From positions 1 through 64,000 of the forward strand of contig CALICM010000002.1 of the NCBI GenBank assembly GCA_938049225.1: 64,000 nt of DNA, in the 5' to 3' direction. The first letter of the stretch is position 1, and the number at the start of each line of letters is the position of its first letter. The notes beneath the pieces are model-generated. The model had not been told where the DNA came from. It saw nothing but the letters and a program-made list of their open reading frames with translations, and searched no databases. Both the position numbers and the translations under genes were made by a program. The DNA comes from an uncultured Paracoccaceae bacterium (lineage in GTDB: Bacteria > Pseudomonadota > Alphaproteobacteria > Rhodobacterales > Rhodobacteraceae). Below, one piece after another: positions 1 to 64,000 of this stretch.

Positions 1-135
1 CGCTTGCATAACGTTGACTCCGTCGGTCATAGTTCGGGCGAGTGATTTCTGTCCAAGGCATGATTTTCTCCAGGTTTAGCAACCACAGGGAATCACAACT
101 GGCTGAAATCACTCAACTTAGTTTTCGGTTGGGCT

Positions 136-2310
136 CTAAGACGCCTCCCCCTTGGTGGCCATGTCGCGCAGCAGGGCGGGGGCGGCGAAGTGGGGGCCGT
201 GGGCGGCTTCTAGGGTGTCGCAGATTTCGACGGCTTTCGCGGCACCGATGATGTCGAGCCAGCTGAACGGCCCGCCGGACCAGGGCATGAAGCCCCAGCC
301 GAGGATCGCGCCGACGTCGCCCTCGCGGATGTCCATCAGCACGTTTTCCTCGAGCGCGCGCACCGCCTCCAACACCTGCGCCATGATCAGGCGATGCTGC
401 ACTATGGTGACGTCCGGCTGGTCGTCGGACACAGGCCAGTTTTCGCGCAATCCGGGCCACAGCAGCCCGCGTTTGCCTTTCTCGTCATAATCGTAGTAGC
501 CGGAGTTCGATTTGCGGCCCAAGCGTCCCGCGTCGAACAGCTTGAACAGCACCTCGTCGGCCTTGGCGGCGCTGGCGGGATAGGCATCACCCATCGCCGC
601 TTTGGTCGCCTTGGCGATCTTGACGCCCAGATCGATCGAAGTTTCGTCGTTGAGCTGAAGGGGCCCCAGGGGCATGCCCATTTGCTTGGCGGCGTTTTCG
701 ATCAACGCGGGCTCGACACCCTCGGCGACCATCGCGACGCCCTCGTTGATATAGGGGATGATGCAGCGGTTGGCGTAGAAGAACCTCGCGTCGTTCACCA
801 CGATGGGGGTCTTGCGGATCTGGCGGACGAAATCGAGGGACTTCGCCACAGCCCGGTCGCCGGTCTCTTTGCCCTTGATGATCTCGACCAGCATCATCTT
901 GTCGACGGGGCTGAAGAAGTGGATGCCGATAAACTGCTCGGGGCGCTTGCTGGCCTTGGCCAACTCTGTGATCGGCAGGGTCGAGGTGTTTGTAGCGAAG
1001 ATGCAATCCTCACCCACGACGGCCTCGACCGTTTTGGTCACCTCGGCCTTGATGCCCGGATCCTCAAAGACTGCCTCGACGATCAGGTCACAGCCTGCCA
1101 GGGCCGCGTAATCGGTGGTGGCGGTGATGCGCGCGAGGGTCTGTTCCTTCTTCTCGGGCGTGACCTTTTTGCGGGCGATGCCCTTGTCAAGCAGGCTTTC
1201 GGACAGCGATTTGCCCTTGTCCGCGGCCTCCTGTTTCTGATCCAGCAAGACCACCTCGATCCCGGCATTCGCGCTGACATAAGCGATGCCCGCACCCATC
1301 ATGCCCGCGCCCAGCACGCCGACTTTCTTGACGGTTTCGTCGGCCACATTGGGGCGGACCGCGCCCTTTTCCAACGCGCCTTTGTTGATGAAAAGCGAGC
1401 GGATCATGGCACTGGACGAGGGGTTCATAAGGATCGAGGTGAACCAGCGCGCCTCGATTTTCAGGGCGGTGTCGAAGGGGACCTGGGCGCCTTCGTAGAT
1501 GGCGCTCAGCAAGGCCTTGGCGGCGGGATAGACCCCTTGCGTCTTGCCGTGGATCATCGTGGCGGCACCCACGAAGGTCATGAACCCGGCGGGGTGATAG
1601 GGCGCGCCACCGGGGAATTTGAAGCCCTTGGCGTCCCAGGGTTTCAAGATGTCGGCATCCGTGGCGCCAAGGATCCATTCTTTGGCCCGGGCGAGCAGGT
1701 CGTCCGCTGGGACAACTTCGTCAATTATCCCGGTCGCTTTGGCTTTGGCAGGGTCCAGCATCTTGCCCTCGAGCAGGATCGGCGCGGCGTTCATCAGTGG
1801 CATCATCCGGCTGACGCGGGTGGTGCCGCCCGCACCGGGGAACAGGCCGACCAAGATCTCGGGCAGGCCGATCTTGGCCTTGGGGTTGTCGGCCATGAAG
1901 CGGCGGTGGCAGGCGAGTGCCACTTCTGTGCCGATGCCTGCGCTCGTTCCAGGGCTGGCCCAAGCGACGGGTTTACCGCCCTTATTGGTTTTGGGGTCCA
2001 TGCTGTTGCGTTCAACCTTGCGCAGGATGCGGTGGCCGTTCATCGTGAAATCAAACAGCGCTTGGGCTGGGTTGTCGCCGGATTCAGCCCGCACCGAGGC
2101 CAGGACATTCAAGTCCATGCCGCCCGCGAAGTCTTTCTTGGCCGAGGTGACGATGATGCCTTTGACGCCTTCGTCGGCGATGGCCTGGTCAAACAGCGCC
2201 TCGAACTCGGCGAAACCCTCGCGGGTCATGACATTCATACTAGTGCCGGGCTGGTCCCAGGTCAGGGTGCACACGCCGTCGGCGTCGGTGGCGGAGGTGA
2301 AAATGGTCAT
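136..2310 (-). CDS. fadJ: 3-hydroxyacyl-CoA dehydrogenase / enoyl-CoA hydratase multifunctional protein (FadJ/FadB-like)
   Basis: 724 aa ORF; N-terminal crotonase domain; GAGMMGAGIAYVSANAGIEVVLLD Rossmann motif; IGIHFFSPVDKMMLVEII motif of HAD proteins. Confidence 0.93.
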   Translation of the reverse strand: MTIFTSATDADGVCTLTWDQPGTSMNVMTREGFAEFEALFDQAIADEGVKGIIVTSAKKDFAGGMDLNVLASVRAESGDNPAQALFDFTMNGHRILRKVERNSMDPKTNKGGKPVAWASPGTSAGIGTEVALACHRRFMADNPKAKIGLPEILVGLFPGAGGTTRVSRMMPLMNAAPILLEGKMLDPAKAKATGIIDEVVPADDLLARAKEWILGATDADILKPWDAKGFKFPGGAPYHPAGFMTFVGAATMIHGKTQGVYPAAKALLSAIYEGAQVPFDTALKIEARWFTSILMNPSSSAMIRSLFINKGALEKGAVRPNVADETVKKVGVLGAGMMGAGIAYVSANAGIEVVLLDQKQEAADKGKSLSESLLDKGIARKKVTPEKKEQTLARITATTDYAALAGCDLIVEAVFEDPGIKAEVTKTVEAVVGEDCIFATNTSTLPITELAKASKRPEQFIGIHFFSPVDKMMLVEIIKGKETGDRAVAKSLDFVRQIRKTPIVVNDARFFYANRCIIPYINEGVAMVAEGVEPALIENAAKQMGMPLGPLQLNDETSIDLGVKIAKATKAAMGDAYPASAAKADEVLFKLFDAGRLGRKSNSGYYDYDEKGKRGLLWPGLRENWPVSDDQPDVTIVQHRLIMAQVLEAVRALEENVLMDIREGDVGAILGWGFMPWSGGPFSWLDIIGAAKAVEICDTLEAAHGPHFAAPALLRDMATKGEAS

Positions 2311-2551
2311 CGATCTCTCCCTTCAAGGGTTATGGCCCGGCATAAGATGGCCGAGGGGAATTCGTGTTGGATTTGGAGGGGTGTTTCGGCCGAGGGGGTG
2401 TACTGGACGCGATCGCCCTTCTGTTTGGCGGGAAGGCTGCCACAAGCCGGACCGGTTCCGTTGCGAAGGGCGTCGGTCAGTGAGGGGCGGTGGTGCGTCC
2501 CGCGTCAGCGGGTTATCGTGGTGGTGGATCGGTGCGGCGGGGCTTGTTCGC

Positions 2552-2971
2552 TTAGGCAACGAAGCTGTTGGGACCGCCCAAGGGGCGTTGGTAGATCTCG
2601 TCGTGCGAGATTTGGGCAGAGACCACAAAACCCCCTTTGATATCGCGCAGAACATAGGTTGTTGTAACCTCGGCCATGACGTCGCCATCGCGGCGTAAAT
2701 GCTGCCACGCGACATGCGCCAGATGCAGACCCACGCCAAAACTTTCGATGCTGTGGACCTGCTTTCGCGTGACCACCAGCCCATTGTCGACATAAAGCTG
2801 GCGCAGCTCGGCCATATGGGCGGCAAAGATCCCACGACTGTCATAGGTCCGCGTGCCCATGGGGCTGATCCACACCACAGGTTCGTCATAGACGCTGTGT
2901 AGCTCTTGCATTCGGCCCGCGTTGAAATGGTCCAGAAACACGTTGAAAAACGCGTCGATACCGCCGTCCAT
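2552..2971 (-). CDS. NTF2/SnoaL-like small protein
   Basis: 139 aa ORF between fadJ and fadA on the same strand; composition and pattern resemble the NTF2-like fold. Confidence 0.6.
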   Translation of the reverse strand: MDGGIDAFFNVFLDHFNAGRMQELHSVYDEPVVWISPMGTRTYDSRGIFAAHMAELRQLYVDNGLVVTRKQVHSIESFGVGLHLAHVAWQHLRRDGDVMAEVTTTYVLRDIKGGFVVSAQISHDEIYQRPLGGPNSFVA

Positions 2972-3104
2972 GACTGACCCAACTTACTCGTAACGCCCCA
3001 GCGCGACCTAGCAAATGCCGGGCCGATTAGGAAAGTGTTTAGTGAACAGTTGGTTAACATGAATTTGGTCACTGATATTCCTGAGGGTTGCGGGGCTCGC
3101 CTGC

Positions 3105-4316
3105 CTAGATCCGCTCGATAATCGTGGCGGCACCCATGCCCGAAGCGATGCACAGGGTGGCCAGTGCGGTGCCTTTCCCGCTCCGCTCCAACTCGTCCAA
3201 GGCGGTGCCGATGATCATCGCACCCGTAGCGCCCAGCGGGTGGCCCATGGCGATCGCGCCGCCGTTGACGTTGACTTTGTCGTGGTCGACATCGAATGCC
3301 TGCATGAAACGCAGCACGACCGAGGCGAAAGCCTCGTTCACTTCGAACAAGTCGATGTCGCTGATGCTCATGCCACTGTCGGCGAGGATCTTTTCGGTTA
3401 CCGGCACAGGGCCCGTCAGCATGATCGTGGGATCGGTGCCGATCTTGGCGGTGGCCTTGATCCGAGCGCGGGGTGTCAGGCCGTATTTCTCGCCAAATTC
3501 CTTGGACCCGATCAGAAGTCCGGCCGAGCCGTCGACGATACCGGACGAGTTGCCTGCGTGATGCACATGGTTCACCTTCTCAAGATGTGGGTACTTCATC
3601 AAAGCGATGGCATCAAAACCCGGCATCACCTCGCCCTGATCCTTGAAGGCGGGTTTCAAACCGCCGAGCGACTGCATGTCGGTGCCGGGGCGCATGTATT
3701 CGTCGCGATCCAGGATCGGCAGGCCGTTAATGTCCTTGATCTCGATGACGGATTTGTCGAAGCGCCCATCCTCCCAGGCTTGTGCCGCGCGTTTCTGGCT
3801 TTCGACGGCAAAGGTATCGGTGTCGTCGCGGGAAAACCCGTATTCGGTGGCGATGATATCGGCGGCGATGCCCTGGGGGACGAAATAGGATTTCATTGCC
3901 AAGCTGGGGTCGGCGGCGATGGCCGCCCCGTCCGAACCCATGGGCACGCGGCTCATCATCTCGACCCCGCCAGCGACATAGGCGTTGCCAGCACCGGCTT
4001 TGACCTGGTTCGCAGCAAGGTTCACTGCCTCCATCCCGCTGGCGCAGAAGCGGTTGATGCTGAGGCCGGGGACATGTTCGTCGAAATCCGACGCCAGCAC
4101 CGCCGAGCGGGCCAGACAGCCCCCCTGTTCCATCACCTGGGTGACATTGCCCCAGATGACGTCTTCGATGGCGGTGGTGTCCAGGTTGTTGCGGTCCTTG
4201 ACAGCGTTTAGGACCTCGGCGGACAGGCGCAGGGCGGTCACCTCGTGCAGAGAGCCGTCCTTGCGGCCTTTGCCCCGAGGGCTGCGCAGCGCGTCATAGA
4301 TATAGGCTTCAGACAT
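3105..4316 (-). CDS. fadA: Acetyl-CoA C-acyltransferase (thiolase)
   Basis: 403 aa; thiolase motifs NRFCASGMEAVNLAANQV, NVNGGAIAMGHPLGATGA, CIASGMGAATI. Confidence 0.93.
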   Translation of the reverse strand: MSEAYIYDALRSPRGKGRKDGSLHEVTALRLSAEVLNAVKDRNNLDTTAIEDVIWGNVTQVMEQGGCLARSAVLASDFDEHVPGLSINRFCASGMEAVNLAANQVKAGAGNAYVAGGVEMMSRVPMGSDGAAIAADPSLAMKSYFVPQGIAADIIATEYGFSRDDTDTFAVESQKRAAQAWEDGRFDKSVIEIKDINGLPILDRDEYMRPGTDMQSLGGLKPAFKDQGEVMPGFDAIALMKYPHLEKVNHVHHAGNSSGIVDGSAGLLIGSKEFGEKYGLTPRARIKATAKIGTDPTIMLTGPVPVTEKILADSGMSISDIDLFEVNEAFASVVLRFMQAFDVDHDKVNVNGGAIAMGHPLGATGAMIIGTALDELERSGKGTALATLCIASGMGAATIIERI

Positions 4317-4692
4317 TGAGTGCTCCTTGCAGTGTGTTGATCGTGGCGATCAACAGTAGAATGGCCGCGGCCAGCGCGGCGGCGGCGAGAAGGGTTTGAT
4401 AGCGGTAAAACGCAATGAGGCGAGGGCCAAAGTCGACCGCGCGCAATATTGTGACCGTGGCGATCAGCGTCAGCGGTACTGGCAGCCCAGTGCTGGCAAG
4501 GGCCAAAAGGCCAAAGGCAATCAGGGCAGCGCCTGATAGCAGGCCGACGATCATATGGTCCAACCCGCCGCGTGCCTGGACCTGGGTGGGGTCGGGGTGG
4601 CGTGTTTCTGCCCGGCGCAGGGTGCGCGCGGCAAGGGCCGCAGCGGTGCCGGGCAAGCCAAGGCCGTAGAACAGGCTGTCACTGATCATCAC
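4309..4692 (-). CDS. Small hydrophobic membrane protein
   Basis: 127 aa; several hydrophobic segments; overlaps the fadA start. Confidence 0.6.
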   Translation of the reverse strand: MMISDSLFYGLGLPGTAAALAARTLRRAETRHPDPTQVQARGGLDHMIVGLLSGAALIAFGLLALASTGLPVPLTLIATVTILRAVDFGPRLIAFYRYQTLLAAAALAAAILLLIATINTLQGALNV

Positions 4693-5324
4693 ACGTTGGC
4701 CCTTTGGATGGGATGACCCGGCATTAGGTCATAAGGGTGTTGCCAGCCGGGGAGGGCTTTGATGCGATCGCGCCAGGCAGCGATGTTCGCGGGCGGGGCG
4801 ATGTCGATTTCTTCGAGGAAATACATATAGCCAACGCAGGAGATATCGGCGGTGGTGGGGCGGTCGCCCAGGATGAAGTTGCGGTTCTCAAGACGGCGTT
4901 CGAGGGTGTCGAGCGCAGTTTTGGTGCGGCCCATCAGAAAGGCGATGACATCCAGCTTGCGATGTTTTTCGGGCAGATAGAGCTGCATGAAGCGGCCAGT
5001 GGCGATATTGGCGGTCAGCTTGTGGTTGTCCCAAAGGGTCCAGCGGAGGATTTCCAGGCGCTCGGCCTCGGTTTCCGGGCCGAATTTCTTGTGGGTGCGC
5101 GAAAGATGATCGATGATCACGCCGGATTGGGACAATCGCAGGGCACCCTCGGTATAGGTTGGGACCTCGGCCATTTCGTTGATGGCCGCAAATTCAGGCG
5201 TGCGGGCAGCCCCGTTGAAGAAGTCGACAAAGATGGGTTTCCACGGCTGGTCGCACAGCTCAAGCATCAGGGCGGCTTTGTAAGAGTTGCCGGATTGGGC
5301 GAAGCAGTGCAGCGTGGCGGTCAT
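4689..5324 (-). CDS. Glutathione S-transferase family protein
   Basis: 211 aa; N-terminal thioredoxin-like fold plus GST C-terminal domain (RNFILGDRPTTADISCVGYMYF). Confidence 0.85.
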   Translation of the reverse strand: MTATLHCFAQSGNSYKAALMLELCDQPWKPIFVDFFNGAARTPEFAAINEMAEVPTYTEGALRLSQSGVIIDHLSRTHKKFGPETEAERLEILRWTLWDNHKLTANIATGRFMQLYLPEKHRKLDVIAFLMGRTKTALDTLERRLENRNFILGDRPTTADISCVGYMYFLEEIDIAPPANIAAWRDRIKALPGWQHPYDLMPGHPIQRANV

Positions 5325-5347
5325 TCTTATGTCCTTTTGGATGGGCG

Positions 5348-5806
5348 TCAGCTGCCGTGGTCGAACTGATGCGAGACGATGGGTTGATCGGCAGGGATGA
5401 CGGTTTCCTGTTCGGCTACCGCTGCCAATCCAAACACCCAGGACAGGCGACTTTCAGCGCCATAGTTTTCGACCGGGTGAAAGACGATATCGGTGTCAAT
5501 AGTGCCGGCCATAAACTCGGTCGTGTCGCGGTCGATCATTCGGTAAAAAAGGGGTGTGCCGCATTCATCGCAAAAGCCGCGCTCGGCGATGTTGGACGAG
5601 CGGAAGGTTTTGGCATAGCCGGTCCAGGTGATCCGGTCGTTGTCGACCTCCATCAAGGGCGCAAAGGCGTTGCCCGTGGCGCGCTGGCACATGCGGCAGT
5701 GGCAGACGGTCTGCCGTGCCGGGCCGGGGGCAACGCTGTATTTTACAGCACCGCATTGGCAGGCCCCTTGGAAGGTGTCGACGTCGATGCAGCCCTTTTG
5801 GTTCAT
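5348..5806 (-). CDS. GFA family (glutathione-dependent formaldehyde-activating enzyme-like) protein
   Basis: GACQCGAVKYSV...CHCRMCQRATGNAFAPL...FCDECGTPLFYR zinc-binding pattern; probable start is the internal Met at 5806. Confidence 0.87.
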   Translation of the reverse strand: MNQKGCIDVDTFQGACQCGAVKYSVAPGPARQTVCHCRMCQRATGNAFAPLMEVDNDRITWTGYAKTFRSSNIAERGFCDECGTPLFYRMIDRDTTEFMAGTIDTDIVFHPVENYGAESRLSWVFGLAAVAEQETVIPADQPIVSHQFDHGS

Positions 5807-5840
5807 TCGGTGTCCTTTACCAAGTTTGACCCAAAGCAAG

Positions 5841-6110
5841 TCAATTCGAAATGAGAGTTGCGATTTGACGGGCGGTTAGAACACCCCCAAAACCGAGAAG
5901 AACAAGTTCAGCCGCGCGAAATTGCCAATTGTCGAACATCTTGATCAGTATCTCCTGCGTTAACTGTGTCCTCAGCCAGGCGGGTAGGTATTTGATTAGC
6001 CATGATGTTCCTGTTCGCTTTACATATGCGACGTTGAGCCTTCGCCAAAAGTATAAAGCTGCGCCCATCACAAGAAGTAGTGAGCCCAACACGTCATAGT
6101 CGTTTAACAC
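5841..6110 (-). CDS. Small membrane protein, unknown function
   Basis: 89 aa ORF with hydrophobic segments. Confidence 0.45.
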   Translation of the reverse strand: MLNDYDVLGSLLLVMGAALYFWRRLNVAYVKRTGTSWLIKYLPAWLRTQLTQEILIKMFDNWQFRAAELVLLGFGGVLTARQIATLISN

Positions 6111-6194
6111 ATCAGGCCCATGTCAATTTGTTTGGTTCACTGAGCGGTTTGGGCCGCACAACGTTTGCCGTGGTGGTTGTTCTTTGTCTGAAAA

Positions 6195-6259
6195 CCGCAG
6201 GCTGCTGACCGCCCCGACTGCGGGCTGACGCCCGCAGCGGCCCGCCCACCAGCCTGCGG
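6195..6259. repeat. Nested inverted repeat (CCGCAGGCTG/CAGCCTGCGG enclosing CTGCGGGC-TGAC-GCCCGCAG)
   Basis: Arms read directly: 10 bp outer (6195-6204/6250-6259), 8 bp inner (6218-6225/6230-6237). Confidence 0.6.
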
Positions 6260-6277
6260 CTTGGAGACTCTTCGCCG

Positions 6278-6775
6278 TCAGCATGTGACCGCTTCCTTGG
6301 GATAATGCGCACGCAGGGTGTCGCGCACCTTGGTGAGGATCTTGCCCAACAGGTTTTGTCCTGGCCAATCGTCCGGTGATGTCGCGGCGGCTTGTGTCGC
6401 ATCAAGGCCGATACCCCAGATCGTATCAAGCGGGCTGGCCTCGACCAGCTGAGCGCTTCCGGTCTGGAAGAGTTTCCGCCTAAGTCCTTTGTTTTGATCA
6501 TATTTGGCCATATTGACCTCTGTCACGATCTCGATCTTATTCGCATCCCATACAGCATCATCGAAGTTGCGGACGCGGCGGCCGAGCGCCTTTTGCTTAT
6601 CGGGGCTCTTCGCTTCCAGAATTTGTTGAGCGGTATCGGTGTCCCCGAAAAGACGTGCTTTGCCAACCATCATTGCCTGTTCGGCTGTGCCGAATTCGCA
6701 CCCCCAAAGCCGAATGGCCGAGGGATGCCATTGGCTTAAGGGACCCGACCAGAAAAAGTGATAGCCGTCCGGCAT
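6278..6775 (-). CDS. NADAR family (YbiA-like) N-glycosidase
   Basis: 165 aa; FFWSGPLSQWHPS...FGTAEQAMMVGKA...WGIGLD pattern of NADAR proteins. Confidence 0.85.
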   Translation of the reverse strand: MPDGYHFFWSGPLSQWHPSAIRLWGCEFGTAEQAMMVGKARLFGDTDTAQQILEAKSPDKQKALGRRVRNFDDAVWDANKIEIVTEVNMAKYDQNKGLRRKLFQTGSAQLVEASPLDTIWGIGLDATQAAATSPDDWPGQNLLGKILTKVRDTLRAHYPKEAVTC

Positions 6776-6778
6776 GCT

Positions 6779-8557
6779 TCAGAACGCCTCTTCGGCCAAG
6801 GCCATCACTGGATCCGCGCCGGTTTCGATGCGCTTGAGGTGCATGCCGGTCGCCGGCAGTTGGCGCGCCATGTAGTAGCGCCCGGTGGCGATCTTGGCCT
6901 CGTAGAAGTCGCGATCCTCGGCGCCGTCTTCAAGGGCGGCCATCGCGGCTTTGGCCATACGCGCCCACATCAGGCCCAGGCAGACATGGCCGAAGAGGTG
7001 CATGAAATCGGTTGAGCCCGAGAGGGCGGCGTTGGGGGTCTTCATGCCATTTTGCATGAAGAACATGCCCGCCGCCTGGAGGTCCTTGGACGATTGTTTG
7101 AGCGGCTCGAGGAAGCCCTGCTGCAGCCCTTCATGCTCGGCGTTTTCCTTGAGGAAGCCCTTGACCATCTCGAAGAAAGCCATCACATGCTTGCCGCCGT
7201 CCTGGGCCAGTTTGCGGCCCACAAGGTCCAGTGCCTGTACCCCGTTGGCGCCTTCGTAGATCATGGCAATCCGGGCGTCGCGGGCAAATTGGGACATGCC
7301 CCATTCCTCGATATACCCATGGCCGCCATAGACCTGCTGCGCCTGGATCGTACTTTCAAAACCCTTGTCGGTGAGGAACCCTTTGATCACCGGGGTGAGC
7401 AGGCTGATCAGGCCCTCCGCATCCGCATCCTCGGCCCGGTGCGAGGCGTCGATCATCGTCGCGCCCCACAGGGTGAAAGCGCGCGCGCCCTCGACGAAGC
7501 TTTTCTGGTCCATCAGATTGCGGCGTATATCGGGGTGGACGATCAGCGGGTCGGCGGCCCCCGAGGGGTTTTCGGCACCGGTCACCGCGCGGCCCTGGAG
7601 CCGGTCCTTGGCATAGGCGACCGCGTTCTGATAGGCGGCCTCGGCTTGGGCATAGCCTTGCAGGCCGACGCCCAAACGCGCCTCGTTCATCATGGTGAAC
7701 ATGGCGCGCAGGCCCTTATGCTCGTCACCGACTAGAAACCCCGTCGCCTCGTCATAGTTCATCACACAGGTAGAGTTGCCGTGGATGCCCATCTTCTCTT
7801 CGATCTTGCCACAGCTCACGCCATTGCGCTGGCCCAGGCTGCCATCCTCGGCCACCATGAATTTGGGCACGATGAACAGGCTGATGCCTTTGACGCCCTC
7901 TGGCCCGCCGGGGATTTTGGCCAGTACCAGATGGATGATGTTGTCGGACATGTCATGCTCGCCCGCCGAGATGAAGATCTTTTGGCCCGAGATCTTGAAA
8001 CTGCCATCGCCCTGAGGCTCGGCCTTGGTCCGCAGGAGCCCGAGGTCGGTGCCGCAATGGGGCTCGGTCAGGTTCATCGTACCGGTCCAATCACCCGATA
8101 CCAGCTTGGGCAAATAGGTTTGTTTTTGCTGCTCGGAGCCATGCACATGGATCGCGGAATAAGCACCATGGGTCAGGCCCCAGTACATGTTCAGCGCCAT
8201 ATTCGCGGCCACTTGTGTCTCTGCCACCGCCGTGGCCAGCACATAAGGCATGCCCTGGCCACCATAGGCGGGGTCGCAGTCGAGGCCGGTCCAGCCGCCC
8301 TCACGCACTAAGTCAAACGCCTCGCGGAAGCCTTTGGGGGGGCGGACGATGCCGTTTTCCAGGGTACACCCTTCGGCATCGCCGCTGGCGTTAATGGGGG
8401 CCAGCACGTCCCGGGCGATCTTGCCCGCTTCCTCTAAAATCGCGCCAGTGAAGGCACGATCCAACTCGTCGTATCCGGGAACAGAACTTTCATGGACGCC
8501 AAGCATATCGTGCAAGACGAAGTCGAGGTCCTTGAGCGGGGCGTTATAGACTGGCAT
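6779..8557 (-). CDS. Acyl-CoA dehydrogenase (DmdC/FadE5-like, with C-terminal extension)
   Basis: 592 aa; [64 protein letters not shown]. Confidence 0.93.
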
Positions 8558-8572
8558 TGTGTTCTCCGTTGT

Positions 8573-8974
8573 TTATTCGGCGGCGTTTCTGTGGGATTTC
8601 GAGGCCAGCACCCGTTCGCACCACTCTAGCTGCTCCCGTAGCTCTTCGACCGCGATGGTCAATTCGTCACGCTGGGCAATCATGGTTGCGAGATGTTTCT
8701 GACCTAACTCATAGGTCCGCGAGATCTGGGTCACTTGCTGATCGCCGATATCGTAGAGGTTCAACAACTGGCGGATCTCTTCCAGCGAGAAGCCAAAGCG
8801 CTTGCCTTGTAGGATCAGTTTAAGCCGGGCGCGGTCGCGCCGGGTGAACAGGCGTTTTTGCCCCTCGCGGACGGGGCTGAGCAGTTCTTTCGCTTCATAG
8901 AACCGCAGGGTACGCGGTGTTACATCAAAGACATCGCACATGCGTCCGATGGTATACGTTTCGTCACTAGTCAT
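8573..8974 (-). CDS. MerR family transcriptional regulator (LiuR-like candidate)
   Basis: 133 aa; YTIGRMCDVFDVTPRTLRFYEAKELLSPVREGQKRLFTRRDRARLKLIL MerR HTH; first gene of the acyl-CoA dehydrogenase operon. Confidence 0.88.
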   Translation of the reverse strand: MTSDETYTIGRMCDVFDVTPRTLRFYEAKELLSPVREGQKRLFTRRDRARLKLILQGKRFGFSLEEIRQLLNLYDIGDQQVTQISRTYELGQKHLATMIAQRDELTIAVEELREQLEWCERVLASKSHRNAAE

Positions 8975-9048
8975 GGGAGGTCTCCTTAACCGTGGGTCCG
9001 TTTCCAGTGCGCCGTATATGTTGACGTCGAAGGCACCTTAAAGGCAAA

Positions 9049-9066
9049 GCTTACGTTCACGTAAGC
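9049..9066. promoter_or_regulatory. Palindrome GCTTACG-TTCA-CGTAAGC, candidate MerR/LiuR operator
   Basis: Perfect 7-bp arms between the divergent MerR and thioesterase genes; resembles the TTACGTnnACGTAA-type LiuR motif. Confidence 0.6.
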
Positions 9067-9260
9067 AACTTGATGTGAAGGGTTGTGAACGGTTGCCGCG
9101 TTTCAATCAAGCCTGAATTTTATCACAGATAAGGCAGTGGCCTTTGTTTGCGGAAAATTGGTATGCTGTGGGATACCTTGAAAGCAATGAGGTACATGAA
9201 CAAAGTTCAATGCGCGGTTTGCGGATACCACACCCTGGCGCTGCATGCTATTGCAGCAAT

Positions 9261-9698
9261 ATGGAGCCGGATCAAAAACTTAAACTTGCTCAGCAGTTTC
9301 TCGCGGCCTTGCCGCATGCGGTCGATTTGGGCATGCGGGTCGAAGCGGTGGGCGAGGGATCGGCCGCCATGGCTATCGACTATGACCCCCGATTTATCTG
9401 CGACCCGGCAACCGGCGTTTTGGCCGGTGGCGTGATCACGGCGCTGTTGGATACATGTTCGGGAACTGCCGTGATGGCACACCCAAATAAGCCGGGGGGG
9501 ACGGCAACTTTGGATTTGAGGATCGATTACATGCGACCAGCCACCCCAGGCAAGACAGTGCATGCCCAGGCCGAGTGCTATCGCCTGACCCGGTCGGTGG
9601 CTTTTGTGCGGGCTTCGGCCTGGACCGACGATCCGGATAGTCCGGTGGCAGCGGCGGCAGGGGCCTTTACCATCGAGCCGCAGCGAAAGGATTTCTGA
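9261..9698 (+). CDS. PaaI family hotdog thioesterase
   Basis: [42 protein letters not shown] hotdog motif; start re-assigned to internal [12 protein letters not shown]. Confidence 0.83.
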
Positions 9699-10201
9699 TG
9701 CCCCGGCCCGAGCCTGTGCATATCGTCAAGGACCGGCGCGAGAAGGCGCTGCGCGGCCTGGTGGATGCTGTGCCCTATGCGCGGCATCTGGGCGTCACAT
9801 TCGAGCGGCGCGGCGATGAGTTGACGGCGATCTTGAATTATTCAGACCGGCTGATCGGCAACCCGATACTGCCCGCGCTGCATGGCGGTGCGATTGGCGC
9901 GTTCCTCGAGATTTCCGCACATGTGGAATTGAGTTGGGGCATGGTCTGGCAGATGATGGAGGATGGCGGCGACGGGGCGGCGGCTATTGAGGCGGGACAG
10001 TACCCCGGGATGCCTAAGACGATCGATTTCACGGTCGATTATTTACGCTCGGGCCTGCCGCGCGATGCCTATGCGCGGGCGCAGGTGAACCGGGCTGGGC
10101 GGCGCTATGCCTCGGTTCGTGTCGAGGCTTGGCAGGACAACCGCGATCGGCTGTTTGCGGCAGCCACCGGGCATTTTCTGATGCCCAAGCGGGATGGCTG
10201 A
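9698..10201 (+). CDS. PaaI family hotdog thioesterase (second, tandem)
   Basis: ALHGGAIGAFLEISAHVEL...TIDFTVDYLRSGLPRDAYARAQV; start overlaps the stop of the upstream gene. Confidence 0.82.
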   Translation: MPRPEPVHIVKDRREKALRGLVDAVPYARHLGVTFERRGDELTAILNYSDRLIGNPILPALHGGAIGAFLEISAHVELSWGMVWQMMEDGGDGAAAIEAGQYPGMPKTIDFTVDYLRSGLPRDAYARAQVNRAGRRYASVRVEAWQDNRDRLFAAATGHFLMPKRDG

Positions 10202-11528
10202 GGCCGCAAACCCAGCGCAAGCCCCGATCACACACCGGCGGATCCTGACCATTGCGGGGCCGATTGTGCTGTCGAACGCGACGGTGCCGATTTTGGGCGC
10301 GGTGGACACGGGCGTGGTGGGGCAGATGGGGCTGGCCGCGCCGATTGGGGCCGTGGGGCTGGGCGCGATTGTGCTGGCGGCGATCTATTGGATCTACGGC
10401 TTTTTGCGGATGGGCACCACGGGGTTGGTGGCTCAAGCGCGCGGCGCGGGCGATGCGCCCGAAAGCGGCGCGATCCTGATGCGTGCGTTGATGATCGGCG
10501 CGGCGGGCGGGCTGTTATATGTCGTGCTGCAGTGGCCGATCTTTGCGCTGGCGTTTCACTTGGCGCCGGGATCGGCGGACGTTGAGGGTCTGGCCCGGAC
10601 CTATATGCAAATCCGCATTTGGGGGGCGCCCGCGACCATCGCGCTTTACGCGGTGACCGGATGGTTGATCGCGATGGAGCGCACTCGGGGTGTATTGGTC
10701 CTGCAGCTGTGGATGAACGGGCTGAACATCGCCTTGGATCTGTGGTTCGTGCTGGGGCTGGGGTGGGGGGTTGGCGGCGTTGCCGTGGCGACGCTTTGCG
10801 CCGAATGGACCGGACTGGCGTTGGGGCTGTGGCTGTGCCGCGATGCCTTTGCCGGGGACCAATGGCGGGATTGGGTGCGGGTGTTCAATCGCGCGAAAAT
10901 CCGCCGGATGATGGCGGTAAACGGCGATATCATGATCCGGTCGATCCTGTTGCAGGGCAGTTTCACCACCTTTCTGTTTCTGGGCGCGGATCTGGGCGAT
11001 GTGACCCTGGCGGCCAACCAGGTGTTGATCCAGTTTTTAGAGATCACCGCTTATGCCTTGGACGGCTTCGCCTTTTCGGCCGAGGCTTTGGTGGGATCCG
11101 CGATGGGTGCGCGCGACCGGTTGGCGCTGCGACGGTCGGCTTGGATGTCGTCGTTGTGGGGGATGGGCCTGGCGGTGCCTTTGGGTTTGGCGTTTTGGGC
11201 CGGGGGCCCTTGGCTGATCGATCTGATGGCCAAGGCACCCGAGGTGCAGGCCGCGGCGCGGGTGTATCTGCCCTGGGTTGCCTTGGCGCCGGTGATCGGT
11301 GGGGCCTCGTGGATGTTGGACGGGATTTTCATTGGCGCGACGCGGACGCGCGAGATGCGCAATGCGATGCTGATCTCGGTCGGGATCTATATCTTGGCGC
11401 TGTTGGTGTTGGTGCCTGAGCTTGGGAACCACGGGTTGTGGGCCGCGCTAATGGTGTTGAACATCGCGCGCGGGGTGACACTGGGAATGCGATACCCGGC
11501 TTTGGAGCGGGCGGCGTCCGCTGCTTAG
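10194..11528 (+). CDS. MATE family efflux transporter
   Basis: 444 aa, polytopic; PIVLSNATVPILGAVDTGVVGQMG N-terminal MATE signature. Confidence 0.9.
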   Translation: MAEAANPAQAPITHRRILTIAGPIVLSNATVPILGAVDTGVVGQMGLAAPIGAVGLGAIVLAAIYWIYGFLRMGTTGLVAQARGAGDAPESGAILMRALMIGAAGGLLYVVLQWPIFALAFHLAPGSADVEGLARTYMQIRIWGAPATIALYAVTGWLIAMERTRGVLVLQLWMNGLNIALDLWFVLGLGWGVGGVAVATLCAEWTGLALGLWLCRDAFAGDQWRDWVRVFNRAKIRRMMAVNGDIMIRSILLQGSFTTFLFLGADLGDVTLAANQVLIQFLEITAYALDGFAFSAEALVGSAMGARDRLALRRSAWMSSLWGMGLAVPLGLAFWAGGPWLIDLMAKAPEVQAAARVYLPWVALAPVIGGASWMLDGIFIGATRTREMRNAMLISVGIYILALLVLVPELGNHGLWAALMVLNIARGVTLGMRYPALERAASAA

Positions 11529-11555
11529 CGGAGGCGCTGGCGCGCCGAGTTTACC

Positions 11556-11584
11556 CTCCCCAATCCCGCGGAATGCGGGATTGG
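11556..11584. terminator. Bidirectional hairpin terminator between the convergent MATE gene and pyrD
   Basis: CCCCAATCCCGC-GGAAT-GCGGGATTGGGG, 12-bp perfect stem. Confidence 0.75.
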
Positions 11585-11701
11585 GGCTGTGGCGCTTTTG
11601 GAGGGCGAGGTTTGGGTTCTGTCGATGTTGGGTTTGGGGCGGACGTGGTCGGATATGCTGGGGAAGCCCCGCAAGGCGAGGCATTGCCAAGCGCCGACGA
11701 C

Positions 11702-12736
11702 TCACCTGCTGGGGGTCAGATCGGCGAGGGTCAGGTTTTGGGTGGCAAGGTGCTGATCGAGCTGCGTGGCCAGTCGGTCGACCAGGCCGAGGCCATGGTA
11801 AACGAGAGCTGAATAAAGCTGGACAGCGCTGGCACCAGCTTTGAATTTTTCAAGGACATGGTCGAGGGTGCAGACGCCGCCGACGCCGATCAGCGGCAGG
11901 GCTGTGCGGGCGGAAAGGTCGCGCAGGATCTGGGTGGACTTGTCAAACAGCGGCGCGCCCGATAGACCGCCTTTCTCGCGCGCGTGACGGCTTTTGAGGG
12001 TCGGACGGTCGAGGGTGGTGTTGGTCGCGATGAGACCCGCGAGTTGGGCGGCTTCGGCCTGGGCCACAATGGCGTCGAGGGCGGCCAGATCCAGGTCGGG
12101 GGCGATTTTCAGGAAGAGCGGCACGGGCGTGGCGAGGGTTTGGTTGGCCCCTTGCGTGTGATGCAGAACGGCACGCAGGGCCTCGGCGCCTTGCAGGTCG
12201 CGCAGCCGCTCGGTGTTGGGCGAGGAGACGTTTATCGTGGCAAAATCGATATGGGCGCCGCAATGGGCAAGGACTGTGGCGTAGTCAGCAGCGCGATCCG
12301 CGCTGTCTTTGTTGGCCCCGAGGTTCAAGCCCAGGGTGCCCCGCTTTGGGCGTTGCGCCAGGCGTTTGGCGACCGCCACCATCCCGTCGTTGTTAAAGCC
12401 AAAACGGTTGATAACCGCTTGATCCTCGGCCAGGCGAAAAAGCCGGGGTTTGGGGTTGCCGGGCTGCGGGCGGGGTGTGACGGCGCCAACCTCGACAAAG
12501 CCGAAACCTGAGGACATCAGGCTGCCCAGCGCTTCGGCGTTTTTGTCGAAGCCTGCGGCGAGGCCGATGGGGTTTTTGAGGGTAAGCCCCGCGATTTTGC
12601 TCTCCAGCCGTGGGCGGAGGCGTAGGGGCGGCAAGGGGGCCATGCCGGTTTTGAGTGCTACGATGGCCAGCGTATGCGCGCGCTCGGGGTCCATGCGGCG
12701 CAGGGCTGCGAGGGTTGCGCGTTCCAGCAGGCTCAC
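11702..12736 (-). CDS. pyrD: Quinone-dependent dihydroorotate dehydrogenase (class 2)
   Basis: [78 protein letters not shown] start overlapping the upstream stop. Confidence 0.94.
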
Positions 12737-13065
12737 AACAGGTCGGTGAAGTCGTGCTGGCCGCTGACCAGCGGCAGGGGTTTGGCCCAAAGGACATCGG
12801 CGGCTTTGAGGGGGCGGTAGAGGTGGGGGAATTTGGCGCCGCCACGCGACACCTCCCACTTCAGGGGGGCAAGAGTGTCGGCCTCGAGCGCCAGCAACAT
12901 CAGCCCCTCTTGCCCGGCGAAATGTTTGGCGGCGGTCCCGGCGACCTGATCCGCGGTCGAGAAATGGATATAACCATCCGTCACGTCGATAGGCGCGCCG
13001 GTGGTTTCGCCCTTGGCGGCGAAATCGGCGTATTCAGGGCCGCGAAAGATCTTGTAAATCAACAT
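12733..13065 (-). CDS. DUF952 domain-containing protein
   Basis: [15 protein letters not shown]...[22 protein letters not shown] characteristic of DUF952. Confidence 0.85.
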
Positions 13066-13096
13066 GGGCCGGTGATGCGGCAAGCGACGCGCAGCG

Positions 13097-14023
13097 TCAA
13101 CCCTGTGGGGTCATCGCAGGGCGCGCCTTGCCGCGTTCCAAGCCCAATTGACGCTCGCGCCAGATGATAAAGAGCCCCGCGAGGACCACCAAGCCCGCGC
13201 CAATCAGGGTCCGGCCGGTCGGCACCTCGTCGAAGGCGACATAGCCGATGGCGATCGCCATGATCATTGAAACGTATTCGAAGGGCGCGACAACAGAAGT
13301 TGGCGCGAAACGGTAGCTGGAGGTCAACAAGATCTGACCCAGCCCCCCCAGCAGACCGGCGGCAATCAGCAGTGCCAGGGTGCTTGGGGCAGGCCAGACC
13401 CAGCCGAAGGGCAGCGTGAGAAGTGAGAGAATGGTGGTTGTGATCGAGAAGTAGAAGACGATTGCCGCGGTGGTCTCGACCTTGACCAGCTTGCGGATAA
13501 AGACCTGCGCGAGCGCCACCAGGATGGCGCCCATCAGGGCCATCATCGCGCCCAGTGTTTCCCATTGACTGGCGCTCTCGATGCTGGTGACCGACAGGCG
13601 CGGTGAGAGGACGATGACCACGCCGATCAGACCCAAAAGAACGGCGGTGAGACGGAAGAGGCGGACCTCCTCGCCCAGGAACATCGCGGCGAAGATCACG
13701 ATCAATAGGGGTGCGGCATAGCCGATGGCGGTGACCTCGGGCAGGGGCAGGAGGCCGAGAGCGGTAAATCCGCAGGCCATGGCGGCGCCCCCAACAAGGC
13801 CGCGCCAAAGATGGCCCATTGGGTTCTTGGTGCTCAGCCCATGGGCCAAGTCATGCTGCCAGACCAGCCAGGCCAGGATCACGGGGATCGCGAAGAACGA
13901 GCGGAAAAACACCGCTTGCCCCGGTGGGATCCCATCGGCCGCGACGGATTTCACGCAGGTCGCCATGGCCATGAAAACCGCGACAGAGAGGATCTTGAGG
14001 CCGATGCCGCGCAGCGGGTTCAT
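13097..14023 (-). CDS. DMT superfamily (EamA) transporter
   Basis: About 10 hydrophobic helices; start re-assigned to MNPLRGIGLKILSVAVF. Confidence 0.87.
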   Translation of the reverse strand: MNPLRGIGLKILSVAVFMAMATCVKSVAADGIPPGQAVFFRSFFAIPVILAWLVWQHDLAHGLSTKNPMGHLWRGLVGGAAMACGFTALGLLPLPEVTAIGYAAPLLIVIFAAMFLGEEVRLFRLTAVLLGLIGVVIVLSPRLSVTSIESASQWETLGAMMALMGAILVALAQVFIRKLVKVETTAAIVFYFSITTTILSLLTLPFGWVWPAPSTLALLIAAGLLGGLGQILLTSSYRFAPTSVVAPFEYVSMIMAIAIGYVAFDEVPTGRTLIGAGLVVLAGLFIIWRERQLGLERGKARPAMTPQG

Positions 14024-14233
14024 GGTGCAGTTTCCAGGTTTGGCATGCGTCTGGTTGATGTTTGGCGAGACGGCCGACCGGAGCACCATAGCGGGGGCAG
14101 GGGCCCAGGGGAACTGCCCGCTTCGCATGGCCGCGATGTGCTGGGCGCAGGGCTGTGGAGACCATCAAGTATCGATTGCTGTTCCGAGAAAGCAGCGCCG
14201 GACGTTACCCCCTGCCGCAATGCGCCAGCGCCT

Positions 14234-15442
14234 TCAGGTCGCGCAGAACCGCCCCGCCGCCTCGCCCGTGGCGAAGGCGGTTCCCATGACGCGGATCGAA
14301 GCATAGGCAAGGCTGTCGGCGCCGATGACCCGTCCTGCATAGCATAGGTTGTCGATACCCTTTGCCCTGAGGCAATCTATCGGGATGTCGGCATAGCCAT
14401 CCCCACCGATGGATTTGTAGACCGGTTTGCCGGCTACGCTGTGATCCTCGATGGGCCAAGCGGCCCGCGCCACACCATCGGGTCTTTGACGTCCCGTCAG
14501 CAGATCATCTGCGGTCAACTCGTAACGGGCCGGAGGATGCCGACTTTCCCGAATTCCGATCTGGGGGCCCGATTGAACAAGATAGGCGTCTTCGAAACCC
14601 GGAACGTGTTGCCGTAAAACCTCGACATAGTCATGTGCGGCGGCGCGGGCGGCTTGCTCGGCCCTGGTGTAGCTTTCTGAGCTGAGATCCGCCATCGCGT
14701 GATCGAACATCATCCACCACAGATCGCCGCTGATCGGAACCTCGGCATAGATGCCGCCGTCGGTGCGTCCCGTTGGAAAGTCACCTGTTTTATTATAGTG
14801 ATCAAATGCCGCGATGATGGCGTTTCGATCGAGTGGTACCGCCCGGTTTCGCCCGCCGATCCGAATGGGCGCGGAGATGGCCTGAAGGTGGCCTGCCTCG
14901 TTCCCAACCCGGCAATCCAGCCCGGCCAAAAGCGCAAGATTTGCATCACCGGTCGCATCGACAAAGGCCTCGGCTGCTACGCGCCTGCGGCCTTCCATCC
15001 CCGCAAGGGTCACGCTTTGCAGGCGGTTCGCGGTGCGGGTGACCGCCGCCACGCGTGTGTGCAACAATACGCTCACACCATGTTTCATGAGAACACGGTC
15101 AAGGGCCAGTTTCACCGCCTCGGGCTCGAGCAGGATAATCCAGTTGGCGGTTGTCGGGGATTGAAACGGGTCGCAATCCAGGCCCAGCAGGCGCAATTCG
15201 TCCAGCACCAGGTCCGCGACACCGCCGACGGCCTTGATCGGCTCTGGTCCCTGTTGGAATAAACCGCAATAGGCCAAAACTTGGGCGTTGGTCGCGGCCC
15301 CGCCCAGAAACCCGTATTTCTCGACCAACAGCACCTTGGCACCCGCCCGAGCCGCCCCAAGAGCGGCGCCAACGCCGCCCGCCCCGCCGCCCGCGACGAT
15401 GACATCATAGTCGCTTTCGGCTTTGCGGATCACGTTCGCCAA
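14234..15442 (-). CDS. FAD-dependent oxidoreductase
   Basis: 402 aa; DVIVAGGGAGGVGAALGAARAGAKVLLVEKYGFLGGAATNAQV dinucleotide-binding motif. Confidence 0.87.
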   Translation of the reverse strand: MANVIRKAESDYDVIVAGGGAGGVGAALGAARAGAKVLLVEKYGFLGGAATNAQVLAYCGLFQQGPEPIKAVGGVADLVLDELRLLGLDCDPFQSPTTANWIILLEPEAVKLALDRVLMKHGVSVLLHTRVAAVTRTANRLQSVTLAGMEGRRRVAAEAFVDATGDANLALLAGLDCRVGNEAGHLQAISAPIRIGGRNRAVPLDRNAIIAAFDHYNKTGDFPTGRTDGGIYAEVPISGDLWWMMFDHAMADLSSESYTRAEQAARAAAHDYVEVLRQHVPGFEDAYLVQSGPQIGIRESRHPPARYELTADDLLTGRQRPDGVARAAWPIEDHSVAGKPVYKSIGGDGYADIPIDCLRAKGIDNLCYAGRVIGADSLAYASIRVMGTAFATGEAAGRFCAT

Positions 15443-16254
15443 CCCAGAAGATATCGCTCAAGAAAGCCGATCACCGCGCTGACCAGTACGCCGAGCAACG
15501 ATAGGATCACCACCCCCGCGAAAAGCCGCTCGAGGTCGTATAGCGATCCAGCTTCGAGGATATAGGCGCCGATGCCGTATTGCGCGCCAAGCATTTCGGC
15601 GGCGACCAATAGGATGATCGCGATGGCCAGGCTGATCCGCAGGCCGGACAGGATCCCCGGCATCGCGCCGGGCAAAACGATTTTGCGGACAATCGATGTC
15701 CATGACAGGCCAAAGCTTTGGCCCATGCGGATCAGGCTGCGGTCGACATTATCGACCGCACCATAGGTGGCCACCACTGTGGGGGTGAATGTTCCAAAAG
15801 CGATCAGGGCGTATTTGGAGCCTTCGCCAATCCCGAACCAAATGACGAAAAGCGGCAGCAGGGCGATCTTGGGGATCGGAAAGATCGCGGCGACCAGCGG
15901 CACCAGTCCCGCGCGAACATGCGAAAAGAGGCCGATCATAATGCCCACAGCGACGCCCGTCAGCGCGCCCATCGTCGCACCAACCGCCAGCCGCGACAGC
16001 GAAGGGGCGAGGTGTTTGAACAGCAAACCGGACTCGTACAATTCGACAAAGGTCGCCAGAACGTCCGAGGGTTTTGGAAGCGTCAGCGAGGAAATCCAAC
16101 CTGTCTGAGTTCCCCACTCGGCAAGGGCGATCAATGTGATGAAAACAAAGACGCCCACCCAGCGCATCGGTCGGGGGGCGAAGCCGCCGCCACGGAAACT
16201 GACGGCTTTGGCGGTCGCGGCTGGCAGGGTATCAGACATCCAAAAGCTCCCCAT
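15430..16254 (-). CDS. ABC transporter permease (NitT/TauT/SsuC type)
   Basis: 274 aa; polytopic; AEMLGAQYGIGAYILEAGSLYDLERLFAGVVILSLLG. Confidence 0.9.
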   Translation of the reverse strand: MGSFWMSDTLPAATAKAVSFRGGGFAPRPMRWVGVFVFITLIALAEWGTQTGWISSLTLPKPSDVLATFVELYESGLLFKHLAPSLSRLAVGATMGALTGVAVGIMIGLFSHVRAGLVPLVAAIFPIPKIALLPLFVIWFGIGEGSKYALIAFGTFTPTVVATYGAVDNVDRSLIRMGQSFGLSWTSIVRKIVLPGAMPGILSGLRISLAIAIILLVAAEMLGAQYGIGAYILEAGSLYDLERLFAGVVILSLLGVLVSAVIGFLERYLLGWRT

Positions 16255-16999
16255 CTGCGGCGCGGGCTTCGTCCCGCATCAGCTGCCATAGATATTTTTG
16301 CTTGGCCTCGAGATCTGCATCCCCGAAGTGCCGGTCTTCAAGCGGCGTTTCGAGGTGCATAACCTCGCGGATTTGGCCGGGCCGGCGCGACAGAACGACG
16401 ATGGAATGGCCCAGGCGAACCGCCTCGGCCAGATTGTGCGTCACATAGACGGCGGTAAAGGGCGTGCGCGCCCAAAGACCGATAAGATCGTCCATCAACA
16501 GTTCGCGCGTTTGACTGTCGAGGGCCGACAAGGGCTCGTCCATCAGCATAACCGCTGGGTTGACGGCCAGCGCGCGGGCGATCGCCACCCGCTGTTTCAT
16601 GCCGCCTGAAAGCTGTTTCGGCAAAGCCTTGGCGAAATCGGTAAGTTTGGTTCGGGCCAGCACGTCATCGATGATCGCTTTGGCCTTGGCCCCACGGATG
16701 CCGTGATCTTCGAGCACCAACGAAATGTTGCCGGCCACACTGCGCCATGGCAGCAGCGCGAAGTCTTGGAAGATATACGTCAACGGGTTGAGCGAGGCCG
16801 TGGGCGGCGCCCCGATTTGCAGAACTCTGCCGGACTTCGGCCGCTCTAGCCCGCCAATGAACCGCAGTAGCGTGGATTTCCCGCAGCCAGAGGGGCCAAC
16901 AATACACACGATTTTGCCCGCGGGGATGTCCAAGGTGATGTCGCGCATGACCTCGAAATCATCATAGGCATGGCCGACACGCTCAAGGCGAATTTGCAT
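16232..16999 (-). CDS. ABC transporter ATP-binding protein (NitT/TauT/SsuB type)
   Basis: Walker A GPSGCGKSTLL, signature LSGGMKQRVAIARAL, Walker B VMLMDEPLSALD. Confidence 0.93.
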   Translation of the reverse strand: MQIRLERVGHAYDDFEVMRDITLDIPAGKIVCIVGPSGCGKSTLLRFIGGLERPKSGRVLQIGAPPTASLNPLTYIFQDFALLPWRSVAGNISLVLEDHGIRGAKAKAIIDDVLARTKLTDFAKALPKQLSGGMKQRVAIARALAVNPAVMLMDEPLSALDSQTRELLMDDLIGLWARTPFTAVYVTHNLAEAVRLGHSIVVLSRRPGQIREVMHLETPLEDRHFGDADLEAKQKYLWQLMRDEARAADGELLDV

Positions 17000-17060
17000 G
17001 AATGTCTATCCTAAGGGCTGGCGCGGCCCGCATCCAAATGGGCCCCGCCAGGGCGGTGAC

Positions 17061-18086
17061 TTAGGCGGTGATACTATCCACATAGGAGCCGTCTAAAATG
17101 GTCTCCATCGTGATGTCCGCATCAACCAGGTCTTGGGATTGGAACCATGCCAGTTGATCCTGGATCGAAGTCACGTTTAACGCCGCCCCTTCGTTCAGGC
17201 GCATGGTGCCATTGATGATCGATGGGGCGGCTTTGTCGCGCGGACGATCCGTGTAGACATATTTGTGGATCAGATCGACCATCTGGTCGATGCCTGCTTG
17301 ACCATCGGCCTGGTCGATCATGGTCGTGTTGTAGTCAGTCACCCCTTTGGAAAAGCCGCCCAGGAAGCTTTCAGTCATGCCGCGCTCGTCCCGCGCGTTC
17401 TCGGACGAGGTGAAGACGGTCGTGACCTGATAGTTGGGCAAATAATCCGCTACGCTGCCAATGATGTGCACGGCGCCTGACCCGGCCAGCGGTTTGGCGA
17501 TATGTGGGACGATCGACCATGCATCGATCTGACCGGATTTCAACGCGCCAACGATAGCCCCCACCTTTTGCAGCGGAATGAACGACAGATCCACGCCTTC
17601 GGCCGCCGCGATCTTTGAGCCCATGTAGTGGAACGACGAGCCCGCCGTGGTCATGCCAAATCGCTTGCCGCCCAAAGCGGCGGGCGTGGTCAGACCCGCC
17701 TGGAACGCGGCATCGGATGCCAGGATTTTCTGTCCGTCAATACCGGGTTCTTCGGACAAAGCGCCGCCGATCACTTTGACCGCGCCGCGTTGCGCAAGCG
17801 AAATCAAACCGCCGGACATGGCGGTCACTGCGTAATCGATATCGCCCGAGGCAATCGCGACCGCCATGGGCTGAGCCGCTTGAAAGAACACCAGTTCAAC
17901 GTCCAAGCCCGCGTCGCCGAAATAGCCGCGCTCTAGCGCAATAAAACTGGCCGCGTGCGAGGTGAAGGGCAGCGCGCCGATCTTGATCGCGCGATTTTGC
18001 GCGATGGCTGGCGCTGCCAATGTTGAGGCGACGGCGGTGCCACCCAGAAGCTTCAACGCCTTGCGGCGGTTTAAGTCGATCATCAT
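17061..18086 (-). CDS. ABC transporter substrate-binding protein (NMT1/SsuA type)
   Basis: Tat-like/Sec leader RRKALKLLGGTAVASTLAAPAIAQ; IKIGALPFTSHAASFIALERGYFGDAGLDVELVFF. Confidence 0.9.
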   Translation of the reverse strand: MMIDLNRRKALKLLGGTAVASTLAAPAIAQNRAIKIGALPFTSHAASFIALERGYFGDAGLDVELVFFQAAQPMAVAIASGDIDYAVTAMSGGLISLAQRGAVKVIGGALSEEPGIDGQKILASDAAFQAGLTTPAALGGKRFGMTTAGSSFHYMGSKIAAAEGVDLSFIPLQKVGAIVGALKSGQIDAWSIVPHIAKPLAGSGAVHIIGSVADYLPNYQVTTVFTSSENARDERGMTESFLGGFSKGVTDYNTTMIDQADGQAGIDQMVDLIHKYVYTDRPRDKAAPSIINGTMRLNEGAALNVTSIQDQLAWFQSQDLVDADITMETILDGSYVDSITA

Positions 18087-18117
18087 TTCCTCCCTAGAGT
18101 TCATTGGTTTTGGCCCT

Positions 18118-18798
18118 TCAGGGCTCTGATTGTAACTCGGCCTCGATATCGTCTTGCAGCGTCGCCATGGCTGTTTGGGTATCGCGTTGCAAAACCGCCT
18201 GCAAAAGGGCGGCTTGCCGGGTTTTGCGACGGTCAAAGTCCAACTGACCTTCGCGTAACAAGGCCAAACGGAACCGCCTGGACTGGTTGAAGAATTTCGC
18301 CTGCAGGCCGATCAGCCGTGGGGATCCCGATGCCTCGATCAGCACTTCGGAGAAGGTTTTGCAGGCCTCGTCCCACTCAAGCGCGCGCAGATCATCGGGG
18401 TTTGCGGCGACGGCTTCTTCCGTTTTGCGCAACGCATGGTGGGCGGCCATGACACGTCCTTCCCACTGCACATCGCCATGCTGAAGCGCCAGTTCCAACC
18501 CAAGCTTTTCAATCTCGGATCGCACCAGGATAATATCGCGCAAATCCTCCTGCGTGGCCGAGGTGACGCGGAACCCGCGCTGGGCGGTCGCCTCGACCAG
18601 CCCTTCCGCGGACAACAGACGTAGTGTTTCGCGCATCGAATGGTTTGACCCACCATAGCGTGCCCGAAGCGCCTCGATCTTGAGTTTCTGGTCGGGCATC
18701 AGGGCCCCGAACGAGATGTCGCGGCGCAGCGCGGCGGCCAGCATTGCGACAATGGTCTCGTCTTCGGAGGGGCCGCGATTGAAGATCATATGATCCAT
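18118..18798 (-). CDS. GntR (FadR/FCD subfamily) transcriptional regulator
   Basis: wHTH ISFGALMPDQKLKIEALRARYGGSNHSMRETLRLLSAEGLVEATAQRGFRV plus FCD-like domain; the ORF extends to 18831, but a perfect palindrome covers those codons. Confidence 0.88.
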   Translation of the reverse strand: MDHMIFNRGPSEDETIVAMLAAALRRDISFGALMPDQKLKIEALRARYGGSNHSMRETLRLLSAEGLVEATAQRGFRVTSATQEDLRDIILVRSEIEKLGLELALQHGDVQWEGRVMAAHHALRKTEEAVAANPDDLRALEWDEACKTFSEVLIEASGSPRLIGLQAKFFNQSRRFRLALLREGQLDFDRRKTRQAALLQAVLQRDTQTAMATLQDDIEAELQSEP

Positions 18799-18802
18799 CT
18801 TT

Positions 18803-18825
18803 TTAAAAATATTGGATATTTTTAA
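18803..18825. promoter_or_regulatory. Palindrome TTAAAAATAT-TGG-ATATTTTTAA, candidate GntR operator
   Basis: Perfect 10-bp arms just upstream of MDHMIFNRG. Confidence 0.6.
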
Positions 18826-18872
18826 CTTCACTCCATAATGTGTGTCAACTGGCGTGTTTTGGAAGCGGTTGA

Positions 18873-19190
18873 ATGACTATTTCGGGCAAGACGAAGCTAT
18901 TTCCCATTGTCGGCGCGCCGATCGACACGGTTTTCTCGCCGCCCGCGATGAATGCATAGTTCAGGGCCAACGACGTCGATGCCGTCATGGTGCCCTTGCA
19001 TGTGCCTTGTGGGGCGGAGGGGCAGTTCTTCTCGCTGCTACGTCAAAGCATGAACATGCTGGGCTGTTCCGTCACTTTCCCTCACAAGCAAGCCGTCTTT
19101 GGCGTTGTTGATCATCCATCGACCACAGCCCGGACGCTGTCAGCCGTCAGTACCCTTCGCAGAAATACAGATGGCTTTCTTGGTGGGCTA
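18873..19190 (+). pseudogene. Decayed shikimate 5-dehydrogenase (AroE/YdiB-like)
   Basis: Frame from 18873: MTISGKTKLFPIVGAPIDTVFSPPAMNA*FRANDVDAVMVPLHVPCGAEGQFFSLLRQSMNMLGCSVTFPHKQAVFGVVDH...LSAVSTLRRNTDGFLGG; in-frame TAG at 18957-18959, then loss of similarity. Confidence 0.75.
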
Positions 19191-19295
19191 ACGCCCGGGC
19201 TGAGGATGTTGCGTGTGCAAACATGGACTCAGCACGCGCCAAGGATCTACCTTGGTTGGAACAGCCCGCGAAGTCCTTGTGCCGTAGGCTTTCGA

Positions 19296-19643
19296 TCACC
19301 CGGTTTGGATCGGCAGCCAGGCCTCGACAGCAGCTGACGCGATGACAATCGTGGTGCCAAGGTCGGGGTTTTCGACGTTGAGACCGCCGTGCACGGCGCG
19401 GACATTGGCGCGACCGCGGGGAAGCTTGGCGGCAAGGGCTTGCGTATCAACCTGGTCGGGGTCCTGCACGCCAATGGTGACGTCGACACGCATTTGGTCG
19501 TGGGGGATACCCAATGCCTCGAACAGCGGCAGCGAGGAATGGCGGATCGCATCCTCGATCGCGCGGGCGGCGGCCTTGGTATAATCCTCGCCGTGCAGAT
19601 CGTTGCCCATACCCATTTCGATGATGATGCGATTTTCGCTCAT
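19296..19643 (-). CDS. Lin0512 family protein (copy B)
   Basis: MSENRIIIEMGMGNDLHGEDYTKAAARAIEDAIRHSSLPLFEALG...; paralogous to the next ORF; ATGA overlap. Confidence 0.75.
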   Translation of the reverse strand: MSENRIIIEMGMGNDLHGEDYTKAAARAIEDAIRHSSLPLFEALGIPHDQMRVDVTIGVQDPDQVDTQALAAKLPRGRANVRAVHGGLNVENPDLGTTIVIASAAVEAWLPIQTG

Positions 19644-19987
19644 GATGCGGCCTTTAGGTCCAGGGATACGCTGATCGCGGCGTTGGCGATGATCGTGCGA
19701 CCGCCGCCGGGTTTTGGGATGTTCAGGCCGCCGTCCCGGCAAGTGATGGTGATCTGGCCGTAGGGGAAGGCGGCTTTGAGCGCATCATGGTCGACGGTTT
19801 CGGGATCGGGACAGCCGATCTCGACCAGGATCAACATATCCTCCTTAGCGCAGCCAAAGTGCTCGGCCAGGTTAATCGAGTTATGCCAAAGCGCGTCTTT
19901 GACAGCCCTCAGGGCCGCATCGGTGACCGCATCCCGACGCAGCGAGGTGCCCATGCCGAACTCGGTCAGCAGAAGTTTGATGGGCAT
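19640..19987 (-). CDS. Lin0512 family protein (copy A)
   Basis: MPIKLLLTEFGMGTSLRRDAVTDAALRAVKDALWHNSINLAEHFG...IGCPDPETVD; paralogous to 19296-19643. Confidence 0.75.
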   Translation of the reverse strand: MPIKLLLTEFGMGTSLRRDAVTDAALRAVKDALWHNSINLAEHFGCAKEDMLILVEIGCPDPETVDHDALKAAFPYGQITITCRDGGLNIPKPGGGRTIIANAAISVSLDLKAAS

Positions 19988-19991
19988 TGGG

Positions 19992-20516
19992 TCACTCCAG
20001 ACAGGTTTGCAGGGTTTCGTTGGCGGCTTGGTTCGCCGTCACAAAGGCTTGGGTGGCTTGGTCAAAGGGCGGGGTGCCGATGACCGCCTGAGCCGTGGTG
20101 CGCAAAGTGTCCATGGCGGGATTGCCTTGCGTTTGGGCGATGGCGGCGTTGCGCGCGGCTTCGAGCACCCCATAGTCTGGGTTGAGGTCGCGTAGAAGCG
20201 CCAGGGCGGTCTCGTCGGCGGCCAGGTTCATCACTTCGTTCAAGGTGGGGCGGTCGGCCAACACCCGGGGATCGTTTTCCAGCAGGAAGGTGACCCGGGC
20301 GATGGTGGCGGCGTGTATCGCGCGTTGGGTGTTTTCGGCGGCTTCGGAGATCTCGGTCACGTTTGGGTCATGAGCAATGAAGACCTGCCGCAGGGTGGCT
20401 TGATAGGTCAGGAAGGCCGCTGATCGGGCTTCGAGTGCCTCATACACACAAGGTGGCAGGCTCTGCGCGGCGGCCGGACTGGTCAGTGCCAGAAAGACCG
20501 CCAGCAGGCGGATCAC
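19992..20516 (-). CDS. Secreted hypothetical protein
   Basis: 174 aa with signal peptide MIRLLAVFLALTSPAAAQ; overlaps the aminotransferase stop. Confidence 0.65.
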   Translation of the reverse strand: MIRLLAVFLALTSPAAAQSLPPCVYEALEARSAAFLTYQATLRQVFIAHDPNVTEISEAAENTQRAIHAATIARVTFLLENDPRVLADRPTLNEVMNLAADETALALLRDLNPDYGVLEAARNAAIAQTQGNPAMDTLRTTAQAVIGTPPFDQATQAFVTANQAANETLQTCLE

Positions 20517-21889
20517 CGCAGCATGTCCTCGGCCTTGGCCCAGGCCATGGTGGCGTCAAGGGCAGCTTCGACCGGGGCGAACATTTCCTCCAGTTCGCCT
20601 TCGGTGATGATCATCGGCGGGCAAATCGCCAGGGTGTCGCCGATGGCGCGCAGGATGACGCCGCGTTTGAGCAACTCGGCGGAAAGGATCGGGCCTGTTT
20701 TGGCGGGGTTTTTGAAAGCCTTGGCGTCCGGCGGGGCGAGTTCCAGGCAGCCCATCAGGCCGCTGGCACGGCCATCGCCCACCAGCGGGTGGTCAGCGGC
20801 CTTGGCGATCAGGCGTTCGAAGGTGGGCGTGACATCGCGGACGTGTTGGACGATGTTGCGGCGTTCATAAATCTCAAGCGTTTTGATGGCGACCGCACAG
20901 CTGATCGGGTGACCGCCATAGGTGAAACCGTGGCCGAAGTTGCCCAGTTTACCGGTGTTGCCTTCGATTACCTCGGCGATTTCGGTGGTGACGGCAACGG
21001 CGGACAGGGGTGCGTAACCGGCGGTCAATTGCTTGGCCATCGACATCGCGCGGGGCTGCATCTCCACGGTTTGGGCACCGAACCAATTGCCGGTGCGGCC
21101 GAAACCGGTGATCACCTCGTCCGAGATCAGCGCTATGTCATGTTCGTCGAGGATCGGTTGGATCGCCTGAAAATACCCCTCGGGCGGGACGATCACGCCG
21201 CCCGCGCCCATCACCGGCTCGGCGATCATGGCGGCGATCGTGTCTGGTCCTTCGCGGTCGATCAGATCGCGCAGGTCCTGCGCCAGCCGGGCTGTGAACT
21301 CGGCCTCGGTCTCGCCCTCTTGCGCCTCTTTCCAATAATGCGGGCACGAGGTGTGGAGGATGCGGTCGACGGGCAGGTCGAAATCCATGTGATTATAGGG
21401 CAGGCCGGTCAGGCTGCCCGAGACGATGGTCACCCCGTGATAGCCTTTGATGCGGCTGATGATCTTTTTCTTATCCGGACGGCCGAGCGCATTGTTGTAG
21501 TACCATTGCAGTTTGATCTGGGTGTCGTTCGCCTCGGAGCCCGAGGATTGATAGATCACCCGACCCATGTCCGGCGCCAGTTCCTTCAGCCTCTCGGCCA
21601 GCTCAACGGCGGGTTCGTGGCTGCGGCCGCCGAAGAGGTGGTAGTAGGGCAGCAAGCTCATCTGTTCCTTGGCGGCTTCGATCAATTCCTGATCGGAAAA
21701 GCCCAGGCCGCAGCACCACAGGCCCGCCATGCCTTCGATATACTCTTTGCCCGCGTCGTCGCGCACGCGGACGCCATTGCCGCTGGAAATCACATGCGGG
21801 CCGGTTTGGCGCAGGGTCACGGCGTTGGTGTAGGGATGCAGTAGCGCGTCAACGTCGCGCATCTGGGTATTGGTAAGCGGGGTATTCAT
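20513..21889 (-). CDS. Class III (PLP-dependent) aspartate aminotransferase family protein / omega-transaminase
   Basis: EYIEGMAGLWCCGLGFS, YQSSGSEANDTQIKLQWYYNN, ALISDEVITGFGRTGNWFGAQ; start at MNTPLTNTQMRDVDALLHPYTN. Confidence 0.92.
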   Translation of the reverse strand: MNTPLTNTQMRDVDALLHPYTNAVTLRQTGPHVISSGNGVRVRDDAGKEYIEGMAGLWCCGLGFSDQELIEAAKEQMSLLPYYHLFGGRSHEPAVELAERLKELAPDMGRVIYQSSGSEANDTQIKLQWYYNNALGRPDKKKIISRIKGYHGVTIVSGSLTGLPYNHMDFDLPVDRILHTSCPHYWKEAQEGETEAEFTARLAQDLRDLIDREGPDTIAAMIAEPVMGAGGVIVPPEGYFQAIQPILDEHDIALISDEVITGFGRTGNWFGAQTVEMQPRAMSMAKQLTAGYAPLSAVAVTTEIAEVIEGNTGKLGNFGHGFTYGGHPISCAVAIKTLEIYERRNIVQHVRDVTPTFERLIAKAADHPLVGDGRASGLMGCLELAPPDAKAFKNPAKTGPILSAELLKRGVILRAIGDTLAICPPMIITEGELEEMFAPVEAALDATMAWAKAEDMLR

Positions 21890-21982
21890 GGCGCGACCTC
21901 CGTGGCTGAACAGGGGTTCAGTGATAGGGGGGCCAGGCCGGGCGGTCAATTGGGGCGCGGGGATATGATCGGACATAGAAAA

Positions 21983-22003
21983 GGCCAGCCCTTGAGGCTG
22001 GCC
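21983..22003 (-). terminator. Hairpin terminator of the 22025-22303 gene
   Basis: GGCCAGCC-CTTGA-GGCTGGCC followed by TTTT on the minus strand. Confidence 0.75.
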
Positions 22004-22024
22004 GTTGAGGGGGGAGAGAGGGGT

Positions 22025-22303
22025 TTAGTAGAACCCGAAGCCTTTACCGATGATAAAACCCTTGCCGACGTATTTTTTGGAGGCAAAGCCTTTGCCGTAG
22101 AAACCTTTTTTGAAGGCCTTCTTCTTGAAGCCACGGTGGCCGTGGAATTTCTTGAACTTCACGTCCTGGGCATAGAACGTGGCAAGATCCGCTTGATCGA
22201 CACTTACGGTTACTGCTGCTGGGGCCAAGTCGGTGGGCTGAGTGGCGGCGGTGGCGGCGAAGGGGACGGTGGCGATCAGAGCAACTGCGATGAGGGTTTT
22301 CAT
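22025..22303 (-). CDS. Secreted Lys/Gly/Phe-rich small protein (copy 1)
   Basis: MKTLIAVALIATVPFAATAA leader; C-terminal KKFHGHRGFKKKAFKKGFYGKGFASKKYVGKGFIIGKGFGFY; AAAGGAA ribosome-binding site. Confidence 0.75.
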   Translation of the reverse strand: MKTLIAVALIATVPFAATAATQPTDLAPAAVTVSVDQADLATFYAQDVKFKKFHGHRGFKKKAFKKGFYGKGFASKKYVGKGFIIGKGFGFY

Positions 22304-22354
22304 GGTGTGGTTCCTTTGGTTGGTTATTTGTTCGCGTCTTCGATGAGAAAGATA

Positions 22355-22371
22355 TATGAACATTGTTCATA
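22355..22371 (-). promoter_or_regulatory. Operator TATGAAC-ATT-GTTCATA within the -35/-10 spacer
   Basis: Minus strand: TTGCAT - 17 nt containing the palindrome - TATATC. Confidence 0.65.
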
Positions 22372-22428
22372 ACATGCAATGCACATGCGTGTGAGCGGCT
22401 GTAACGCGAATGATACGGGTAAGAATCA

Positions 22429-22455
22429 AAAGGCCAGCGCTCGGCGCTGGCCTTT
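22429..22455 (-). terminator. Hairpin terminator of the 22480-22713 gene
   Basis: AAAGGCCAGCGC-TCG-GCGCTGGCCTTT, 12-bp stem. Confidence 0.78.
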
Positions 22456-22479
22456 GTGTGGCGAGAGGGGGGAGTGGCT

Positions 22480-22713
22480 TCAAAAGAAGAACCCGCCTTT
22501 GAATTTCTTGCCGACGAACTTCTTTTTCGCAAAGCCACCATAATAGCCCTTTTTGAAGGCTTTCTTTTTGAAATGGCCGTGGCCGAATTTGACCTGCTCG
22601 ACGCTGAAGTCCGCCTGGGCAGTGGCAACAGCGGGACTGGCAAGGTCCTGAGGGGTTGCCGCGGCAGCAAGGGGCAGAGTGGCGATCAGGGCGGCGGTGA
22701 TAAGGGTTTTCAT
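22480..22713 (-). CDS. Secreted Lys/Gly/Phe-rich small protein (copy 2)
   Basis: MKTLITAALIATLPLAAAATPQ leader; GHGHFKKKAFKKGYYGGFAKKKFVGKKFKGGFFF; paralog of the downstream gene. Confidence 0.75.
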   Translation of the reverse strand: MKTLITAALIATLPLAAAATPQDLASPAVATAQADFSVEQVKFGHGHFKKKAFKKGYYGGFAKKKFVGKKFKGGFFF

Positions 22714-22763
22714 GGTGGGTTCCTTTGGTTGGTTCGTTGTTCGTGTCTTCGATGAAGAAGATA

Positions 22764-22780
22764 TATGAACGCCGTTCATA
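22764..22780 (-). promoter_or_regulatory. Operator TATGAAC-GCC-GTTCATA within the -35/-10 spacer (second copy)
   Basis: Same promoter layout as 22355-22371: TTGCAT - 17 nt - TATATC. Confidence 0.65.
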
Positions 22781-22853
22781 ACATGCAATGCACGTTGAGA
22801 CACGGGAGGGTGAGCATGGTGAAATACGGAATTTAGGGCGCTATTGTCTTGGA

Positions 22854-23578
22854 ATGGATGTGTTTGGGTCAGCGCTGCTCGATTATCAAAGTGGGGAGCG
22901 GGACCATCAAATCTCGATCAAACGGGGCGATGGGTTTGTGGATCAACACAGCCCGGGCCTGTATTTCGCAGCTGACCCACAACGGCATGAGGCGGGGGTT
23001 CTTGGTCGGGTTAAGGGCCCCGTTCTTGATATTGGCTGCGGCGCTGGGCGGCATGTTTTGCATTTACAGCAAGCAGGCGTCGAGGTGGCCGGCGTCGATA
23101 CTTCCGACGGTGCCATCGAGACCTGCCACCTGCGGGGTGCGCGCGTGTCCTACGCGGGAATGTTTTGGAGGCCGGTTTTGCCGCAGGCAATCGCCTTGGG
23201 TTCGAGCGTTTTCAGACCGTTTTGCTGTTTGGCAACAATATTGGGATCGGTGGAACCCCTGCGGGTACGCGGAACCTGCTCAGGAATATTCACCCTCTTC
23301 TCTCAGACAGCGGCCGCGTGCTGGTGACGTCATTGGATGTGACGCAGACATCAAACCCGACGCATCGCGCCTATCACGAAAGCAATATTGCCGCCGGTTT
23401 GCCGAAAGGCCAGATTTCAATGCGACTTGAGTATCGTGGACGATGTGGCCCCTGGATCAACTGGCTACACCCCCAACCGCAAGAGCTTGAGGCATTCGCA
23501 CAAGATACCGGTTGGCGGATTGAGCTGGTTCGGACCTATGATACAGGCGTCTACGCGGCGGTGCTTGGTCGGGCATAG
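22854..23578 (+). pseudogene. SAM-dependent class I methyltransferase, frameshifted
   Basis: Frame 1: ...VKGPVLDIGCGAGRHVLHLQQAGVEVAGVDTSDGAIETC; continues in another frame from about 23155 as NVLEAGFAAGNRLGFERFQTVLLFGNNIGIGGTPAGTRNLLRNIHPLLSDSGRVLVTSLD. Confidence 0.75.
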
Positions 23579-23621
23579 ACAGCCGGGGCAGCATTGTCAC
23601 GCGGGTTATGGAGGGAGAGCA

Positions 23622-24242
23622 GTGAGTGGGATCGAAAGTCTGATGGCGATGGGCTTGGCTTTTGCCGTTGTTGCGGTATCGCCGGGCCCCGCAAATATCG
23701 CGGTGGCGACTGTCGCGATGGCCTCAGGGCGACGGCAGGGGTTGGCGTTTGGGCTGGGCCTGTCCATGGGGTTGGCGTTTTGGGGGTTGGTGGCGGCCAC
23801 CGGGATGGGCGCGGTGTTGCAGGGGACCGCTTGGGGGTTGACGGCCCTCAAGCTGTTCGGTGGCGCTTATTTGTTATGGTTGGCGGCGCAATCCGGCCGG
23901 TCCGCGCTGCGGCCCGATGTTGGGCTGGTGCAAAACCCGGGGGAAGGGCGCTGGTTTTTGCGCGGGTTGCTGCTGAACCTTTCGAACCCCAAGGCCGTGG
24001 TGGCTTGGATGGCGGCGCTGTCCATGGGGCTGGGCACAGGGGATGACCTTGGGATGCTGGTTTTGGCGACGCTGATGTGCATGGCGCTGGGGTTCGGCAA
24101 TTACGCGGGCTATGCGTTGGTGTTTTCCCGGCATGGCATAATGGCGCGGTACCAGCGCGCAAGACGTTGGATTGACGGGGCGGTAGCTGGTGTTTTCGCG
24201 GTGGCAGGCCTTGGGGTCCTGCGCTCGGCCTGGGGGCGATAG
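23622..24242 (+). CDS. LysE family translocator
   Basis: GTG start; MAMGLAFAVVAVSPGPANIAVATVAMASGRRQGLAFGLGLSMG; LNLSNPKAVVAWMAALS. Confidence 0.88.
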   Translation: MSGIESLMAMGLAFAVVAVSPGPANIAVATVAMASGRRQGLAFGLGLSMGLAFWGLVAATGMGAVLQGTAWGLTALKLFGGAYLLWLAAQSGRSALRPDVGLVQNPGEGRWFLRGLLLNLSNPKAVVAWMAALSMGLGTGDDLGMLVLATLMCMALGFGNYAGYALVFSRHGIMARYQRARRWIDGAVAGVFAVAGLGVLRSAWGR

Positions 24243-24287
24243 GGAACTGGCCGTTTGGTCATCGGCGCTTCTTGGGGCAACGTGGAT

Positions 24288-25355
24288 TTAGCCAGTAGGC
24301 TGGGCCGCAGCGGCATTGGTTTTCGGCCGGCCTGCCGGGTCGACCAGGGCCGCCAAAACTGCGGTGGCGGTAATCTCGCCCACTAGCACGCCTTGGTCGG
24401 TGACGCCGATGCGGTCGGGGCCTTTGTGGAAGCGCTCGATAATCTCGCGCACGGTGCATTGCGTATCGACGGTTTGCGCCGGGGTTTGGCCAGTGTTGGG
24501 GGTCATGATGTCGCCAGCGGTCAGCACACCCAGGGGGTTCATGTGTTGGACGAAATCGGCCACATAGTCGTTCGCGGGGGCCGAGAAGATCTGCTTGGGG
24601 GTGCCGGATTGGACGATGCGCCCACCCTCCATGATCGCGATGCGGTCGCCCAGCTTGAACGCCTCGTCCAAGTCGTGGCTTACGAAAATGATTGTGCGTT
24701 TGAGTTTTTGCTGGAGGTCGATCAACTCGTCCTGCAGGCGGGTGCGGATCAGCGGGTCGAGGGCCGAGAAGGGCTCGTCCATCAGCAGGATCGGCGCGTC
24801 GGTGGCAAAGGCGCGGGCCAGGCCGACGCGTTGCTGCATGCCGCCCGAAAGCTCGGCCACCTTGCGGTTGGCCCAGTCGGACAAGCCGACAAGCGCCAGT
24901 TGGTTGTCGATCTTTGATTGACGTTCGCTTGCGGGCATTCGGGCAAGTTCCAGACCCAGGCCGACATTCTCGCGCACCGTGCGCCAGGGCAGCAGGCCGA
25001 ATTGCTGAAAGACCATGGCGACACGGGTCTGGCGCAGGTGGCGCAGGGTTTTTGCGTCGGCGCTGGTGATATTCACCATCTGGCCGTTGTCATCCAGGGT
25101 GACATGACCCCGCACGACCGGGTTGAGGCCATTAACCGCGCGCAGCAGCGTGGATTTGCCCGAGCCCGACAGCCCCATCAGCACCAGAATCTCGCCCGTA
25201 CCAACGCTGATAGAGCAATCATGCACGCCCAGAATTTGGCCCGTCGCATCCTGGACCTCGGCGCGCGTTTGCCCCTGGTCCATCAGCGGCAGCGCGCTGG
25301 CGGGGCGGTCGCCGAAGACGATCGAGACGTTGTTGAACGCAACTGCCGTGCCCAT
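24288..25355 (-). CDS. choV: Choline/glycine betaine ABC transporter ATP-binding protein
   Basis: Walker A GLSGSGKSTLLRAVNGL, LSGGMQQRVGLARAFATDAPILLMDEPFSALD; C-terminal CBS-like region; overlaps the permease stop (ATGA). Confidence 0.92.
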   Translation of the reverse strand: MGTAVAFNNVSIVFGDRPASALPLMDQGQTRAEVQDATGQILGVHDCSISVGTGEILVLMGLSGSGKSTLLRAVNGLNPVVRGHVTLDDNGQMVNITSADAKTLRHLRQTRVAMVFQQFGLLPWRTVRENVGLGLELARMPASERQSKIDNQLALVGLSDWANRKVAELSGGMQQRVGLARAFATDAPILLMDEPFSALDPLIRTRLQDELIDLQQKLKRTIIFVSHDLDEAFKLGDRIAIMEGGRIVQSGTPKQIFSAPANDYVADFVQHMNPLGVLTAGDIMTPNTGQTPAQTVDTQCTVREIIERFHKGPDRIGVTDQGVLVGEITATAVLAALVDPAGRPKTNAAAAQPTG

Positions 25356-26185
25356 CAGCGGGTCACTCGCAATACGCGGTCCAGCATGATCGCGACGATG
25401 ACAATGACGAAGCCACTCTCGAACCCAAGGGCCGTGTTGACTTGGTTCAGCGCGCGGACGACCGGGACGCCAAGACCATCGGCGCCCACCAGGGCTGCGA
25501 TAACCACCATGGACAGCGACAGCATGATGGTTTGGTTCAGCCCCGCCATGATTTGCGGCAGGGCATAGGGCAGTTCCACCTTCCAAAGGGTTTGTGTTGG
25601 CGTGGCGCCAAAAGCCTGGGCGGCCTCGAGCAAGGGTTTAGGGGTGGAACTGATCCCCAGATGGGTCAGGCGGATCGGGGCGGGGACGACAAAGATGACG
25701 GTGGCGATCAGACCGGGCACCATGCCGATCCCGAAAAACACGATAGCCGGGATCAGATAAACGAAGGTTGGCAGAGTTTGCATCAGATCCAGCACCGGAC
25801 GGATGGCGGTGAACAAGCGTGGGCGGTGGGCGACAGCGATGCCAATGGGCACGCCAATGGCCATGCAAACCAAGCAGGCGGACAGGACCAGGGTCAGGCT
25901 TTCGGTGGTCTCCTCCCAATAGTCTTGGTTCAGGATGAAGAGAAAGCCAAGGGCCACGAAAAGGGCGGTCTTCCAACTGCGCTGGATGGCATAGGCGATG
26001 CCGACGAACACCGCGATGATCAGCAGCGGATGGGGCGTTTGCAGCACCCACAAGATGCTGTCGATCAGAAACTCCATGACCGCCGCCAGTCCGTCGAAAA
26101 ACGCAGCGCCGTTCGCTTGCAACCAGTCGAAGACGGTTTTTGCCGTCTTGCCGACGGGGATTTTGGTGTCGGTCAGCCAGTCCAT
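25355..26185 (-). CDS. choW: Choline/glycine betaine ABC transporter permease
   Basis: 276 aa; PVLDLMQTLPTFVYLIPAIVFFGIGMVPGLIATVIFVVPAPIRLTHLGI typical of ProW. Confidence 0.92.
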   Translation of the reverse strand: MDWLTDTKIPVGKTAKTVFDWLQANGAAFFDGLAAVMEFLIDSILWVLQTPHPLLIIAVFVGIAYAIQRSWKTALFVALGFLFILNQDYWEETTESLTLVLSACLVCMAIGVPIGIAVAHRPRLFTAIRPVLDLMQTLPTFVYLIPAIVFFGIGMVPGLIATVIFVVPAPIRLTHLGISSTPKPLLEAAQAFGATPTQTLWKVELPYALPQIMAGLNQTIMLSLSMVVIAALVGADGLGVPVVRALNQVNTALGFESGFVIVIVAIMLDRVLRVTR

Positions 26186-26234
26186 CGCGGGCCCCTTCGG
26201 TCAGGCGCGCCGCCCCGAAAGGCGGCGCGGGGGA

Positions 26235-27161
26235 TCACAGGCCCAGGGCCGTGGACACGGCGGCCGCAGCGTCGCCACCGTCCAGGGTCGTGACACCGTC
26301 AAGCCAGGCCATGACCGCATCGGGGTTGGCTTTCATCCAGGCGGTGGCGGCGTCGTCCGGGTCGGTCCCGTCGTTCAGGATCGCACCCATGATCTCGTTT
26401 TCCATGGCCAGCGTGAAGCTGAGGTTTTCCAGAAGTTTGCCGACATTCGCACATTCGGTGGCATAGCCGCTGCGGGTATTGGTAAAGACCGTCGCCCCAC
26501 CAAGGTTTGGACCGAAGACATCATCGCCGCCGGTCAGATAGGTTAGGTCGAAGTTGGCGTTCATTGGGTGCGGCTCCCACCCGAGAAACACCACCGGCTC
26601 GTCCCGTTTGGTGGCGCGATCAACCTGGGCGAGCATCCCCTGTTCCGAGCTCTCCTTGACCTCGAATGCGCTCAGGCCAAAGGCATCGGCGGCGATCATG
26701 TCGATGATCAGGCGGTTGCCATCATTGCCTGGCTCGATGCCATAGATCGTGGCGTCCAGCGCCTCGGCATGGGTGGCGATATCGGCGAAATCCTTGATGC
26801 CCAGGGCAGCGCCGGCGGCGTTGGTGGCCAGCGTGTATTTGGCCCCTTCCAGGTTGGCACGAACTGTATCGACCGTCCCAGTGTCGCGGTATGGGGCGAT
26901 ATCGCCTTCCATCGTCGGCATCCAGTTGCCCAGGAACACATCGATGTCGCCCGACGCCATCGAGGTATAGGTGACCGGCACAGACAGCACCTTGATGTCG
27001 GTCTCGTAACCCAATGCCTCAAGCACCACGGTGGTGGCTGCGGTGGTCGCGGTGATGTCCGTCCAGCCCACGTCGGAAAAGGTGACGGTGTCACAATTGG
27101 CTGCCGCAACCCCGGCCGAGGTCAGCAACGCCAAGGCGGCGGCGGTGGTATGTTTGATCAT
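26235..27161 (-). CDS. choX: Choline ABC transporter substrate-binding protein
   Basis: Signal peptide; CDTVTFSDVGWTDITATTAATTVVLEALGY...VPVTYTSMASGDIDVFLGNWMPTME. Confidence 0.92.
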   Translation of the reverse strand: MIKHTTAAALALLTSAGVAAANCDTVTFSDVGWTDITATTAATTVVLEALGYETDIKVLSVPVTYTSMASGDIDVFLGNWMPTMEGDIAPYRDTGTVDTVRANLEGAKYTLATNAAGAALGIKDFADIATHAEALDATIYGIEPGNDGNRLIIDMIAADAFGLSAFEVKESSEQGMLAQVDRATKRDEPVVFLGWEPHPMNANFDLTYLTGGDDVFGPNLGGATVFTNTRSGYATECANVGKLLENLSFTLAMENEIMGAILNDGTDPDDAATAWMKANPDAVMAWLDGVTTLDGGDAAAAVSTALGL

Positions 27162-27182
27162 GTCTTCAGCTCCCCTTTTTTA

Positions 27183-27202
27183 TTGATTGACGAGTCAGTT
27201 AA
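27183..27202. promoter_or_regulatory. Imperfect palindrome TTGATTGAC-GA-GTCAGTTAA, candidate BetI operator
   Basis: Located between divergent choX and betI; 7/9 arm match. Confidence 0.6.
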
Positions 27203-27241
27203 AACCCATTCCAATCCCTTGGCAACTCAGGAGAGGCCCCG

Positions 27242-27820
27242 ATGCCCAAACTTGGGATGGAACCGGTTCGCAAGTCCGCCCTGATCGACGCGGCGATCGC
27301 CGAGATCGGCCGCACCGGATCCTTGGATGTTACGGTCAGCCAGATCGCAAAGAAAGCCGGAATGTCGAGCGCCTTAGCGCATCATTATTTTGGCAGCAAG
27401 GACCAGATTTTTCTGGCGGCGATGCGGCATATTCTGCGGATCTTTGGGGCCGAGGTGCGCGGCGCGCTAAGCATGGCTGACACACCCCGTCAGCGGCTGG
27501 CGGCGATCGTGCGGGCCAGTTTCTCGCCCCGCAATTTCCAGCCCGAGGTGATCAGCGCTTGGCTGAATTTTTATGTGCAAGCGCAAACGTCGGAGGCCGC
27601 GGCACGGTTGCTGCAGCTGTACCAGCGGCGGTTACACTCGAACCTGGTACATGATCTGCGCGGGCTGGGCGTGGCGACGCCAGGGCCGGTTGCCGAGGGG
27701 ATCGCTGCGCTGATTGATGGGGTCTACATCCGGCAGGCGCTGCGCGGGCGGGCCGTGGATCCGGGCGCTGCGATGACCATGGTGACCCGGTATTTGGATC
27801 TTGAAGTTGGGAAAATATGA
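27242..27820 (+). CDS. betI: TetR family transcriptional repressor BetI
   Basis: MPKLGMEPVRKSALIDAAIAEIGRTGSLDVTVSQIAKKAGMSSALAHHYFGSKDQIFLAAMRHIL. Confidence 0.93.
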   Translation: MPKLGMEPVRKSALIDAAIAEIGRTGSLDVTVSQIAKKAGMSSALAHHYFGSKDQIFLAAMRHILRIFGAEVRGALSMADTPRQRLAAIVRASFSPRNFQPEVISAWLNFYVQAQTSEAAARLLQLYQRRLHSNLVHDLRGLGVATPGPVAEGIAALIDGVYIRQALRGRAVDPGAAMTMVTRYLDLEVGKI

Positions 27821-29328
27821 TGCACCAGCCGAACATTCTGATCTTGATGGTGGACCAGCTGAGCGGCACACTGTTCCCGGATGGCCCAGCGGATTGGCTG
27901 CATGCGCCAAACCTGAAAGCACTGGCGGCGCGGTCAACGCGTTTTGCCAACAGCTATACCGCCTCGCCCCTCTGCGCGCCGGGGCGGGCGAGTTTTATGT
28001 CGGGGCTGCTACCCTCGCGGACCAAAGTCTATGACAACGCGGCGGAGTTTGCGTCCGACATCCCGACTTATGCGCATCACTTGCGGCGGGCGGGATATCA
28101 GACCTGTATGTCGGGCAAGATGCATTTTGTCGGCCCGGACCAGATGCATGGGCTTGAGGAGCGGTTGACGACGGATATTTACCCCGTCGATTTCGGCTGG
28201 ACCCCGGACTATCGCAAGCCGGGTGAGCGGATTGACTGGTGGTATCACAATATGGGCTCGGTCACCGGTGCGGGCGTGGCCGAGATCAGCAATCAGATGG
28301 AGTATGACGACGAGGTCGCCTATCACGCGACCCGCAAGGTCTATGACCTGGCGCGCGGGCAGGACGCGCGGCCCTGGTGTCTGACGGTCAGCTTTACCCA
28401 TCCGCATGATCCTTATGTGGCCCGGCGCAAATATTGGGATCTGTACGAGGATTGCGACCATTTGCTACCCGAAGTTCCGGCGATGGATTTTGAGGATCAC
28501 GATCCACATGCGCAACGGATTTTCGAGGCGAACGACTGGCGCAGCTTTGACATCTCGGACGAGGATATCCGCCGGTCCCGGCGGGCGTATTTCGCGAATG
28601 TCTCTTACCTGGACGACAAGATCGGCGAGATTTTGGAGGCGATGGAGACAACGCAGCAGGAAGCGGTGATCCTGTTCGTTTCGGACCATGGCGACATGCT
28701 GGGCGAACGCGGGCTGTGGTTCAAGATGTGCTTTTACGAAGGCTCGGCACGGGTGCCGCTAATGATCAGCGCACCCGGGATGGCGCCAGGGCTGATTGAT
28801 ACGCCGGTCTCGACCATCGATGTGACGCCGACGCTGTGCGATTTGGCCGGGGTGTCGATGGCCGAGGTCAGCCCTTGGGTCGAGGGGGAGAGCCTGGTGC
28901 CCCTGGGGCAGGACGGCAAGCGCACCGCGCCCGTTGCTATGGAGTACGCGGCCGAGGCGTCTTATGCGCCGATGGTCTGTCTGCGGGCGGGGCGCTGGAA
29001 GTATACGCGGTGTAACCTGGACCCCGAGCAGTTGTTCGACCTTGAGGCCGATCCGCAGGAGCTGTCCAATTTGGCGGGGGATCCGGCGCAGGCTGCGGTT
29101 CTACAAGATTTTCGGGCCCAGGCGGACGCGCGTTGGGACCTGGACCGCTTCGACGCGGATGTGCGCGAAAGCCAGGCCAGGCGCTGGGTCGTCTACGAGG
29201 CGCTGCGCAATGGTGAGTACTACCCCTGGGACTATCAACCACTGCAAAAGGCGTCAGAGCGGTACATGCGCAACCACATGGATCTGAACGAGGTTGAGGA
29301 CCGCCAGCGCTTCCCCAAGGGGGAATAG
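27817..29328 (+). CDS. betC: Choline-sulfatase
   Basis: NILILMVDQLSGTLFPDG; sulfatase motif CAPGRASFMSGLLPS; 503 aa. Confidence 0.95.
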   Translation: MMHQPNILILMVDQLSGTLFPDGPADWLHAPNLKALAARSTRFANSYTASPLCAPGRASFMSGLLPSRTKVYDNAAEFASDIPTYAHHLRRAGYQTCMSGKMHFVGPDQMHGLEERLTTDIYPVDFGWTPDYRKPGERIDWWYHNMGSVTGAGVAEISNQMEYDDEVAYHATRKVYDLARGQDARPWCLTVSFTHPHDPYVARRKYWDLYEDCDHLLPEVPAMDFEDHDPHAQRIFEANDWRSFDISDEDIRRSRRAYFANVSYLDDKIGEILEAMETTQQEAVILFVSDHGDMLGERGLWFKMCFYEGSARVPLMISAPGMAPGLIDTPVSTIDVTPTLCDLAGVSMAEVSPWVEGESLVPLGQDGKRTAPVAMEYAAEASYAPMVCLRAGRWKYTRCNLDPEQLFDLEADPQELSNLAGDPAQAAVLQDFRAQADARWDLDRFDADVRESQARRWVVYEALRNGEYYPWDYQPLQKASERYMRNHMDLNEVEDRQRFPKGE

Positions 29329-29329
29329 G

Positions 29330-29968
29330 ATGGATCTGTATGGCCGCGAAACCTCATCGAATGTGCAAGTTGTCCGCTGGGCGCTATTAGAGATGGGGTT
29401 GCCGTTCCAGCGCCATGACGTCGGTGGTGAATTTGGCGGGCTGGACACGCCTAAGTTTCGCGCGCTGACCCCGGTGGGTAAGATCCCGGTGCTGGTTGAC
29501 GGTGGCCAGGCGATTTTCGAAAGCTCGGCCATTTTGCGGTATTTGGCGGCGCGCTATGGTGGGGAGGCGTGGTGGCCCGCTGACCCCATGGCGCGGGCGC
29601 AGGTCGACAAATGGGCGGAATGGGCCAAGCGCGATGTGGCTGACGCCTTTACCGGCCCGATCTTTTGGCGTGTCGTGCGCACGCCCGCCGAACGCCGTGA
29701 CCCCGTGGCGATCCGCGCGGCCGTGGACACATTTGAATCTGCACTGGACGTGGCCGAAGCGCAGCTAACACGGCACCCCTGGCTGGCGGGCGCGGCGATC
29801 AGCCTGGGGGATCTGGTGTTGGGCCATGTCCTCTATAGATATTTTGACATCGACATTGCGCGACGGCCCTTTCCGGCGCTGTCCGCTTACTATGCTCGAT
29901 TGACCCAACGCTCGGGTTACGCCGAGGCTGTGATGGTTTCCTACGACAGCTTGCGCGACACAATCTGA
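29330..29968 (+). CDS. Glutathione S-transferase family protein
   Basis: [59 protein letters not shown]. Confidence 0.88.
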
Positions 29969-29997
29969 CCCTGGCCCCGACCGAAAGCCCCACCCAT

Positions 29998-31452
29998 ATG
30001 TATGACACTCAACCCACCGCCAGCCATTTCATCGATGGCGCTTATGTCGAGGATACCGCAGGGGCGGTGATCGACGTGATCTATCCCGCGACCGGCGCGG
30101 TCATCGCGCAGGTGCATGCGGCGACCCCCGCGATTGTCGAGCAAGCCGTGGCGAGCGCGCAGGCCGCACAGTGCGCTTGGGCCGCGATGCCGGGCCTGGA
30201 ACGCGGGCAGGTGCTGCGCCGGGCGGCCGAGATGATCCGGGTGCGGAACCGGGACCTGAGTGTGCTGGAGACCTGGGACACAGGCAAACCGTTGCAGGAA
30301 ACGCTGGTCGCCGATGCGGCAAGCGGCGCGGATGCGCTGGATTATTTCGGGGGGTTGGCGGGCGATCTGACCGGCGCGCATATCCCCCTGGGCGCTGATT
30401 TCGCCTATACGATCCGCGAGGCTCTGGGCGTTTGCGTCGGCATTGGGGCCTGGAATTACCCAACCCAGATCGCGTGCTGGAAAGCGGCCCCCGCGCTGGC
30501 CTGTGGCAATGCGATGGTTTTCAAACCCTCTGAAACCACCCCGTTGTGTGCCCTCAAGATCGCCGAGATCCTGGTCGAGGCGGGGTTGCCAAAGGGCTGT
30601 TTCAACGTGGTCCAGGGGCTGGGGGACGTGGGCGGTGCTTTGGTCTCGGACCCTCGGGTGGCTAAGGTCTCGCTGACCGGTTCGGTCCCGACGGGGCGCC
30701 GGGTGAATGCGGCTGCGGCCGCTGATCTGAAGCATGTGACGATGGAGTTGGGTGGGAAATCCCCGCTGATCATCTTTGACGACGCGGATCTTGAGGATGC
30801 CGTGGGCGGGGCGATGATGGGGAATATGTACTCGGCCGGGCAGGTTTGCTCGAACGGGACGCGGGTGTTTGTGCAGCGGGGTATTCGGGACGCGTTCCTC
30901 GCGCGCTTCGCAGAACGCGCTGCACAGATCCGCCTGGGCGACCCCATGGACGAGGCGGTTCAGATGGGCCCACTGGTGAGTGCGGCCCAGATGGAGAAAG
31001 TGCTGGGCTATATAGAGACAGCGCGGGCCGAGGGCGCGCGGCTGATCTGCGGCGGCGCGCGCGTGGACACGCCTGGGGTCTTTGTGGAGCCGACCGTTTT
31101 CGCCGATGTGACTGACGGCATGACGATCGCGCAGGAGGAGGTGTTTGGGCCCGTCATGGCGGTCCTGGATTTCGACGATGAGGACGAGGTGATTGCCCGC
31201 GCCAATGCCACCGACTTCGGCCTGGCGGCGGGTGTTTTCACCCGCGACCTGACCCGTGCACACCGGGTGATCCGCCAGCTTGAGGCGGGCACTTGTTGGA
31301 TCAACACCTATAATCTGACGCCGGCGGGGATGCCCTTTGGCGGTTTCAAAGCTTCGGGGTTGGGGCGCGAGAATGCGGCCGCCGCGATAGAGCACTACAC
31401 GAAAACCAAATCGGTCTATGTCGCGATGGGGCCGGTCGATGCGCCGTACTGA
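29998..31452 (+). CDS. betB: Betaine-aldehyde dehydrogenase
   Basis: ALDH motifs: [57 protein letters not shown]. Confidence 0.94.
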
Positions 31453-31455
31453 CCC

Positions 31456-33120
31456 GTGATGGAAGCGGATTTTGTGATTGTCGGTGCGGGTTCGGCCGGT
31501 TGTGCGATGGCCTATCGGTTGTCCGAGGATGGGCAGCATTCGGTGCTGGTGATCGAATTCGGCGGCTCGGACGCGGGGCCGTTGATCCAGATGCCCGGGG
31601 CGCTGTCCTATCCGATGAATATGAAGCGCTATGACTGGGGGTACCGGTCCGAGCCCGAGCCGCATTTGGGCGGGCGGCGGCTGGCGACCCCAAGGGGCAA
31701 GGTGATCGGTGGGTCGTCGTCGATCAACGGGATGGTCTATGTGCGGGGGCACGCGCGGGATTACGACCACTGGGCCGAGAGTGGGGCGGCTGGGTGGGCC
31801 TATGCCGACGTGCTGCCGTACTTTCAGCGGATGGAATGCTGGGACCCGGCCGGGCATGGCGGCGATCCGGCCTGGCGGGGGGCGGATGGCCCGCTGCATG
31901 TGAAACGCGGCAAACGGGACAACCCGCTGGTGACGGCCTTTGTCGAGGCGGGGCGGCAGGCGGGGTATCAGACCACCGACGACTATAATGGCGCGCAGCA
32001 GGAGGGGTTTGGCCCGATGGAGCAGACCGTCTATCGCGGTCAGCGCTGGTCTGCGGCGAATGCCTATCTGAAGCCCGCGCTGAAACGGTCGAACTGTGAC
32101 CTGTTGCGCGGGTTCGCGCGGCGTGTCGTGATCGAGAACGGTCGCGCGGTGGGGGTCGAGGTCGCACGGGGCGGCGGGGTCGAGGTGATCCGGGCGCGAC
32201 GCGAGGTGATCCTTGCGGCCTCGTCAATCAACACGCCTAAGCTGCTGATGCTGTCGGGTGTGGGACCAGGGGCGCATTTGGCCGAGCATGGGATTGCCTG
32301 CGCGGCGGACCGGCCGGGGGTGGGGCAGAACCTGCAGGATCATCTGGAGGTCTATGTCCAAATGGCCAGCCTGCAGCCGGTGACGTTGTTCAAGTATTGG
32401 AACCTGTGGGGCAAGGCTTGGGTCGGCGCGCAATGGTTGTTGAACAAAAGCGGGCCGGGCGCGTCGAACCAATTTGAATCCGCGGCCTTTATTCGGTCCC
32501 GCGCTGGGGTGGACTATCCCGATATTCAGTATCACTTCCTGCCCATCGCGGTGCGCTATGACGGTCAGGCCGCCGCCGAGGGGCACGGGTTTCAGGCGCA
32601 TGTCGGCCCCATGCGCTCACCCTCGCGCGGGGCGGTGAGCCTGCGATCAGCGGATCCCATGGATGCGCCGAAGATCGTTTTCAACTACATGAGCCAGCCG
32701 CAGGACTGGCAGGATTTCAAAACCTGCATCCACCTAACGCGCGAGATCTTCGGCCAAGCGGCTTTCGCACCCTATGCCGGGAAAGAGATCCAGCCGGGCG
32801 CCGATGTTCGGACCGACGATCAGATCGACGCTTTCATTCGTGACCACGCGGAAAGCGCCTATCACCCTTGTGGAACCGCAAAAATGGGGGCGGTGACTGA
32901 TCCCTTGGCCGTCGTCGATCCGGACTGTCGGGTGATCGGGGTCGAGGGCTTGCGGGTGGCCGACAGCTCGATCTTTCCGCGGATCACAAACGGGAATTTG
33001 AACGGGCCGTCTATTTTGGTGGGCGAGAAGGCTTCGGACCATATTTTAGGGCAAACGCCCCTCCCACGCTCGAATGCTGAGCCTTGGCTGCATCCAGATT
33101 GGGAAACCGCGCAGCGCTGA
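31456..33120 (+). CDS. betA: Choline dehydrogenase
   Basis: GMC motifs: [66 protein letters not shown]. Confidence 0.95.
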
Positions 33121-33155
33121 GCGACACAGTCGCCCCCAAGCACCGCGCTTGATCC

Positions 33156-33599
33156 CTACACCGAGATCTGCGTGAAGCGATACCGCAGGAACAGGCGTTC
33201 CGACGCGAGCCCCGCGTCCCAGGGCCGTTCGGTGGTCACGCAGGTGGCCATCGAATTCTCGTCAAAACTGTTCAGCCGCGTAAACGACAGGATCTTGTTC
33301 AAGATCACCTCCTCGTCGGTTTCCAGCGACGTCATGGCCTGAATACGCGGCTCGATCGCGCGAATGCCGAGCAGACCGTCGGTATAGACGGCGCCGCAAA
33401 CCTCGGTCAGCCCCGCACGCTCGCGGATCAGGAAATAAAAGGTGGTCACCGAGTCCTGTTGCCGCCATTGCAGGCGCTGCGTTGCGAACTCTTCGGTGAT
33501 CGGGATCTGGCCGGTGGGCGCGCTGGTGACCACCCCTGTGCAACCACTCAGCCAGATGCCCACCGCCAAAGCTGCCCAAGATTTGATCCGACGTGTCAC
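33156..33599 (-). CDS. Putative lipoprotein (paralog 1 of 3)
   Basis: Lipobox WLSGC; PTGQIPITEEFATQRLQWRQQDSVTTFYFLIRERAGLTEVCGAVY. Confidence 0.72.
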   Translation of the reverse strand: MTRRIKSWAALAVGIWLSGCTGVVTSAPTGQIPITEEFATQRLQWRQQDSVTTFYFLIRERAGLTEVCGAVYTDGLLGIRAIEPRIQAMTSLETDEEVILNKILSFTRLNSFDENSMATCVTTERPWDAGLASERLFLRYRFTQISV

Positions 33600-33692
33600 T
33601 CCAAACCCCGTGTTTTCACCCTTAACAACAACAGTACTAAGGCAGGGGGCCCGGAGCTAAAAGACACAGTCGCGCGACGCGAGTGGCCGGGA

Positions 33693-34127
33693 TCAGTAGA
33701 ACCGCTTCGAGCCGCCCAGATCTGCAGGCGCGGTGAGGAAGGCGTCGGACCAGGGAATACCGGTATCCCGGCAATTGGCCGCGCTCGTTTCTAACGCTTC
33801 CGATGAGTTCACGCGTTTGAAAAAGCTGAGCCCTTCGATCATCCGCTGTCCGTTCATCATCAACGTATAGTCCGCCATGACTTTCGCGCTGAGCCCTGCG
33901 GTGGATACGCCGCTTTGGTACTGTGTTCCGCAAACCGCCGTCGTGCCGCCCACGTTTTGTACCGACATGACAAACTCAATGCCGCCGACGCCACTGGCCC
34001 AGTCAAAGCCATGCGACATAACACGATCAGTGTGCGCGCGTGAGGGCAGCTCATTCGCAGTTTGGACACAGGCCGAAAGCGCGCCAAGCGCCAGTGCGCT
34101 CAACACCGTGAAACGGAGTTTAGACAT
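33693..34127 (-). CDS. Putative lipoprotein (diverged paralog 2 of 3)
   Basis: MSKLRFTVLSALALGALSAC lipobox; shared VCGTQY, SFFKRVNS, NCRDTGIPW landmarks. Confidence 0.68.
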   Translation of the reverse strand: MSKLRFTVLSALALGALSACVQTANELPSRAHTDRVMSHGFDWASGVGGIEFVMSVQNVGGTTAVCGTQYQSGVSTAGLSAKVMADYTLMMNGQRMIEGLSFFKRVNSSEALETSAANCRDTGIPWSDAFLTAPADLGGSKRFY

Positions 34128-34188
34128 AAGATTGTTCCTTTTTTGCAGTGTAAGTCTCTTAGAAGGCTGACCCGTCGGGGTGCGACCT

Positions 34189-34665
34189 TCAGATTTCAAA
34201 TTTCAGGGAGCGAAAGCGCAGCTGCGGCGGGTTCGCGGCCCACCGCTGTTCCCAAGGAATCGCTGTCACGACGCAATTGGCCATCGAACCATTGTCGAAA
34301 CTGCGCAACCGGTTAAAAAAGCTGATCGAATTGACCACCAAAGTGCCGTCGCTCTCAAGACCACCGCTATTCAACAGGCGCGGTTCCAGCGATTTCACGA
34401 TGCCAGTGCCCTCGGAATAGATCGCGCCGCAGATCTCGGTCACGCCACCGCGGTCGCGGGCGGCATAGATGTAACGGGTGACGCTGTCCTGACGTTCCCA
34501 GCCTTGGGAAACAACGGCGAAGTCACGGGTGATCGGGGTCTTCCCAGTCGGAGTTCCGCTGCCTGGGTTCCCGCATGCGGCGGCAAGTGCTGTGGCCGCT
34601 AAAGCCGTCAGCCGAAATGATTTAAACAAGGGTCGAATGTCCTTATGGTTGTTTCGCGCACGCAT
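34189..34665 (-). CDS. Putative lipoprotein (paralog 3 of 3)
   Basis: LAAAC lipobox; PTGKTPITRDFAVVSQGWERQDSVTRYIYAARDRGGVTEICGAIY. Confidence 0.7.
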   Translation of the reverse strand: MRARNNHKDIRPLFKSFRLTALAATALAAACGNPGSGTPTGKTPITRDFAVVSQGWERQDSVTRYIYAARDRGGVTEICGAIYSEGTGIVKSLEPRLLNSGGLESDGTLVVNSISFFNRLRSFDNGSMANCVVTAIPWEQRWAANPPQLRFRSLKFEI

Positions 34666-34776
34666 TATTCGCGCCTAAATGAGGCAGAAAAAGAGCAGGC
34701 TGAAAAACTTGTGTCCCCGTTGCGAAAATGCTCCACTGTCTTGGTCTCTGCTTTCCGCTTAATACAGGAGTTTTCG

Positions 34777-36354
34777 ATGTCCTTTCGCGCCATTTTGCTT
34801 GCCGGTGCCAGCCTGGCCTTCACTGCCGGTGCCGCCCTGGCGGACTACCAACTGACGGTACTGCACACGAACGATTTTCACGCACGGTTCGAGCCGATCA
34901 GCAAATACGACAGCGGCTGTTCGGCTGAGGACAACGCCGCTGGCGAGTGTTTCGGTGGCACCGCCCGCCTGGTCACAGCGATCGCCGATGCGCGAGCGCG
35001 GAACAACAACACAGTGCTTTTCGACGGTGGCGATCAGTTCCAAGGCACCCTGTTTTATACCTATTACAAGGGCAAGATGGCCGCCGAGTTCATGAACAAA
35101 CTGGGCTATGACGCGATGACCGTCGGCAACCATGAATTCGACGACGGCCCCGAGGTGCTGCGCGGCTTCATGGATGCGGTCGACTTTCCGGTGCTGATGT
35201 CCAACGCCGATGTCTCGGGCGAGCCATTGTTGGCGGACAAGCTGGCCAAATCCACGATCATCGAACGGGGCGGAGAGAAGCTGGGCCTGATTGGCCTGAC
35301 CCCGGTCAATACACCAGAACTGGCAAGCCCCGGCAGCAACATCACCTTCACCGAACCCGCCGACGCGGTGGCCGGCGAGGTCGCCAAGTTGGAGGCCGAG
35401 GGGGTCAACAAGATCATCGTTCTAAGCCATTCGGGCTATAATGTCGATCTGGCGGTGGCCGAAGCGGTGCCGCAAGTGGATGTGATTGTTGGCGGGCACA
35501 GCAATACGTTGCTCAGCAACACCCAAGAGCGCGCCGTCGGTCCCTATCCTACCATGGTGGGTAGCACGGCGGTTGTGCAAGCCTATGCCTATGGCAAGTT
35601 TTTAGGCGAATTGAACGTCACCTTCGATGACGCGGGCAACGTGACCGAAGCGGTGGGCGAGCCCGTGCTGATCGATGGCACCGTGGCCGAGGATACCGAC
35701 ACCCTGGCCCGGATCGCGGAATTGTCCCAGCCCCTCGACGAGATCCGCAACAAAGTGGTCGCCGAAAGTGCCGCACCGATCGAGGGCAACCGTGACGTCT
35801 GCCGTGCGATGGAATGCGAGATGGGCAATTTGGTCGCCGATGCCATGCTTGACCGGGTCAAAGACCAGGGCATCCAACTTGCCATCGCCAACTCGGGCGG
35901 TTTGCGTGCGTCGATTGACGCGGGCGAGGTGACCATGGGCGAGGTTCTGACAGTCTTGCCCTTCCAAAATACACTGTCGACTTTCCAGATCAGCGGTGCG
36001 GATGTGGTGGCCGCCCTTGAGAATGGCGTCAGTCAGGTCGAAGACGGCTCGGGCCGGTTCCCACAGGTGGCGGGCATGACCTTTACCTGGGATCCCAGCA
36101 AGGAACCCGGCAGCCGCGTGGTCGAGGTGATGGTCGTCACCGACAGTGGCCCCGAGCCGATTGATCCGGCGGCCACCTATGGTGTTGTTTCGAACAATTT
36201 CGTACGCGGTGGTGGCGATGGCTATGCGATGTTCACGGATGCTGAGAACGCCTATGATTTCGGACCGGATCTGGCCGACGTGACAGCCGAGTATCTGGCG
36301 GCGAACGCGCCTTATGCGCCCTTTGTTTCCGGCCGCATCACCGCTGTGGAATAA
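34777..36354 (+). CDS. Bifunctional metallophosphatase / 5'-nucleotidase (UshA family)
   Basis: VLHTNDFHARFEP, DGGDQFQGTLF, VGNHEFDDGPE, VGGHSNTLL; signal peptide; start MSFRAILLAG after CAGGAG. Confidence 0.93.
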   Translation: MSFRAILLAGASLAFTAGAALADYQLTVLHTNDFHARFEPISKYDSGCSAEDNAAGECFGGTARLVTAIADARARNNNTVLFDGGDQFQGTLFYTYYKGKMAAEFMNKLGYDAMTVGNHEFDDGPEVLRGFMDAVDFPVLMSNADVSGEPLLADKLAKSTIIERGGEKLGLIGLTPVNTPELASPGSNITFTEPADAVAGEVAKLEAEGVNKIIVLSHSGYNVDLAVAEAVPQVDVIVGGHSNTLLSNTQERAVGPYPTMVGSTAVVQAYAYGKFLGELNVTFDDAGNVTEAVGEPVLIDGTVAEDTDTLARIAELSQPLDEIRNKVVAESAAPIEGNRDVCRAMECEMGNLVADAMLDRVKDQGIQLAIANSGGLRASIDAGEVTMGEVLTVLPFQNTLSTFQISGADVVAALENGVSQVEDGSGRFPQVAGMTFTWDPSKEPGSRVVEVMVVTDSGPEPIDPAATYGVVSNNFVRGGGDGYAMFTDAENAYDFGPDLADVTAEYLAANAPYAPFVSGRITAVE

Positions 36355-36362
36355 CAATGGTC

Positions 36363-36389
36363 CCCAGGCCGCCGCTTCGTCGGCCTGGG
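36363..36389 (+). terminator. Hairpin downstream of the 5'-nucleotidase gene
   Basis: CCCAGGCCG-N9-CGGCCTGGG. Confidence 0.55.
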
Positions 36390-36444
36390 ATGTGCCTGCC
36401 GCCCAGTGCCTCAGCCGCCCCATCTCTGCATGAAAGCTTCGTAA

Positions 36445-37107
36445 ATGTGCGGTCGGTTCGTGCAGTTCCAGCCGCTTGAGGTTTTGGAGGAGGTTTTTGA
36501 AGCCGAGGTGATCGACGATCATGACCCCGGGCCCAATTACAACGTGTGTCCGACACAGCAGATCCCCGTCGTCGTCACCCATGCCCAAAAGCGGGTGATC
36601 GCCCGCATGCGCTGGGGCTTTGTGCCGCATTGGTACACAAAACCCACCGATGGCCCGCTGCTGATCAACGCGCGGGCCGAAACTTTGGCCGAAAAACCGG
36701 CGTTCCGCGCCGCATGCCGCAGCAGACGTTGTTTGATCCCTGCAGATGGGTTTTACGAATGGGCGGCCAGCGCGGGCAAAGGCAAAGAGCCGTGGTACAT
36801 TTACCCGAAAGACAAAGCCACGCTGGCTTTCGCGGCGGTTTGGCAAGCCTGGACATCGCCAGACGGTCAACGGCAGGTCACAACGGCGATTGTGACCACA
36901 AAAGCCAACAAGGCGCTTGAAGCGGTGCATCACCGCATGCCTGTCATTGTTTCGCCGCAGGATTGGCCGCTTTGGTTGGGCCAACAGGGGCCGGGGGCGT
37001 CGGCTTTGATGCGGCCTGCGGCGGATAACCTGTTGGATTTGCACAAAATTTCTACAGTGGTAAACAATATGGCAGCGCAGGGAGCGGAATTGCGAAACCC
37101 GCGTTAA
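36445..37107 (+). CDS. SOS response-associated peptidase (SRAP/HMCES-like, YedK family)
   Basis: MCGRFVQF catalytic Cys2; PNYNVCPTQQIPVV; INARAETLAEKPAFRAACRSRRCLIPADGFYEW. Confidence 0.93.
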   Translation: MCGRFVQFQPLEVLEEVFEAEVIDDHDPGPNYNVCPTQQIPVVVTHAQKRVIARMRWGFVPHWYTKPTDGPLLINARAETLAEKPAFRAACRSRRCLIPADGFYEWAASAGKGKEPWYIYPKDKATLAFAAVWQAWTSPDGQRQVTTAIVTTKANKALEAVHHRMPVIVSPQDWPLWLGQQGPGASALMRPAADNLLDLHKISTVVNNMAAQGAELRNPR

Positions 37108-37305
37108 CCAATTGTTACAAAAGGGAAAATTTTGGAGAGTCTGTCCAGAAAGACCCGAAAGACGCCTTGGCCCGGGCGGTAAGCAGCCGCAATCCTTGGG
37201 TAGAAAATCGATGTGCGTAGGGTGAAATGGGTTGCGTATGTATTCCGAGTGAGCGTCAAGAGTTCCCCACCCTGCGCACACGCGTTGTGCAGCGGTCGAC
37301 AGTCC

Positions 37306-38421
37306 TTATTGCGATTGCGCAATGAAATACCCTACTGCAGCGGCCACCAAAGCCCCCAAGATCAGCGCAATGGCGATCTTCCAAGCGGACCAGGGGCGCT
37401 CGCCCTGAACGGCGCCGGTGCGCGCGTTAACGACAAAGCGATAGGATTTGCCGTTGTATTTGTAAGCGGCCAGCCAAATCGGCAGCAGGATATGTTTGAA
37501 GGTCACATCGCTGACCTTGGTTTCGACCCGGTCGATCCGCTGGCGATCGCCGCCGATGTCGAACTTAATGTCGCGGCGGATTTGCGCGTCCATGATCTGC
37601 CGTGCCTCGGCAAAACCATCGGCCAGTTCCACTTGATAGGCCTCGGCCCGGAAGCCTGCCAGATATTCGGGTTGGTAGGGTTCTAGCCCCGCCAGATCCC
37701 AGGGCGCCAAGGCATCGGTATAGTGCTTCGGCAGGCTGTTCGAGGCGAGCACCAGAACATCATCAAAGGCCCGCGCAACCTGTCCACGGGCTGGCCGCCA
37801 GCGGACTTTGGCGACCCGCTGGTTGCGGGTCTGGGTTTTGCCGTTGACCACCGTGCGCACCGCACGGGTTTCGTAATAGACCGTACCGCGCTGGCCAGTA
37901 TAGCGTGACCGGGTGGCGGCGTCATAGGTCCAATAGGGTACATAGATCCCTTGCAGGCGCCGCCCCTTGCGGGCGTATTTTTGCAACCCCGAGGGCGCGA
38001 ACCACAGCCGACCCAACCATTTGGTCATCGCATCACGTGCGGTCTTTTCGTCCAAAAGAAACGGCAGCACGGCGCGCGGCTTAATATGCCGATGCGTGCC
38101 TGTGTGGGTGACCACGGGCGTCGCGCAGAACGGGCATTCGGCGGCGTGGGTGTCGGGTTCGAACTCGACCTGGGCGCCGCAGTTGGAGCAGTCGAGGACG
38201 CGGGTCTCTTCAATCTCGGCCTCGGGAATGCGGGCGTCGATGGCGGTGCGGAAGTCCTGTTCAGTGATCCCGCCGCCGCCCCAGGGGCCGGTGTCCGCGC
38301 CTTCGATCATCTGTTCTGCACCGCAGTGGTCGCAGTGCATGCGATCGCTGCCCGGCAGATAGCGCAGGTCGGACCCGCAGGTGTCGCAAGGAAACCGGTG
38401 ATCGCTGGTGGCGTCGGCCAT
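37306..38421 (-). CDS. Double zinc-ribbon membrane-anchored protein
   Basis: FPCDTCGSDLRYLPGSDRMHCDHCGAEQ and LDCSNCGAQVEF...AAECPFCATPVV; C-terminal TM segment. Confidence 0.82.
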   Translation of the reverse strand: MADATSDHRFPCDTCGSDLRYLPGSDRMHCDHCGAEQMIEGADTGPWGGGGITEQDFRTAIDARIPEAEIEETRVLDCSNCGAQVEFEPDTHAAECPFCATPVVTHTGTHRHIKPRAVLPFLLDEKTARDAMTKWLGRLWFAPSGLQKYARKGRRLQGIYVPYWTYDAATRSRYTGQRGTVYYETRAVRTVVNGKTQTRNQRVAKVRWRPARGQVARAFDDVLVLASNSLPKHYTDALAPWDLAGLEPYQPEYLAGFRAEAYQVELADGFAEARQIMDAQIRRDIKFDIGGDRQRIDRVETKVSDVTFKHILLPIWLAAYKYNGKSYRFVVNARTGAVQGERPWSAWKIAIALILGALVAAAVGYFIAQSQ

Positions 38422-38429
38422 GGTGCCCC

Positions 38430-38960
38430 TTACAAGTAATTGCGCAGAATCCGGGGCGCCATGATGCGCAGCGCGTTGTCTTTCAGCAGATAGTGCCGCC
38501 ACAAGTGAAAGGCGGTGTGGGCCAGAGTGACGATAATCAGCGCGTCAAAGACCAGTTCATGCACGTCCTCGGCCAGATTGTTCAGCGTTTTCGAGCCGCC
38601 AGCAAAATTGATCGGCAGCACGCCAAAGGCCTGGATCAGAAACGCTGCCAACAGTCCGGTCAGCGCGCCCGACAGCACCATGACAGGCACGCCGATATAG
38701 AGCGCCTGATGCAGACGATGATGCGCCACTTTGGCCCATCCAGGGAGTTTCGGCCCCGGGCGGTCCGCCTGTCCCTTAAGCAAATACATCGCAAACCAAA
38801 TCCCGGCTGCGATCCCCAGAACCACGCCAACGCCCGAGTGGGTCGAGAGCGCGCCGCCGGGGTCGGCGCGGTTTTCATCCGGTTCGACAAGATAGAAATA
38901 CAAGATCAGGAACAGCGACACCCAGTGCAGCCATTTGATGGCGGTTCTCCGTCTGATCAT
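38430..38960 (-). CDS. Cytochrome b561 / cytochrome b/b6 domain protein
   Basis: KWLHWVSLFLILYFYLV; HHRLHQALYIGVPVMVLSG; ALIIVTLAHTAFHLWRHYLLKDNALRIMAPRI. Confidence 0.82.
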   Translation of the reverse strand: MIRRRTAIKWLHWVSLFLILYFYLVEPDENRADPGGALSTHSGVGVVLGIAAGIWFAMYLLKGQADRPGPKLPGWAKVAHHRLHQALYIGVPVMVLSGALTGLLAAFLIQAFGVLPINFAGGSKTLNNLAEDVHELVFDALIIVTLAHTAFHLWRHYLLKDNALRIMAPRILRNYL

Positions 38961-38964
38961 GGCC

Positions 38965-40077
38965 TTAGCCTGCGGGCGGTGGGGGCGGGGGCATGACGGT
39001 GAACAGCTGTGCCAACTCGTCGATCTCGCCCGCATGGGTCCAACCATCAATGCCCGGGGTCCAGACGTGGGTTTCGCGGGTCAGCGTGCCCTCGGCGGCC
39101 ATTTTGCCCAGGTCGGCGCGGCTGAATGGGCCGCTGGTCTGACCATTGGTGGCGGTGTGCCAAACCTTTTCGACCGGCGGCGGGGGCGGGGGGGCTGCGG
39201 CCTGTGGTGCCTGACCCCATGGGCCGCTGGCGCCCATCATGTTCCCGGCCATCGCCATGCCCATCCCGGCACCCAACCCGGCCGCCATGCCGCCGCCGGC
39301 GGGGTTGCTGGCCGCTTCGGTCATCGCCTCGGCCGCCGAGAAATGAGTGTATTGGCCCAAATCGCCAACGATTCCCATCGAGGTGCGCTTGTCCATCGCT
39401 TTCTCAACCGCTTCGGGTAGCGAGATGTTTTCGATGAAGAACGCAGGCATCGAGATCCCGTATTCGGCCAGTTGGGGTGAGACTTTGGCCGCGATCAACT
39501 TACCCAACTCGGTGGTGTTGGCGGCCATGTCGAGCACCGGAATGCCGCTGGCAGCGATCGCCTGGCTGAATTTGGCGACGATGATATTGCGGATCTGATA
39601 ACTGATCTCGTCCGTTGTGAACTCGCCATCCGTGCCGACGATCTCTTTCAGGAACAGGCCCGGATCGGTCACCCGGATTGTATAGGTGCCAAAGGCGCGG
39701 ATCCGCACCGGCCCGAACTCGGGGTCGCGGCACATAATGGGGTTCTTGGTGCCCCATTTGAGGTCTTGGAACCGGGTTGTGTTGACGAAATAGATCTCGG
39801 ACTTGAAAGGGCTTTGAAAGCCGTGATCCCAATGCTGCAATGTGGTCAGGATCGGCATGTTATTCGTTTCGAGCATATAGAGCCCCGGCGTGAACACGTC
39901 AGCCAACTGCCCTTCATGCACAAAAACCGCTGCCTGCCCCTCACGCACAGTCAGCTTGGCGCCGTATTTGATAGCGTGGCTGTGGCGCTCGAACCGCCAG
40001 ACCAAAGTGTCGCTGGTGTCATCGGTCCAATGGATGACGTCGATAAACTCGCCTTTGAGGAAGTCGAAGATGGACAT
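38965..40077 (-). CDS. SPFH/Band 7 (virion-core-protein-like) protein with C-terminal GYF_2 domain
   Basis: FLKGEFIDVIHWTDDTSDTLVWRFERHSHAIKYGAKLTVREGQAAVFVHEGQLADVF; C-terminal WHTATNGQTSGPFSRADLGKMAAEGTLTRETHVWTPGIDGW. Confidence 0.88.
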   Translation of the reverse strand: MSIFDFLKGEFIDVIHWTDDTSDTLVWRFERHSHAIKYGAKLTVREGQAAVFVHEGQLADVFTPGLYMLETNNMPILTTLQHWDHGFQSPFKSEIYFVNTTRFQDLKWGTKNPIMCRDPEFGPVRIRAFGTYTIRVTDPGLFLKEIVGTDGEFTTDEISYQIRNIIVAKFSQAIAASGIPVLDMAANTTELGKLIAAKVSPQLAEYGISMPAFFIENISLPEAVEKAMDKRTSMGIVGDLGQYTHFSAAEAMTEAASNPAGGGMAAGLGAGMGMAMAGNMMGASGPWGQAPQAAAPPPPPPVEKVWHTATNGQTSGPFSRADLGKMAAEGTLTRETHVWTPGIDGWTHAGEIDELAQLFTVMPPPPPPAG

Positions 40078-40218
40078 TCAAGCGCTCCTTGCCGAACACC
40101 GGGTGCTATGACGCCCGGCTATCGTAGTTTTCCCACCGAAAGCATGTGGTGTCCAAGGCTTATTGCAGTTTTGTGGGTTGTCTGGGCTCAGTTTGCGGTT
40201 TCAAGCGCGTGGGAGCGC

Positions 40219-40470
40219 TCAACGAGGCTTCTCAAAAATAAACAAATAGCCGTTTGAAATCGTCCAAAGGCCAAGGGTCAAGACGAGAATTAATGCACGC
40301 AGGATCCATATCAGCAGGTTGGGGCTGTCGGAGATTACCTCGGCAACATTCCATCCATCTGCATTGTGTTTTTGCACGATTGTCTCGACCTTTCCGCGTG
40401 AACTTCCAAACAGCAAGCCTAAGAGCCCACCACTGAAACTCACACGAACAACCTTATTAATCTTATGCAT
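40219..40470 (-). CDS. Small membrane protein, unknown function
   Basis: 83 aa; two hydrophobic stretches. Confidence 0.5.
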   Translation of the reverse strand: MHKINKVVRVSFSGGLLGLLFGSSRGKVETIVQKHNADGWNVAEVISDSPNLLIWILRALILVLTLGLWTISNGYLFIFEKPR

Positions 40471-40585
40471 AATCGCCTCTTCTGAAATGATTTTCCAAAT
40501 TGTAGATGTTTGGGCACGTCATACGGATCAACTTAAAGCGAGAAATTCGGCGAAATGATCTGGTGTTGAAGCGCACCCAACTTGG

Positions 40586-41494
40586 TCAGCTGCCGAAACG
40601 CACGCCAACTGCCGCGGCAGCGTCGACCGCGATTTGGGGCAAAAGGGGGCGCGCCTGGCGCGCAGTCATGCCGGGGCTCAGGCGGGGGTCGTAGAGCATG
40701 CGCAGCAAGATCTCGTCATGCAGGGTCAGCAGGGCGAACTCTTCATCGTCATTAAAGATCGAGGGGCGCGCGGCGAAACTGTCGTTCAGCAGCCCCAGTG
40801 CTTGGGTCAGTTCCTCGTGGAAGCACGAGGTGCGCATGACGTTGTTATGTTCCGATTTGATCAGGGCCCAAGCAAAGACAATCTCGCGCTCAGCTTCGCT
40901 GGGGTTGGTCAGGCTGGCCGAACACAGGATGCTGGGCCGCGAGGCCCGCAGACCAGCCGCGATATCGGGTGGAAAAGTGCCGTCCTGCAGGATCTGATTG
41001 GCGAACTCTAACTGCTCTTCGCGTTTGAGCACGGTGACCAGGAAATTGACATCGCCATCGGGAACGTAACGGATGTCGAGGCCCGTGGCGCGCCGGAAGA
41101 TGGCCAGTAATTCGCGGACATCCGCCAGATCCTTGCGTTTCTGTTGGGCCGAGACACTGGGCCCAAAGAGGACCCCCAGTTGGATCGGCCCCTCCCAGCG
41201 GGTCAGGGTGATCGGGCGCCCGCGCCCCCGCAACTGGCGCCCCCGACCGGAAAACTCGGAAAAAAAGGCCACACGCTCGAAGTTGCGGGTCAGTTGTTGA
41301 AGGTTGAAAGGCACATCCGCAGGGGCGCGTTCAGTGCGCAGCCCCCCCTGGGCGCGGATCGCCCTTTCGGTGTTCGCATAAAGCTTTTCCAACGCCTCGC
41401 CGCGCAGGTCCGGCTCGGCCGGGCGCGGGGGCGTGCAGGCCGCCAACGCCAAAAGCGCGATACAGGCCGCCATGCGAACGGGGGTCAGGATCAT
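40586..41494 (-). CDS. DUF2927 domain-containing lipoprotein
   Basis: LALAACTPPRPAEPDLRGEAL; FERVAFFSEFSG...TLTRWEGPIQLGVLFGPSVSAQQ; CFHEELTQALGLLNDS...DDEEFALLTLHDEILLRMLYDPRLSPGM. Confidence 0.82.
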   Translation of the reverse strand: MILTPVRMAACIALLALAACTPPRPAEPDLRGEALEKLYANTERAIRAQGGLRTERAPADVPFNLQQLTRNFERVAFFSEFSGRGRQLRGRGRPITLTRWEGPIQLGVLFGPSVSAQQKRKDLADVRELLAIFRRATGLDIRYVPDGDVNFLVTVLKREEQLEFANQILQDGTFPPDIAAGLRASRPSILCSASLTNPSEAEREIVFAWALIKSEHNNVMRTSCFHEELTQALGLLNDSFAARPSIFNDDEEFALLTLHDEILLRMLYDPRLSPGMTARQARPLLPQIAVDAAAAVGVRFGS

Positions 41495-41497
41495 GCG

Positions 41498-42691
41498 TCA
41501 GGTACCCGATACGGCGCCGCCGATGGTCGCACCGGTTTTGTCCGCGCGGGCCTTGGCGGCGGCAAGCGTGTTTTTCAACTCGGCTTCCATGGTGATCAAC
41601 TCGCGTTCGGCCTCGGCCCGTTTGGCCTTGCCCTCGTCCGCAATTTGAAGGCTTTCCTCGATGGTGGCGATCAGGTCGGCGTTGGCCTGTTTCACAGCCT
41701 CGATATCGAAGACGCCGCGCTCCATCTCTTTGCGCACCTCGGCATTGGCGGTCTTAAGGTTCGCGGCATTGGACTTGAGCAATTCATTGGTCAGGTCGGT
41801 GGCTTCCTTGACCGCGCCCGCTGCCTCGCGCGAGCGGTGAATGGTGACTGCCTGGGCGAGCTGCGTCTCCCACAAGGGTACGGTGTTGACCAGGGTCGAG
41901 TTAATCTTGGTCACCAGGCTTTTGTCGTTCTCTTGCACCAGACGGATTGAGGGCAGCGATTGCATCGTCACCTGGCGGGTGAGTTTCAGGTCGTGCACCC
42001 GGCGTTCCAGATCATCGCGGGCGGCGCGCAGGTCACGCAGCTCTTGCGCGATGATCACGCCTTGATCCTCGGGCGCTTCTTGAACCTCTTGCTCTTTGCG
42101 CGGGATGTCTTCGTGGTCCAGCAGGCGGATCTTCTCCTCGCCGGCGGCGATGTAAAAGGCCAACTCGTCATAGAATGCGAGGGTTTTCTCGTAAAGCTTG
42201 TCCAGCGATTTGATGTCCTTCAACAGCACATGCTCGTGGTCCAGCAGATTGCCGGTGATCTTGTCAATTTGGCCCTGAACACCCTCGTAACGGGCCATGA
42301 ATTCGGCCATCGGCTTGGTCTTGCCGATCAGCTTTTCCCACCAACTGAGTTTGCGGTTGGGGTTCAATTCATCCACCGAAAACCCTCGGATCGAGGTCAC
42401 GATCTCGCGCAGGGCACCGCCGGCAGGACCGGTGTCCTTGTTCTTGACACCCGACAGCATCTCTTGGCTGATCACCTGTAACTCGGCTTGGGCGGTCGAG
42501 CCGAATTGAATGATCGACTGGGTGTTGTCCATGTCCAGTTCGGCCATGCGGCGCTCGATCTCGGCCCTTTCAGCAGGATCCGCCTGATCGACCACAATCA
42601 ACTCACCCTTGGGCTCGGGCAGCAGCGTGGCGGTTACCGCCTCAACCTCGGCCAGGGCGGTTTGCGCTTGGGCGCGAATATCTTCGGTCAT
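41498..42691 (-). CDS. telA: Toxic anion resistance protein (TelA/KlaA family)
   Basis: 397 aa; GPAGGALREIVTSIRGFSVDELNPNRKLSWWEKLIGKTKPMAEFMARYEGVQGQIDKITGNLLDHEHVLLKDIKSLDKLYEKTL. Confidence 0.92.
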   Translation of the reverse strand: MTEDIRAQAQTALAEVEAVTATLLPEPKGELIVVDQADPAERAEIERRMAELDMDNTQSIIQFGSTAQAELQVISQEMLSGVKNKDTGPAGGALREIVTSIRGFSVDELNPNRKLSWWEKLIGKTKPMAEFMARYEGVQGQIDKITGNLLDHEHVLLKDIKSLDKLYEKTLAFYDELAFYIAAGEEKIRLLDHEDIPRKEQEVQEAPEDQGVIIAQELRDLRAARDDLERRVHDLKLTRQVTMQSLPSIRLVQENDKSLVTKINSTLVNTVPLWETQLAQAVTIHRSREAAGAVKEATDLTNELLKSNAANLKTANAEVRKEMERGVFDIEAVKQANADLIATIEESLQIADEGKAKRAEAERELITMEAELKNTLAAAKARADKTGATIGGAVSGT

Positions 42692-42720
42692 CGTCTTCCC
42701 CTCTTTTGGTACGCCAAGGC

Positions 42721-43599
42721 TTAGATGCCCTCGCGTTGTAGGCGTTCGCGCAGGACCTCGATCTCGACATCCAGGGCGGTTTTATCATCTTTTAGCAGCA
42801 CTTCGCGGTGCTGGCGGAAACTTTGTTCCAGATCATCCAGCAGGGCGACATATTCTGCGCGCGCCTGCTGGTCTTGGCGACGGCTGTAAAGCTGGGCGAA
42901 TTTGTCGGTCGCGTCGCGCGCGCCGGTCAGATAGACGCCCAGGAATTTGCGCGCGCGGGTCAAATCGCGCGGGTCGTCCTCGACCGTGCGAAACACCTCG
43001 CGCACCGCCGACGTCATCTGCTCGACCCGGCCCTCAAGGTGGCGGTCGCCGATCTGGCGCGCGGATTTCAGGATCTCGGCCACTGTTGCCTCGGCTTCGT
43101 CAATCGCGCGGGCCACTCGGTCGGTGTCGAAGTCGCTGGCGCCGTCGGTCCCTTTGGCGCGGCGTGGGTCCAAACCAAAGGCCAGCAATTGCGCACTTGC
43201 GGCCACGATGGCAAAGATGACCCCCGAGATCACCCCACCAGAGGTCGCCAAACCCGCAGCCAGAAACACGCCCAAGCCCGTCGCCGCGACCGCAAAACCC
43301 TTACGCGGGATCGCTGGCGGTCGGGCCACTGTGCGGTCGTCATAGGCGGCCTGGGCTTTCAGCCCGCCGTTCAGCAGGATCGCCGACAAAAACAGCAGGC
43401 CAGCGCCGCCCAACTCGACCACCATCCCAGAGGCATCGCCTTGCATAACCTCACCAATCCCGGCCAGCGCCAATGGCACGGGGGCCAGATACATCAGCTT
43501 GGCGCCGATACTGGTCCTGTGTGCCCGACGCCCCCGAAACCGCGCACCTGGGTTGGTGGGGGAGTTGGGGCTGTAGGCGCCGCCGTATTTCCGCGCCAT
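42721..43599 (-). CDS. XpaC family (5-bromo-4-chloroindolyl phosphate hydrolysis) protein
   Basis: 292 aa; N-terminal TM pair; coiled C-terminus KFLGVYLTGARDATDKFAQLYSRRQDQQARAEYVALLDDLEQSFRQHREVLLKDDKTALDVEIEVLRERLQREGI; next to telA. Confidence 0.85.
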   Translation of the reverse strand: MARKYGGAYSPNSPTNPGARFRGRRAHRTSIGAKLMYLAPVPLALAGIGEVMQGDASGMVVELGGAGLLFLSAILLNGGLKAQAAYDDRTVARPPAIPRKGFAVAATGLGVFLAAGLATSGGVISGVIFAIVAASAQLLAFGLDPRRAKGTDGASDFDTDRVARAIDEAEATVAEILKSARQIGDRHLEGRVEQMTSAVREVFRTVEDDPRDLTRARKFLGVYLTGARDATDKFAQLYSRRQDQQARAEYVALLDDLEQSFRQHREVLLKDDKTALDVEIEVLRERLQREGI

Positions 43600-43802
43600 C
43601 AGATCCCCCCGAAGGCCCGAAAGCCCGTGACAACAATAATCACTAATAAAACCACCGCGGCAAAGCGGTTCAGCGTACGGTCTTGCAAGACGGCTCCCCC
43701 CGTTTGAGCAAGGCTAACATGGGCTTAACCCAGGATATAGGCACTAAAAAGCGTTTTTACGACCCACGTGCTTGTGCATACGCATGTTCGGCCGCCAACT
43801 TG

Positions 43803-43840
43803 CGCCGATCAGCTGATTACGGTGATCCAGCTGATCGGCG
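43803..43840. repeat. 13-bp perfect inverted repeat hairpin
   Basis: CGCCGATCAGCTG - 12 nt - CAGCTGATCGGCG in the gap upstream of cspA. Confidence 0.7.
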
Positions 43841-43979
43841 ATGACACGCGCTTTAAGGGGATTGAACTGGCTCTTTTCAAGCCATGGCAAGCATTTTTTT
43901 CGGATCACAGGGCAAACCGCTTTGCCAGACTCTGGTTCCATTGCGTTGAGGTTTGTCGCTGATTCGGGTAATGTTCGAA

Positions 43980-43996
43980 TATGACGTAACGTCATA
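43980..43996. promoter_or_regulatory. Palindrome TATGACGT-A-ACGTCATA upstream of cspA
   Basis: Perfect 8-bp arms around a single central base. Confidence 0.55.
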
Positions 43997-44105
43997 GGCG
44001 GGGGGTGAATTGGCCAGCATGATGGCCAGCGTTCCGTATTGGTTGCGTCGCATTGCCCAAGAGCCGGGGCATTTTGCCCGCGGTCAACTACGATTGGACT
44101 TCGAA

Positions 44106-44309
44106 ATGGCTAAAGGCACGGTTAAGTGGTTTAACACGGAAAAAGGGTATGGATTTATCCAGCCTGAAGGGGGGGGGAAGGACGTATTTGTCCATATAAC
44201 AGCGGTTCAAGCAGCGGGGCTTACCACGCTAACCGACAATCAACCGATAGAGTTCGAGATGCAAGAAGGCAAAGACGGTCGTCAAATTGCCGGAGACCTT
44301 AGGGTCTGA
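44106..44309 (+). CDS. Cold-shock protein (CspA family)
   Basis: MAKGTVKWFNTEKGYGFIQPEGGGKDVFVHITAVQAAGL. Confidence 0.95.
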   Translation: MAKGTVKWFNTEKGYGFIQPEGGGKDVFVHITAVQAAGLTTLTDNQPIEFEMQEGKDGRQIAGDLRV

Positions 44310-44333
44310 ACACCTGTCCGTTATGACCATGAA

Positions 44334-44367
44334 GGGCCTGTGCGGTGAGTGCCCACCGCACAGGCCC
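44334..44367. terminator. Bidirectional terminator between cspA and the Excalibur-domain gene
   Basis: GGGCCTGTGCGGT-GAGTGCCC-ACCGCACAGGCCC, 13-bp perfect stem. Confidence 0.78.
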
Positions 44368-44371
44368 ATTC

Positions 44372-45148
44372 TTAGAATTTGAGGCTGCGGTATTTTTCGG
44401 GGTCGAAGTTGCAGGCGAACCCGTCGCCGTCAGGATCCAGATTATAGCGATCCGTGGTTGGCCCGCCATTGGCCAGAAACTGGCGCTGGGCTTCGTCCTG
44501 TGTCTCGAATCGTCGACAGACTGCGGCGGCTTGGCTGCGGCTGCGGAACGCGGGCCGGTTGTAAGTGCGCGTGCCAACGGGGTGGGTGGTCTGGCGGGCA
44601 AAGGCCACGACATTGGCATTGACGTCTTGCTGCGGCACGGCCTCGGGTTGCACGACCACCAACTGCTGCTGGGCAGCTTCGCGCCTTTGCTGGGCCGCTG
44701 CGCGCTGGCGTTCCTGCACTTCCTGGCTGCTGAGCGCCAGGTTGATGCTTTCATCATTGGGATCAATGCCGATCTCGGCTGCGCCAGGCACCGCCGGGGT
44801 CCCCTCAGCCGTCGTCGCCGGGGCCGCAACCTGTGCGGTGTTCGCTAAGGCCGCTGTGACATCCTGCGCCAAAATGGCATTCGGATCGTTCGGTGGCGGC
44901 GTGATGGCGCTGCGGGGCGCACCCGGCAGAGCGCCTGCGACTTGCGTCTCACCCGGTATCGAAATGGCGGTTTGTGGTTGCACTTCAGCCGGGACGGTTT
45001 GCCCCAAGCGCGGGGGCAGCCCGCCCAACGTCGTGGGCGCGGGATATTGCGGCAGCGGGTCGAATGGTCCGCGCCCGCCAGCGGGTTCCGAGTTATTGCA
45101 TGCCGCCAACGCGGCTAGGCCGGCCAAGGCCGAAAAAATCCGTTTCAT
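44372..45148 (-). CDS. Excalibur calcium-binding domain lipoprotein
   Basis: MKRIFSALAGLAALAAC lipobox; C-terminal NLDPDGDGFACNFDPEKYR Excalibur motif. Confidence 0.8.
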   Translation of the reverse strand: MKRIFSALAGLAALAACNNSEPAGGRGPFDPLPQYPAPTTLGGLPPRLGQTVPAEVQPQTAISIPGETQVAGALPGAPRSAITPPPNDPNAILAQDVTAALANTAQVAAPATTAEGTPAVPGAAEIGIDPNDESINLALSSQEVQERQRAAAQQRREAAQQQLVVVQPEAVPQQDVNANVVAFARQTTHPVGTRTYNRPAFRSRSQAAAVCRRFETQDEAQRQFLANGGPTTDRYNLDPDGDGFACNFDPEKYRSLKF

Positions 45149-45176
45149 AATATGCTTCGCCCCATCTATGGTCGTT

Positions 45177-46664
45177 TCACCACCACTTTGGGGCATGATG
45201 CGCGAAATTGGCGGCATTTTCCAGTGCGAAGGCAGTATTCAGCATATCGGCCTCGCCCCAGGGCTGGCCGATCAGCTGTAACCCCAGCGGCAGGCCCTGT
45301 TGGTCCAAGCCGACAGGCACCGAGACGCCGGGCAAGCCCGCCATGTTCACAGCCACGGTAAAGACGTCCTGCATATACATCTTGATCGGATCCAAATCCG
45401 CCATTTCACCCAACCCAAAGGCCGCCGTGGGGGTGGACGGTGTGAGGATCGCGTCGATGCCCTGCGCATAGGCCTGCTCGAAATCCCTTTTGATCAGCGT
45501 CCGCACTTTTTGCGCCCGCACGTAATAGGCGTCGTAGAAGCCCGCCGACAGGACATAGGCGCCGATCATCACGCGGCGTTTCACCTCGGCGCCGAAGCCT
45601 TCAGCGCGGGTGCGTTCATACATCGCTGTAATCCCCTCACCCTGGCGGATCTTGGCCCTGTGGCCAAAGCGCACACCATCATAGCGGGCGAGGTTCGACG
45701 AGGCCTCGGCCGGGGCAATCACATAATACGCGGGCAGGGCGTATTTGGTGTGCGGCAGGCTGATATCGACCAGTTGGGCGCCCGCGTCCTTCAGCATCTC
45801 GGCCCCTTGGGTCCAAAGCGTCTCGATCTCATCTGGCATGCCGTCGACGCGATATTCGCGCGGGATACCGATTTTCTTGCCGCGGACATCACCGGTTAGC
45901 GCGGCCTCGAAATCGGGCACGGGGATGTCGGCGCTGGTGCTGTCCTTGGGATCATGCCCCGCCATCGCGCCCAGCATGATGGCCGCGTCGCGCACCGATT
46001 TTGCCATCGGGCCGGCCTGATCCAGGGAGGAGGCAAAGGCCACGATGCCCCAGCGCGAGCAGCGGCCATAGGTGGGTTTGACACCGACGATACCGGTAAA
46101 AGCCGCAGGCTGACGGATCGAGCCGCCGGTGTCGGTCCCCGCAGCCCCAAGGCAAATGTCCGCCGCCACCGCCGCGGCCGAGCCACCCGACGACCCACCC
46201 GGCGTTAAATCCTGGTTCGCGCCCCCGGCCCGCCGCCAAGGGTTGACAACCGGCCCATAGGTCGAGGTTTCGTTGGACGAGCCCATGGCGAATTCGTCCA
46301 TGTTCAACTTGCCCAGCATAACCGCGCCCGAGGACCATAAGTTCTGCGTCACGGTGCTTTCATAGGGCGGCTTGAACCCCTGAAGTATGGCCGAGCCTGC
46401 TTGCGTCTGCACATCCTGGGTGGCGAATAAATCCTTGATCCCCAGGGGGATGCCGCACATCGCGGGGACATCGCCCGCGACCAGGCGTTTGTCCGCCTCA
46501 GCCGCTTGGGCGCGCGCCAGATCCGGTGTGTGTGCGATATACGCGTTCAACGGGGCAGAGGCTTCGGCGGCGGACAGGCAGCTCTCGGTCAACTCGGTCG
46601 CGGTAAACTTGCCCGCCTGCAGCCCGTCCCGGGCCTCCGATATCTTGAGGGTGTTCAGGGTCAT
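45177..46664 (-). CDS. gatA: Asp-tRNA(Asn)/Glu-tRNA(Gln) amidotransferase subunit A
   Basis: [61 protein letters not shown] amidase signature. Confidence 0.96.
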
Positions 46665-46951
46665 TATTCCACCACCTTGGGCACCGCGAAGAACCCCTCG
46701 CGCGCGTCCGGCGCGTTGCGCAGAATGTCTTGCTGCCGGTTGCCGTCCGTCACGACGTCTTGGCGCTGTTTTAGGGCCATTGGGGTGACGGATGTCATTG
46801 GTTCGACACCGCTGACGTCCACCTCGTTCAACTCGTCCATGAAATCCAAAATCCGGCTCAGATCTTTGGCCAGGGGTGCCAAATCGGCCTCGCTGACCTC
46901 GATCCGGGCCAAATGGGCCACGCGGCGGGCGGTATCGGTATCAATCGACAT
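46664..46951 (-). CDS. gatC: Asp-tRNA(Asn)/Glu-tRNA(Gln) amidotransferase subunit C
   Basis: 95 aa; [52 protein letters not shown]. Confidence 0.95.
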
Positions 46952-47113
46952 CGGGTGTGGTCTCCAGATCTTTCGGGCTGGGTTTAGCCGCGAGGACAGG
47001 GGGCTGCAAGGCCCGCGCGGCCCTGTTGTCCCGGTATGCCCATGGTTAAGCGGTCATCGCGCGCCCCGGCACTCCCTGATTGCCAGGCCCGTCAAAGGGG
47101 TTAGGGTGAGCGG

Positions 47114-48487
47114 ATGGAGCAAGACACACAAGAAACCATCGTCGAACAAGAAGTCGGCCAGATCACCGATCTGCTTACCACATGGTTGCTGCTGGTCACC
47201 GATTGGATCCACGAGAACATTCTGACGCTGGCCTCGATTTGGCAAATCGCGGCGCTGGCCGCCACGCTGGCCCTGGCCCTGCTGTTCCGCCGCAGCTTCC
47301 GCCGCCTGCTGGACAAGCTTGGTAACGAACGCGCGCTGGGCCCCATCGTTCAGCGGCTGGTCCGCACGGTGGCCGCCATCGCGCTGCCGGTCTGTTGGGC
47401 GATTGGCCTGTGGATCGTCACGGCGGTGTTCGAGGCGCTGGGCCTGCCGATCAGCCTGATGCGCCTGGTCGGCAGTCTGTTGATAGCTTTCATCGTCATA
47501 GGCGTGGCCTCGATCTTTATCCCAAGCGCTTATTGGTCGTCGGTCTTTGCCTGGGTCGCCTGGGCCGTGGCCGCGCTGAACGCCGTGGGGGTCCTGGACC
47601 CGGTGATCGAATGGATGCAGGCCACGGGCATGACCATCGGCGGGGTGACTATCAACCTGTGGGCGGTGGTCAAAGGGTTGATGCTGACGGCCATTCTGAT
47701 CTGGGCGGCCACAGCCGTCTCGGAGGCGGTTACCCGCCGTTTGGACGCCGCGCAGTCCATGACCCCGGCGATGCGCCTGTTGATCAGCAAGATCCTGCGA
47801 ATGGTGCTGATCTTCATTGCCGTCATCATCGGTTTAACGGCGGTGGGTGTAGATTTGACGGTCTTTGCGGTGTTCTCGGGCGCGCTGGGCATCGGTGTTG
47901 GGCTGGGCTTGCAACAGACCGTTGGCAATCTGTTCGCCAGCTTCTCGCTGCTCGCCGACCGCTCAGTCCAGCCCGGCGATGTGGTCGAGATCGAGACGCC
48001 GCAAGGGGCAACCTATGGGCGCGTGAATAAGATGACGACGCGCTATGTCTCGGTTCGCACCCGTGACAACACCGCGACCCTCGTCCCCAATCAGATGATG
48101 ATCGCCAACCCGGTGACCAACTGGTCCTATGGCGACAAGAAGATGCGGCTCAAAGCTCCCATTGGTGTCTCGTATGACACCGATCTGGACCGGGCGATCG
48201 CGCTGTGCATCGAGGCTGCCGCGGTGACGGACCGGGTGCTGGAGGATCCGAAACCGGTCTGTCTGCTGCGGGGTTTTGGGGACAATTCCGTCGATCTTGA
48301 GATCCGCTTTTGGATCGTGGACCCCGAAAACGGGGTGGCCAATGTGACGAGCGCGGTTCTCATGAACACCTGGCATCGGTTCCGCAAGGCTAAGATCGAG
48401 ATCCCCTTCCCGCAGCGCGACCTGCATCTGCGGTCCGCCGTGCCGTTGGTGGTGCAGCCGCCAGAACCGGCTGACAGAAAAGGCTGA
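47114..48487 (+). CDS. Mechanosensitive ion channel (MscS) family protein
   Basis: VFSGALGIGVGLGLQQTVGNLFASFSLLADRSVQPGDVVEI MscS pore/beta region. Confidence 0.92.
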   Translation: MEQDTQETIVEQEVGQITDLLTTWLLLVTDWIHENILTLASIWQIAALAATLALALLFRRSFRRLLDKLGNERALGPIVQRLVRTVAAIALPVCWAIGLWIVTAVFEALGLPISLMRLVGSLLIAFIVIGVASIFIPSAYWSSVFAWVAWAVAALNAVGVLDPVIEWMQATGMTIGGVTINLWAVVKGLMLTAILIWAATAVSEAVTRRLDAAQSMTPAMRLLISKILRMVLIFIAVIIGLTAVGVDLTVFAVFSGALGIGVGLGLQQTVGNLFASFSLLADRSVQPGDVVEIETPQGATYGRVNKMTTRYVSVRTRDNTATLVPNQMMIANPVTNWSYGDKKMRLKAPIGVSYDTDLDRAIALCIEAAAVTDRVLEDPKPVCLLRGFGDNSVDLEIRFWIVDPENGVANVTSAVLMNTWHRFRKAKIEIPFPQRDLHLRSAVPLVVQPPEPADRKG

Positions 48488-48601
48488 TCACGATGCCTCA
48501 AGAATGTGTAAGATGGGTGGATGAAAAACTGTATAGGGTAACATGAAACGTCGAAGATGCGGTTATGCGTCCAATGTTGGGGCGCGCCGCCAAGGCCTGG
48601 G

Positions 48602-49504
48602 GTGAACACGGTGACACACCAAACACTATCTGAGTACCTCCGCGGCGGCGCCTCGCCGAATGCGCCCTACGTGCACGAATGCCACGTGACGGGTTCTATG
48701 GATATCGGCCTCATAAGCATTTCAGCCAATCCCGCAGGCCACTATCCCGATCCGCCGCTGGATGACTATATGCTGGCCCTTTTGACCAGGGGGGAGATGC
48801 AATCGCAGTTGGATTTGGGCGTCCGGACCATCCGGGCCCCATTGCGGACGGGCACACTGCTTCTTGCCCCGCCCGATACCGCAACCGATTACCAAATTGA
48901 CGGCCCCTTTGATGTGGCGGTTATCGGCCTGCCGAAAAAGGTATTCGACACCGCTCATGACGCCCTCGGTGCGGGCCCAACGCTGGATCTGGAGTATCTG
49001 CATGGGGACGCTTTGCGGGATACGTTGCTGCAACAGCTCGTCTTGCGCATGTTTCGCGAAACCCGTGAGGACAGTGCCAAGGGGGCGCTGTTTGTCGATC
49101 ATGCTGTGTATACGATTGCCGCAACCCTGCTTGGTCTTGCTGGTCGGCTAAAGGCGCAACACCGTGCCGCCAGTCCAATGTCCGATGCGCAACTGGCCCA
49201 GGTCCGGGCATTGATCGAGGATCGGATCGACCAAAAGATCACTTTGGATGATATGGCCGCTTTGATTGGCTGGGATGTCTATCGGTTCTCGCGCGCGTTT
49301 CGCAATACGGTCGGTCAAACGCCGCATCAATATGTGCTATCACGCCGGTTAGACCTGGCCCGGGCGCAACTGGCCACCACCAGTCACACGCTGGCCGAGG
49401 TGGCCTATTCTGTGGGTTTTTCAAGCCAGCAGCATATGACCAACCTGTTCAGCAAACGCGTTGGGGTCACCCCGGCCCGATATCGCGCCGAGATCACCGC
49501 CTGA
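48602..49504 (+). CDS. AraC family transcriptional regulator (copy 1)
   Basis: C-terminal HTH: ITLDDMAALIGWDVYRFSRAFRNTVGQTPHQYVLSRRLDLARAQLATTSHTLAEVAYSVGFSSQQHMTNLFSKRVGVTPARYR; GTG start. Confidence 0.9.
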   Translation: MNTVTHQTLSEYLRGGASPNAPYVHECHVTGSMDIGLISISANPAGHYPDPPLDDYMLALLTRGEMQSQLDLGVRTIRAPLRTGTLLLAPPDTATDYQIDGPFDVAVIGLPKKVFDTAHDALGAGPTLDLEYLHGDALRDTLLQQLVLRMFRETREDSAKGALFVDHAVYTIAATLLGLAGRLKAQHRAASPMSDAQLAQVRALIEDRIDQKITLDDMAALIGWDVYRFSRAFRNTVGQTPHQYVLSRRLDLARAQLATTSHTLAEVAYSVGFSSQQHMTNLFSKRVGVTPARYRAEITA

Positions 49505-49631
49505 GGACGCAGAGCGACTCCTCAATAATTTGTAAGATCAATGCATGGAAAGCGGTTAGTGTGTCTTAACGAGGCTGACAAGCCGCCCCTTGGGGTTGGC
49601 ACGCAAGCCAAAGAAACGGAGCGTTGCGCCG

Positions 49632-50528
49632 ATGGCCACTGACCTGAGTTTTTCCGACTACTACGCGAACGGCTTGTCGCCGAACATGCCCTTCGTGGAG
49701 GAGAGCCACCTGGTCGGGGCGACGCATCTGCGTGTGGTGAGTTTAACCAATAACCCCGCCGGGCATTTTCCTGATCCCCCGATGGACGATTATGTCCTGC
49801 AAATCGTGACTAAAGGTGCCGCCAACGCGCAAATCGACCTGGGCGTGAGGGGAATTCGATCGTTTGTTCGAAAGGGAGGTTTTGGCTTGGCACCCCCCGA
49901 TACGCCGACAGATATCCAGATCGACGGAGTGTTCGATCTGCTTTGCATGGGGCTGCCAAGGTCTTTGTTTAAGACGGCTCACGCGGCGGTTGGCACAGGG
50001 CAATCCTTGAACCTTGAGCAACTGCATGCGGATTTGCAACGGAACCCACTGATCGAGCAATTGATGCTGGGCATGTTTCGTGAGGCCCGGGCAGGTAGTC
50101 CGCAAGGGGCGTTGTTCGTCGATCACGCGGCGCATACGCTGGTCGCGGCTTTGCTCAATCTCGCCGGGCGGCTCAAAACTCAAGGCCAAAGCGCGCGGCC
50201 AATCACCGACGCCATGTTGGCCAAGGTCACCAATATGATCGAGGATCGGATCGACGAAAAGATCACGCTGGACGAATTGGCGGCCGTGACGGATTGGGAT
50301 GTCTATCGTTTCACCCGTGCGTTCCGCAACGCGGTGGGGCAGACACCGCATCAATATGTTCTGTCGCGGCGGATCGAACGGGCGCGCAGTTATTTGTCTG
50401 CAACCGAGGATACGCTGGCCGATGTCGCCTTTGCTGTCGGGTTTTCCAGCCAACAGCACATGACGAATGTCTTCAGCAAACATCTTGGGGTCACGCCCGC
50501 CAAATACCGGACCGAAGTGCGGGCCTAA
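49632..50528 (+). CDS. AraC family transcriptional regulator (copy 2)
   Basis: ITLDELAAVTDWDVYRFTRAFRNAVGQTPHQYVLSRRIERARSYLSATEDTLADVAFAVGFSSQQHMTNVFSKHLGVTPAKYR. Confidence 0.91.
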   Translation: MATDLSFSDYYANGLSPNMPFVEESHLVGATHLRVVSLTNNPAGHFPDPPMDDYVLQIVTKGAANAQIDLGVRGIRSFVRKGGFGLAPPDTPTDIQIDGVFDLLCMGLPRSLFKTAHAAVGTGQSLNLEQLHADLQRNPLIEQLMLGMFREARAGSPQGALFVDHAAHTLVAALLNLAGRLKTQGQSARPITDAMLAKVTNMIEDRIDEKITLDELAAVTDWDVYRFTRAFRNAVGQTPHQYVLSRRIERARSYLSATEDTLADVAFAVGFSSQQHMTNVFSKHLGVTPAKYRTEVRA

Positions 50529-50717
50529 GGTAGGCCGCCGCGCCCCGCAATGCGTTTCGTTTCTAACTTGAAGCCTCTCTGATCGGCTTTTGTGTTCGGG
50601 TCAAAGGCCGGAGGCACCGAAAGCTGATTCCGTTTAAGTCGACATGATCTAATGAAAATACTGTGATTGGCGCCGCGACCCGGTCCCGTCCTAGACTGCC
50701 CCAAAGTCAGGTAGATC

Positions 50718-51191
50718 GTGGGGAGCGCATCCATGCCGAAACTTCTTCTCAAAGCCACTGTGGCGCTGCTGTGCGCGGCGCCCCTGGCCCCGGCCGCCGC
50801 AGCCGAGGGCGAGCGGGTCACCATTACCGGCGAGGCGATTGACACCTGGTGCTATTTCTCGGGCGTGATGGGCGGACCGGATGCGGTTGTCGGCTCGGCG
50901 CATCACACATGCGCATTGTGGTGTTCGGCCGGGGGGATCCCGGTGGGGCTGTTGGGCGACGATGGCCAGGTTTATATGGTGCTCAAGATCGAAGGGGATG
51001 ACACGTCGAACGGCGGCGACACCCAATTGGCGATCGCCAGTCACCAGATCACCGCCGATGGGATGCTGTATAAGCGCGACGGGATCAACTATTTGGTGGT
51101 GGCCGAGGTGGTCGCCGACGATGACATCGTCCGCATGACCCACGAAGACTTCGGCACGGTGCCGGGCTTCGCCATTCCTGAACCCAAGTAA
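50718..51191 (+). CDS. Secreted Cys/His-containing hypothetical protein
   Basis: Signal peptide; DTWCYFSGVMGGPDAVVGSAHHTCALWCSAGGIPVGLLGDDGQVYMVLK. Confidence 0.72.
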   Translation: MGSASMPKLLLKATVALLCAAPLAPAAAAEGERVTITGEAIDTWCYFSGVMGGPDAVVGSAHHTCALWCSAGGIPVGLLGDDGQVYMVLKIEGDDTSNGGDTQLAIASHQITADGMLYKRDGINYLVVAEVVADDDIVRMTHEDFGTVPGFAIPEPK

Positions 51192-51203
51192 GCGGAGGTA
51201 GCG

Positions 51204-51773
51204 ATGCTGAAGTATTTTACTGCTGCTCTGGCCCTGCTGGCCGCCCCGCTGGCCGCGCAGGATTTCTCGGAAGGGTCCACCGCCAAGGAATGGGGCCTCT
51301 ACGGCGAAAGCCCCGCCTTCTTTGCCGCCACCGTGGTCGATCCTTTGTGCGAATTGACAGGCGATTGCCCAGACAATTGCGGCGACGGACGGCGCCAGTT
51401 GGCCCTGCTGCGCACGGTAGATGATGTTATGGTCTTGCCGATGAAGAACAGCCAACCAGCGTTTACTGGCGCGGCGAACGAAATGCTGCCGTTCTGCGGG
51501 CAGGCGGTTGAGGTCGACGGGTTACTGGTCACCGACGAAGAACTGGGCGCGCAGAACGTTTATCTTCTGCAGAAAATCCGCGCCGAGGGCAGCAGCGACT
51601 GGATCAAGGCCAACAAATGGACCAAAGAATGGGCGGCGCGCCACCCCGAGGCCAAGGGCAAGGGTCCCTGGTTCCGTCGCGATCCGCGCATCAAGGCCGA
51701 AATCGAGCGCGAAGGTTGGCTGGGTCTGGGTCTGGAAGCCGACGCCGCGTTTCTGGAGGAGTGGTTTCAGTGA
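51204..51773 (+). CDS. Secreted Cys-containing hypothetical protein
   Basis: Signal peptide MLKYFTAALALLAAPLAAQ; CELTGDCPDNCGDGRRQL. Confidence 0.7.
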   Translation: MLKYFTAALALLAAPLAAQDFSEGSTAKEWGLYGESPAFFAATVVDPLCELTGDCPDNCGDGRRQLALLRTVDDVMVLPMKNSQPAFTGAANEMLPFCGQAVEVDGLLVTDEELGAQNVYLLQKIRAEGSSDWIKANKWTKEWAARHPEAKGKGPWFRRDPRIKAEIEREGWLGLGLEADAAFLEEWFQ

Positions 51774-52405
51774 GGGCTGTTCTGCTGTCGGCCGCCGTTC
51801 TACTGGCCGGGACCGCCGCCGCACATGATGGTGTAAAGCACAAATCGGTGGCCGAAGCGCGGGCGCATGCCAGCGCCACCACCACGGTGTCCGCAGGACC
51901 AGACACGGCGTTTCCCCTGGCAGTTGGCGGGGACTACGCCTTGACGGATCACACCGGCCAGTCGCGAACCCAGGCGGACCCTGACGGTCAATTGCAGATG
52001 GTGTTTTTTGGGTATGCGAATTGCCAAGCCATCTGCTCTGTCGCGTTACCCCTGATGGCCGAGATCGCCCAAACGGTGCGGGCTGACGGCATCCCGATCA
52101 CCCCCGTGATGATCACCGTTGATCCCGACCGCGACACGGTTCAAACCATGGGTGCGCCGCTGACCGAACATCACCCTGATTTCGTCGGGCTGACCGGAAC
52201 GCCCGAGGAACTGGCGCCGGTTTATGACCTGTTCTCGGTCGAGCACAAAATGGTGTTCGAGGATCCCGAGTACGGGCCGATCTATGCCCATGGCAGTCAT
52301 ATCTATCTGATGGATGCGCAGGGCGAATTTCTGACCCTACTACCGCCAATCCTGTCGGCCGAGCGCGCCGCCAAGATTGTTGTGTCCTATGCCGCCAACA
52401 ACTGA
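51770..52405 (+). CDS. SCO1/SenC family protein
   Basis: GTG start overlapping the upstream stop; FFGYANCQAICSVALPLMAEI (CxxxC) and ITVDPDRDTVQTM. Confidence 0.88.
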   Translation: MRAVLLSAAVLLAGTAAAHDGVKHKSVAEARAHASATTTVSAGPDTAFPLAVGGDYALTDHTGQSRTQADPDGQLQMVFFGYANCQAICSVALPLMAEIAQTVRADGIPITPVMITVDPDRDTVQTMGAPLTEHHPDFVGLTGTPEELAPVYDLFSVEHKMVFEDPEYGPIYAHGSHIYLMDAQGEFLTLLPPILSAERAAKIVVSYAANN

Positions 52406-52423
52406 GGGATAAGGCGCAGGCCT

Positions 52424-53083
52424 TTACCTCTCTTTCGCACTGATACCGTGTCGGTGCAGCACAAAGATCATCCACCCCAACATGATCCCGTTCAGGGCGT
52501 GCCACAGAAAATGCGTGCCGATGGGCACCAGGTCACATACCGCCGCATCCACGGTTCGGAATATCAAGGAGACGATCAAAATCCCCGCCCCGATCGCCAG
52601 CCCCCGCGCGGCGACAGGATCCCGGAAGGCGACCAAGCCGGCATAGGCCAGGATCAAAAGCGGCACGGGCACATAGGCGACTGACCCGTTGAGTGGCCCA
52701 ACCGCGCTGGTGACCATTGCGCTGACCCCTGCTGCGTAAGGGAAAAATCCAACCACGGCCGCCCCACCGGCCCACACCGGCAGGCCCAACAGACGGGTTG
52801 TTGCCAGATAGACGTAAGCGAGAATGAACAGCACAATCGGCAGAACATCCGCCAAACTGGCCCAGCCGGTCGCGAACGTGTGGAACAGGAACGAGCCGAT
52901 CCCGATCGCCGCCAAAATCGCGGTCAGCAGCCGCGCGCCCGGATCCCGCTTGCCCCCCAGCATGCCCCAACACACCAGCGCGGCCAAAAGGAAGGATGCG
53001 TTCGTGGCGGCATTGATTGGCTCGGCCCAAAAGCTTGGATCGATCCGTTCACAGTAATTGTCGACCTGAGCGGTCCAATTCAT
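52424..53083 (-). CDS. Ceramidase (CREST superfamily) domain protein
   Basis: MNWTAQVDNYCERIDPSFWAEPINAATNASFLLAA; FLFHTFATGWASLADVLPI; GTHFLWHALNGIMLGWM conserved His/Asp/Ser pattern. Confidence 0.8.
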   Translation of the reverse strand: MNWTAQVDNYCERIDPSFWAEPINAATNASFLLAALVCWGMLGGKRDPGARLLTAILAAIGIGSFLFHTFATGWASLADVLPIVLFILAYVYLATTRLLGLPVWAGGAAVVGFFPYAAGVSAMVTSAVGPLNGSVAYVPVPLLILAYAGLVAFRDPVAARGLAIGAGILIVSLIFRTVDAAVCDLVPIGTHFLWHALNGIMLGWMIFVLHRHGISAKER

Positions 53084-53149
53084 CGGGCTCTCCTGCCTTG
53101 CCAAACGCGCCTTTGCCGCGTGTTATCAGGGAACAGATAGGAGGGGGAA

Positions 53150-53842
53150 ATGAAAATCACTTGGCTTGGCCATTCCGGCTTTCGTATCGAGATCGGCGCG
53201 CAGGTGCTGCTGATCGATCCTTGGCTGACCGGCAATCCGATGTTCGAGGGGCACAACCGTGTGGCGGCCATCGATGGCGCCACATATATTTTGCTGAGCC
53301 ACGGTCACGGCGACCATTCGGGCGATGCGGTCAGCATCGCGACCGAGAACGGCATCCCGGTGGTGGGGATCTACGATCTGATGAGCCATTGGGGCGAGAA
53401 GCGCGGGATCGAGACCGTTGGCTTTAACAAGGGCGGGACCGTGAAGCTTGGTGACGTTGAGGTGACCATGGTCAACGCGATCCATTCGTCCTCGATCAGC
53501 GGGGCGGATGGGCCGGTCTATGCCGGGTCCGAGGCGGGGTTCATGATCGCGGGCGAGGGGCGCGTGATCTACTTCTCGGGTGATACGGATGTGATGGCCG
53601 ATATGGCGCTGTTTCATGATCTGCACGCGCCAGACATCGGCATTCTGTGCATTGGTGGGCATTTCACGATGGATCAGCGGCGGGCGGCCTATGCGGCGCG
53701 CAAGTTCTTCGATTTCAAAACTGTCATTCCCTGCCACTACCGGACCTTTCCGCTGCTGGCCCAGGATGCCGAGGTGTTGAAGGCAGACCTGCCGGGTGTT
53801 GTGGTGCACGAACCAGAGGTGATGGTGTCGTTCGAGCTTTGA
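53150..53842 (+). CDS. Metal-dependent hydrolase (UPF0173, metallo-beta-lactamase fold)
   Basis: MKITWLGHSGFRIEIGAQVLLIDPWLTGNP; LSHGHGDHSGDAV. Confidence 0.92.
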   Translation: MKITWLGHSGFRIEIGAQVLLIDPWLTGNPMFEGHNRVAAIDGATYILLSHGHGDHSGDAVSIATENGIPVVGIYDLMSHWGEKRGIETVGFNKGGTVKLGDVEVTMVNAIHSSSISGADGPVYAGSEAGFMIAGEGRVIYFSGDTDVMADMALFHDLHAPDIGILCIGGHFTMDQRRAAYAARKFFDFKTVIPCHYRTFPLLAQDAEVLKADLPGVVVHEPEVMVSFEL

Positions 53843-53853
53843 ACCCGCCGCGC

Positions 53854-54306
53854 CTATCGGCGCGTCGCGAAAAAGCTGCGCAGGATCTCGGCCGCTTCCG
53901 CCTCGTGCAGGCCGCCATAGACCTCGGGGGTATGATGCGCCTGAGGATGGTTGAAGATGCAAGGGCCCTGCTCGATGCCGCCTGATTTGGGATCAGGGGC
54001 GGCATAATAAATCCGCGCGATGCGGGCGGCGGCGAGGGCGGCGGCGCACATTGGGCAGGGCTCCAATGTGACATAGAGGTCCAGCCCCGTCAGGCGGTCC
54101 GTGGCGCGGGCGGCACAGGCCGCACGGATTGCCAGCATCTCGGCATGGGCTGTGGGATCGTGGCGTTCGCGCGTTCGGTTGCCTGCCTCGGCCACAAGCT
54201 GACCAGTGGTGGGGTCGATGATCACGGCGCCCACGGGCACCTCCCCCCGCGCGCCCGCCGCGCGGGCTTGGGCCATGGCTTTGTCCATATGCGTGCGAAA
54301 CGTCAT
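53854..54306 (-). CDS. tadA: tRNA-specific adenosine deaminase
   Basis: DPTAHAEMLAIRAA and LEPCPMCAAALAAARIARIYYAAPDPKSG deaminase zinc motifs. Confidence 0.92.
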   Translation of the reverse strand: MTFRTHMDKAMAQARAAGARGEVPVGAVIIDPTTGQLVAEAGNRTRERHDPTAHAEMLAIRAACAARATDRLTGLDLYVTLEPCPMCAAALAAARIARIYYAAPDPKSGGIEQGPCIFNHPQAHHTPEVYGGLHEAEAAEILRSFFATRR

Positions 54307-54358
54307 GATTTTAGTGTCCGGCATTGCCCGGCCGGGGGCAAGCGCGTAAGGGGCACGC

Positions 54359-55165
54359 ATGAGTGGAGACTTCGAACGTATCGCCAAACGGCTGGCCCGC
54401 GTCGGTGTCGCCTCGCGCCGAGGGGCCGAGGCGATGATCGCCGAGGGGCGCGTGGCGGTGAATGGCAAGCGCATCGACAGCCCCGCGTTGAACGTCGGCC
54501 CCGATGATCGGATCGAGTTGGACGGCAAGCCTTTGGCCGCGAAGGAACCTGTGCGGATGTGGCGCTATCACAAGCCCGCGGGCCTGGTCACGACGACCGC
54601 TGATGAAAAAGGACGCCGCACGATCTTTGATGCGCTGCCCGGGGATTTGCCACGGGTGATGAGCATCGGGCGGCTGGATCTAAACTCGGAAGGGTTGCTG
54701 CTGCTGACCAATGATGGGGATCTGAAGCGGCGGCTGGAACTGCCCGCAACCGGCTGGGTCCGCAAATATCGTGTCCGCGTCAAAGGGGTGCCGACCGATG
54801 CCATGCTTGCCCCTTTGGGCCGTGGCATAACGGTCGAGGGCGAGACTTTCCTGCCAATGCAAGTGACCTTGGATCGCCAACAGGGCGCGAACGCCTGGCT
54901 GACCATCGGCCTGCGCGAGGGCAAAAACCGCGAGATCCGCCGCGCGATGGAAGCGGTGGGCCTGAGCGTGAATCGCCTGATCCGCACCTCGTACGGACCA
55001 TTCCAATTGGGTGACCTGGCGCGCGGCGCGGTCGAGGAGTTGCGCCCGAAAGTTCTGCGCGATCAGCTTGGCATTACCCGCACACCCCAGGCGCCTGGAA
55101 CAAAGTCGCCAGCCCCGCGTCCCGCCCGCGGTCGTACGCGCCCGGCACCAGGCCGGGCACGCTAA
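54359..55165 (+). CDS. RluB/RsuA-type 23S rRNA pseudouridine synthase
   Basis: S4 domain RIAKRLARVGVASRRGAEAMIAEGRVAVNGKRI; RVMSIGRLDLNSEGLLLLTNDGDLKRRLELP. Confidence 0.92.
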   Translation: MSGDFERIAKRLARVGVASRRGAEAMIAEGRVAVNGKRIDSPALNVGPDDRIELDGKPLAAKEPVRMWRYHKPAGLVTTTADEKGRRTIFDALPGDLPRVMSIGRLDLNSEGLLLLTNDGDLKRRLELPATGWVRKYRVRVKGVPTDAMLAPLGRGITVEGETFLPMQVTLDRQQGANAWLTIGLREGKNREIRRAMEAVGLSVNRLIRTSYGPFQLGDLARGAVEELRPKVLRDQLGITRTPQAPGTKSPAPRPARGRTRPAPGRAR

Positions 55166-55306
55166 GCTGCGTACCGACGAATTTTGTAAACACAAAGCGG
55201 CCTTGGAAGACCTATACAAGGCGGTTGTACAGTCTGCACTCCTAGCAAAGATGGTCGGAATGTGGATGCTGAGGAATGACACATATGACCCAAGGCGAAA
55301 TGGCCG

Positions 55307-55501
55307 CATCAATACCTGATCGAGCGGCGGATGGCCCGGGCACAAGAGTTGCTGGCGGGTACCACCGCGCCGATCTCGGATATTGCTTATGGCTGCGGGT
55401 TTTCCAGCCAGGCGCATATGACAACGGTCTCTTCCAATCGGATCGGCACGACCCCGGCGAAATATCGCAAGACCCTGCAGGCCTATAGCGTTTTGCCTTA
55501 A
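55307..55501 (+). pseudogene. AraC-family C-terminal HTH remnant
   Basis: HQYLIERRMARAQELLAGTTAPISDIAYGCGFSSQAHMTTVSSNRIGTTPAKYRKTLQAYSVLP*; no intact N-terminal domain upstream. Confidence 0.72.
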
Positions 55502-55590
55502 ACTTGAATCACCTAACGCTGCCTGAAATCATAGATTTCAACGCGTTAGGTGATGAGATATGCCCCAAGTTAAAGGCGAAACGCTTTAGG
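55482..55590. repeat. ~109-bp terminal-inverted-repeat mini-element (copy 1)
   Basis: CCTATAGCGTTTTGCCTTAAACTTG vs reverse complement of right end CCTAAAGCGTTTCGCCTTTAACTTG (22/25); inner ATCACCTAACGC/GCGTTAGGTGAT and TGAAATC/GATTTCA. Confidence 0.7.
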
Positions 55591-56170
55591 CTGAGTGGTG
55601 CCAAAGGGGTTGGTACCCGGCTGAAAGAACCGCGCGAATCGGCGCTGGTGTCAGCAGGGTGAGTGGAGCTTTCGGGATAGCGGTCATTGGTCGGTAGCCG
55701 TCGAAACTCCAAATCAAGATGCCTGTGGCGGATTTCGCGAACACCTGCGCTCCATCGGTGGCCATCGTCCCATCGGGCTGATTGGCCAGCGCCCCCCGAT
55801 CTTTCGGCCCCAGCCTGGCGCTATGCAGGACGCGGTCCATCTCGGGCGCGCGGCTGCGGCCGGAGCCCTGAAAGCGCGTGGCGAAATCGATGGCGGCAGC
55901 CCGGCGGCATTCAAAACAGGGGCGGTGTCCGGCGGCCAGGGCGGTAACCTCGTCAAGGAAAAACATCTCTGTATAGCTGTTTCCCATCACCCGCCGACGG
56001 CGGTTTTTGAAGCTGAGCACACAGCTGATCCACTGTCGGCTGCGCCAACGGGCGGTGCCAAGGCTTTGGGTATCGTCGTGCAACCGCCCGCCACGGTTGC
56101 CCATGAGCGTGCCGCGCGCAGGTGCGGCATGCAGTGCGCCATCTGGGGCAACACGGTTTTGCAAGGGCAT
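55586..56170 (-). CDS. Hypothetical protein with Ada-metal-binding-like motif
   Basis: 194 aa; YTEMFFLDEVTALAAGHRPCFECRRAAAIDFATRF resembles the Ada Zn-domain pattern ...FF..eeA.aaG.RPC..Cr. Confidence 0.65.
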   Translation of the reverse strand: MPLQNRVAPDGALHAAPARGTLMGNRGGRLHDDTQSLGTARWRSRQWISCVLSFKNRRRRVMGNSYTEMFFLDEVTALAAGHRPCFECRRAAAIDFATRFQGSGRSRAPEMDRVLHSARLGPKDRGALANQPDGTMATDGAQVFAKSATGILIWSFDGYRPMTAIPKAPLTLLTPAPIRAVLSAGYQPLWHHSA

Positions 56171-56238
56171 CGAACCCTCCGAAGTGGTTGTCGTCGCAGC
56201 CTAGCCGGTCTTAGGGTGCGCATAAAGGAGCCTATGCA

Positions 56239-56922
56239 ATGGATCTGACCTGGCATCCGTCGCCCAACCATGGCCCGCGTCGCGAAGGCGTGCGTCCAAG
56301 TCTGGTGGTGCTGCACTACACCGCCATGGCGACGGCTGGGGCCGCGTTGGACCGACTGTGCGCACCCGAGCACGAGGTCTCGGCGCATTATTTGATCGGT
56401 GAGCATGGCCAGGTCTGGCAGTTGGTCGACGAGGCCATGCGGGCATGGCATGCAGGCGCGGGCGCTTGGGGCGGCATCGGGGACGTGAACTCGGCGTCCA
56501 TCGGGATCGAGTTGGCCAATCCAGGTGATGCGCCGTTTGCGGCCGCCCAGATGGCCGCGCTTGAGGGGCTCTTGACTGGTATTCGCGCACGGTGGGACCT
56601 GGCGCCGCAAGCGATCATTGGTCATTCAGACATGGCGCCGGGGCGCAAAGCGGATCCCGGAGAAAAGTTTGACTGGCGACGCTTGGCGCGCTCGGGTCTG
56701 ACCGTTTGGCCGTTGGCTACAGGGCCCGAGGCTGCGGATCCGGTTCGGTTTCAGGCCGCCGCGCGGCGTTTTGGTTATGCCCCGGATTTGGCGCTGCAGG
56801 CGTTTCGTCTGCGGTTTCGCCCTTGGGCCAGGGGGAAGCCACTGGATGGCTGGGATGTCGCCTGGGCCGAGGATCTGGCGCGGCGCTATCCTGCGCTTGA
56901 CCAAGCGGACCCCACGGCGTAA
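56239..56922 (+). CDS. N-acetylmuramoyl-L-alanine amidase (AmpD-like)
   Basis: LVVLHYTAMATAGAALDRLCAPEHEVSAHYLIGEHGQVWQLVDEAMRAWHAG...IIGHSDMAPGRKADPGEKFDW. Confidence 0.92.
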   Translation: MDLTWHPSPNHGPRREGVRPSLVVLHYTAMATAGAALDRLCAPEHEVSAHYLIGEHGQVWQLVDEAMRAWHAGAGAWGGIGDVNSASIGIELANPGDAPFAAAQMAALEGLLTGIRARWDLAPQAIIGHSDMAPGRKADPGEKFDWRRLARSGLTVWPLATGPEAADPVRFQAAARRFGYAPDLALQAFRLRFRPWARGKPLDGWDVAWAEDLARRYPALDQADPTA

Positions 56923-56932
56923 TCCCGATGCT

Positions 56933-57303
56933 CTGCGGATGGCTGGATGGCCGCGGGCGTCCTGCGTCCGAGGAAAGTCCGGACTCCATGAAGAAACGGC
57001 GCCGGGTAACGCCCGGCCGGCGTAAGCCGAGGGACAGCGCCACAGAAATCAAACCGCCGGCCTGGGCCGGTAAGGGTGAAACGGTGGGGTAAGAGCCCAC
57101 CGCGGGCCTGGTAACAGGACCGGCACGGCAAGCCCCGCCGGGAGCAAGGCCAAATAGGGACCGCGTGGGTGGCGACACCCGGGGGCGCTTTACCCCCAGC
57201 AGGTCCGGGTTGGCTGCTTGAGCCGCCCCGTAAGGGTCGGCCTAGAGGAATGGTCATCAAGGGCGCAAGCCTGAACAGAATCCGGCTTACAGGCCATCCG
57301 CAG
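56933..57303 (+). ncRNA. rnpB: RNase P RNA (bacterial class A)
   Basis: GAGGAAAGTCCGGACTCC, ACAGAAA, GGTAAGGGTGAAACGGTGGGGTAAGAGCCCACCGC, TAGAGGAATGGTCATC, ACAGAATCCGGCTTACAGGCC; P1 pairing CTGCGGATGG/CCATCCGCAG. Confidence 0.96.
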
Positions 57304-57325
57304 ATTTACACCTTAATTTAGCCCC

Positions 57326-57405
57326 CTATCCAAGCGATGCTGACTGGCGGCGTTCGCGGCGGAACGTGATGCTTTCTTGACGGACGCCGCCAAATCGTTG
57401 GATAG
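57326..57405. repeat. ~80-bp nested hairpin downstream of rnpB
   Basis: CTATCCAAGCGAT ... ATCGTTGGATAG (one bulge) and inner TGGCGGCGT/ACGCCGCCA. Confidence 0.65.
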
Positions 57406-57444
57406 TTCATCCCGGGGATGTGTGGTGAATGTGTGAGGTGGTGC

Positions 57445-57738
57445 GTGAGTGTGCAGTCAAGTGTCGATGCTTTGGCCGAGGTGGCGGACATAAGCCGCTC
57501 GGATCTGTCTAATCTGAAAACGAATGATCCCAGTGGGTTGGCACGGGCTTCGGCCCTGGCGGACTATATGGTCCATCGCGGACAAGGGCCGAAAGTGGTG
57601 ATTGAGATGATGACCAAGGATATCAGCGCTGCGATGCGCAGCGATGATTGGGATCGGGCAGGGGTTCTGCTGGGGGCCCTCAGGCTGTTTCTTGAGGATC
57701 ATCCGCAGCCCAAGGTCGCGCAACCCCGCGGGTATTGA
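57445..57738 (+). CDS. Small hypothetical protein
   Basis: GTG start VSVQSSVDALAEVADISRSDLSNLK; overlaps the convergent neighbour; coding assignment moderate. Confidence 0.5.
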   Translation: MSVQSSVDALAEVADISRSDLSNLKTNDPSGLARASALADYMVHRGQGPKVVIEMMTKDISAAMRSDDWDRAGVLLGALRLFLEDHPQPKVAQPRGY

Positions 57739-57970
57739 CCAGCGGGTGGCCCGCGATTGTCGGCGGAATACGGGTCAATTGGTAAATATGGATCAACATC
57801 ATCGCGCCATTCAAAATCGCGACGGGCCAAACTTCGGCGACGACACCATACGTCACGAAAAGTCCGCCTGAGGCGATATTGAACAGCCGCATCCGAAAAA
57901 CGGTGCGCGAATATGCCATCAAGATTAGAAAACCACCCGCTAAATAGTAAAGAAGATCTACGCTGGACAT
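57680..57970 (-). CDS. Small inner-membrane protein (YgjV-like)
   Basis: MSSVDLLYYLAGGFLILMAYSRTVFRMRLFNIASGGLFVTYGVVAEVWPVAILNGAMMLIHIYQLTRI. Confidence 0.65.
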   Translation of the reverse strand: MSSVDLLYYLAGGFLILMAYSRTVFRMRLFNIASGGLFVTYGVVAEVWPVAILNGAMMLIHIYQLTRIPPTIAGHPLVNTRGVARPWAADDPQETA

Positions 57971-58049
57971 CGGGGCCTCGGTGCACTTGTTATATGCGCC
58001 GGTATGACAGCGCGAATAGGACCTGTCGGTGGGGATTGTCACTCGGCGT

Positions 58050-58147
58050 GCTAAAGCGTTTCGGCGTCAACATGAATCGAGATGCGCTGCCTCACGGACG
58101 AGTGTTCCGATACCGCGCGCTTCAGGTTAAGGCCGAAACCTTGTAGG
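58050..58147. repeat. ~98-bp terminal-inverted-repeat mini-element (diverged copy 2)
   Basis: GCTAAAGCGTTTCGGCGTCAACATGAATC vs reverse complement of right end CCTACAAGGTTTCGGCCTTAACCTGAAGC (21/29); resembles the 55482-55590 termini. Confidence 0.55.
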
Positions 58148-58540
58148 CGCCCGATAGCCCATCACAGTGGTGTGGAACACTTTGGTGGGCCATGGACAAG
58201 AAAAACCATGCGGTCTTCAACTCGCAATCAAGCTTTGGCGTTTGGCGGTGGACCCACTGCCCTCGTCAATGGGGGGCTGCGAGCGGGGTCCGGTCGGGAT
58301 AACCAACAGTAGAAGGGCAGCATCCCCATCAACCGGTGTGTACCGAAACGGTACTTGGTGACCTCACATCTTGTCAGGCACGAATAAGAAAAGCTTACAC
58401 AAGGCCGGTGATCCCTATACTGTAAATCTCAACCGACAGTGCTCTGATCTGTACGGGATGGCGCGCCGTTTGCTCTACTGCCGCGCAAAGCGCCAACCCT
58501 TATCAAAATCCCAATCATCAACCCTGAGAGGCCACGAAAG

Positions 58541-59038
58541 ATGATTTCAGCCGAATATTGCCGACTTATGGCGTGCTACAACAGATGGCAAAATACCTCA
58601 CTCATCACCGCATCCGACGGATTGACCGAGGCGGAGCGCTGGATGGATAGAGGCGCGTTCTTCAAATCCATAGCAGCAACACTGAACCACCTCTATTGGG
58701 CCGATGCCCTCATGCTTGAGCGCATCAAGGGCAATGAACGCCCACAAGATACGGTCAAACATTCGCTGATCAGTCTATCAGATTGGTCTGAATACAAAGA
58801 CTTACGTGTGAAAAGAGATGTTGAAATCGAACAATGGGCAGCGGATATTACCAAACCAGAACTCAATGACATCATCAAATGGTATCCTCCTGATGGCTCG
58901 GCCCGGATTGAAATGCGAACAGCGATCTGTGTTGTTCAGTTATTCAACCAACAAACCCACCACCGGGGGCAGATACATGCCATGCTCACAGATATGGGGG
59001 CCGAACCTGAACCAACGGACATTCCAGCGATGCCGTAG
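58541..59038 (+). CDS. DinB family protein
   Basis: LMACYNRWQNTSLITAS; FFKSIAATLNHLYWADALMLERI; LFNQQTHHRGQIHAMLTDMG conserved His pattern. Confidence 0.88.
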   Translation: MISAEYCRLMACYNRWQNTSLITASDGLTEAERWMDRGAFFKSIAATLNHLYWADALMLERIKGNERPQDTVKHSLISLSDWSEYKDLRVKRDVEIEQWAADITKPELNDIIKWYPPDGSARIEMRTAICVVQLFNQQTHHRGQIHAMLTDMGAEPEPTDIPAMP

Positions 59039-59137
59039 CAAATGCGCTCAATTGCCACCCGCGGGCTTTGACAGTTGTCCACATAAGACGGGCCCCACCA
59101 AGGGCAGGGCATTGTGCAAACGGCGTCAAAATGGGTG

Positions 59138-59419
59138 TTAAGCGGACAGTCGCTCGATGTCGCGCTTGATCTTCAGAACTCGCGGCGAAAGTTCGCCGTC
59201 TTTGGACTTGGCCAGAAAAGCATCAAAGCCGCCCCGGTGATCCACGGTCCGCAGTGCGGCCGCCGAGACTTTGAGTTTGAACGACTGACCCAGGGCGTCG
59301 CTCATCAAGGTCACTTCATTCAGGTTGGGCAGGAACCGGCGCTTGGTCTTGTTGTTCGCATGGCTGACATTGTTGCCAACCATGACGCCTTTGCCGGTTA
59401 ATTCGCAACGACGGGACAT
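59138..59419 (-). CDS. rpmB: 50S ribosomal protein L28
   Basis: [40 protein letters not shown]. Confidence 0.97.
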
Positions 59420-59629
59420 TTGGCGGTTCCTTATCCTAATATCAGTTCGGTCCGTGACACGCACGTATCTGGTTGGCCGAAACGCCCAAATGGCGCTTTC
59501 CTTCGGAGATCTAACTCAGGCACTGGCAAGGTCACCTCAAAGAAGCGTCAATCCCAGACCTGAGCGCCGGTGGATAGGGCGAATTTGGGCGCGCGTCAAG
59601 GGACCAATGTGAATTGGCCCCTTGCGATC

Positions 59630-60619
59630 TTAACCGCCGAGCTGGTCTTCGAGGTCCGAGACCATTTCGTTGATCCCGAACTCCTCGGACATGCTTTCCA
59701 CTTGTTGTATCAGTTTTGCAAGCGGGCCGGATTTCGCGACCATGGCACTTGCCGGCGCATCAACCATTGCAGCCAAAATCGCCTCGGCGTCTTCCCGGGC
59801 CCAGGTGTCGGTGATCTGGCTGATGTCATTGACGAAGAGCAGGGCTTTGGAGCACATCGCCCGGGTGGTTTTGGTCTCTCCCAGCCCCAGCCAGGCAAGC
59901 TGGTACGGTGCGCGGCGGTTCAGATAATAGGCAGAGTCGGATTTGGCGATGTCAGGGGACAAAACCCCGAAAATCCGCATGTCATCTTTGGAGGCCATAT
60001 TGATCACCCCTGCGGTTGGGTTTGGATAGGCATAAAAGAAGCCGACCATGCCGCGCTTTTCGGGGTGGTTGACACCCGATAGGATCCGCTCGGCGCCCGA
60101 GGCATAGAAGAACTGCGGCGTCGCACCGGCAAAATTGGCGTCCTCGCTGTACATCCGCTTGATGAACGCCTCCGAGCCGCTGTTTTCAGGGACGACCCAG
60201 GTGACCCGATCCTTGTTCTTGACGATCTCGCCCCAGGACGACAGCTGCGGCTCCTTCGAAAAGGCCATAGCGCATTCGCCCGGAAGGTCGTTGCGCAAAA
60301 TCCGCACGGCGCCCGAGGTCACTGCATCATATGTTAGACCGCCCTGGCCGATGCCAAAGGCAATACCATCGGCTTGGGCGGCCAGGCGATTGGCGTTGTC
60401 GACCGAGCCGTTGGTGGGGACAAGCTGGACCTCGTACCCGTATTCCTTCGCGATCGGCTCTAATACATCAAGCACACCGCGCCCGATCCCTTCGTGATAG
60501 GCCGACCCTTCGCCGGTCGGGGCACCACCTGTGAAGACCTGGATGGTCTGCTGAGCGTGCGCGGCGCCTGCAAGCGCAAGGATTAGAATTCCGCTGGCGA
60601 GAAGGGGTATGGGGATCAA
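59630..60619 (-). CDS. TAXI family TRAP transporter solute-binding subunit
   Basis: Signal peptide LLASGILILALAGAAHAQ; IQVFTGGAPTGEGSAYHEGIGRGVLDVLEPIAKEYGYEVQLVPTNGSVDNANRLAA; probable TTG start after AAGGAG. Confidence 0.75.
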   Translation of the reverse strand: MIPIPLLASGILILALAGAAHAQQTIQVFTGGAPTGEGSAYHEGIGRGVLDVLEPIAKEYGYEVQLVPTNGSVDNANRLAAQADGIAFGIGQGGLTYDAVTSGAVRILRNDLPGECAMAFSKEPQLSSWGEIVKNKDRVTWVVPENSGSEAFIKRMYSEDANFAGATPQFFYASGAERILSGVNHPEKRGMVGFFYAYPNPTAGVINMASKDDMRIFGVLSPDIAKSDSAYYLNRRAPYQLAWLGLGETKTTRAMCSKALLFVNDISQITDTWAREDAEAILAAMVDAPASAMVAKSGPLAKLIQQVESMSEEFGINEMVSDLEDQLGG

Positions 60620-60739
60620 GGGGAAACTCCTTAAGAATGGTTGAAAAATGTTCTCGTGGCCGGGGTTTAAGATTCGGTTAAACCTGTATCTGAAACATGG
60701 TCGTTCTGTGTCATGGCGCATCTGGAAAGGTCGCTGAAT

Positions 60740-61735
60740 TCAATGGGGCAGAATCTGTGAGACAAGCGCTTCAGCGGCTTGTGTTGGGGTGATTTCATCC
60801 GCTGCCAGCTGGTTTTCGAGACTTTGGCGCAAAGCTTTCAGGGCCGGGTCGGCCATCAGCCGCGTCCGCAGCAGTTGGTCGACTTGAGCGTGGAACTGGT
60901 CCCGGCGCTGGGTGATGCGACGGCGCGACAGACTGCCGGACGTGCGGCGCGCCTGGGCCAGGGTTTGGACCGCCTCCCAAGCCTCGGCCAGGCCTCTGCC
61001 GGTCAGCGCCGATACAGTGAGCGCCATCGGGTAGCCTGCCGGATCCTCGGGGCGGGGACGCATCAAATGCAGGGCGCTGGAATAGTCGGCACATGTCGCG
61101 CGCGCTTGGGCGGTCAGGGCGCCGTCGGCCTTGTTCACCAAGATCAGATCGGCGATTTCCATGATTCCGCGTTTAACGCCTTGCAATTCGTCCCCCCCGG
61201 CGGGCGCAAGCAGCAGGATGAAAATATCGATCATCTGGGCGACCATGGTCTCGGATTGGCCCACGCCCACCGTCTCGACCAGAACGATGTCGAAGCCTGC
61301 GGCCTCGACCAATTGGATCACATCCGCGGTGCGGCGCGCGACGCCGCCCAAGTGGTTTTGCGCGGGCGAGGGGCGGATGAACGCGTTGGGATCGCGGGCC
61401 AGACGCTCCATCCTGGTTTTATCGCCCAGGATCGCGCCCCCCGTGCGGGCCGAGGAGGGGTCGACCGCCAAAACCGCCACGCGGTGGTCTTGGGAGGTCA
61501 GATGCAGGCCCAGCGCCTCGATGAAAGTGGATTTGCCGACACCTGGTGTGCCGGAAAGCCCCAAGCGTAAGGAGGCGTTGGTCGGGGGTGGTAGCGCCGC
61601 GAGCAGGGCTTGCGCCTGGACTTGATCCTGGGGTTTGGTGGACTCGATCAGAGTGATCGCCTTGGCCAGCGCACGGCGCTCGCCAGCTTGGACGCGGTTG
61701 CAAAGTGTTTCGGTCTTGTTGTCCAAAGTGATCAC
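60740..61735 (-). CDS. meaB: Methylmalonyl-CoA mutase-associated GTPase MeaB
   Basis: LGLSGTPGVGKSTFIEALG, VAVLAVDPSSARTGGAILGDKTRM, IVLVETVGVGQSETMVAQMIDIFILLLAPAGGDELQGVKRGIMEIADLILVNKADG. Confidence 0.95.
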   Translation of the reverse strand: MITLDNKTETLCNRVQAGERRALAKAITLIESTKPQDQVQAQALLAALPPPTNASLRLGLSGTPGVGKSTFIEALGLHLTSQDHRVAVLAVDPSSARTGGAILGDKTRMERLARDPNAFIRPSPAQNHLGGVARRTADVIQLVEAAGFDIVLVETVGVGQSETMVAQMIDIFILLLAPAGGDELQGVKRGIMEIADLILVNKADGALTAQARATCADYSSALHLMRPRPEDPAGYPMALTVSALTGRGLAEAWEAVQTLAQARRTSGSLSRRRITQRRDQFHAQVDQLLRTRLMADPALKALRQSLENQLAADEITPTQAAEALVSQILPH

Positions 61736-61871
61736 CTTTGCCCTGTTTTCACGGGGGATTGACCCTGCATGTTGCCTGCAGTTGTGCCATATGTTCCGCA
61801 ACAGGCGGGGCTGTCTAGGGGCAAGCGGGCGCGCTGAAAGGTCTTGGATCGGCGGAGGTGCTGCAGTGGCG

Positions 61872-62588
61872 ATGCTGAAAGCAATGATGGTTGTGGGCGT
61901 GATGATGCTGGGCGGTGCGGGCGCGACGGCGGGCGAGACGCGGCAAATGTTCGACCTCTCAATAGCGGGGTTGCGCGTGGCGACCGTGGGGCTCGCGGTG
62001 AAGCAAGAGGGGGCGGGGTATTCCGCACGCGGTGTGCTGCGCGGTAGCGGCGTTATTGGATCGTTGGTGAACCTGGCGTTCGAGGGGACCGTGCAGGGGG
62101 TAGCGGGTGCTGATGGCGCTTTGCAGCCTCAGCGGTATGTGGCGGTAAGGGGTAAAGGCGACAAGGCGCGTGAGGTGGTGATGCGCTACGCGCAAGGGGT
62201 GCCACAAGAGGTGACGTTGACCCCGCCACGCAAGCGGTCAAGACCCTATGACATTGCCCATGGGGAACAGGGGGGCACTTTGGATCCGGTCAGCGCGGCG
62301 GCAGCGTTGTTGCCGGATCGGCCGGCGGCCGCGGCGTGCGAGCGTGTGATCGAGATTTTCGACGGCACGCGACGGTCGCGCATCACCCTGGGCGCGCGGC
62401 AGGCGTTGGAAGGCGGGATGCGCTGCGCCGGAGCTTATGAGCGGGTCGCGGGCTATTCGCCGAAATCCATGCAAGAGCAGACCCGGTTTAACTTCGTGCT
62501 GAGCTATCGTGCGGTGGGCGAGGTGATGCAACTGATGCGGATCGAGATGGAGACCGAATACGGTCGGGCATTGGCGCGGCGGCGGTGA
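61872..62588 (+). CDS. DUF3108 domain-containing secreted protein
   Basis: Signal peptide; FDLSIAGLRVATVGLAVKQEGAGYSARGVLRGSGVIGSLVN; C-terminal RIEMETEYGRALARRR. Confidence 0.75.
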   Translation: MLKAMMVVGVMMLGGAGATAGETRQMFDLSIAGLRVATVGLAVKQEGAGYSARGVLRGSGVIGSLVNLAFEGTVQGVAGADGALQPQRYVAVRGKGDKAREVVMRYAQGVPQEVTLTPPRKRSRPYDIAHGEQGGTLDPVSAAAALLPDRPAAAACERVIEIFDGTRRSRITLGARQALEGGMRCAGAYERVAGYSPKSMQEQTRFNFVLSYRAVGEVMQLMRIEMETEYGRALARRR

Positions 62589-62701
62589 TCCAAAGGTGCG
62601 CGCTGGCGCGCGCAAGTCCATGAGCCCTTCGGGCGGTGGGCGCCGATCGTGGGCGGCATCGCCTTGACGTCTGGGAACCGCGGACCTTGGGGTGATCTCT
62701 T

Positions 62702-63178
62702 TCAGGGGGTGCTTGACTGAGTGAGGCTGCGCCAGGCCGCAAGCCACAGAAGGGCAAGGATGGCCGAGATCAGCGCGTTCCACCCCGCCATTGAGAGGCC
62801 GGCGAGGCTCCAGGCCACATCGTCACAGCGTACAACTGGGGCCTCAAGAATCTGGGCCAGAAGATCTTCAGCGCTGATCCCTTGGGGGCTGCCAGCGGTG
62901 CAGGTGTTCGGCCCCTCCCACCAGGTGTATTCAACGCCCATATGATAGGTGCCGATGGCGGCGGTGGTCGCGGCGGCCAGGGCGCCGGCCAGGGTCAGCA
63001 GGCGCGTCGGAAGCGCCAAGGCCAGGGCACCGATGGCGATCGCGGCGATATGGGGATAGCGCTGCCAGTAGCACAGTTTGCACGGCGGCAGACCGCCCAG
63101 GTATTGAAAGGCCAGCGCGCCCAGCATCAGTGCGGCCGACCCCCCTGCGGCCAAAAGGATCAGCCGCCGCGGTGTCAC
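62702..63178 (-). CDS. dsbB: Disulfide bond formation protein B
   Basis: GGLPPCKLCYWQRYPHIAAI; CTAGSPQGISAEDLLAQILEAPVVRCDDVAWSLAGLSMAGWNALI; GTG start. Confidence 0.92.
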   Translation of the reverse strand: MTPRRLILLAAGGSAALMLGALAFQYLGGLPPCKLCYWQRYPHIAAIAIGALALALPTRLLTLAGALAAATTAAIGTYHMGVEYTWWEGPNTCTAGSPQGISAEDLLAQILEAPVVRCDDVAWSLAGLSMAGWNALISAILALLWLAAWRSLTQSSTP

Positions 63179-63753
63179 AACAGCCTCACCACCGCGAAAC
63201 CGCCGATCAGCAGCACGAAAAAGGCGGTCGTCACCAGGCCAAAGCGGCGCTCGACAAAGTCGCGGATCGGGGGGCCGAACTTCCACAACAGCCCGGCGAG
63301 CAGGAAGAAGATAAAAGCGCGGGCCATCAGCGAGGCTGTGAGGAACACAGTGAAATTCAGCCCCGTGGCGCCCGAAGTAATTGTGATCACCTTGTAGGGA
63401 AAGGGGGTGATCCCGGCCATCAGAACCGCCCAGGCCCCATATTCGTTAAAGCGCGCCTGGAATTCAGCGAATTTCTCCGCCTTGCCGTAGAAATCGAGCA
63501 CCGGTTGGCCGACAGACTGGAACAGCTCCGCCCCGATCCAATAGCCCAGCACACCGCCCAGGACCGAGGCCAGCGTGCAGACCACCGCGATCAGCCAGGC
63601 GCGGTGCGGGGCCGCGATAACCATCGGAATGATCATGACATGGGGCGGGATCGGAAAGACCGAGCTTTCGACAAAGGCCACTGCCGCCAAAGCGGGCAGC
63701 GCATAAGGTCCCTCGGCCAGGCGCAAAGTGCCGTCATAAAGCCTGCGCAGCAT
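63175..63753 (-). CDS. YqaA/DedA family (VTT domain) membrane protein
   Basis: LPALAAVAFVESSVFPIPPHVMIIPMVIAAPHRAWLIAVVCTLASVLGGVLGYWIGAEL. Confidence 0.88.
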   Translation of the reverse strand: MLRRLYDGTLRLAEGPYALPALAAVAFVESSVFPIPPHVMIIPMVIAAPHRAWLIAVVCTLASVLGGVLGYWIGAELFQSVGQPVLDFYGKAEKFAEFQARFNEYGAWAVLMAGITPFPYKVITITSGATGLNFTVFLTASLMARAFIFFLLAGLLWKFGPPIRDFVERRFGLVTTAFFVLLIGGFAVVRLL

Positions 63754-63871
63754 GGGCGTCCTTTCAGGCGTTGCGAAGTGGATTGCGCCTATCCACCATG
63801 GGCACGCCCGCTGGTCAAGGCGGCAGGGCATTGACGGCGCCCAAAGTGCGCGATAAGCGACAGGTGGTAAG

Positions 63872-63955
63872 CCCGAGTGGCGGAATGGTAGACGCAGGGG
63901 ATTCAAAATCCCCCGCCGCAAGGCGTGCCGGTTCGAGTCCGGCCTCGGGTACCAA
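63872..63955 (+). tRNA. tRNA-Leu (anticodon CAA)
   Basis: GCCCGAGTGGCGGAATGGTAGACGCAGGGGATTCAAAATCCCCCGCCGCAAGGCGTGCCGGTTCGAGTCCGGCCTCGGGTACCA; variable arm, T-loop and encoded CCA. Confidence 0.95.
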
Positions 63956-64000
63956 GGGTTTTGCGGGCATCGGGGACCATCTGATGCCCGCCCCCCTTTG

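Follow-up and report, generated by a model that had tools for sequence, protein, structure and literature searches.

Two orphan mini-protein genes of a Rhodobacterales genome carry the putative operator of a TetR-family repressor encoded beside pspA

Two short genes lie in tandem on the minus strand of the 64,000-nucleotide stretch of DNA analysed here (the window), and they raise the question of what their unusual products could do and under whose control they are made. As the first-pass annotation had described, each gene encodes a leader followed by a Lys/Gly/Phe-rich tail. Mini-protein 1 (22025..22303, minus strand; from the ORF list and from comparison with copy 2, in the distribution of differences over codon positions and in pN<pS) is a 92 aa protein in which the leader MKTLIAVALIATVPFAATAA precedes a basic K/G/F/Y-rich tail, and mini-protein 2 (22480..22713, minus strand; from the ORF list and its alignment to copy 1) has 77 aa and the same architecture; the two are 66% identical across the alignment, leader and tail included. 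Both begin with a Sec-type leader with a hydrophobic core, which places them by prediction in the exported class, and rule-based cleavage, placed after ATA/AAA close to residue 19–20, would leave mature proteins of 58 and 73 aa with a net charge of +9/+10 and a pI of 10.1. The tails are of low complexity, with K, G, F and Y accounting for 78–84% of residues. AlphaFold returned no confident structure (mean pLDDT 50, pTM 0.11), and the mature proteins may be disordered as far as prediction goes, the evidence being weak because the input alignment held only two sequences. No curated family in Pfam, NCBIfam, PHROGs or the PDB was matched above cut-off, which bears out the earlier statement that no characterised family could be recognised; a weak match to UrcA stayed below its threshold (12.6 bits against a cut-off of 25), and a search of Rfam gave no RNA family match.

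The duplication extends well beyond the coding regions. It had been proposed that the whole transcription unit was copied, and a promoter-operator, a ribosome-binding site and a hairpin terminator are present at each gene. From GTGCATTGCATGTTATGAAC onwards the two units align almost perfectly, across the -10 element, the 5' UTR and the ribosome-binding site as far as the start codon, and the match picks up again at the hairpin terminator, where a GGCCAGC...GCTGGCC hairpin forms the 3' end of the copied unit and is followed by T tails at both genes. The promoter GTGCATTGCATGTTATGAACnnnGTTCATATATCTT is identical in both units except for the 3-nt centre of the operator. All of these elements are on the minus strand: the promoter-like sequence of mini-protein 1 (22351..22379) has a -35 element TTGCAT at 22374–22379 and a -10 element TATATC at 22351–22356, and that of mini-protein 2 (22760..22788) has the same hexamers at 22783–22788 and 22760–22765, with 17 nt between them in both cases. 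A consensus promoter scan gave no score to TTGCAT-17-TATATC, the hexamers being weak against the E. coli consensus; the promoters are therefore called from their conservation between the copies. Between the -35 and -10 elements, the textbook position for a repressor site, lies a palindrome: ATGAACAATGTTCAT at mini-protein 1 (22356..22370, core TGAACNNNGTTCA at 22357–22369) and ATGAACGGCGTTCAT at mini-protein 2 (22765..22779, core at 22766–22778), so that an exact copy stands in the promoter of both genes. The ribosome-binding region AAAGGAACC is likewise conserved (22309..22317 and 22718..22726), and a terminator scan located intrinsic terminators at 21979..22003 (fold -18.5 kcal/mol) for mini-protein 1 and at 22428..22455 (fold -22.2 kcal/mol) for mini-protein 2.

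The same palindrome is found at loci in which a TetR-family gene is linked to pspA. On contig C8 of this genome, in a tetR-pspA-yiaAB locus, two sites fall between tetR and pspA and a third lies 14 bp ahead of the tetR ATG. TetR is the linked regulator at this locus, where a pspF-like ORF was not noted. Of 397 sampled genomes of the family, 88 carry an ortholog of this TetR. The palindrome occurs in 29 of the 30 best tetR loci (109 exact sites in 106 kb against 0.085 expected) and in all 80 named GTDB tetR-pspA loci, including those of Ruegeria, Leisingera, Phaeobacter, Litoreibacter, Roseovarius and Thalassovita (289 exact sites against 0.34 expected); the expectations come from shuffles that preserve base composition only, and the excess is nonetheless several hundred-fold. 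In 64 of these 80 loci (L194–L273) four operators are arranged alike: a single one precedes tetR, and the other three stand between tetR and pspA at spacings of ~23 and ~35 bp. This footprinting, from which alone the palindrome is assigned to the pspA-linked TetR, argues strongly that it is the operator of that repressor and that tetR is autoregulated. The GAAC/GTTC halves had suggested LexA/SOS-type control, an idea that was abandoned, as the N3 spacing is constant at the tetR-pspA loci and is not known to fit any LexA arrangement. The cross-species evidence comes from the tetR-pspA loci, the mini-protein promoters being comparable only within this genome. Since the mini-protein genes carry the putative operator of the pspA-linked TetR, the two genes very probably belong to a wider TetR-controlled, PspA-centred, phage-shock-like envelope-stress regulon. 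Of the earlier reading, the tandem copying of a whole transcription unit, the basic/aromatic/glycine character of proteins with an export leader, the operator in each promoter and the lack of a characterised family are supported; the idea of a free-standing undescribed system is not, the operator being shared with the tetR-pspA locus. Read in this way, an orphan low-complexity gene pair gains a place in an envelope-stress response that can be put to the test.

The further targets of the switch are in keeping with an envelope function. In 18 tetR-bearing relatives, the other genes preceded by the palindrome encode nearly exclusively membrane, lipo- or exported proteins: a Ser/Ala/His-rich exported protein with DUF2145, DUF5671 membrane proteins, large multi-pass membrane proteins, small membrane proteins, a PLDc_N membrane protein, small lipoproteins and exported proteins. 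A strong hydrophobic segment is present in 16 of 18 target products compared to 62 of 134 background genes (p = 5e-4, indicative only, as the background is a crude set of long ORFs from the same loci and the window), and the remaining two products start with a signal-like or Tat-like N-terminus; L190 and L192, which have no convincing downstream gene, were left out of the count. The Ser/Ala/His-rich protein and DUF2145 form an operon on contig C71 of this genome (L093 7791–9009) with two operators 53 bp apart, and both the arrangement and the spacing are found again in G378, G314 and G377 (L176–L178). This operon, present also in G339, resembles the mini-protein genes in placing a small exported low-complexity protein under TGAACNNNGTTCA; the Ser/Ala/His-rich protein differs from the mini-proteins in composition and sequence and is widely conserved. 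As a separate observation, a small membrane protein gene with tandem operators stands directly before a murB-like gene in L174 and L184, hinting at a link between the TetR stress switch and cell-wall synthesis.

In comparison with known phage-shock responses (PspA/PspF-PspBC and LiaFSR-type), the proposed regulon likewise has a PspA/IM30 gene amid co-regulated membrane and exported proteins. It differs in its likely regulator, a TetR-family protein acting through TGAACNNNGTTCA and not PspF, LiaR or PadR, and in its partners, which are YiaAB-like and DUF2145 proteins. The families at C8 and C71 are TetR_N (PF00440) with TetR_C_33, PspA_IM30 (PF04012) and DUF2145, YiaAB scoring slightly under its cut-off. 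TetR, YiaA and DUF2145 are unmentioned in the 2024 survey of Psp systems by Ravi et al. (PMC11237479), and no description of a TetR-PspA regulon was found in the literature searched, which lay outside most subscription journals; a TetR-controlled PspA regulon with orphan effectors is apparently undescribed. The PspA-linked TetR is of the same family as a regulator of solved structure, PDB 3cjd (profile E 4e-86, full length). That entry is described no further than as a TetR family regulator, and no paper on its function was found in the literature searched; for the PspA-linked protein an operator and a regulon are proposed here. The PspA regulon across Rhodobacterales would thereby gain a precise operator, a regulator with a solved relative and a list of membrane and exported targets, most of them uncharacterised.

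A course of events can be proposed on this basis. The TetR-family repressor encoded beside pspA-yiaAB would bind TGAACNNNGTTCA, and at the mini-protein genes its position between the -35 and -10 elements would block RNA polymerase. Envelope stress would release TetR, and pspA-yiaAB, the DUF2145 operon and the mini-protein genes would then be transcribed together. The mini-proteins would be exported by Sec and lose their leaders, giving short, strongly basic and presumably disordered chains with aromatic residues every few positions, which may bind or coat the anionic surfaces of the envelope, be it membrane lipid, LPS or capsule, and form a protective layer outside the cytoplasm. This last step, drawn from composition, is put forward tentatively, with a likelihood somewhat short of even; the complete explanation, in which membership in the TetR-PspA regulon is combined with an envelope-protective role, is considered moderately probable. 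PspA/IM30 proteins are responsible for inner-membrane protection and remodelling (PMC8281802). A bolder version would make the mini-proteins the extracytoplasmic arm of a phage-shock-type response: disordered Lys/Gly/aromatic proteins that arose in one lineage, came under a conserved TetR-PspA switch and, by condensing on an envelope that has been damaged, seal or shield it from the outside while PspA works inside. In that full form the proposal is speculative and rather unlikely.

The same composition allows other roles, and the surface-binding, polyanion-binding and assembly roles put forward in the first-pass annotation stay conjectural. The mini-proteins might be self-assembling surface or biofilm-matrix proteins, produced under stress, in which aromatic residues act as stickers and Lys/Gly as spacers; their ligands would be polysaccharide or extracellular DNA. 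The dominance of four residues in the tails and the lack of a confident globular structure would suit such a role, as would their confinement to one genome, a trait of fast-evolving surface proteins; however, no gene for outer-membrane secretion or assembly is linked to them, and composition by itself cannot tell matrix binding from envelope binding. This role is regarded as unlikely, though with an appreciable chance of being correct.

It is less probable still that they are secreted antimicrobial (bacteriocin-like) peptides directed against competitors, with PspA co-regulated since membrane-active peptides stress their producer. The mini-proteins do resemble cationic Gly/aromatic-rich secreted peptides of antimicrobial or matrix function in composition and size; this likeness is compositional, and no sequence match was found in the libraries searched. 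Their short, highly charged aromatic/Lys/Gly tails behind a leader, the duplicated genes with diverging tails and the fact that PspA homologs protect membranes would all be compatible with an antimicrobial. Yet Sec export in a Gram-negative cell stops at the periplasm, no dedicated exporter, maturation enzyme or immunity gene was seen beside either copy, and induction upon envelope damage would be self-harming.

An envelope-stress role in the PspA regulon also presupposes that the palindromes at the mini-protein genes are sites for the pspA-linked TetR, and not sites that are fortuitous or bound by another TetR-family protein, which would leave the genes unrelated to pspA. Similar operators are possible among TetR paralogs, and lone sites may arise by chance. 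The 4.0 Mb genome holds eight exact copies of TGAACNNNGTTCA, compared to one for a reversed control pattern: two at the mini-protein genes, three at the C8 locus, two at the C71 DUF2145 operon and one elsewhere in the window (C2:9197). This third window palindrome (9197..9209, plus strand) is followed after ~55 nt by two thioesterase-like ORFs and one for a MATE-like transporter; because the reversed control also yields one site per genome, it could be a chance occurrence, and its membership in the regulon is uncertain. The window as a whole contains three exact palindromes against 0.03 expected from dinucleotide shuffles. Two perfect sites in the same promoter position among only eight in the genome, with three more at tetR-pspA, make a different or fortuitous binding partner very improbable, and a similar site stands at a paralog of the mini-proteins on contig C9.

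That paralog is one of two distant ones in the same genome, of 95 and 126 aa, which share the mini-protein leader and have basic, Phe-containing tails. The promoter of the 126 aa paralog reads TGAACGTTGTTCG-TATATC, with one mismatch to the operator. The two paralogs are adjacent (L009 4011–4796, G000:C9) and have a KxLQxNHKINPxYGSK motif in common; the second of them has the one-mismatch operator and possibly another near-site ahead of its start. Beyond this genome, BLAST and profile searches of 101, 249 and 377 sampled genomes returned no relative, the matches being noise or leader-only; 386 pattern matches in GTDB contigs included none, and none was found in the plasmids and viral contigs searched. 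The first-pass annotation had named the absence of the same leader-plus-tail architecture from related genomes as counting against its reading, and on this point the result went against it, the only other carriers being the same-genome paralogs. At the sensitivity of these searches the mini-proteins appear to be orphans confined to this genome. The congeners G001, G002 and G003 have 1, 1 and 0 palindromes, and no mini-protein was detected in these three; the TetR ortholog is absent from G001, the one congener tested. At the loci of the neighbouring aminotransferase ortholog in G001 and G003 neither a mini-protein gene nor an operator lies within 1.5 kb, and the flanking genes are not shared.

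The duplication itself is old. Differences between the two genes by codon position 1/2/3 number 22/16/44, giving pS 0.74 and pN 0.24, and in the 21-codon core of the tail pS is 0.88 and pN 0.09. As synonymous sites are near saturation, the copies must have separated long ago, and the low pN relative to pS indicates that both proteins, low-complexity tail included, are under purifying selection. The promoter-operator is better conserved between the copies than synonymous sites are. Plus-strand ORFs antisense to the genes were rejected because the differences between the copies follow the minus-strand codon phase. Such selection, together with two same-genome paralogs, marks the pair as real genes; that they are non-functional ORFs whose tails arose by chance in GC-rich DNA is hardly credible, since the lack of homologs beyond this genome is outweighed by low pN, third-position bias, the conserved ribosome-binding site, promoter and terminator, and the two further paralogs. 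The pairing of a conserved switch with these orphan genes suggests that new secreted proteins, restricted to single species, are brought under stress switches that are themselves conserved.

Two minor observations concern other small ORFs and the flank of the pair. Genome G355 has at least four near-identical small ORFs (L275, L281, L283 and L285) with a leader, MKTLIASAL, similar to that of the mini-proteins; they were rejected as relatives, their tails being unrelated and the operator absent, and they constitute another multi-copy family of small exported proteins. Adjoining the mini-protein genes, a plus-strand methyltransferase-like gene (window 22788–23578) is split over two frames at ~23160, which suggests a frameshift, by way of either a pseudogene or a sequencing error.
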